Origin: Betaproteobacteria bacterium | GTDB taxonomy: Bacteria > Pseudomonadota > Gammaproteobacteria > Burkholderiales > Usitatibacteraceae | Direction: 5' to 3' | DNA: 37,149 nucleotides | Assembly: GCA_025362135.1 (NCBI GenBank) | Contig: JANYHZ010000057.1 | Coordinates: 1 to 37,149, forward strand | Part shown: positions 1 to 37,149 of the stretch, piece after piece | How the letters are laid out: every line of letters starts with the position of its first letter | Numbering within the stretch: position 1 is the stretch's first letter | Translations under genes and position numbers: made by a program | The notes under the pieces: model-generated | What the model was told of the DNA's origin: nothing | Seen by the model: the letters and a program-made list of their open reading frames with translations, nothing else | The model's database searches: none

Positions 1-81
1 GCGGCAGACGATTTCGGCACCGCTCAGCATTTCAGTTGCTTCGGTCGTGGCGTGATGTTGCGGGGCGTCGGAAAGTTTCAT
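1..81 (-). CDS. ilvB: Acetolactate synthase large subunit, N-terminal fragment (gene continues off the left edge)
   Basis: Reverse complement of 1-81 reads MKLSDAPQHHATTEATEMLSGAEIVCR; the LSGAEIV.R start is typical of acetolactate synthase large subunits. Only 27 codons are visible. Confidence 0.6.
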   Translation of the reverse strand, partial: MKLSDAPQHHATTEATEMLSGAEIVCR

Positions 82-487
82 GGTCTGCTAACGAGTGTTG
101 GGTGAGTTGGATGGGTTGACTGTCACAGCGGCACGCATGCCCGCTCCCGCATGCGCGGAGCGTGTAGCGACTTGCGACGGATACTGCGCGCTTGTTCCTG
201 CAATTTCGACCGTTATGCGGCCATTTACGAAGCGCCCGACTCACCACGCCAACCGCGTCGCGTGCCATTTCCGGCAAATCGCGACAAACCGGGGGTCGCC
301 CGGTGGATTGTGCAGTGCGCAAAAAGAGTACCTTACCTATTGCCCGGCGAATGGTCAAGCGCTAGTAGATACTTGCCCCGGAATCTTGCTAGACTCCGCT
401 CACAACCAGCGGGACACTTCGCCCGTATACAGCAATTCACCCGCCGAACCATTTGCCGCCGAGGAACCACTGGCCACTAGACAAGAA

Positions 488-1057
488 ATGTCGGATTTTC
501 TGGCTTCCGTCGAAAAACGCGCCTTCAAGCAGGCGGTTTATGCGGTTCGCCAGGACGAATCCGCGCTGGATATTGTGCAGGACACGATGCTCAAGATCGC
601 GGAAAAGTATTCCGACCGTCCGACACAAGAGCTGCCGATGTTGTTCCAGCGGATCCTCCAGAATACGATCCGGGACTGGTTCCGTCGCTCAAAAGTACGT
701 TCGACGTGGACGACACTATTCTCTTCATTCGGTAGCAAGGATGGCGAAGACGACTTTGACATTCTGGAATCGATTCAGGCTGACGACTCGGCAAATGTGC
801 CAGTTTCGCCGTCGGCCCAATTGGAGCAATCGCAACTGCTGAAAATAATCGAAGCTGCGGTGGAACGGCTGCCAATGCGTCAACGCGAGGCGTTTATGTT
901 GCGTTACTGGGAGGAGCTGGATGTGGCGGAAACGGCCGAGGCGATGGGTTGCTCTCAGGGCAGCGTAAAAACCCACTGTTCACGCGCGGTCGCTTCGCTG
1001 TCTAGCATCTTGAAAGCAAAAGGGATTTCCCTGGAGTCGGCCTTCAGAACCGAATAA
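488..1057 (+). CDS. RNA polymerase sigma factor, sigma-70/ECF family
   Basis: Translation from ATG 488 (MSDFLASVEKRAFKQAVYAVRQDESALDIVQDTMLKIAEKY...) shows sigma region 2, and region 4 (LPMRQREAFMLRYWEELDVAETAEAMGCSQGSVKTHCSRA). The longer ORF start at 95 looks non-coding. Confidence 0.88.
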   Translation: MSDFLASVEKRAFKQAVYAVRQDESALDIVQDTMLKIAEKYSDRPTQELPMLFQRILQNTIRDWFRRSKVRSTWTTLFSSFGSKDGEDDFDILESIQADDSANVPVSPSAQLEQSQLLKIIEAAVERLPMRQREAFMLRYWEELDVAETAEAMGCSQGSVKTHCSRAVASLSSILKAKGISLESAFRTE

Positions 1058-1071
1058 TTTATTGAGCGACG

Positions 1072-1464
1072 ATGATGGATAACAAACAGGAAAAAGAGTT
1101 CGCACAAAAAGTGACGCGCACGCTCAATTGGGGCCTGTCTCGCATTGAAGACGATAAACTCACTCGAATTCGTGCTGCGCGCCAAAACGCGTTGTCGGCC
1201 TATCGAGAGCCGGTAACGATCCTCGGTATGGTGACGGTTTCCGGTCGGACGCTGGACATGTCAAATTGGATACGTAAACCTTTGTTTTGGCTTCCTATTT
1301 TGATCGTTGTCGCTGCAGTCGCCGGGCACACGCTTACCGGTTCCGACGATAATAGTGACGAAACGCTCGGCGAGCTGGACGCCCAGCTCCTAACCGGTGA
1401 ATTACCCATCAATGCGTTTTTGGACAAGGACTTTGGCTCGTGGGTGCAAGAATCCTCGCAGTAA
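1072..1464 (+). CDS. DUF3619 family protein, single-TM
   Basis: N-terminal EFAQKVTRTLNWGLSRIEDDKLTRIRAARQNALSAY plus one TM (WLPILIVVAAVAGHTL); position directly after the sigma factor. Confidence 0.75.
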   Translation: MMDNKQEKEFAQKVTRTLNWGLSRIEDDKLTRIRAARQNALSAYREPVTILGMVTVSGRTLDMSNWIRKPLFWLPILIVVAAVAGHTLTGSDDNSDETLGELDAQLLTGELPINAFLDKDFGSWVQESSQ

Positions 1465-1898
1465 CTACGGCGGCAATGGTCGCGATCCTGCTGGCTTTCC
1501 ATTTGCCCGCTGCGAACGCACAAGCAAAAGTAGACCCTAATACAGAAGCCAAGCCGTCGCCGCCGGTCGCATGGAACAGTGTCCCCAGCAGCGAGCGCAA
1601 GGTGCTTTCGCCGCTCGAGAAAGACTGGACGCAACTGCCCGGTGTACAACAGCGCCGGCTTATTGGCGCAGCAAAAAAATTTCCCAAGATGGCACCGATT
1701 CAACAGGAGCGCTTTCAAGATCGACTGAAGGAATGGTCGTCCTTGACGCCGGAACAGCGTCATGCGGCTCGCGATAAATACAAGAATCTCTCAAGCCTTC
1801 CGCCAGCCAAGCAATATGAGTTGCGCGAAAAATGGCAAGAGAAAAATAGCCAACCCAAGGCGACCGACACCGCTGCATCCAATCCGTCCGCCAAGTAG
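1440..1898 (+). CDS. DUF3106 domain-containing secreted protein
   Basis: Signal-peptide-like N-terminus and repeated W..L.P.QQ / LTPEQR motifs; start overlaps the preceding gene by 25 nt. Confidence 0.75.
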   Translation: MGARILAVTTAAMVAILLAFHLPAANAQAKVDPNTEAKPSPPVAWNSVPSSERKVLSPLEKDWTQLPGVQQRRLIGAAKKFPKMAPIQQERFQDRLKEWSSLTPEQRHAARDKYKNLSSLPPAKQYELREKWQEKNSQPKATDTAASNPSAK

Positions 1899-2426
1899 GT
1901 GGCGGCGCGAAGTCCCGGCATGTTGTCCAACACCTCAGCTTTGGTGGTGCCAAGCATCAAGCGGCGTATTGCCACCCTCCCTTATGAAGGGTTGCTATTG
2001 CTTGCGTTACTGCTCATCGCGGCGTTTCCGGTGGCTGGGCTCAAGGGTGCCACACTCTCCGGCACGCCCCTCGTCCTATTCCAGACCTACCTGTTTTGTG
2101 TAGCGGCTGCTTACTTCACATGGTTTTGGCGGCATGGGGGACAGACGCTTGCGATGAAAACATGGCGCCTTCGCGTCGTCGCGGCAAGTGGAAGTGCATT
2201 GACTTTCACGCGGGCGCTGAAACGCTTCATCTTTTCGTTATTGTTTTACGGCCCCGCCTGCGTCGGTGTTGTGTTGCTATTTTTCCCGGACCGCGTAAGC
2301 CCGGTCATTACCATGTGGGCATTCTTACCAATGGTCGCGACTATCTTATGGGCGCGCCATGATGTGGACCGCCAGTTCCTCCATGACCGAATGGCGGGAA
2401 CCCGTTTGGTAACCGTCGCTGGCTAG
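1899..2426 (+). CDS. RDD family membrane protein
   Basis: Multi-TM protein with RDD-like segments (AMKTWRLRVV, HDRMAGTRLV). GTG start at 1899; ATG at 1920 is an alternative. Confidence 0.78.
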   Translation: MAARSPGMLSNTSALVVPSIKRRIATLPYEGLLLLALLLIAAFPVAGLKGATLSGTPLVLFQTYLFCVAAAYFTWFWRHGGQTLAMKTWRLRVVAASGSALTFTRALKRFIFSLLFYGPACVGVVLLFFPDRVSPVITMWAFLPMVATILWARHDVDRQFLHDRMAGTRLVTVAG

Positions 2427-3523
2427 CCGGGCACTTTTGGCAGCCGCACCGGGTACTCCTTCCATGCCAGCAATACGACCGCAATCAAGAAAAATATCAG
2501 CGACGGAATCGTGACCGTCAGAAACGGTGGCCAGTCGTTGAGCACCGCAAGATGCGAGGCCAACTGGTTGAGGAAATAGAAACCCAGCCCAATCATGATT
2601 CCCAGCAGAAGTTTGCCGCCAACGCCACTCGCGCGTTGCGATTGAATGGCGAACGGAATTGCCGACAGCATCATGATGATGACAGCCAGTGGCTGAAAGA
2701 CCTTCGCCCAAAACGCCAACTGATATCTGGTGCTGTTTTGCTTGTTGTCTCGCAGATGGTCAATGTAGGAATTTAAATTCAGCAACGACATGTCGTCTGG
2801 CTTCACACGTAGTACTGCCAGCAAATCTGGTGTCATTGCGGAGTTCCAGGTCGATACATCAAGGCGTTCCATGCGCGCGCGCGCGCCGTCGAACGTGGTT
2901 TTCTCCACCTCGCGCAATACCCAGCGATTACTGCCTGATTCATATCCTGCACTTTTTGCGAGACTGATTGACGCCAGACGATAGGTACGGTCGAACTCGT
3001 AGATGCGCATGTTCAACAACTGGGTGTCGAGTGTTACGGTCTGAATATTGACAAACGAAAATCCATCCTTCACCCAAAATCCGGAGCGGAACTCCTGCGC
3101 GACCATGCCGCTGGTTACCGCCAGCCGCATGCGCTTGGCCGCATCTTCCGCCGCAGGGGCGACAAACTCGCCAAACAAAAAAGTAACTGCGGAGAAACCT
3201 AAACCGATGATGGTCACAAACACCGCCAGCTTCGTCAGGGACAATCCCGATGCGCGCATCACCGTCAGTTCTGATTGCATGGATAGCCGTGTGACCGCGA
3301 AAAGTGTCCCCATCAATGCCGCGACTGGGAAAATCACCGCAACGTGGGAGGGCTGCCGGAGAGCTACGTACAACGACACGGTTCCAAGCGCGTAGTTGCT
3401 CTTTCCAAAACTGTCGAATTCCTTGATGAGGTCAAACAGGGCAAACAGCGCGAGGAGCGCCATCAGAAGCAACAGTGTTGCCCAGAAAATTTCTTTTGCC
3501 AGGTAGCGGAAAAGGATAGTCAA
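2423..3523 (-). CDS. lptG: LPS export ABC transporter permease LptG
   Basis: 366 aa YjgP/YjgQ-type permease (MTILFRYLAKEIFWATLLLLMALLALFALFDLIKEF...). Confidence 0.88.
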   Translation of the reverse strand: MTILFRYLAKEIFWATLLLLMALLALFALFDLIKEFDSFGKSNYALGTVSLYVALRQPSHVAVIFPVAALMGTLFAVTRLSMQSELTVMRASGLSLTKLAVFVTIIGLGFSAVTFLFGEFVAPAAEDAAKRMRLAVTSGMVAQEFRSGFWVKDGFSFVNIQTVTLDTQLLNMRIYEFDRTYRLASISLAKSAGYESGSNRWVLREVEKTTFDGARARMERLDVSTWNSAMTPDLLAVLRVKPDDMSLLNLNSYIDHLRDNKQNSTRYQLAFWAKVFQPLAVIIMMLSAIPFAIQSQRASGVGGKLLLGIMIGLGFYFLNQLASHLAVLNDWPPFLTVTIPSLIFFLIAVVLLAWKEYPVRLPKVPG

Positions 3524-3627
3524 AGTAGCAAATGCCAGTGTAAGGGTGCGGCGACAACCTCATTCTACCGGCTCGAAGCGCCTGACCCGAAGGCTCGCAC
3601 AACTCCAACGGCCCCGCCCACAATTCA

Positions 3628-4125
3628 CTATCGGAGCATCGCCTCAAGACGCAATGTGAACACCCTTGCTTCTTCCGTTCCGCTCCCCTTTGTGATCGCG
3701 TCGCTGTAACCTCTGACCAACTCGCGCAAATCCGCGAGATTTCCCGCGCGCTCAAGCTTCAAAGTGAAGAAAAACGACCTTATACCCAGCGCGTCGACGA
3801 CAGTTATATTCATGAAATCTTTTGCTGCGCGAAATCGTGTGTACTCGTCGCCTGCAGCAGCGGGTGGGTAGGCAATCCTGTCCGCTGCCTTCGATTCATC
3901 GCTACTCGCGTTTCCAATTTTTTCGATCAGTCGCATGCCGAGCAATTGGTCAAGAAAATCCGGTGGCGCTCCAAGCTTTTCGGCCTCTTCCTGCAAAATC
4001 AACGCAGGCTGGTGACCATCGACCAGAATGAGCATCGTGCGTAGGCGCGGCGCGAGCTTCATTTTTCGATTGCTGACTTCCTGCGCGCCGAGCGCGGTTT
4101 TGCCATAGATATCGCCTGCACTCAT
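3628..4125 (-). CDS. Conserved hypothetical protein, betaproteobacterial type
   Basis: 165 aa intact ORF (MSAGDIYGKTALGAQEVSNRKMKLAPRLRTMLILVDGHQP...); C-terminal KDFMNITVVDALGIRSFFFTLKLERAGNLADL. Confidence 0.7.
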   Translation of the reverse strand: MSAGDIYGKTALGAQEVSNRKMKLAPRLRTMLILVDGHQPALILQEEAEKLGAPPDFLDQLLGMRLIEKIGNASSDESKAADRIAYPPAAAGDEYTRFRAAKDFMNITVVDALGIRSFFFTLKLERAGNLADLRELVRGYSDAITKGSGTEEARVFTLRLEAMLR

Positions 4126-4261
4126 GTTTCCTCCGAGCGGTGACCGGGATATTTTTCCTACTTATTATTTTGTGCTTCTGTTACTAGAGCACAAATCGAT
4201 TTGTTACACAATCGTTACCAGTCTTGCCAGGAATACGGCGCTGCTCGCAGGGTCCACGCCG

Positions 4262-4285
4262 AAAAAAAGCCCGCTTGCGCGGGCT
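4262..4285 (-). terminator. Rho-independent terminator for the MFS transporter gene
   Basis: AGCCCGC-TTGC-GCGGGCT stem (4268-4285) next to a run of A on + strand (U tract on - strand). Confidence 0.85.
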
Positions 4286-4307
4286 CCTAATGACGTAACT
4301 ACAACGT

Positions 4308-5921
4308 TTAGTGTTCGTCGTGATCGATCGTGCGATCCTTGGTTTCTCTGAGGAAGAGCGTGCCGATGACAAATGTCATTAACGCGACGATGATGGGGTA
4401 CCAGAGTCCATAGTAAATATCGCCCGACGCCGCCACCATGGCTGTCGCCAGTAAAGGCAACATTCCTCCGAACCATCCGTTGCCAATGTGGTATGGCAAC
4501 GACATGGATGTATAGCGGATGCGCGTGGGGAACAGTTCCACCAGGAATGCAGCGATTGGCCCGTATACCATCGTTACATAGATCAACATAATGAACAGGA
4601 TCAGTAGCGTCATTCCGTAGTTGATTTGGTCCTTGTTGGCCGGCCCTGGATAGCCAGATGTTTTAAGTGCGGCCGCCGCCTTTGCCGCATCCCATTTGCC
4701 TTTGAGTTCAATATCGTTGATCTTGACCACGACAGGCTCACCAGCCACGGCGGGCAATGACTTGAACGATAGGCCCTGTTTGGTAAGATAATCCTTAGCC
4801 TGATCGCAGTCGCTGAACTTGCTCCATGGCCCGACAACAATATGAAAATTACATTCGTTTGCCGCAACCGTGATGGTGGTCTTGGCCGCATAGCTCTCGA
4901 GCGCAGGATTCACATAATGAGTTAAGGCACCGAACAGCGGGAAATAAGTCAGTGCGGCAATCAAACAGCCCGCCATGATAATTTTGAGTCGACCAATCTT
5001 GTCTGACAACCAGCCGAAAAATATGAAGAACGGCGTTCCGAGCAAAAGTGAAGCGCCAATCAGCGTATAGGCCGTGAGGAAATCCACCTTGAGCGTAATC
5101 GTCAGGAAGAAAAGCGCATAGAACTGTCCGGTGTACCACACGACGCCTTGACCTGCGGTCGCGCCGAGCAGTGCCAGCAGCACGTATTTGTTGTTCGGAT
5201 ACTTCAGGAAGCTGTCTGTAAGCGGCGACTTCGACCCCTTGCCCTCGGCCTTCATCTTCTGGAATACCGGTGATTCATTCAGTTTCAACCGAATGTATAC
5301 CGAGAACACAAGCAATATGATCGAGACCAGAAACGGGATGCGCCACCCCCAATCCGCAAAGACTTTGGCATCCATCTGTGTGCGACAAAGACCGATCACG
5401 GCGAGCGCCATAAAGAAGCCAAGCGTCGCTGTCGTCTGAATCCAGCTCGTGTCATAACCTCGCTTGCCTTCCGGGGCGTGCTCGGCAACGTAGGTTGCCG
5501 CTCCACCGTATTCGCCACCCAACGCCAATCCCTGAAGGAGACGGAGACTGACGAGCAAAATTGGCGCGAGCCAACCGATGCTCTCGAAGGTAGGCAGAAA
5601 ACCTACCGCTGCCGTTGCAAAGCCCATCACGAGGATCGTCACTAGAAAGGTGTATTTTCGACCGACCATATCGCCTATGCGACCAAACAGCAGCGCACCG
5701 AACGGTCGCACCAGAAAGCCGGCTGCATAGGTTGCAAATGCAGACAGCAGTGCGGCAGTGTCATTACCTTTCGGAAAGAACAGCGCGGCAAAAAACGGTG
5801 CCAGCGTTGCGTACAGATAAAAATCGTACCACTCGAAAACCGTGCCGAGCGACGAGGCGAAAATAACTTTCTTTTCCTCTTTCACGTCGGTCTGGCGCGC
5901 ACCTACAGGTATCGATGCCAT
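4308..5921 (-). CDS. MFS transporter, metabolite:H+ symporter (MHS) type, with inserted soluble domain
   Basis: 537 aa; MFS motifs (GRIGDMVGRKYTF, WLSDKIGRLKIIM) and an ~85-aa non-TM insertion in the second half. Confidence 0.88.
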   Translation of the reverse strand: MASIPVGARQTDVKEEKKVIFASSLGTVFEWYDFYLYATLAPFFAALFFPKGNDTAALLSAFATYAAGFLVRPFGALLFGRIGDMVGRKYTFLVTILVMGFATAAVGFLPTFESIGWLAPILLVSLRLLQGLALGGEYGGAATYVAEHAPEGKRGYDTSWIQTTATLGFFMALAVIGLCRTQMDAKVFADWGWRIPFLVSIILLVFSVYIRLKLNESPVFQKMKAEGKGSKSPLTDSFLKYPNNKYVLLALLGATAGQGVVWYTGQFYALFFLTITLKVDFLTAYTLIGASLLLGTPFFIFFGWLSDKIGRLKIIMAGCLIAALTYFPLFGALTHYVNPALESYAAKTTITVAANECNFHIVVGPWSKFSDCDQAKDYLTKQGLSFKSLPAVAGEPVVVKINDIELKGKWDAAKAAAALKTSGYPGPANKDQINYGMTLLILFIMLIYVTMVYGPIAAFLVELFPTRIRYTSMSLPYHIGNGWFGGMLPLLATAMVAASGDIYYGLWYPIIVALMTFVIGTLFLRETKDRTIDHDEH

Positions 5922-6145
5922 TTGACTCCTCCTATTATTGGTTATGAGGCGGACGATGTCGCCACTGTTGTTTTCACTACTTTACAACTCCGCTTTGCAG
6001 GCTAGTGCATAATTCTTACCAGAACCTGACTGTATTCAGGACGACGGCGCAACGAAGCCGATTAGCTGACCAATGAGTCATTTACAGCCCTCGCGCGGAT
6101 GCACTGTACGACTACTTTCGGAACCCTCGGAGGGGAGAACGAAAT

Positions 6146-6811
6146 TTGCGAATCCTGATTGCTGAAGACGATCCGGCCCTCGCGGAGGCGCTGCAGTTTT
6201 CCCTGCGTCAAGCGGGATATGCGGTGGACTGGATAAACAACGGTGTCATCGCTGACCATGCGCTGGTTTCGGGCGTATTCGATCTGCTCATTCTCGATCT
6301 GGGCCTGCCAAAAATTGATGGGTTCGAGGTATTGCGGCGCCTTCGCAAACGCAACCTTCAACTTTCCGTGCTCATCCTTTCCGGTCGCGAAGATCCGCGA
6401 GAAAAAGTGCAGGGACTCGACCTTGGCGCCGACGACTATTTGGCAAAACCTTTTAGTCTTGATGAACTGCTGGCCCGCGTCCGCGCTTTGCTAAGGCGCG
6501 GCAGCGGTGCCAGCCGACTGCAAATCGTTCAGGGCAAACTGCAATTCGATACCGTCACGCGAACACTCATGCTCGATGGCGTTCCTTTGTCGTTGCCGCA
6601 GCCGGAACTAGGAGTGCTAGAGGTATTGCTCCACCGCGCGGGGCGGGTTGTGAGTAAAGAACAATTAATCGAACACCTCTACAACTTCGACCATGACGTC
6701 AGCCACAACGCGATCGAAGTTTATGTTCACCGGTTACGCAAAAAAATTGAAAGCGGCGGTGTTACCATCCGGACCGCATATGGCCAAGGATACGTACTGG
6801 ACAAAGAGTAA
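6146..6811 (+). CDS. OmpR/PhoB-family response regulator (QseB/TctD-like)
   Basis: Receiver (RILIAEDDPALAEAL..LILDLGLP..ILSGR..KPFSLDELLARVRALLRR) and winged-helix C-terminus (HRLRKKIESGGVTIRTAYGQGYVL). TTG start preceded by AGGGGAG. Confidence 0.93.
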   Translation: MRILIAEDDPALAEALQFSLRQAGYAVDWINNGVIADHALVSGVFDLLILDLGLPKIDGFEVLRRLRKRNLQLSVLILSGREDPREKVQGLDLGADDYLAKPFSLDELLARVRALLRRGSGASRLQIVQGKLQFDTVTRTLMLDGVPLSLPQPELGVLEVLLHRAGRVVSKEQLIEHLYNFDHDVSHNAIEVYVHRLRKKIESGGVTIRTAYGQGYVLDKE

Positions 6812-6875
6812 GGAGCGTAGACCGCATTGGATATGACGCGCACCCGGCATTGTCCCCGGACGCTAATCGGTATGA

Positions 6876-7241
6876 TTATTGGATCAGTTGCCCTACTAGC
6901 GCACGAAGTTCGCTAGTCGCAAACGGCTTTGTGACGTAGGCGTCGGCACCAGAATCAAGTCCGCGCTGTACTTCGGATGCTCTACCTTTGGCGGAAATGA
7001 TGATGATTTTCATCCCGGTCCATTCCGTATTTGCCCGCATCTGCTTGCAAAGATCAAATCCGTTGCAACTAGGTAGCATCACATCAAGCAGGACAAGGTC
7101 TGGCTGAAAATCACCGACGCTCAACAACACCTGGTCTCCCTGCCTGATTGCGCGAACTAGATAACCGTCGCTGCGCATAAGGAATTCGAGCGACACGAGA
7201 ATACTTTCTTCGTCTTCGGCGATAAGTACTTTTTTGGACAT
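6876..7241 (-). CDS. Single-domain CheY-like response regulator
   Basis: 121 aa receiver only (KVLIAEDEESILVSLEFLM..DLVLLDVMLP..IIISAKG..YVTKPFATSEL). Confidence 0.92.
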   Translation of the reverse strand: MSKKVLIAEDEESILVSLEFLMRSDGYLVRAIRQGDQVLLSVGDFQPDLVLLDVMLPSCNGFDLCKQMRANTEWTGMKIIIISAKGRASEVQRGLDSGADAYVTKPFATSELRALVGQLIQ

Positions 7242-7253
7242 CCCGCGAATCCG

Positions 7254-10013
7254 TTACTCACCGACCGGCGAACTTTTCCCCGGCTCGCCGGCGGCGAGCG
7301 GCAGGGAAAAGAAAAACGCTGCGCCATGGCCTGGCACACTCTCTACCCAGAGCTTGCCCTCGAAATGGCTAAGGATCTGGCGGCAGATCGACAGCCCCAA
7401 TCCTGTACCTTGCGGCTTATCAGTCAGGGTATCGCCGCCTTGGCGAAATTTTTCAAAGATGACTGTCTGATCTTCGATAGCGATACCAAGACCATTGTCA
7501 CGAACGCCGACGCAGATGGTATTCAACTCCACCTTCAGGGAGACTTCGACCACACCCGTGTCTGGCTGACAGAACTTACCCGCGTTCGAAAGCAGGTTCA
7601 ACAATACCTGCATCAAGCGGTCGCGGTCAGCGGTGATGGATGGCGTAGAGGCGGGCAGATCTGCACTGACGCGCAAATTCTTATCCGTGAACACTTGAGC
7701 TGTCGCCAAAATCGCCTCTTCAATGAGTTCGGCTAAATCGACCCGTTCGGATTTCCATTCGGCATTGCCCGATTCGATCTTCGCTGCATCGAGGACTTGA
7801 TTAATTAATCGCGTCAAGCGTTCGCTTTCCTTGACTACGATGCCTAAAAACCGACTTCGTTCGGCAATATCGAGCGCCGGGTTGTCACGCAGTATTTCCG
7901 AGAACGCGCGAATCGAGGTGAGGGGCGTCCGTAACTCGTGGGTTACCGTTGAAATGAAGTCGTCCTTGAGTCGATCAAGTTCCTTCAGGCGCTCGTTGGC
8001 AGCAGTAAGATTGGCGGTCGCTGTTTCGAGCTCGCGTGATTTCTGTTCAAGCTTTCGGCCATACGCAATTGCTTGTGAGCTTTCTTCAACGATACTCATT
8101 ACCTCCTGCAGGTCGAGCGGCTCCTCTTTGACAACGGACGAAACAACCACCCGTGCCGACGCCGCACCAATCGCTCCAGCGAGCAGCATTTCGACTTGGC
8201 TGACCAGTGCCGCGTCAGGCTTCAGTTCCTGATGACTTTTCAGACCACGCTTTCTTGCGTAGGCGGCAAATGCGCGTTCAGCGCGCGATGGGCCAAGAAA
8301 GCGTTGCGCTAGCGCAAATAACTCTGGGAGCGAGGCGCTACCGCGCCAAAAACGGGATCCCGGTGCGTCAACGGTGTTTTTGAACACGTCGACAAACAGC
8401 GTTGCCTGGCTGTGTTCGGCTGCACTCTGACGACCAACCAGGGAAATTCCAATGTAGAGGCCGACGTTGAACAACATGCTCCAGAACATGCAATGCGAAA
8501 TTTCATCGAGCCCCGTGAGACCAAATAATTCCTGCGGTTTCAACAATGCAATGTCCCACAAGCCATTCTCGAGGAAGCCAATGGCGAGCCATCCCGATTT
8601 CGCAAACGAGGGGAGCAATAACGTGTAACTCCAGACCAGGAATCCAGCCAGCAAGCCCGCGATGGCCCCCGCGCGGGTGCCTTCTTTCCAAAAAATTCCA
8701 CCAAGGAGGATAGGTGCAAACTGCGCGACCGCCGCGAAAGAAATTAAACCGATGGAAACCAGCGCATAGGCTTCGCCAGCCAATCGAAAGTAGGCGTAGC
8801 CGAGCAGCATGACAAAAACAATCGCCGCTCGTCGAATTGAAAGTAGCCAGAAACTCAAGTCATTTTGCTCTGCCAGCCGGAGCCGTCTGATGCGCAGCAA
8901 CAACGGCATGACCAAATCGTTGCAAACCATCGTCGACAAGGCGATCGTCTCGACAATCACCATGCCGGTTGCGGCCGAAAGCCCCCCGATGAATGCAAAG
9001 AGCGCCAATGCTTGTTGCTGATGCGCCATCGGCAAGGTCAGAACGAAAGTATCTGCGTCTACCGAGCCATCAGGGAAATGAATCATTCCGCCAACCGCAA
9101 TGGGCAACACGAAAACGTTTATCGCCAATAAGTAAAGCGGAAAGAGCCACGTTGCTTTGCGCAGATGCGCTTCGTTCACGTTCTCAACGACCGCAATCTG
9201 GAACTGGCGGGGCAGCAGCATGATAGAGAGCATGGAAAGGCAGGTGAGTGACGCCCAAGCGCCGTAAGACATTCCACTGCCAAGTGTGATTAGCGCGTTG
9301 AAGTCAGGTAACTGTCTGGCGTGGCTAAAAAGGTCAGAAAAGCCATCGTAAAGACCGTATGTCACAAAAATACCTACTGCGATAAATGCGAGAAGCTTGA
9401 CTACGGATTCGAAAGCGATAGCTGCGACCATTCCCTCGTGTCTCTCGGTAACATCCAACTGGCGTGCGCCGAAAAATATCGTGAACGCAGCCAGCATGAT
9501 GGCGATTGCCAGCGTGGTATCTCCCAAAACCGGTACTGAGCTAGCCTTCTCCGCGACGACGCTCGGGTATTGCACGAGCAGCGTGAAACTGCTTGATACC
9601 GCCTTCAATTGCAACGCAATATAGGGGACTACCCCGATGACGGCAATAATGGTGACGAGGCCACCGAGTAGCTGGCTCTTCCCGTAGCGTGACGCGATGA
9701 AGTCTGCGATGGATGTGATGCGATTAGCTTTGCTGATGCGAATGATCTTTCGCATGACAAACCACCAGAGCGCGACCATTAACGTCGGCCCCAGGTAGAT
9801 AGGCAAAAATCCTATCCCGGTAGATGCGGCTCGACCGACGCTGCCATAAAATGTCCACGTGGTACAGTACACCGCCAGCGAAAGCGAATAGATATAGGGG
9901 TTGGCGATAAGGCTACGCCCACTCTCGGCGCGTTTGTCTCCATAAAAAGCAATGGCGAACAATAGCCCCAGATAGGCGAACGAAGCCAGGACAACGACGG
10001 TGGTTTGCAGCAT
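7254..10013 (-). CDS. Sodium:solute symporter-fused sensor histidine kinase (CbrA/CrbS/MxtR-like)
   Basis: 919 aa: N-terminal SSS transporter, STAC-like linker, HisKA (FISTVTHELRTPLTSIRAFSEIL), HATPase (NLLSNAGKF, DNGLGI, GTGLGLSICRQI). Confidence 0.92.
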   Translation of the reverse strand: MLQTTVVVLASFAYLGLLFAIAFYGDKRAESGRSLIANPYIYSLSLAVYCTTWTFYGSVGRAASTGIGFLPIYLGPTLMVALWWFVMRKIIRISKANRITSIADFIASRYGKSQLLGGLVTIIAVIGVVPYIALQLKAVSSSFTLLVQYPSVVAEKASSVPVLGDTTLAIAIMLAAFTIFFGARQLDVTERHEGMVAAIAFESVVKLLAFIAVGIFVTYGLYDGFSDLFSHARQLPDFNALITLGSGMSYGAWASLTCLSMLSIMLLPRQFQIAVVENVNEAHLRKATWLFPLYLLAINVFVLPIAVGGMIHFPDGSVDADTFVLTLPMAHQQQALALFAFIGGLSAATGMVIVETIALSTMVCNDLVMPLLLRIRRLRLAEQNDLSFWLLSIRRAAIVFVMLLGYAYFRLAGEAYALVSIGLISFAAVAQFAPILLGGIFWKEGTRAGAIAGLLAGFLVWSYTLLLPSFAKSGWLAIGFLENGLWDIALLKPQELFGLTGLDEISHCMFWSMLFNVGLYIGISLVGRQSAAEHSQATLFVDVFKNTVDAPGSRFWRGSASLPELFALAQRFLGPSRAERAFAAYARKRGLKSHQELKPDAALVSQVEMLLAGAIGAASARVVVSSVVKEEPLDLQEVMSIVEESSQAIAYGRKLEQKSRELETATANLTAANERLKELDRLKDDFISTVTHELRTPLTSIRAFSEILRDNPALDIAERSRFLGIVVKESERLTRLINQVLDAAKIESGNAEWKSERVDLAELIEEAILATAQVFTDKNLRVSADLPASTPSITADRDRLMQVLLNLLSNAGKFCQPDTGVVEVSLKVELNTICVGVRDNGLGIAIEDQTVIFEKFRQGGDTLTDKPQGTGLGLSICRQILSHFEGKLWVESVPGHGAAFFFSLPLAAGEPGKSSPVGE

Positions 10014-10031
10014 GGCAACTCCGGATGCCGA

Positions 10032-10226
10032 TCAGTCCGGCATCTCGATGATGATCGCCATCACGACAATCAGCAGCAACCAGACGCCGAAGATATAAAC
10101 GAACAGCATCGGAATACCGTAGACGGTCCCTTCATGGTTGAATAGAGCCAGAATCGGATAGTCGAAAGCGAGGCAGCCGAACAAAAACGCCGCAATTAGA
10201 CGCTGACCTCTGACGCTCGGTTTCAT
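10032..10226 (-). CDS. Small two-TM membrane protein upstream of the SSS-histidine kinase (positional analogue of CbrX)
   Basis: 64 aa MKPSVRGQRLIAAFLFGCLAFDYPILALFNHEGTVYGIPMLFVYIFGVWLLLIVVMAIIIEMPD, 18 nt upstream of the kinase start. Confidence 0.75.
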   Translation of the reverse strand: MKPSVRGQRLIAAFLFGCLAFDYPILALFNHEGTVYGIPMLFVYIFGVWLLLIVVMAIIIEMPD

Positions 10227-10268
10227 GATTTCCAGTGATTTATTCTAGGTATTTCTCGTTATCATACG

Positions 10269-10319
10269 CGGGCGGCGGAAGCATTCTGACGCGAGCGTCT
10301 GAAATGCGGAGGCCGCCCG
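10269..10319. other. Long imperfect hairpin in the divergent intergenic region
   Basis: CGGGCGGC(10269-10276)/GCCGCCCG(10312-10319), GCATT(10281-10285)/AATGC(10303-10307), and an inner GACG../..CGTC stem. Confidence 0.6.
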
Positions 10320-10376
10320 GACAGTAGCGTTGCCGACACTTCATCGCCTTTACAACCCAAAAACCAGGGGATTTTC

Positions 10377-10607
10377 TTGAAAATATCCGCCCAACTAACA
10401 ATCATCATGGCTACGATATTCGCGGTCATATGTTTTGGGGTCGCCATCACGGGGTTCAACGCGCTCGGTGGTATCACTGACCCGGTGCAAGCCGCAGACG
10501 CAAAGGGTTTTGCCTGTTTCTGGGCGTTTCTCGGAATTATTTCGGTGATATTTGGCGTACTGGGATTGTGGATTGTACGCACTCACAAGGAGGGGGACGA
10601 AGGCTGA
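10377..10607 (+). CDS. Small two-TM hypothetical membrane protein
   Basis: 76 aa, two hydrophobic segments; TTG start after AGGGGAT. Confidence 0.62.
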   Translation: MKISAQLTIIMATIFAVICFGVAITGFNALGGITDPVQAADAKGFACFWAFLGIISVIFGVLGLWIVRTHKEGDEG

Positions 10608-10809
10608 AATCGCGGTTGCGGAATCGTTGTTGGCAAAGTACGCACGGCTTACGAGGAGGGTGTCCTCATCGGAAAGCCTACACAATGAAAGCGCCGCGCA
10701 AGCACCGGCGCGCTTGTCAGAGCGAAATCCCTCTGAAAACCTCACCAACGCTGGAGCTTCCTCAGTTTGTCCAAGGCCGTCCGTATCCTGCCGGCCCCGG
10801 AAATGACGG

Positions 10810-12795
10810 CTACATCGATTGCTTCAACTGGTCCAGAATCGCCGGATTCTCGAGCGTAGAAATATCCTGCGTGATCGCTTCGCCCTTGGCGATGGAACGC
10901 AGCAGGCGGCGCATGATTTTTCCCGAACGCGTCTTCGGCAAATTATCACCAAAGCGAATTTCTTTTGGCTTGGCGATCGGGCCGATTTCCTTGCCCACCC
11001 AGTCGCGCAGTTCTTTCGCTAGCGCTGTGGCTGCGTCGCCCGTAGGTCGCTCGCCTTTCAACACCACAAACGCCACCACCGCTTCGCCGGTCAGATCGTC
11101 CGGCCGGCCGACCACCGCCGCTTCTGCGACCAACTTGGAATTAGACACCAATGCCGATTCGATTTCCATTGTACCCAGGCGATGACCAGAGACGTTCAAC
11201 ACATCGTCGATGCGACCCATGATGGTGAAATAGCCGTGTACCTTGTCGCGCACCGCGCCGTCGCCAGCGAGATATAGTTTGCCGCCGAGTTCTTCGGGGA
11301 AATAGGTTTTCTGGAAACGCTCCGCATCGTTCCAGATGGTGCGCACCATCGACGGCCATGGGCGCTTTACCACCAAAATACCGCCGCTACCGTTTTCCAC
11401 ATCGTGACCAGCCTCGTCGACAATCGCGGCCATGATGCCGGGCAGTGGCAGCGTGCAGGAACCCGGTAACATCGGCGTGGCGCCAGGAAGAGGGGAAATC
11501 ATGTGGCCACCGGTTTCGGTTTGCCAAAAGGTATCGACAATCGGGCAGCGCGAACCGCCGATGTTTTCGTAGTACCACATCCACGCCGCCGGATTGATTG
11601 GCTCGCCGACCGAGCCCAGAATGCGTAGCGACGTCAAATCGTAATTGCGCGGATGGGTTTTAGGGTCAACGTCACCCGCTTTGATGAGCGAGCGTATCGC
11701 GGTGGGCGCGGTGTAGAAAACGTTGACCTTGTGCTTCTGAATCATTTCCCAGAAGCGACCTGCATTCGGGTAGGTCGGCACGCCTTCGAACACCACCTCG
11801 GTGCCGCCAACCGACAACGGTCCATAGGTGATGTAGGAGTGGCCGGTCACCCAGCCGATGTCCGCCGTACACCAGAACACATCGTTGGGTTTATTGTCGA
11901 ACGTCCACTTCATCGTCAGATGTGCCCACAACAAATATCCACCGGTGGAATGCACAACACCCTTTGGTTTGCCGGTCGAGCCGGAAGTGTAGAGGATGAA
12001 TAGCGGATGCTCGGCGTTTACCCATTCGGGCTCGCACGCCTCACTTGCAGAGCCTTCAACATCGTGCCACCAAAAATCCCGCTCAGCCGTCATGTTGACC
12101 TTGCCGCCAGTGCGCTTGTACACGATGCAAGTCTTCAGATGCTCACAGCCACCCAATGCCAACGCTTCATCGACGATATTTTTGATCGGCAGCGCTTTGC
12201 CGCCGCGCATTTGTTCGTCGGCAGTGATGATCGCGACAGCACCGGCGTCGACGATGCGTTCATGTACCGATTTCGCCGAGAAGCCGCCGAACACCACCGA
12301 GTGAATCGCACCGATGCGCGCACACGCCTGCATCGCAATAATGCCCTCGATCGTCATTGGCATATAGATGATGACGCGATCACCTTTTTTGATGCCCTTG
12401 GCACGAAGTGCGTTGGCGAATTTGCAGACGCGCTTGTGCAATTCACGGTAGGTAATTTTGGACACTTTGCCGTCGTCGGCCTCGAACACGATAGCAGTTT
12501 TCTCGGCATTGCCATTGGTAAGATTGCGGTCGAGACAATTGTAGGAAGCATTCAGTTCGCCGTCGTGGAACCAGCGATAAAACGGCGCTTTTGATTCGTC
12601 CAGCACTTGCGTAAACGGCTTGTGCCAATCGATATTTTCGCGCGCAAGTCGGCCCCAAAAACCCGCGTAATCCTTCTCGGCTTCATCGCAGAGCGCCTTG
12701 TACGCAGGCATGCCGGAAACATTCGCCTGACTCACCAACGCAGCCGGCGGATTGAAGATACGGTTCTCGTGCGACACCGACTCAATGGATGACAT
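10810..12795 (-). CDS. acs: Acetyl-CoA synthetase
   Basis: 661 aa; [42 protein letters not shown] (acetylatable Lys motif). Confidence 0.97.
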
Positions 12796-12992
12796 GATTT
12801 TCTCCTCTTTGCAATGTGTTATGGGGCACTTCCATGTGGCTAGAAAGCATCCTTGTGCCAGTCAATTTACAACAGAATGGCCGACGTGTGGCACTCAGTG
12901 TGCGGAAAATTTCGCGGTATCATTGTTACGGGAACCGCAATTTACAAAACCTAAGACCCGCTGTGTCAGGCAAGCCTTGTGTCGCGCCGAAT

Positions 12993-14846
12993 ATGCCCAA
13001 TGCCTTCAATTTTTCTGAATCCCCCTTCGACAGCTTAAGCCCTGAGGAGCAAAGACTTGTTCGCAACAGCGTCGACATCGCCTACTTTCGTGCGGGCGAG
13101 ACCATCCTGGATGTCGGCACCCAGCCCACCCATCTGTTTGTCATCATCAAAGGTGTCGTCCAACAACTGGAGGGCAGCGAGGTCGTCAATACATACGGTG
13201 CCGACGACTGCTTTGACGGTCGTGGATTGGTCGCCGAAAAAGTCAGCAACCGGTTTGTGGCGGCCGAAGAAGTGGTGGCGTATCAGCTGGCGAAAAAGGC
13301 CGTCAGCAGCCTGATCGCCAGCAATGCAACCTTTGGCGCGATGCTGTTTTCGGATCTCTCCAACAAGCTCTCCGCGATTTCGCAACGAAAAAGTCAGCAC
13401 GAACTACAGTCACTAACCATGGCCCGCGTCGACGAGGCATTCGTGCGACCGGCACATTTTGTCGACGCCGACACCGACATCGTATCGATCGTCAAGCTGT
13501 TTCAAGCGGAGCGCACCACCACCGTCCTGGTACGTGACCATGCGTGCCAGCCACTGCGGCTGGGCATTTTTACCCACACCGGTCTACAGAAAGCCATCCT
13601 CAACGGTACGCCGTTGGACAAGTTACCGGTGCGCTTACTCGCCAATTTTTCGCTGATTTCGGTGCGACCGTCGGACCAGCTTGGCGATGCGCTTGCCGTG
13701 ATGATCCAAAAACGGGTACATCGGGTGGTGGTTGCCGAAGTAAACAGCGATGGTGCCGTCGACAGTGAACGCATTGTCGGCATTCTGGAGGCGCTGGATC
13801 TATTCAGCTTTATGTCGAATCACTCGTATCTCATCAGCATCCAGATCATCGCAGCCGACGACATTGCGACGCTGGCGCAAGCGGCGAATCACATCAACCG
13901 CCTGATCGCACTACTGCACCAGAGCGGCACCAAGGTCAGCCTGATTGCGACGCTCGTGCAAGAGCTCAATGCGAGACTGTTTGAACGCGCCTGGCAGTTG
14001 ATCGCACCCATCGATCTGGTGGCCAACAGTTGCCTGTTTGTGATGGGCAGTGAAGGCCGCGGCGAACAGTTGTTGAAAACTGACCAGGACAATGGCTTGA
14101 TTCTCCGCGACGGCTACAGTCCGCCGCTGAACCTGGCGGAAATCTGTGATCAATTCTCGGCCGCCTTGCGCAATTTCGGTTACCCGGATTGTCCCGGCAA
14201 CATCATGGCCAGCAATCTCGTCTGGCGGCAAACGGCGAGTGATTTCGGACGGATGACGCGTCAGTGGTTGCTGATGCCGACCCCGGATAGTTTGATGTCG
14301 CTGGCGATATTTCTCGATGCACGCGCGGTCGGTGGTGACGGCAATTTACTCGAAGATGTCCGGCTCGGCGTCTTCATTCTGGTGACCGACAACGATGCCA
14401 TGCTCGCCCGATTTGCGTCAGCGATTAATTCCTTCCCGGAAAGCGGCGGCTGGTGGAATCGCTTGATGTCGCTCGGCGAACAGAATGAAGAAGCGTTCGA
14501 TCTCAAGAAGGCAGGTATTTTTCCTTTGGTGCATGGTATTCGAAGCATGGCGCTTGAGCAGCGTCTGACGGATACAGGGACAAGCGCGCGGATCGATGCG
14601 TTAGTTGCCGCAGGCAAGCTGACGGCAGCGATGGGCGCTGACCTGACAGAGAGTCTGCATTTCTTCATGGGTCTCAAATTGAAGGTCGGTTTGCTGGAAC
14701 TTAGCAGTAACCGGGCAGTTTCCGCAGGCATCCGAATGTCAACGCTCTCCAGTCTGGATCGCGATCTGCTCAAGGACACGCTGGGGGTGGTCAAGCGGTT
14801 CAAGGCGCTGATGCGTCAGCGTTTCCATCTCGACATGCTTTCATGA
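12993..14846 (+). CDS. cNMP-binding / CBS / DUF294 nucleotidyltransferase-like protein
   Basis: cNMP-binding-like N-terminus, CBS-like region, NTase motif VMGSEGRGEQLLKTDQDNGLI and DUF294_C region. Start at ATG 12993 preferred over 12816. Confidence 0.88.
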   Translation: MPNAFNFSESPFDSLSPEEQRLVRNSVDIAYFRAGETILDVGTQPTHLFVIIKGVVQQLEGSEVVNTYGADDCFDGRGLVAEKVSNRFVAAEEVVAYQLAKKAVSSLIASNATFGAMLFSDLSNKLSAISQRKSQHELQSLTMARVDEAFVRPAHFVDADTDIVSIVKLFQAERTTTVLVRDHACQPLRLGIFTHTGLQKAILNGTPLDKLPVRLLANFSLISVRPSDQLGDALAVMIQKRVHRVVVAEVNSDGAVDSERIVGILEALDLFSFMSNHSYLISIQIIAADDIATLAQAANHINRLIALLHQSGTKVSLIATLVQELNARLFERAWQLIAPIDLVANSCLFVMGSEGRGEQLLKTDQDNGLILRDGYSPPLNLAEICDQFSAALRNFGYPDCPGNIMASNLVWRQTASDFGRMTRQWLLMPTPDSLMSLAIFLDARAVGGDGNLLEDVRLGVFILVTDNDAMLARFASAINSFPESGGWWNRLMSLGEQNEEAFDLKKAGIFPLVHGIRSMALEQRLTDTGTSARIDALVAAGKLTAAMGADLTESLHFFMGLKLKVGLLELSSNRAVSAGIRMSTLSSLDRDLLKDTLGVVKRFKALMRQRFHLDMLS

Positions 14847-15493
14847 TGGCTGCGGTGTCGCCAGCCGATTGGTACGCCTACCTGAAGCGCGAATGGCTGC
14901 TGTTTCACCTCGGCGACACGCGTTTTCGGTTCATGTGGGATGCGCCACCGGACAATGAATGGGTGGCGCTGGATTGCGAAACAACGGGGCTCAACGTTCG
15001 CAGCGATGAAATCATTGCCATTGCGGCCGTGCGCATCATTGGCAACCGGGTGATGACGAGCGAGCGGCTCGAGTTGCTGGTGCGTCCGGAAAAACGCGTG
15101 TCCGCCGAGAGCGTACGCATCCACCAGTTGCGTGAGCAGGATGTCGCTGAAGGCACCAAACCCGAAGCGGCATTGATTCAATTGATGCATTTCATCGGTG
15201 CTCGCCCGCTCGTCGGGTACTACCTGGAATTCGACCTTGCCATGATCGACCGCGCCCTGTTTCCGCTCTTGGGCATGGGCTTGCCGCAGGGGAGGAACGA
15301 GGTTTCGGCGATGTACTACGACTACAAGGTCAAGCAACTGCCGCGGCACCTGCGCGACCAGCCCATTGACTTGCGATTCGCAAGCTTGATGAAAGACCTC
15401 GATATGCCATTGCGCAACGCGCATGACGCACTGAATGACGCCGTCATGGCCGCCCTCGCCTTTGTGAAGCTGCGGCAACTCCTGGCCGCTTGA
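14843..15493 (+). CDS. 3'-5' exonuclease, DnaQ/RNase T-like
   Basis: WVALDCETTGLN (ExoI DxE), EFDLAMIDR, HDALNDAVMAALAF; ATGA overlap with upstream gene. Confidence 0.9.
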   Translation: MMAAVSPADWYAYLKREWLLFHLGDTRFRFMWDAPPDNEWVALDCETTGLNVRSDEIIAIAAVRIIGNRVMTSERLELLVRPEKRVSAESVRIHQLREQDVAEGTKPEAALIQLMHFIGARPLVGYYLEFDLAMIDRALFPLLGMGLPQGRNEVSAMYYDYKVKQLPRHLRDQPIDLRFASLMKDLDMPLRNAHDALNDAVMAALAFVKLRQLLAA

Positions 15494-15517
15494 TAGCAGC
15501 CAGGCACCACGTTTTTG

Positions 15518-17245
15518 TCAGTGTCCGGACGCTCCCGAAGCACCGTAGCCGGTCTCGGAGCGCACCTGCTGCGCTCTAAACGCCGCGCGCTCTTTTGCCG
15601 CCTGCGGGCTACGGTCGAGAATCGAAAACAACCAGATGCCGACAAAGCCAATCGTCACGGAAAACAGGGCCGGCGACGAATATGGAAACCACGCTGAACC
15701 CTTGGCATAGCCCAAGGTCACTTCCCAAACCGAGGGCGAGAGGATAGTCAGGCCGACTGAGGAAATCAGGCCCAGAAATCCACCGATAACTGCGCCTCTC
15801 GTGGTGCAGTCCTTCCATAGCACCGACATGAACAGCACCGGGAAATTTGCTGATGCAGCAATCGCAAAAGCCAGCGCAACCATAAAGGCGATATTCTGCT
15901 TTTCAAACGCGATGCCAAGACCGACCGCGACCACACCGAGTGCAAGAACGGTCAGGCGCGATACTTTAAGTTCCGCAGCGCTATCGGCCTTGCCTTTTTT
16001 GACCACGGTCGCATACAGGTCGTGCGATACGGCCGACGCTCCCGACAACGTAAGGCCGGCCACCACAGCCAGGATGGTTGCAAACGCGACAGCCGAAATA
16101 AAGCCGAAGAACACATTGCCGCCGACCGCTTTGGCCACCAGCACAGCCGCCATGTTGGCAGAACCACCACCACCTTTGATGATGCCTTTTGCCGTATCAG
16201 CGTACTCCGGATTGGTCAGTACCAACGTGATAGCGCCGAAACCGATAATGAAAATCAGCAGATAAAAATAGCCAATCCAGGTCGTGGCCCAGAGCACGGA
16301 CTTGCGTGCCTCTTTAGCGTCCGGCACGGTGAAAAAGCGCATCAGTATATGTGGCAGTCCCGCAGTACCGAACATCAATGCCATGCCGAATGAAATAGCC
16401 GAGATCGGGTCCTTGATAAAGCCGCCAGGACCCATAATCGAAAGGCCGACGCTGGCCGCTTCTGCGGGCGTCTTGCCACCATTCGCGGCGATCTGCGTTC
16501 TGACTTCAACGCCTTTTGCGAAGAGCGCCTCGGGACTGAAGCCGTACTGGGACAGCACCATTATCGCCATGAACGTCACACCGGCCAACAACATGACGGC
16601 CTTGATGATCTGCACCCAAGTGGTGGCGGTCATGCCGCCGAACAACACGTATACCATCATCAGGCCGCCGACGATAACCACCGCGATCCAGTATTCCAGA
16701 CCGAACAGCAGCTTGATCAGCGCACCGGCACCGACCATCTGCGCGATCAGGTAGAACAAGACCACCACCAGCGTTCCCGATGCCGCAAACACGCGAATCG
16801 GTGTCTGCTGGAAGCGATAGCCGGCGACGTCGGCAAAAGTGAACTTGCCGAGATTGCGCAGGCGTTCGGCCATCAGAAAAGTGATGATAGGCCAGCCGAC
16901 CAGAAAGCCGATGGAGTAAATCAGGCCATCGTATCCCGTGGCCATCACAGCAGCCGAGATACCCAGAAACGACGCGGCCGACATGTAGTCACCGGCGATC
17001 GCCAAGCCGTTCTGGAATCCGGTAATACCGCCGCCGGCCGTGTAAAAATCGGCGGCCGACTTGGTCTTCGCAGCCGCCCATTTGGTAATGAACAGGGTGG
17101 CAATCACGAACAAAGAGAACATGCCGATGGCAACCCAATTGGTTGGCTGTTTGTTAACCTGACCCAGATCTGCACCGGCTGCCAGTGCGAACCCAGCGAA
17201 AAGGAGTGCGGCAGCGCCCGCGAGCGATTTGAAGGCGGCGTTCAT
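15518..17245 (-). CDS. actP: Cation/acetate symporter
   Basis: 575 aa SSS-family transporter ([37 protein letters not shown]), adjacent to DUF485 gene. Confidence 0.95.
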
Positions 17246-17550
17246 TTGGAGGCCTCTTCAAGAATTTCAGCGGTAAGTCTGTCGTATGCGCCATTGGCGC
17301 GGCGCACGTAGATGCCGGTGATCACAATGGTGAAAATGATCACCCCCAAGCCAATTGGAATACCGAGCGTGGTTACCCCGTCGCCGATGGGCTGCGCGAG
17401 AAATGGTTTATTGAACGCGATTAGCGCGATGTAACCGAAGTACACCACCAGCATCAATACGGTGAGTGTCCAGCCGAAGGCATTTCGCTTACGTCGCAAC
17501 TCGTGATACTTCGGGTTGGCTTCAATTTTTGCCACTATCGAATCGCTCAT
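17242..17550 (-). CDS. DUF485 family inner-membrane protein (YjcH-like)
   Basis: 102 aa with two TMs; 4-nt overlap with actP. Confidence 0.92.
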
Positions 17551-17628
17551 ACGAACCTCCTGATGAAAACTTCTCGCGGATGCCGCGATGCACTACTCAA
17601 CACAGTGTGGGCGCGACACGCGTACCCG

Positions 17629-18816
17629 TCAAACGCGTTCGAATACCGCCGCGATGCCTTGCCCGCCACCGATGCACATGGTCACCAGCGCATAGCGGCC
17701 ACCGGTGCGATGCAGTTCGTATACCGCTTTCGTGGCGAGGAATGCGCCTGAACAGCCAATCGGATGGCCGAGCGCAATGGCACCGCCGTTGGGATTGGTC
17801 TTTTTCGCATCCAGCCCGAGGCCGCGCGATACGGCAATGGCCTGTGCCGCGAAGGCTTCGTTGCTTTCGATCACATCCATTTGGTCCAGCGTCACACCAC
17901 CTTTTTTCAGGGCGAGTTTCGAGGCCGGGATCGGGCCTTCGCCCATGATCTCGTTCGGTACGCCAGCCACCGCATACGACACCAGTCGTGCGATCGCTTT
18001 GTAGCCAGCGGCAGCCGCCAAGGTCGCATCACCAAGCACAAAAAAAGCCGCGCCGTCGTTGACACCGGAAGCGTTGCCCGCCGTCACGGTGCCGCCGTCC
18101 TTTTTGAACGCTGGCTTCATCTTGGCCAGCGTTTCCATCGTCGTGTTGGACTTCACATGTTCGTCCGTATCGAAGGTGACCTCGCCTTTCCTGGTTTGCA
18201 TCACGATCGGCACGATTTGTGACTTGAAGCGCCCCTCAGCGATTGCGGCAGCGGCGCGGCGGTGTGACTCCACAGCGACCGCGTCCTGCTCCTCGCGGGT
18301 AATGCCCCATTTGACCGCCAGATTTTCGGCAGTAATGCCCATGTGGCCCACGCCGAACGGATCGGTTAACGTCGCGACCATGGTATCGATAAGTTTGGTA
18401 TCACCCATGCGCGCGCCAGTGCGCATCGCGGTCGAGAGATATCCGCCGCGGCTCATCACTTCCACACCGCCGCCGATGCCATAGTCGCAATCGCCGAGCA
18501 GGATGTTTTGCGCCGTCGTTACAATGCCCTGAAGGCCTGAGGAACATAACCGGTTCACCGACATCGCCACCGAATCCATCGGTAGTCCCGCCTGGATCGA
18601 CGCCACCCGTGCCACGTAGGCAAAGCGGCTTTCGGTCGGGATGGTGTTACCCACGGTTACGTAATTGATCACTTTGGGATCTACACCCGAACGCTTGATT
18701 GCTTCTTTCATTACGCTCCCGGCCAATTCGGCCGGTTCAATGCCGGCCAGCGAACCGCCGAAGGTTCCAATCGCCGATCTTGCCGCTCCAAGAACCACCA
18801 CATCTCGGGTACTCAT
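17629..18816 (-). CDS. Acetyl-CoA C-acyltransferase / beta-ketothiolase (BktB-like)
   Basis: NRLCSSGLQ (active Cys), NPNGGAIALGHPIGCSG, CIGGGQG. Start at MSTRDVVVLG (18816) with an upstream SD, shorter than the ORF call. Confidence 0.92.
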   Translation of the reverse strand: MSTRDVVVLGAARSAIGTFGGSLAGIEPAELAGSVMKEAIKRSGVDPKVINYVTVGNTIPTESRFAYVARVASIQAGLPMDSVAMSVNRLCSSGLQGIVTTAQNILLGDCDYGIGGGVEVMSRGGYLSTAMRTGARMGDTKLIDTMVATLTDPFGVGHMGITAENLAVKWGITREEQDAVAVESHRRAAAAIAEGRFKSQIVPIVMQTRKGEVTFDTDEHVKSNTTMETLAKMKPAFKKDGGTVTAGNASGVNDGAAFFVLGDATLAAAAGYKAIARLVSYAVAGVPNEIMGEGPIPASKLALKKGGVTLDQMDVIESNEAFAAQAIAVSRGLGLDAKKTNPNGGAIALGHPIGCSGAFLATKAVYELHRTGGRYALVTMCIGGGQGIAAVFERV

Positions 18817-18969
18817 GAACTTTCTCCTTCGGGTAAATGTCTGGATGGATTCTGTCGGTCTGCGCCAATTTATAGCACAACGGTTGAGCTGCGGAAGCGG
18901 TTGATGGTCGCCGCACGCCGAACTTTCCAAAAACTATAGCACGCTAATCCGGTTTCGATAATATATCTT

Positions 18970-18987
18970 ATGTCTTTTATAAGACAT
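18970..18987. promoter_or_regulatory. Operator-like palindrome ATGTCTT-TTAT-AAGACAT
   Basis: Perfect 7-bp inverted arms in AT-rich DNA between two divergent genes. Confidence 0.55.
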
Positions 18988-19073
18988 ATTGACGCGCCGC
19001 AACATTGCGTGTAATTTGGGACTGTTTTCGGCAGCGCTCGTTTATTCCCACCATCCCGCCGACGGAGAAATCC

Positions 19074-20228
19074 ATGAATCACGCTGAAGCCGCGCATTTG
19101 CCGCAGTTGCCTAACCCGTCGATGCGGTCCGTCGTCTCCGCTGACATGCTCGGGGATTACTGGCCCGGCATCCAGATGTACTACCCGCCGGTCAAATACG
19201 CGCCTTCGCTGGGCATCTACGAAGATCTTGAACAAGCCTCGCAACGCTTCAAGAAACATGCCTGGGGCACGACCGCACACACATTGATTTTTGATCTTGA
19301 AGACGGGTGTCGGCAAAAGGAAATGTCGCGTGAATTGTTGCGACGCGAATTACCAAAAATGGCAAAACGCAAGGAAGTTCAGGTGGCGGTACGGATCAAT
19401 CCGTTCCGAACGGAAGAGTACGAAAAAGACCTGCAGATGGTGCGCGACCTCGCCGATCACATTGATGCCGTGATGCTGGCAAAGGCCGGCGAGGCTTACG
19501 GGTCGCCGGAGATCCGTGATCTCTCCGCTGTACTGGTCGGCTTAAATCACCGCATCACCATCCAGCCCATCATTGAGCATCCGAAATCGTTGAAAATCGC
19601 GCCCGATCTGATGCAGTACGCCACCGTCAAACACGTGGTGTTCGGTATCCACGATTTCTCCAAGGCGATGGGCATCCAAATCACCCCGCGCCGCTGGACT
19701 GAAGAACTGGCGTACTTCATGAATCAGGTATTGTTCGAAGCGCGTATCGCTGGCAAAGGTGTCATCGGCGGTGTGGAGACGCTGATCGGACAATCGACCA
19801 TGCCCGAGAATTTCGTCGAGCCCAACGATGTGCGTCGCTGGCTTGATTTGCATGGCGACGACGAAAGCCGCGTTGTTTACGGCCATGCCTGTGAAGAAGC
19901 GGCAATGGGCATGACCGGTAAACAGGTTATCCATCCCTCACACATTCACCCTTGCAAGGTCGCCTATACGCCGTCGCCGACCGACATCAAGACCAAGAGC
20001 GCGATTTTGAAAGCGGCGATAGAGGCCGATGCGCTGTTGGGTGGTGCCATCAAATTCAACGGTGAAATGCTCGATCCGCCGATGTTTGGTAAAGCTTTGC
20101 AAACGCTTTTGCGTGCGCACGCGCTGCACGCGCTTGCGGATGCGGATACGGCGTTTGCGATGGAAGTGCTGCAAAAGCTGCCTGCGCAAGTGGTTCGCGA
20201 GAACTGGCCGTATAGCGTCATCCTTTGA
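19074..20228 (+). CDS. HpcH/HpaI aldolase / citrate lyase (CitE-like) family protein
   Basis: FDLEDGCRQKEM, VRINPFRTEEYEKDL, IIEHPKSL, GKQVIHPSHI. Start at ATG 19074 after GGAGAAA. Confidence 0.85.
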   Translation: MNHAEAAHLPQLPNPSMRSVVSADMLGDYWPGIQMYYPPVKYAPSLGIYEDLEQASQRFKKHAWGTTAHTLIFDLEDGCRQKEMSRELLRRELPKMAKRKEVQVAVRINPFRTEEYEKDLQMVRDLADHIDAVMLAKAGEAYGSPEIRDLSAVLVGLNHRITIQPIIEHPKSLKIAPDLMQYATVKHVVFGIHDFSKAMGIQITPRRWTEELAYFMNQVLFEARIAGKGVIGGVETLIGQSTMPENFVEPNDVRRWLDLHGDDESRVVYGHACEEAAMGMTGKQVIHPSHIHPCKVAYTPSPTDIKTKSAILKAAIEADALLGGAIKFNGEMLDPPMFGKALQTLLRAHALHALADADTAFAMEVLQKLPAQVVRENWPYSVIL

Positions 20229-20245
20229 GCGCAGAAAATTACAGA

Positions 20246-20313
20246 GAAACTCTAGCACTGGCGCGGATCACCGACCATAAATGCCCTGTGATAGCCGCCA
20301 AATATAGAGTTTC
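20246..20313. other. Structured intergenic element (three stacked stems)
   Basis: GAAACTCTA/TAGAGTTTC, TGGCG/CGCCA and ATCAC/GTGAT nested with near-symmetric internal loops. Confidence 0.55.
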
Positions 20314-20349
20314 GTCATTTCATTCCAATATTCTCGACGCCTAAGCCCG

Positions 20350-21987
20350 ATGAACGCACGTTCCCAAGCCTTTCCTCCTTTCCCAGCCTGGACGTGGCAC
20401 GTCCCGGAATTTTTTAATATCGGCGTTGCCTGTACCGACGCGCATGTCGGCACCGAGATCGAGGAACGACTCGCGATGATCGTCGAGGACGATACCGCCG
20501 GAACTGCCAACGCGACCTACGGCGAATTGGCCAGGCGCACCAGCCAGTTCGCGCAGCTTCTGCGTAAGCGCGGCGTCTCGCCGGGTGACCGTGTCTTGAT
20601 CCGGCTGCCAAACAGTCTGGATTATCCGACCGCCTTTTTGGGCGCGATGAAGTCCGGCTGCATCGCGGTGCCTACGTCCACCCTTCTGACCGTGGATGAA
20701 GTGCTATATCTGGCGAAAGACTCTGGCGCCAAGGTATTAGTCATGGATCACCCGATGTGGGAGCAATTGGCACCGCGCGTGTCAGAAGCGCCGGAAGCAA
20801 AATTGGTATTGCTATCCGGCAAGGGCAAGCACATCGATGGACTTGCCGTGACCGCGCTCGATCTCAAACCCGCGCTGGACGAGATCACGGTCTGGTCGGC
20901 ACCTCATGCGACGCATGCCAGCGATCCCGCCTACCTCGTCTACACATCCGGCACGACGGGCTACCCCAAAGGTGTGCTACACGCGCATCGTGCACTGATC
21001 GGTCGCGAACCCGCATCTGAGTACTGGTTCAATTTCAATCCGAATTCTGTTGATCGCATTTTGCATTCGGGAAAATTCAACTGGACCTACGTACTGGGTT
21101 CCGGACTGATGGACCCCTTGTATCGCGGCAAAACCGTGATCGTGCACGAGGGCAAGAATGACGCGATTACGTGGACGCGGCTGATCGCCAAACACAAGGC
21201 GACCATCTTCATCGGCGTGCCCACGGTTTACCGCCAGATCATCCAGAAGACGACTGCCAATGGGGAAACGGTACCATCGTTGCGCATGTGCATGAGCGCG
21301 GGAGAACATTTGTCCGATGACATGCTGGCGGCATGGCGCACGCGCTTCGGCATGGACATTTACGAAGCGGTCGGTATGAGCGAATTTTCGTACTACCTCT
21401 CGCAAAGCATCCATCGGCCGATTCGCGCCGGATCCGCAGGATTTCCACAACCGGGACACGATATTAAGTTGCTCGACCCCGATACGTTGCAAGCTGTACC
21501 GCACGGCGAAGAGGGGATGATCGCCGTCCCGGAAGCGGACCCTGGCCTGTTTCTGCGCTACTGGAATATGCCGGAGGAAACCGTCAAGTATCTTCACGAC
21601 GGTTACTTTTTCACCGGTGACTACGCCAAGATTGATGAAGATGGCTATCTTTGGTTTCTGGGCAGAAAAGACGACATCATCAAGAGCTTCGGCTATCGTG
21701 TCTCGCCTTATGAAGTCGAGCGTGTATTGAAATCGCATCCCGCAGTGGCCGATTGCGCCTGCATCGGCGAACAAATCGAGAAAGACAAGCTGCTCGTGGT
21801 CGCCTACGTCATTGCGCAGCCTGGTGTAGATGTCTCAGCGGAACAATTGCAGGCTTACGGCCAGCAACATCTCGCCACCTACAAGGTGCCCAGGCGAATC
21901 TATCTTGCGAAGGAATTCCCGCGCACCAAGAATGGTAAAATTCTTCGTCGTGAAATCAGTCCGGCGATTGCCTCGTCACACTCTTGA
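20350..21987 (+). CDS. AMP-binding acyl-CoA synthetase/ligase (benzoate-CoA-ligase-like)
   Basis: YLVYTSGTTGYPKGVLHAH, YEAVGMSEFSYYLS, PRTKNGKILRREI. Confidence 0.9.
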   Translation: MNARSQAFPPFPAWTWHVPEFFNIGVACTDAHVGTEIEERLAMIVEDDTAGTANATYGELARRTSQFAQLLRKRGVSPGDRVLIRLPNSLDYPTAFLGAMKSGCIAVPTSTLLTVDEVLYLAKDSGAKVLVMDHPMWEQLAPRVSEAPEAKLVLLSGKGKHIDGLAVTALDLKPALDEITVWSAPHATHASDPAYLVYTSGTTGYPKGVLHAHRALIGREPASEYWFNFNPNSVDRILHSGKFNWTYVLGSGLMDPLYRGKTVIVHEGKNDAITWTRLIAKHKATIFIGVPTVYRQIIQKTTANGETVPSLRMCMSAGEHLSDDMLAAWRTRFGMDIYEAVGMSEFSYYLSQSIHRPIRAGSAGFPQPGHDIKLLDPDTLQAVPHGEEGMIAVPEADPGLFLRYWNMPEETVKYLHDGYFFTGDYAKIDEDGYLWFLGRKDDIIKSFGYRVSPYEVERVLKSHPAVADCACIGEQIEKDKLLVVAYVIAQPGVDVSAEQLQAYGQQHLATYKVPRRIYLAKEFPRTKNGKILRREISPAIASSHS

Positions 21988-22148
21988 GTCGTGCGTCCAT
22001 ACAGCAGGCGCTTGTAGCAGGGTAAATCCCGGACCGCTCGAAAAGTAACGTTACTGGTTGGCCGCCACAAGCTTTGTTGAACATTGCTGAATTTATTCCC
22101 GCACAAAATTGTTTTGTGCGGCTTTCCCCATTTTTTTCGGATCATTCC

Positions 22149-22763
22149 ATGGAACCAAAAGGCAAGTTACCCGCAATGAGGCCCCTGCCTTCGCTCATTT
22201 TCATGAGTCGTTGGCTGCAGCTTCCCCTGTATCTGGGCCTCATACTCGCGCAAGGCGTGTATGTGTTCATGTTCTGGTCGGAGTTGTATTACCTGATCCT
22301 GTCGGCCTTTGGCAATGAGGCCGCACTCCAGCACATCCTGACAGCGATCGCGGTCGAGGGCGCTGCGGTTCCCACCAAGCTCAATGAAGTCACGATTATG
22401 CTGGTGGTCCTTGGGCTCATCGATGTGGTGATGATTTCCAACCTGCTGATCATGGTCATCATCGGCGGCTATGAGACGTTCGTTTCGCGCATGGGTCTCG
22501 ATGGGCATCCAGATCAGCCGGAATGGCTTTCGCACGTCAATGCCTCGGTGTTGAAGGTGAAGCTCGCGACGGCGATCATCGGCATTTCGTCCATTCATTT
22601 GTTGAAGACCTTCATCAATGCAAAGGCGTACATGGCGAATGGGGAATGGATTGCGCAGACGGTAATCCACATTACCTTCCTTCTGTCGGCCCTCGCCATC
22701 GCCTACAGCGACAAGATCATGTCCCACCAGGAAAAACCCTCGAAATCCGCTACTCCGCATTAG
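22149..22763 (+). CDS. YqhA / TIGR00645 family membrane protein
   Basis: Multi-TM protein ([26 protein letters not shown]...). Start likely ATG 22149 (or 22176). Confidence 0.85.
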
Positions 22764-22769
22764 GAAATT

Positions 22770-24287
22770 TTGATGGCTACAATCAAACAGGAAGACTTCA
22801 TCGCTTCGGTCGCCGATGCGCTCCAGTACATCAGCTACTACCATCCGGTCGATTACATCAAGGCGCTGCATGCGGCCTACCTAAGAGAAGAATCGCCTGC
22901 TGCCAAGGATGCGATGGCGCAGATCCTGATCAATTCGCGAATGGCTGCGGAGGGGCACCGCCCGATCTGTCAGGACACCGGTATTTGCATCGCCTTTATC
23001 CGTGTCGGCATGGATGCGCGTTTTGAAGGGCCGCTTACGCCCGAACAGATGGTTAACGAAGGCGTCCGTCGCGCTTACACCGATGTCAATAATCCCCTGC
23101 GCGGTTCCATGCTGACCGACCCCGATGGCAAGCGCAAAAACACGACCGACAATACGCCCGGCGTTACGCATATTGAAATTGTCCAGGGCGACAAAGTGGA
23201 AGTGATTGTTGCGGCCAAGGGCGGCGGCTCGGAAAACAAATCCAAGTTCGCGATGTTGCTGCCTTCGGACAATATCGTTGACTGGGTTCTCTCGATGTTA
23301 CCGACTATGGGTGCAGACTGGTGCCCGCCGGGTTTGCTTTCGCTGGGCATCGGTGGCTCACCGGAAAAAGCCATGCTGATGGCCAAATGGGGAATGATGG
23401 AGCCGTTTAACATCCATCAGTTGCAGGCGCGCGGCGCGTCAAATCGTGCCGAAGAATTGCGTCTGGAAATTTTTGAGAAGGTAAATGCGCTCGGCATCGG
23501 CGCGCAAGGCTTGGGTGGGCTTTCAACCGTACTCGACGTGAAAGTAAACGATTACCCCACGCACGCGGCCTCAAAGCCGGTGGCGTTGTTACCAAATTGT
23601 GCGGCGACGCGTCACGTGCATTTCACGCTCGATGGTTCCGGTCCGGCCGTGCTGACACCGCCTTCGCTGGAAGATTGGCCCAAACTCGCGCTTGATTTCA
23701 AATCGTCGCGTCGTGTGAATGTGGATACGCTGAACAAAGAAGAAATCGCAACTTGGAAATCCGGCGAGACGCTACTGCTCTCCGGCAAAATTCTGACCGG
23801 TCGGGACGCGGCGCACAAACGCATGACCGACATGATTGCCAAGGGTGAAAAACTGCCCGTGGATTTCACCAACCGATTTATCTACTACGTCGGTCCCGTC
23901 AATCCGGTTCGCGAAGAAGTGGTCGGCCCTGCGGGGCCAACCACCTCATCGCGGATGGACCGTTTTACCGAAACGATGCTGGCAAAAACGGGACTGATTG
24001 GCATGATTGGCAAATCGGAACGTGGTGCCACTGGACTTGAAGCGATCAAAAAACATCGCGCGGTTTACTGTATCGCCGTCGGCGGTGCTGCATATCTCGT
24101 GTCGAAAGCTATTCGCGGATCACGCGTGGTGGCATTCGCTGATTTGGGCATGGAGGCAATCCACGAATTTGAAGTCAAGGACATGCCGGTGACGGTTGCG
24201 GTTGATGCCAATGGCACTTCGGTACACAAAACGGGACCCGCTGAATGGCGCGCCAGGATTGGCAAAATCCCTGTTGTCGTAATGTGA
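22770..24287 (+). CDS. Fumarate hydratase class I (Fe-S)
   Basis: 505 aa; RPICQDTGICIAFIRVG, AAKGGGSENKSKFAML, GLGGLSTVLDVKV. Confidence 0.95.
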   Translation: MMATIKQEDFIASVADALQYISYYHPVDYIKALHAAYLREESPAAKDAMAQILINSRMAAEGHRPICQDTGICIAFIRVGMDARFEGPLTPEQMVNEGVRRAYTDVNNPLRGSMLTDPDGKRKNTTDNTPGVTHIEIVQGDKVEVIVAAKGGGSENKSKFAMLLPSDNIVDWVLSMLPTMGADWCPPGLLSLGIGGSPEKAMLMAKWGMMEPFNIHQLQARGASNRAEELRLEIFEKVNALGIGAQGLGGLSTVLDVKVNDYPTHAASKPVALLPNCAATRHVHFTLDGSGPAVLTPPSLEDWPKLALDFKSSRRVNVDTLNKEEIATWKSGETLLLSGKILTGRDAAHKRMTDMIAKGEKLPVDFTNRFIYYVGPVNPVREEVVGPAGPTTSSRMDRFTETMLAKTGLIGMIGKSERGATGLEAIKKHRAVYCIAVGGAAYLVSKAIRGSRVVAFADLGMEAIHEFEVKDMPVTVAVDANGTSVHKTGPAEWRARIGKIPVVVM

Positions 24288-24290
24288 TGT

Positions 24291-25661
24291 GTGATCGTGC
24301 TTGAAGAAGGTCAACCGCGGGAAGGTCAACATCGGCAATTTAATTTCGCGGTAATCGATGGTTCTGCGGGTTACCGGAGTGTGCTTTCTACGTTTCTCCT
24401 CGCGGAATGGCCAAACGCAACAGTGGAGGAAGTCGATCCGTTTGCAGAAACATTGCAAGGTAGGGGCCATACGTTTGGCACTCACAGCGATGTGATTTTG
24501 CTCGGTGGTATCGGTACATATGCCGAGGCATGTGCCTCGCTGAAGCGCCTCACTGCGCGAGATCGTTGCCCGCCGGTGATATTGATGGTGGCACGCGAGC
24601 TTGAGCCGCAGGTGCCAATGCTGCTTGCAGCGGGAGCAGCTTCGGTACTGTTCAAGGATGGATTCTCCCGGCGCTCGCTGGTCGAGACGATCTCCCGATT
24701 GCTGGGAGTGCACGCACTAGGAAAAAAAGGTGAACTTCCGGGCGTTACATCGACCGCAGCTTACCCCGATGCGCAAAGATTCGGCCAATTCAGCTTCATC
24801 GCCAACGGCCAGTTCAATACGCTGGCAATCGAGCATTTTCGTTTTGTCGCCACACTCGCGAGCAGCAGCCTCGCACAGGTTTTCAGTGCGGAACGAATCG
24901 ATAACCGCAAGCGCGTGGTGGTCAAGATCGGATTGAGCACGCCCATTCACAGTATGGAGGCACGACTCTTCTGCGAGCGCTATCGATTCATTGCCAGCCT
25001 CAATGGGCGCAATGTGGTGCGATATGTGGATGCGGGCGTGGCCGATTCCTGGCCGTACGTGGTACTCGAATACTTGTCCGGCGGTGACCTGCGTCGGCGC
25101 ATGGCCGCCGGTATCACTCCCCGCGAAGCGATCCAGGTACTTTTCGATCTCGCGGGCGCGCTTGCAGTCGTTCATTCGGGAAACTTTGCGCACATGGATG
25201 TCAAACCGGAAAATATTTTTTTCCGCGTTGATGAACTCGTGCTGATCGATTTCAATATTTCAACCCGCTTCGGCAATGTTGCGCGCAACAGAGTCACGGG
25301 TGACGTACTCGGTTCGCCCTTTTACATGAGTCCGGAACAGGGGCGGGGAATGGCGGTCGACGGGCGCAGCGACCTGTACAGCGCGGGCGTGATTTTTTAC
25401 GAGATGCTGACCGGTTGCCAGCCTTACGTCGGTGAAAGTGCGACGCAAGTCATCTACAAACACATACATGACGAAATTCCCTTGCTTCCCAGGCGCGTAC
25501 GCACGTTACAACCGGTGCTCGACGCGCTAATGGCAAAGGATCGTACTGAACGCATCGCTTCGGCGGCGGAACTTGCGGAGATGATGCTGCCGTTTCTGCC
25601 GGGGGGTGAAAAAGCGGACGAATACGCCGACACCACGCCTGTAACGATTGCACCTGAATAG
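24291..25661 (+). CDS. Receiver-like domain fused to Ser/Thr protein kinase
   Basis: N-terminal REC-like fold lacking the phospho-Asp; kinase with VVVKIGL Lys, HMDVKPENIFF, IDFNIS, SPFYMSPEQ. GTG start. Confidence 0.85.
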   Translation: MIVLEEGQPREGQHRQFNFAVIDGSAGYRSVLSTFLLAEWPNATVEEVDPFAETLQGRGHTFGTHSDVILLGGIGTYAEACASLKRLTARDRCPPVILMVARELEPQVPMLLAAGAASVLFKDGFSRRSLVETISRLLGVHALGKKGELPGVTSTAAYPDAQRFGQFSFIANGQFNTLAIEHFRFVATLASSSLAQVFSAERIDNRKRVVVKIGLSTPIHSMEARLFCERYRFIASLNGRNVVRYVDAGVADSWPYVVLEYLSGGDLRRRMAAGITPREAIQVLFDLAGALAVVHSGNFAHMDVKPENIFFRVDELVLIDFNISTRFGNVARNRVTGDVLGSPFYMSPEQGRGMAVDGRSDLYSAGVIFYEMLTGCQPYVGESATQVIYKHIHDEIPLLPRRVRTLQPVLDALMAKDRTERIASAAELAEMMLPFLPGGEKADEYADTTPVTIAPE

Positions 25662-25673
25662 ACCATACCAGTT

Positions 25674-28600
25674 ATGATGCCACATGGCTCTGCAGATGCG
25701 CTATTTCTCGCTCGATGCGCGGCAAAAAGCGCTGGAAAAAACTCGCCGCTATTTATACTCACCTCAAGCGCACAGGACGCCGAACGCCTGAGCGCTGAAA
25801 TTGCGTTTTTTCAACCCACACTTCGCGTACATCGCCTCCCCGACTGGGAGACGCTGCCTTACGACCATTTTTCGCCGCATCCAGACTTGGTATCGGAGCG
25901 ACTGGCGACGTTGTATCACTTTTCGCAGGGACAGTTCGATGTCGGCATCGTGCCAGTCACGACAGCGATGACGCGTTTGTGCCCGCGCGAGTACCTCGCC
26001 GGCCATTCATTTTTTATCCGGATCAAATCGCGCCTCAACCTCGAACGCTTGCGAGACGATCTCACGCTGGCTGGCTACACCTGCACCACGCAGGTCATGG
26101 CTCCGGGCGAATTCGCCGTACGCGGTGGCTTGATCGATCTGTTCCCGATGGGCAGCTCCGTACCCTATCGCGTAGATCTGTTTGGCGACGAGGTCGATCA
26201 GATTCGTACTTTCGATGTCGATACACAGCGCAGCATTTACCCGGTGAATGAAATCCGATTGCTGCCGGCCCGCGAGTTTCCGCTGGACAAGGACGGACAG
26301 CATCGCTTCCGCGAAAATTTCCGCGAAAATTTCGATGGCGATCCCTCGAAGAGTCGCATGTACAAGGATGTTTCCGCCGGATTGGCACCGAACGGAATTG
26401 AATATTACTTGCCACTGTTTTTCGAGCACACTGCCACGGTCTTTGACTATCTCCCTGAAAATACCAGTGTATTTTTGCATGGAGATGTGAGCGCTAATGC
26501 AGAAGACTTTTGGAAGGACACGCAATCCCGCTTTGAGCTGATGCGTGGCGATAAAGATCGGCCACTACTGCCCCCAAAAGATATTTTCCTCGCTGTGGAT
26601 GAACTGTTTGGTGGCATGAAACCTTTCGCCAAATGTGATCGCGAAACGGTGTACGGTACCGCACTGGCATTACCTGCGGTGGAAGTCGACCGCCGCGCCG
26701 CTGACCCGCTGACGAAGTTTCGTGCGTTCGTCGCGGCGTTCGGCGGCAACATTCTCATCACTGCCGACGGCATGGGGCGACGCGAAACCGTCTCGCAGTT
26801 CCTGGCTGAAAACGCCCTGAGAGCCGCACCAGTCAACAACTTTTCCTCCTTCTCCACTGGCAGAATTGGCGTCGTCATTACTTTCACACCGCTGCAAACC
26901 GGATTCATCCTGCCCGGCGAGCGTCTGGCTGTCGTCACCGAAAACGAGTTGTACGCATCCGAAGTAAAGCAATCACGACGCCGCGAAAAATCGCGCACCA
27001 GTACCGAGGGTCTGCTACGCGACTTGGCCGAAGTCAAGATAGGCGATCCGGTGGTGCACGAACAGCACGGCATCGGTCGCTATGCCGGGCTGGTCACCAT
27101 GGACCTTGGCGAAGGTGCCCATGAATTTCTGGAACTGCATTACGCTGGCACCGACAAGCTCTTTGTTCCTGTCGCGCAGCTCTCCGTCATTTCCCGCTAC
27201 ACCGGTGCCAATCCCGACACCGCACCGCTGTACAAACTCGGCAGCGGCCAGTGGGAAAAAGCCCGCAAGAGAGCTGCGGAACTGGTACGCGATACGGCTG
27301 CGGAGTTGCTCAATCTTTACGCTCGACGGGCGGCGCGGCAGGGGTTTGCATTCCCGCTGAAACTCAATGAATTCGATGCCTTCTCCGCGAGTTTCCCGTT
27401 TGAAGAAACGCCTGACCAGGCCGCGGCGATCAAGGCAGTGATGGCAGATATGACATCCGGAAAACCAATGGATCGACTTGTGTGCGGCGACGTTGGCTTT
27501 GGCAAGACCGAGGTGGCGCTGCGTGCAGCCTTCATTGCTGTAGCGGCGGGGAAACAGGTTGCCATTCTGGTTCCAACCACGCTCCTCGCCGAGCAACACT
27601 TCCAGAATTTTTCAGATCGCTTTGCCGAATGGCCGGTAAAGATCGCAGAGTTTTCGCGGTTTCGTTCAGCCAAAGAAACGACCATGGCGTTGAAGGGCAT
27701 TGCGGACGGTACCGTCGATATCGCCATCGGAACGCACAAGCTAATACAGAAAGACGTGTCGTTCAAAAACCTTGGGCTGGTGATTCTCGATGAAGAACAT
27801 CGCTTCGGCGTGCGTCAAAAAGAAGCGCTGAAAGCGTTACGAACCGAAGTCGATGTGCTGACGCTGACCGCCACGCCGATCCCGCGCACGCTTGCCATGT
27901 CGCTCGAGGGCCTGCGGGATTTTTCGGTGATTGCAACTGCGCCGCAGCGACGCCTTGCCATCAAAACTTTTGTGATCCCGCTTTCCGAGGGCATTATCGT
28001 TGAAGCCGTCATGCGTGAACTGAAACGCGGCGGGCAGGCTTACTATCTCTACAACGAAGTCGATACGATCCAGAACCAATATGATCGCTTGGCGCGGCTG
28101 CTACCGGAAGCACGTATCGCGGTCGCACATGGCCAATTGCCGGAACGCGAACTCGAACGCGTCATGCGTGATTTTTACCATCAGCGCTCCAACGTGTTGC
28201 TGTGCTCAACCATCATCGAGACCGGTATCGATGTGCCGACCGCGAATACGATTCTGATTCATCGCGCCGACAAATTCGGACTCGCGCAATTGCATCAGTT
28301 GCGTGGGCGCGTTGGACGCTCGCACCATCAGGCGTACGCTTATCTGCTTACGCCGCCTGCAGAGGCGCTCAATGCCAACGCCAGGAAGCGGCTCGAAGCG
28401 ATCCAGATGATGGAGGACCTGGGCGCGGGTTTTTATCTCGCCATGCACGATCTGGAAATTCGCGGTGCGGGCGAAGTACTCGGCGACTCCCAGTCCGGCG
28501 GCATTCAGGATATCGGCTTCACCTTGTATTCAGACATGCTCAACGCTGCGGTGAAGTCACTCAAGGCAGGTCGCGAACCCGATTTACTCAAGCCCTTGAA

Positions 28601-29066
28601 CGTTTCCACGGAAATCAATTTGCATACGCCTGCGCTTTTGCCCGAAACGTACTGTGGCGATGTCCATGAACGACTGGTGATTTACAAGCGCCTTGCCAAT
28701 TGCAGTGACGAATCGAATCTGGATCAGCTGCACGAGGAATTGATTGACCGTTTTGGCTTGCTGCCTCCACAGACGCAAACGCTGGTGGACTGTCATCGCC
28801 TGCGCATACTCGGCAAGCCTTTGGATTTACTCAAAATCGACGCAAGTTCACAAGCGATCATGGTGCAATTTGGTGTCGATACGCCGATTCATCCGCAGCG
28901 TGTGATTCAGCTCGTACAGCAAAAGCGCCATTACAAGCTCGCTGGACAGGACAAACTGCGTATCGATAGGAAACTGGAAAATGTGCGAGAGCGCGTCACG
29001 GAAATCAAGAACATTTTACGTGAACTGGCGCCGGCGCCTGCTGGTGACGCAAAAGCGGCCGCATGA
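25674..29066 (+). CDS. mfd: Transcription-repair coupling factor
   Basis: 1130 aa; CarD-like RID (KIGDPVVHEQHGIGRYAGL), helicase motifs (GDVGFGKTEVALRAAF, LDEEHRFGVRQKE, TATPIPRTL), TRCF C-terminus. Confidence 0.97.
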   Translation: MMPHGSADALFLARCAAKSAGKNSPLFILTSSAQDAERLSAEIAFFQPTLRVHRLPDWETLPYDHFSPHPDLVSERLATLYHFSQGQFDVGIVPVTTAMTRLCPREYLAGHSFFIRIKSRLNLERLRDDLTLAGYTCTTQVMAPGEFAVRGGLIDLFPMGSSVPYRVDLFGDEVDQIRTFDVDTQRSIYPVNEIRLLPAREFPLDKDGQHRFRENFRENFDGDPSKSRMYKDVSAGLAPNGIEYYLPLFFEHTATVFDYLPENTSVFLHGDVSANAEDFWKDTQSRFELMRGDKDRPLLPPKDIFLAVDELFGGMKPFAKCDRETVYGTALALPAVEVDRRAADPLTKFRAFVAAFGGNILITADGMGRRETVSQFLAENALRAAPVNNFSSFSTGRIGVVITFTPLQTGFILPGERLAVVTENELYASEVKQSRRREKSRTSTEGLLRDLAEVKIGDPVVHEQHGIGRYAGLVTMDLGEGAHEFLELHYAGTDKLFVPVAQLSVISRYTGANPDTAPLYKLGSGQWEKARKRAAELVRDTAAELLNLYARRAARQGFAFPLKLNEFDAFSASFPFEETPDQAAAIKAVMADMTSGKPMDRLVCGDVGFGKTEVALRAAFIAVAAGKQVAILVPTTLLAEQHFQNFSDRFAEWPVKIAEFSRFRSAKETTMALKGIADGTVDIAIGTHKLIQKDVSFKNLGLVILDEEHRFGVRQKEALKALRTEVDVLTLTATPIPRTLAMSLEGLRDFSVIATAPQRRLAIKTFVIPLSEGIIVEAVMRELKRGGQAYYLYNEVDTIQNQYDRLARLLPEARIAVAHGQLPERELERVMRDFYHQRSNVLLCSTIIETGIDVPTANTILIHRADKFGLAQLHQLRGRVGRSHHQAYAYLLTPPAEALNANARKRLEAIQMMEDLGAGFYLAMHDLEIRGAGEVLGDSQSGGIQDIGFTLYSDMLNAAVKSLKAGREPDLLKPLNVSTEINLHTPALLPETYCGDVHERLVIYKRLANCSDESNLDQLHEELIDRFGLLPPQTQTLVDCHRLRILGKPLDLLKIDASSQAIMVQFGVDTPIHPQRVIQLVQQKRHYKLAGQDKLRIDRKLENVRERVTEIKNILRELAPAPAGDAKAAA

Positions 29067-29929
29067 ATACTGATGTCATTATCCAGGGCGAAGATATTGC
29101 GAGTGCGGATTTGCGGGCACTGCACGCAATCTGCTCTGGAAACGGAATTGAGCGGATCGGTTATGTAACGCATCAGGCGTTTCGGTTAGCGCGCGCGAAT
29201 GTGGATAGTCGCGAAGCAGTCAAGAAACATTGCGATGCCGCACAACTCGATTTTGCCTTTGTTCCGTCTGGACGCAGACTCGATGCCATGGGGTTGCTGG
29301 CGATGGATATGGATTCGACGCTCATCACCATCGAATGCATCGATGAAATTGCAGATTTCATCGGCAAGAAAGCCGAGGTTTCCGCCGTAACAGCAAGCGC
29401 GATGCGCGGTGAAATCGACTGGCCGGAAAGTCTGCGGCGGCGTGTTGCGCTACTGGCTGGGCTGGAAGAGTCTGCATTGCAGCGCGTGTATGACGAGCGC
29501 CTTGCGCTGTCACCTGGCGCGAACGTATTGATCGCCACCGCAAAGAGCGCAGGTATCAGGACGTTGCTGGTTTCGGGCGGCTTCACGTTTTTTACCGAAC
29601 GCCTGAAAATTCGCTTGGGGTTCGATTTCTCGTTTTCCAACACGCTTGAGGTTGTCGGTGGAAAATTGACGGGCCACGTTACCGGGCCGCTATGCGACGC
29701 GCCGGGCAAAGCCCGCCATTTGCGAACTGCGCGGGATAAACTCGGATTGCGACGCGAACAGATCGTCGCGATCGGGGATGGGGCCAACGACTTGCAAATG
29801 ATGCGTGAGGCAGGGCTGTCAGTCGCGTATCGCGCGAAGCCGGTAGTCCAGGCGCAGGCGCAGGCCGCAATCAACTTTGTTGGGTTGGACGGGGTACTTG
29901 CGCTATTTGACGAGACCACGAAAGTCTAG
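29063..29929 (+). CDS. serB: Phosphoserine phosphatase
   Basis: MDMDSTLITIECIDEIAD HAD motif, LLVSGGFTFFTERL, GDGANDLQMMREAG; ATGA overlap with mfd. Confidence 0.95.
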   Translation: MNTDVIIQGEDIASADLRALHAICSGNGIERIGYVTHQAFRLARANVDSREAVKKHCDAAQLDFAFVPSGRRLDAMGLLAMDMDSTLITIECIDEIADFIGKKAEVSAVTASAMRGEIDWPESLRRRVALLAGLEESALQRVYDERLALSPGANVLIATAKSAGIRTLLVSGGFTFFTERLKIRLGFDFSFSNTLEVVGGKLTGHVTGPLCDAPGKARHLRTARDKLGLRREQIVAIGDGANDLQMMREAGLSVAYRAKPVVQAQAQAAINFVGLDGVLALFDETTKV

Positions 29930-30019
29930 CATCGGCGGGCTTCCTGGCGATTTTTCCCTCCGAAGGCCGCTTCAGTGCTGGAGTTTACTGGCAAGTTTGG
30001 CGGGCCGCCCAGATCTCAA

Positions 30020-30232
30020 TTACTTCGCGGTATTGCCCGTCGCGTCAATTTTCGGCAGCGGAAAATACGCATAGGCCTGCTTGGGTGCCGCTGATTCGTC
30101 GTGGCGCTTGAGTTCATCGAGATTCTGTTTCTTGTCCCACCACGTTGCACGGTTGGTTTTCTGCTGTTCTTTCAGTTCCGGATTGTTGTCCATCAGATCG
30201 CGAACAAATTTGGTGATATCGGATTCGTACAT
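30020..30232 (-). CDS. DUF3460 family protein
   Basis: 70 aa MYESDITKFVRDLMDNNPELKEQQKTNRATWWDK.... Confidence 0.88.
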   Translation of the reverse strand: MYESDITKFVRDLMDNNPELKEQQKTNRATWWDKKQNLDELKRHDESAAPKQAYAYFPLPKIDATGNTAK

Positions 30233-30369
30233 GGCAGTTTCCGCGTCAGGTTGATGATCTTCATCTTATCATTGCGATGGGCTACCAGGTTCGCGAACTT
30301 GGCATGACCCTTGCTGAAAGTTCCCGCAATCAAATGAAAAAAAACAGCGCTGCAAACGAGAGGCCGCTC

Positions 30370-31818
30370 ATGGAACTGCGTTACCCACGATCCTTTCTCG
30401 GTTTGCTGGTGGTCGGCTTCGCCATCGTTGCGCTGCCGTTGATTGCAGGGCTGGTGTCGAACGCGTTCTCGATTGAGCGTCTGTCCGAACAGAGCCAGAA
30501 GGCGGTTTTCAATGCCACCGTCGCGACGCAAAATGCCCGGCAATTATCAACTTTGGCGCTTGCGATGGAACGTTCAGCGCGTTTTTATGCCGTTTCTGGA
30601 GACCGCGATTTGGTGGATGCGTACAAGCAGTCACGCGAGAGGTTTCGAAAACTTCTTGGTGAATTTGTCGCCTTACCGCTGGCACCCGAGATGCAGGCTG
30701 CGGCAGACGTAGTTCAGCAAAGGGAGACAAGTATTTTTGCACTGCTCTCCGCAAAGCCGCCGTCGGCAGAACTTGGTCGCCAGTTCGAGCGTGATTTCGC
30801 CGAGCTCTCCGCGCGCTCATCGGCCCTGAACACACTGGCCGATCAATTGATCGAGCAGGAGGTGGCTGCCCTGAAAGCCGCAGCGGCCAAATCACGTAAC
30901 CAGGTCATCTGGCAACTGCTGGCGATGATTCCGTCGGCACTTTTGATGATCGCAGGCTTCACCTATCTGCTGGCGCGGCCGATCCGTGATCTCGACGAAG
31001 CGATCCATCGCCTGGGAGAAGGCAAGCTCGCACAACGCATCCGCGTCGCCGGCCCGCACGACATTGAAATGCTGGGAGAGCAACTCGATTGGTTGAGGCA
31101 GCGCCTGATTTCGCTCGCGGACCAGAAGACGCGTTTTTTTCAGCATGTTTCGCACGAGTTGAAAACGCCGCTGACGGCGTTGCGCGAGGGCTCCGACCTG
31201 TTGGGCGAGGAAGTCATTGGCAAGCTCAACGATGAGCAGCGCGAGGTTGCCCGCATTCTCAAACACAACTCCCTGACGCTGGAGAAGTTGATCCAGGATT
31301 TGTTGACTTATTCACAAGCACAATCTTCGGATCGTCTGGGCAAAAAGACCGCGCTCGATATCCAGCCAGTGCAATTGAGGGATCTCATCGATCACGTGAT
31401 CAACGCACAACGTCTCGCAATCATCGCCAAATCAATCACCGTAAAACGTGAGTGTGAAAAAGTTTCTTTTCAGGGAGATGGGGAAAAATTGCGCGTGGTC
31501 GTCGATAACCTGCTGTCGAATGCAATCAAATATTCTCCGCTGGGCGGCACCATTGTTTTACGCCTTGGCAAACACAAGGAACACGCCGTGATTGAAGTGA
31601 TCGACAATGGGCCCGGCATTTCGATGGAAGATCGTGAACGCATTTTCGACCCGTTTTATCGCAGCAAGAATGCGGCAACGTCCGGCGTCAAAGGCACCGG
31701 GCTCGGGCTGGCGATCGTACGCGACTATGTTGAAATGCATCAGGGCACGGTAAAGGCGATCGCGGCCGCAGGCGCGCACATTCGCGTCATTCTGCCGAAA
31801 TTACCGTTGCCCGCCTAA
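30370..31818 (+). CDS. glrK: Sensor histidine kinase, GlrK/QseE-like
   Basis: Two TMs, HAMP (ARPIRDLDEAIHRLGEGKL), HVSHELKTPLTALREGSDLL, HATPase; directly upstream of a sigma-54 response regulator. Start could be 30277 or 30334. Confidence 0.87.
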   Translation: MELRYPRSFLGLLVVGFAIVALPLIAGLVSNAFSIERLSEQSQKAVFNATVATQNARQLSTLALAMERSARFYAVSGDRDLVDAYKQSRERFRKLLGEFVALPLAPEMQAAADVVQQRETSIFALLSAKPPSAELGRQFERDFAELSARSSALNTLADQLIEQEVAALKAAAAKSRNQVIWQLLAMIPSALLMIAGFTYLLARPIRDLDEAIHRLGEGKLAQRIRVAGPHDIEMLGEQLDWLRQRLISLADQKTRFFQHVSHELKTPLTALREGSDLLGEEVIGKLNDEQREVARILKHNSLTLEKLIQDLLTYSQAQSSDRLGKKTALDIQPVQLRDLIDHVINAQRLAIIAKSITVKRECEKVSFQGDGEKLRVVVDNLLSNAIKYSPLGGTIVLRLGKHKEHAVIEVIDNGPGISMEDRERIFDPFYRSKNAATSGVKGTGLGLAIVRDYVEMHQGTVKAIAAAGAHIRVILPKLPLPA

Positions 31819-31845
31819 TGGATATTTCATGAGACTGCAATCGAC

Positions 31846-33258
31846 ATGGCTACTCTCGCCGACGGGTCTGAAGTGAACAACCCGCAAATGCAAAATCTGC
31901 TGTTGGTCGATGACGACCCCGATCTCCTGAAATTGCTGGCGATTCGCCTGAAAGCGAGCGGATATCGGGCCACCACGGCGATCAACGGTGAACAAGCCCT
32001 GTCGATGATTGCCGCGGAAAGACCGGATCTGGTGATCACGGATCTGCGCATGGCGGGTCTGGATGGAATGGCGCTTTTTCATGAAATTGAGCGCCGCCAT
32101 ACCGGCTTGCCCGTCATCATCCTAACGGCACATGGCACGATCCCGGATGCCGTCGCGGCAACGCGGCAAGGCGTGTTCGGCTACATCACGAAACCATATG
32201 ACGCGAACGAACTACTCGCACAGGTGCGGCGTGCGTTATCGCTGCATGGCGGCGTTGGTGCGTCGAGGGCTGACGCGGGATTGGCATTGAACCGAGCGGA
32301 GGGATCCTGGCGTAGCGAAATTATCACCAGAAGCCCGGCGATGGAGGACCTGCTGTTGCGCGCAGAGCGGATCGCGCAGGGCGATGCGAGCGTGTTGATC
32401 CAGGGTGAAAGTGGAACCGGGAAGGAACTACTGGCACGTGCATTACACCGCGCGAGCCGACGCGCCGAACGGCCGTTCGTTGCGATCAATTGCGGTGCGA
32501 TTCCGGAAGCGCTGCTTGAGTCGGAATTGTTTGGCCACAAAAAAGGCGCGTTTACGGGTGCGACGAGCGATCATCCCGGATTGTTCGTCGAAGCCCATTC
32601 TGGCACGCTGCTGCTGGACGAAATCGGCGATATGCCGATGGCGTTGCAAGTGAAGCTGCTGCGGGTACTCGAAGCACGCGAAGTCCGTGCCGTCGGCTCG
32701 ACCAAGACCATCCCGATTGACGTGCGCGTCATCTCGGCCAGCCACCGCGATTTGAACCAGGCCAAGACCATTGGCTCGTTTCGCGAAGATTTGTACTATC
32801 GACTGAATGTCGTCACGCTCAAGCTGCCCGCATTGCGCGAGCGACGAGAGGACATTCCGTTGCTGCTTTCCTATTTCCTCAAGGAACTCTCAACGCGTTA
32901 CCAAAAAAACGTGAACGCGCTTTCGGATGATGCGCTGGAGATGATGAGTGCGGCTTCGTGGCCCGGCAATATTCGCCAGTTGTACAACGTTGCTGAGCAG
33001 GTGGTGGCGCTCTCTTCAAGCGAAATCGTCTCGACCAAAGTGGTTGAGCACGCCATGCAAGTTGAGATGCAGGGGCTTGACTCATTCGAGGAGGCGCGTC
33101 GCCGATTTGAATACGACTATCTCACCCGTCTGTTGAAGCTGACGCAGGGCAACGTGACGCAAGCGGCGCGGCTGGCGAAACGCAATCGCACCGAGTTTTA
33201 CAAGCTTTTGCAGCGCCATGGCATTGAGGCGGCGCATTTTAAGCCCGCCAACGGTTAA
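31846..33258 (+). CDS. glrR: Sigma-54-dependent response regulator, GlrR/QseF-like
   Basis: Receiver (LLVDDDPDLL..LVITDLRM), AAA+ (GESGTGKELLARALHR, ELFGHKKGAFTGA [GAFTGA]), C-terminal Fis-type HTH (NVTQAARLAKRNRTEFYKLLQRHGI). Confidence 0.92.
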   Translation: MATLADGSEVNNPQMQNLLLVDDDPDLLKLLAIRLKASGYRATTAINGEQALSMIAAERPDLVITDLRMAGLDGMALFHEIERRHTGLPVIILTAHGTIPDAVAATRQGVFGYITKPYDANELLAQVRRALSLHGGVGASRADAGLALNRAEGSWRSEIITRSPAMEDLLLRAERIAQGDASVLIQGESGTGKELLARALHRASRRAERPFVAINCGAIPEALLESELFGHKKGAFTGATSDHPGLFVEAHSGTLLLDEIGDMPMALQVKLLRVLEAREVRAVGSTKTIPIDVRVISASHRDLNQAKTIGSFREDLYYRLNVVTLKLPALRERREDIPLLLSYFLKELSTRYQKNVNALSDDALEMMSAASWPGNIRQLYNVAEQVVALSSSEIVSTKVVEHAMQVEMQGLDSFEEARRRFEYDYLTRLLKLTQGNVTQAARLAKRNRTEFYKLLQRHGIEAAHFKPANG

Positions 33259-33297
33259 TCAACATTACGCCAAAATAGTCGGCTTTTGACGTCGGAC

Positions 33298-33315
33298 CGT
33301 CGCCATTTAGAGACA
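33298..33315 (+). promoter_or_regulatory. GlrR-like enhancer site, upstream copy (CGTC-N10-GACA)
   Basis: CGTCGCCATTTAGAGACA; 7/8 match to TGTC-N10-GACA and shares the CCATTT core with the second site. Confidence 0.6.
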
Positions 33316-33361
33316 AGTATTCCTGTTATGAATCATAAACTTAGGGAATTACCTCAATATA

Positions 33362-33379
33362 TGTCTCCATTTGGCGACA
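33362..33379 (+). promoter_or_regulatory. GlrR-like enhancer site (TGTC-N10-GACA)
   Basis: TGTCTCCATTTGGCGACA, exact match to the TGTC-N10-GACA pattern known for enterobacterial GlrR. Confidence 0.72.
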
Positions 33380-33455
33380 GATTTTCTCGCGAAGCTGGTA
33401 CACGGCAGAATACGGAAACGATCTAAACCATTGTTTATGATTGATTTAATATTTC

Positions 33456-33471
33456 TGGCACGGCGTTTGCT
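33456..33471 (+). promoter_or_regulatory. Sigma-54 (-24/-12) promoter
   Basis: TGGCACG-GCGT-TTGCT, complete match to TGGCACG-N4-TTGCW; predicted +1 near 33482. Confidence 0.9.
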
Positions 33472-33481
33472 CATATGAAGT

Positions 33482-33617
33482 TGAATGCTTTTGGATCGCC
33501 CTCCCTCCCTGGGCGCTTCGGCGGTTTGGCTAGGTCCCCAAACCCCGAAGGTTCTCCTCCTTAAGCATTCGAGAGTGCGCCTTCAGGGGCGGTCGAAAGA
33601 CCGCCCCTACTTTTTTG
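33482..33617 (+). ncRNA. Predicted sigma-54/GlrR-controlled small RNA with anti-Shine-Dalgarno motif
   Basis: Starts ~12 nt after the sigma-54 -12 element and ends at a strong intrinsic terminator; closing stem GAATGCTT/AAGCATTC, two internal hairpins, unpaired CUCCUCCUU; no credible ORF. Confidence 0.82.
33585..33617 (+). terminator. Rho-independent terminator of the predicted sRNA
   Basis: AGGGGCGGTC-GAAA-GACCGCCCCT followed by ACTTTTTT. Confidence 0.95.
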
Positions 33618-33626
33618 TGAAGCTGA

Positions 33627-33827
33627 CTATTCGCGCTCCTCAATCCACGCCATCTGGATCGCCTCGAGTATTTTTTCGCCCGATTTATTCGGGTCAGCTT
33701 CGAATTCTTCAAGCTCGCACACCCACTGATGCAGGTCAGTGAAGCGAATGAGTTTTGGATCGACGTCAGGAAACTTCTCGCTGAGCTTAATCGCAATTTC
33801 GAGGGTATCGGTCCATTTGAGCGGCAT
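33627..33827 (-). CDS. iscX: Fe-S cluster assembly protein IscX
   Basis: From ATG 33827: MPLKWTDTLEIAIKLSEKFPDVDPKLIRFTDLHQWVCELEEF...; 66 aa. Longer ORF start rejected. Confidence 0.95.
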   Translation of the reverse strand: MPLKWTDTLEIAIKLSEKFPDVDPKLIRFTDLHQWVCELEEFEADPNKSGEKILEAIQMAWIEERE

Positions 33828-34165
33828 CAGTGGTTCTCCCGCGCGTGGTTGATGGTGTACTTCGGAATCTCGATCACCAGTGGCGTGTCGCGCACTCTTG
33901 CCTGGCAGGACAATCGCGACAATGGCGTCAGGTCCCATGCCATATCGAGCATGTCTTCTTCCTTTTCTGCCTGCTCATCCAGCGAATTGAAGCCTTCACG
34001 TACGATGACATGGCACGTGGTGCAGGCGCAAGATTTCTCGCAGGCGTGTTCGATGGCAATGCCCTGGCGCAAGAGCGCGTCACACAAAGTTTCGCCTTCT
34101 GACGCATCGAATTTGGCGCCGTAAGGCGCTAATGTTTCATGGGGCAATACGGTGATAGTGGTCAT
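33827..34165 (-). CDS. fdx: ISC-type 2Fe-2S ferredoxin
   Basis: 112 aa; ACEKSCACTTCHVIV cysteine motif. Confidence 0.95.
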   Translation of the reverse strand: MTTITVLPHETLAPYGAKFDASEGETLCDALLRQGIAIEHACEKSCACTTCHVIVREGFNSLDEQAEKEEDMLDMAWDLTPLSRLSCQARVRDTPLVIEIPKYTINHARENH

Positions 34166-34200
34166 GTTGTTCCGTCGTTGTTACCGTGCGTGCTCAATAT

Positions 34201-36063
34201 TTAGCGAAGTTCGGCAAGTGACTTCCCCGTCAACGCGGCAGAAACACTTTTATCCATGCGCTTGGCGGCGAATGATTCTGTTGCGGTCGACAGACGTTCA
34301 ATCGCGGCCTTGATCGCGCGCGGGTCTGCAGCTTCTGAAACACGACCTAGTGCGAGAATACCGTCTGTGATCGCAACGCTTTCGTCCACCGTAAGTAGCT
34401 CCGGATCAATGCGCATCGCTGCGCTGGCGGCTTCGATCAGACGCGATGCGTCGGTGCGGGCTTCCGCGAGTACGCGCGCCTCGGCATCAGCGCCGGCATG
34501 GGTGAAGCTAGCCTGTAACATGGACGCGATTTCTGCATCCGTCAGCCCATAAGAGGGCTTCACGTCTATCTGTGCCATGACACCGCTAACGAGCTCTTGC
34601 GCACTGACAGAAACCATGCCATCAGCATCGACCTGAAACGCGACACGGATACGCGCCGCACCCGCCACCATCGGCGGAATGTCGCGCAACGTAAAGCGCG
34701 CCAGTGATCGACAATCTTTAACCAACTCGCGCTCGCCTTGGACGACGTGAATCACCATCGCAGTCTGACCATCTTTGAAAGTGGTGAATTCCTGAGCGCG
34801 CGCAACTGGAATGGTGGAATTGCGCGGGATCACTTTTTCGACGAGACCGCCCATTGTTTCGAGACCAAGGGACAACGGGATGACGTCGAGCAACAGCATG
34901 TCCTCACCAGTTTTATTGCCTGCCAATACATTGGCCTGAATCGCCGCGCCGAGTGCCACCACCTTATCCGGATCAACATTATTGAGCAGGGGCCTGGCAA
35001 AAAACGCATTCACTGCACTTTGTACGTGCGTCATGCGTGTGGCACCACCAACCATGACAACGCCAGCGATGTCGTCAATGCCGAGCTTCGCGTCGCGCAA
35101 CGCTTTTTTGACGGGCAGAAGCGTCCGGTCCACCAGATGCGAAGTCAACGAATGAAATTCGGCGCGACCAAGTTTGACCTTGAGCGTCTGGCCGTAACTT
35201 AGATGAATTTCGGTAGCCGCCTCCTCAGTGGTGGTGAGTTGCTCCTTCACCGCTCGCGCGGCCATCAACAATCGCCGCATGTCTTTTTGATCCGCACCGA
35301 CAAGCCCGTGCAATCTGCGCCAATGTGCCGCAATTGCCTGATCAAAATCGTCGCCGCCGAGCGCAGAGTCGCCGTTCGTGGCAAGCACTTCGAATATGCC
35401 TCGGGTGAGTCTAAGAATCGAAATGTCAAACGTGCCGCCGCCCAGATCAAACACGGCGAAGGTGCCTTCGCTCGCGTTGTCCAGACCGTAGGCAATCGCT
35501 GCGGCGGTGGGTTCATTGAGGAGGCGCAACACGTTGATGCCTGCCAGACGCGCCGCATCTTTTGTCGCCTGACGCTGTGCATCATCGAAATAGGCAGGCA
35601 CCGTAATCACCGCACCAACCAGTTCACCGGCGAGCGCATCTTCACCGTGCACCCGCAGTACTTTCAGAATCTCGGCTGACACATCGACCGGCGATTTCAC
35701 ACCCGCGACCGTCTCAATTTTCACCATGCCGGGCGCATCGACAAATTTGTAAGGCAGCGTACCGTATTTGGCAACATCGGCCATCCCGCGACCCATAAAT
35801 CGCTTGACCGAAACGATCGTGTTCGCCGGATCATCCGCCTGTTCGGCCTTCGGCTTCGCACCAACTTCGCAGCGGCCATCTGCAAAGTAACGCACCACCG
35901 AGGGCGTGAGCTTGTTGCCGTCATGATTCAACAACACTTCGGCCACGCCGCTCTTGACAGTGGCAACGAGGGAATTGGTTGTGCCCAAATCGATGCCCAC
36001 CGCCAGCCGGTGTTGATGCGGCGCGGTTGACTCACCGGGTTCAGCGATTTGCAGCAGGGCCAT
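34201..36063 (-). CDS. hscA: Fe-S assembly chaperone HscA (Hsp70 family)
   Basis: 620 aa; [41 protein letters not shown]. Confidence 0.97.
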
Positions 36064-36596
36064 TACGATTCAATTTCTTCTGCGGCGATGTCAATCTCCT
36101 CGCCCAATTTTTCGAGAAAGCGCAACTTGCGCACGGTTTCTCTCGCGCCGGGCATAGACACTTTGGACGCGAGTTGTTCTGCGAGCTTCGCAAATAGTTG
36201 CTTCTCCTCGCTCCGCTGGTCGGTGGCCAGTTGCGCAAGTTTCGCATCGTCCTTTGCCGCCTTGGCTTCGACAACTGCCTCGCGCCATTCCATTTGCTGC
36301 ACCAGAAATTCAAGCGGCATGGCTGTGTTGCGCTCCTCTTCAGTATCGATTCCGCTGAGTTGCAGCAGATAGCGACCACGATTGAGCGGCGATTTCAGCG
36401 TGCGGTAAGCACCATTGGCCTGTGTTGCCCATTGCGCGGCGAGGCGTTTTTCAGCGTCGGACGCAGTCGCAAAACGATCCGGATGCACTTCACGCTGCAC
36501 TTCACGATAGGCGATATCAAGCGCAGCGACATCAATCGTAAACGCTGGCGTCATGCCGAACAACTCGAAATGATTTTTGGAGAAATCTGGATTCAT
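36063..36596 (-). CDS. hscB: Fe-S assembly co-chaperone HscB (J-domain)
   Basis: 177 aa; J-domain with [12 protein letters not shown]. Confidence 0.95.
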
Positions 36597-36601
36597 TGCA
36601 T

Positions 36602-36628
36602 AAAAAAAGGGCGCGCTTTGCGCCGCCC
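36602..36628 (-). terminator. Hairpin with U tract between iscA and hscB
   Basis: On - strand GGGCG(g)CGC-AAA-GCGCGCCC followed by TTTTTTT. Confidence 0.7.
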
Positions 36629-36693
36629 CCTCTCCCCGACCCTCTGCTTCGCTTCAAGGGTTCCCTTGTCCCACGAGGCGAGAGGGGGTTTGG

Positions 36694-37017
36694 TTAGACG
36701 TTAAACGACTCGCCACAACCGCACGTGTCTTTTTCTTTCGGGTTATTGAATTTGAAGCCTTCGTTCAACCCTTCTCTGACAAAATCGAGCTCCGTGCCGT
36801 CAATATAAACGAGGCTTTTCGGGTCAACGAATACTTTGACACCGTTTGATTCGAACGATTGATCTTCAGCGCTTGCCGCATCGACAAATTCAATTTTGTA
36901 CGCCATGCCGGAGCAACCGGTGGTGCGCACGCCAAAACGCAAGCCGATGCCTTTACCGCGCTTGGTCAGGTAATTTTGAACGTGGGTTGCGGCGCGTTCC
37001 GTCAATGTAATCGACAT
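36694..37017 (-). CDS. iscA: Iron-sulfur cluster assembly protein IscA
   Basis: 107 aa; [18 protein letters not shown] ... CGCGESFNV. Confidence 0.96.
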
Positions 37018-37038
37018 GGGTGGCCTTTCGCCTTTGCT

Positions 37039-37149
37039 TTATTCGGCCGCTTCTTTAAGCGGTTCGGCATGCTTGGATCTGTAGTCAGCAATCGCTGCCT
37101 TGATCGCGTCTTCGGCAAGAATCGAGCAGTGAATTTTCACCGGGGGAAG
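37039..37149 (-). CDS. iscU: Fe-S scaffold IscU, C-terminal fragment (gene continues off the right edge)
   Basis: Reverse complement translates LPPVKIHCSILAEDAIKAAIADYRSKHAEPLKEAAE*. Confidence 0.92.
   Translation of the reverse strand, partial: LPPVKIHCSILAEDAIKAAIADYRSKHAEPLKEAAE

Follow-up and report, generated by a model that had tools for sequence, protein, structure and literature searches.

The envelope-stress response regulator GlrR/QseF is known mainly from enterobacteria, in connection with GlmY and rpoE. The QseF/GlrR site in Escherichia coli and Proteus is TGTCN10GACA (PMC8745638), and the activation of glmY is assisted by IHF and occurs via TGTN12ACA sites (PMC6075780). The betaproteobacterial sRNAs S17 and bdhR1 pair with ribosome binding site regions through C/U-rich single-stranded sites (PMC11722255). 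The open-access literature provided no account of a glrR-adjacent RNA of the type described below, nor of GlrR-controlled sRNAs in betaproteobacteria. In the window, namely, the whole stretch of 37,149 nucleotides of betaproteobacterial DNA analyzed, a -24/-12 promoter is followed by a predicted structured, terminator-ended RNA of ~136 nucleotides without a conserved open reading frame (ORF). We consider it highly likely that positions 33481-33616 are a real GlrR-linked sRNA gene. The features of the locus are as follows.

30277..31818, plus strand: glrK/qseE-like sensor kinase gene, upstream neighbor (HAMP, HisKA and HATPase_c domains; upstream of glrR also in relatives)
31846..33258, plus strand: glrR/qseF-like sigma-54 response regulator gene (best NCBIfam model GlrR, NF011695; receiver and Sigma54_activat domains)
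33298..33315, plus strand: distal GlrR-type site CGTCGCCATTTAGAGACA, which departs from TGTC-N10-GACA at one position (counterpart in 19/19 relatives, exact or with one mismatch)
33331..33343, plus strand: IHF-like site AATCATAAACTTA, flanked by the two GlrR-type sites and differing from WATCARNNNNTTR at one position
33362..33379, plus strand: proximal GlrR-type site TGTCTCCATTTGGCGACA, 94 bp ahead of the promoter (mostly ~93 bp in relatives, range 91-95)
33456..33470, plus strand: -24/-12 (sigma-54) promoter TGGCACGGCGTTTGC (same position in 19/19 loci, weaker form in G017)
33481..33616, plus strand: predicted structured sRNA gene, start placed by promoter spacing (fold z = -6; covariation; match of covariance model R1 to 33481-33616)
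33497..33515, plus strand: hairpin 1, CGCCC/GGGCG, loop UCCCUCCCU (pairing in 100% of cells; 7 of the 8 core relatives share the loop unchanged)
33516..33550, plus strand: hairpin 2, loop with UAGGUCC (both-sided changes in 8 of 11 pairs, helices 3 and 4)
33554..33560, plus strand: CUCCUCC motif, member of a C-rich, Shine-Dalgarno-complementary set (CCUCC or CUCC here in nearly all copies)
33568..33583, plus strand: near-invariant linker UUCGAGAGUGCGCCUU preceding the terminator (core GUGCGCCUU identical in 16/16 aligned genomes, including the shortest, ~44-nucleotide form)
33585..33616, plus strand: intrinsic terminator with 10-bp stem, GAAA loop and U tract (terminator scan; covariation alignment)

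The minimum-energy fold of positions 33482-33617 has an energy of -66.3 kcal/mol, compared to -44.0 ± 3.7 kcal/mol for dinucleotide shuffles (z = -6.0). An earlier note on this DNA had claimed a closing stem, two hairpins and a strong terminator; all were found where it had placed them and together form exactly this fold, with the terminator hairpin at 33585-33608 and the U tract behind it. In the alignment of relatives that the note had suggested, made from the eight closest ones (genera g1 and g3), the stems covary. The structure tested had been taken from the fold of a single sequence among the eight; this choice favors the percentage paired (92.5% of cells) and, less so, the compensatory changes, which were observed on both sides in 17 of 41 pairs (30 both-sided cells). 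Shuffles gave 6.7 ± 1.8 such pairs, and 0 of 500 reached 17. The covariation score was 0.341 versus 0.05 to 0.085 with a slid partner, and a slide by a single base reduced pairing to ~50%. RNAalifold, applied to the same alignment with no structure supplied, returned nearly the same fold. Because of this conservation and covariation, the structure is not a product of chance, and the compensatory changes in all stems, along with the invariant linker, show that the element has evidently been under selection. The upper part is variable, and genera g2 and g4 possess other, strongly different hairpins. Common to all copies is a C-rich single-stranded sequence, followed by UUCRAGAGUGCGCCUU and the terminator; G015 has a short form, and in G025 only ~44 nucleotides are kept, without the C-rich sequence. 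An own promoter, a covarying structure, an intrinsic terminator and the lack of a conserved ORF place the element among the trans-encoded, terminator-ended bacterial sRNAs.

The full-consensus -24/-12 promoter reported in the earlier note is present, and the exact consensus TGGCACG-GCGT-TTGC has a single match in the whole window, with 4 of 100 shuffles containing one. At 19/19 loci, two TGTC-N10-GACA palindromes, each exact or with one mismatch, are spaced ~62 to 68 bp apart, the proximal one mostly ~93 bp before TGGCA-N7-TGC. The sequence AATCA-N5-TT[AG], which is near the IHF consensus, is located between them at 16 of the 19 loci. Within the window, the palindrome with up to one mismatch is unremarkable (13 matches versus 13.0 expected); the weight of the GlrR-type sites is in their conservation and spacing across loci. 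This architecture points strongly to transcriptional control by GlrR, IHF and sigma-54, so that GlrR very probably switches on the neighboring sRNA gene. The sigma-54-type, GlrR-linked structured sRNA gene proposed in the earlier note therefore stands, and the GlrR-type sites, the IHF-like site and the strict co-occurrence with glrR are added evidence. The regulator itself scored 622.6 bits with the GlrR model, compared to 425 bits for the next model and a model cut-off of 763. Two relatives, G010 and G001 (L049, L051), contain between glrK and glrR an ORF of ~200 codons, lipoprotein-like and qseG-like by position, that matched no Pfam or NCBIfam model; in the window this gap spans only 27 bp (31819-31845), and tblastn did not find the ORF there.

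The window's GTDB family, a little-studied group of betaproteobacteria, was represented by 28 genomes, among them Betaproteobacteria bacterium GR16-43 (CP019169.1; L045). The element or a degenerate form of it was present directly downstream of glrR in all 19 genomes that contain this gene and absent from the 9 that do not, although many of these genomes are incomplete MAGs and, given their kinship, the counts are not independent events. Of the 19, 16 contain the exact 3' motif, G019 has it with one mismatch, and G025 and G026 have degenerate forms. When 61 genomes were searched at the DNA level, 10 relatives matched. In nine of these the match lies immediately after glrR, and in the tenth (L011) it comprises the promoter only; the conservation of promoter and stems downstream of glrR to which the earlier note had looked was thus found. 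Presence and absence of the sRNA and glrR are mixed inside genera g1, g2 and g4, and their pairing is therefore not one clade-wide event. Covariance model R1, built from the eight closest sequences, matched the g2 and g4 copies at their glrR sites with E values from 3e-6 to 8e-4; among 300 Burkholderiales genomes it detected nothing comparable. Its weak matches outside the family were mostly bare terminators by sequence. Sequences outside the family that fitted the linker pattern (L028-L036) were attributed to chance, since the flanks inspected had no promoter, hairpin or glrR context.

Rfam searches, recommended in the earlier note and run at gathering and permissive (E ≤ 10) thresholds, assigned the element to none of the families. 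The note's suspicion of a "betaproteobacteria toxic small RNA" (RF02278) was not confirmed, and its statement that there is no GlmY-like sequence agrees with the lack of any GlmY or GlmZ match even at E = 10. The best weak match, to anti-hemB (Burkholderia RNA 7, RF02837), was rejected, having 14.3 bits versus a gathering threshold of 49.5 (E = 1.3) and a different context; in both RNAs, a terminator follows a hairpin whose loop is rich in CUCC and includes CCUCCCUG. With S17/bdhR1 and RF02278, the element has in common an intrinsic terminator and C/U-rich stretches, here predicted to be mostly single-stranded, that might base-pair close to ribosome binding sites (PMC11722255). The comparison with S17 covered promoter, processing and gene neighborhood: S17 has a sigma-A promoter, is processed by RNase E and lies among other genes.

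The sequences themselves show the conservation, structure and promoter architecture of the element and its tie to glrR; transcription, GlrR and IHF binding, Hfq involvement, pairing mode and targets are inferred. The likely reading is a stand-alone trans-acting sRNA that is activated by GlrK/GlrR and represses mRNAs through C-rich pairing, probably aided by Hfq, in an envelope-stress response. Phosphorylated GlrR would bind the two TGTC-N10-GACA sites, IHF would bend the DNA between them, and sigma-54 RNA polymerase would start at the -24/-12 element. The resulting RNA would display C-rich loops and the invariant 3' linker ahead of the terminator; its C-rich segments would pair with Shine-Dalgarno regions, most likely repressing the respective mRNAs as part of that response. 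That the C-rich single-stranded loops (UCCCUCCCU, CUCCUCC) repress by pairing with Shine-Dalgarno regions is a tentative proposal with slightly less than even odds, for which S17 and bdhR1 set a betaproteobacterial precedent (PMC11722255). Complementarity of this sort is common by chance. The C-rich motifs had a mean unpaired probability of 0.64 versus 0.32 for other C residues (pooled data; no difference in G017, G019 and G015). In g2 and g4, the unpaired state of the linker is less clear. The exact 11-mer complement of the linker never occurred in a shared translation-start region in 12 genomes, and a recurrent second 11-mer site, aligned in four genomes, was discarded as a target since it reads as coding-sequence interior. 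A 9-mer search in four genomes, of which most listed sites of two were inspected, turned up neither an orthologous pair nor a start region in common. The linker complement AAGGCGCACTC is found in L168, L171, L176 and L178 inside one conserved, apparently coding region, which probably reflects coding conservation.

The earlier note had taken the RNA for a functional counterpart of GlmY/GlmZ, a view that holds for transcriptional control and finds no support beyond it. The regulator family, the TGTC-N10-GACA sites, IHF assistance, the -24/-12 promoter and the linkage to the regulator genes are as for GlmY (PMC6075780, PMC8745638), here as predicted sites. Unlike GlmY, which lies upstream of glrK, the element lies downstream of glrR, and by scan it has no overlapping sigma-70 promoter; it also has no sequence or model similarity to GlmY and no sign of a RapZ/glmS function. 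That the RNA binds RapZ or activates glmS is thus quite improbable, even though RapZ and GlmS are both encoded in the window's genome. In this genome, its pairing with the glmS leader, the only one analyzed, was no better than with mononucleotide-shuffled leaders. RapZ was matched in 25 of the 28 family genomes, including 9/9 without the sRNA, and was unmatched in G001, G012 and G018, which all carry the sRNA and are 80 to 93% complete; its distribution is not linked to sRNA presence. A protein-binding sponge (CsrA/Hfq-type titration) or a ribosome/anti-Shine-Dalgarno mimic, instead of an mRNA-pairing regulator, would be compatible with the repetition of C-rich motifs and with the CCUCCUU of the element in the window's genome, which equals the 16S anti-Shine-Dalgarno core. 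We consider this unlikely, because the RNA lacks a GGA-loop array such as CsrA sponges have and because the motifs differ in number between genera while the 3' linker stays the same.

A regulatory leader or a small-protein gene is very improbable. Protein genes do occupy the same promoter place in other Burkholderiales, and an 85-amino-acid ATG frame begins at 33485. However, its start codon is missing in G004, G011, G012 and G014, and length differences of 1 to 5 nucleotides between the RNAs shift the frame, in agreement with the earlier note, which had seen no credible ORF. Furthermore, the terminator closes the unit, the next gene in the window, iscX, is convergent, and unrelated genes lie downstream in other genera. 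It is just as improbable that the element is a decayed or non-functional remnant of a protein-coding GlrR target: the variable upper part and the short forms in G015 and G025 would fit decay, but the compensatory changes seen in every stem and the invariance of the linker would not.

A search for the site and promoter pattern in 399 Burkholderiales genomes gave ~120 matches in 90 genomes, and about a tenth as many in the reversed control. We inspected 60 places, picked for good palindromes and hence not a random sample, of which 23 were just downstream of a GlrR homologue (54 to 64% identity). At these 23 loci the same promoter precedes protein genes; a script called an ORF with ribosome binding site in most, and for the remainder start codon and frame were read by eye (L115 by likeness to L114). 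Among the products, judged by reading alone, are BON-domain-like and EF-hand-like proteins as well as small exported ones. Within the window's GTDB family, the same glrR-adjacent place is occupied by the sRNA. The window's genome, which is 86% complete, gave no match to the strict site and promoter pattern other than the one at the sRNA, which may thus be the main output of GlrR there. We consider it rather more probable than not that an undescribed sRNA family took over the regulator-adjacent GlrR output in one betaproteobacterial family, a place from which relatives express periplasmic or other proteins, giving rise to a circuit from GlrR, IHF and sigma-54 to an sRNA that would be independent of GlmY and differ from it in RNA structure and action. 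The control architecture is kept across Burkholderiales, and its output varies: protein genes in some, a non-homologous sRNA in one family. The locus thus offers a natural comparison for the gain of an RNA output by a two-component system, with a concrete, testable promoter and RNA. A second GlrR-type site with a sigma-54 promoter was observed in a family member before a protein-coding gene (G016:C56:82060-82164; L116). In another Burkholderiales family, f25, L122 and L123 harbor such a site and promoter past ~2599 (oriented), not beside glrR. What comes after the promoter at both loci is non-coding, ends in a terminator and has loops very rich in C (CAUCCCCCCC); it may be a second sRNA of the same type, and in L122 it weakly matches SorX in Rfam (23.7 bits versus a cut-off of 46.6).
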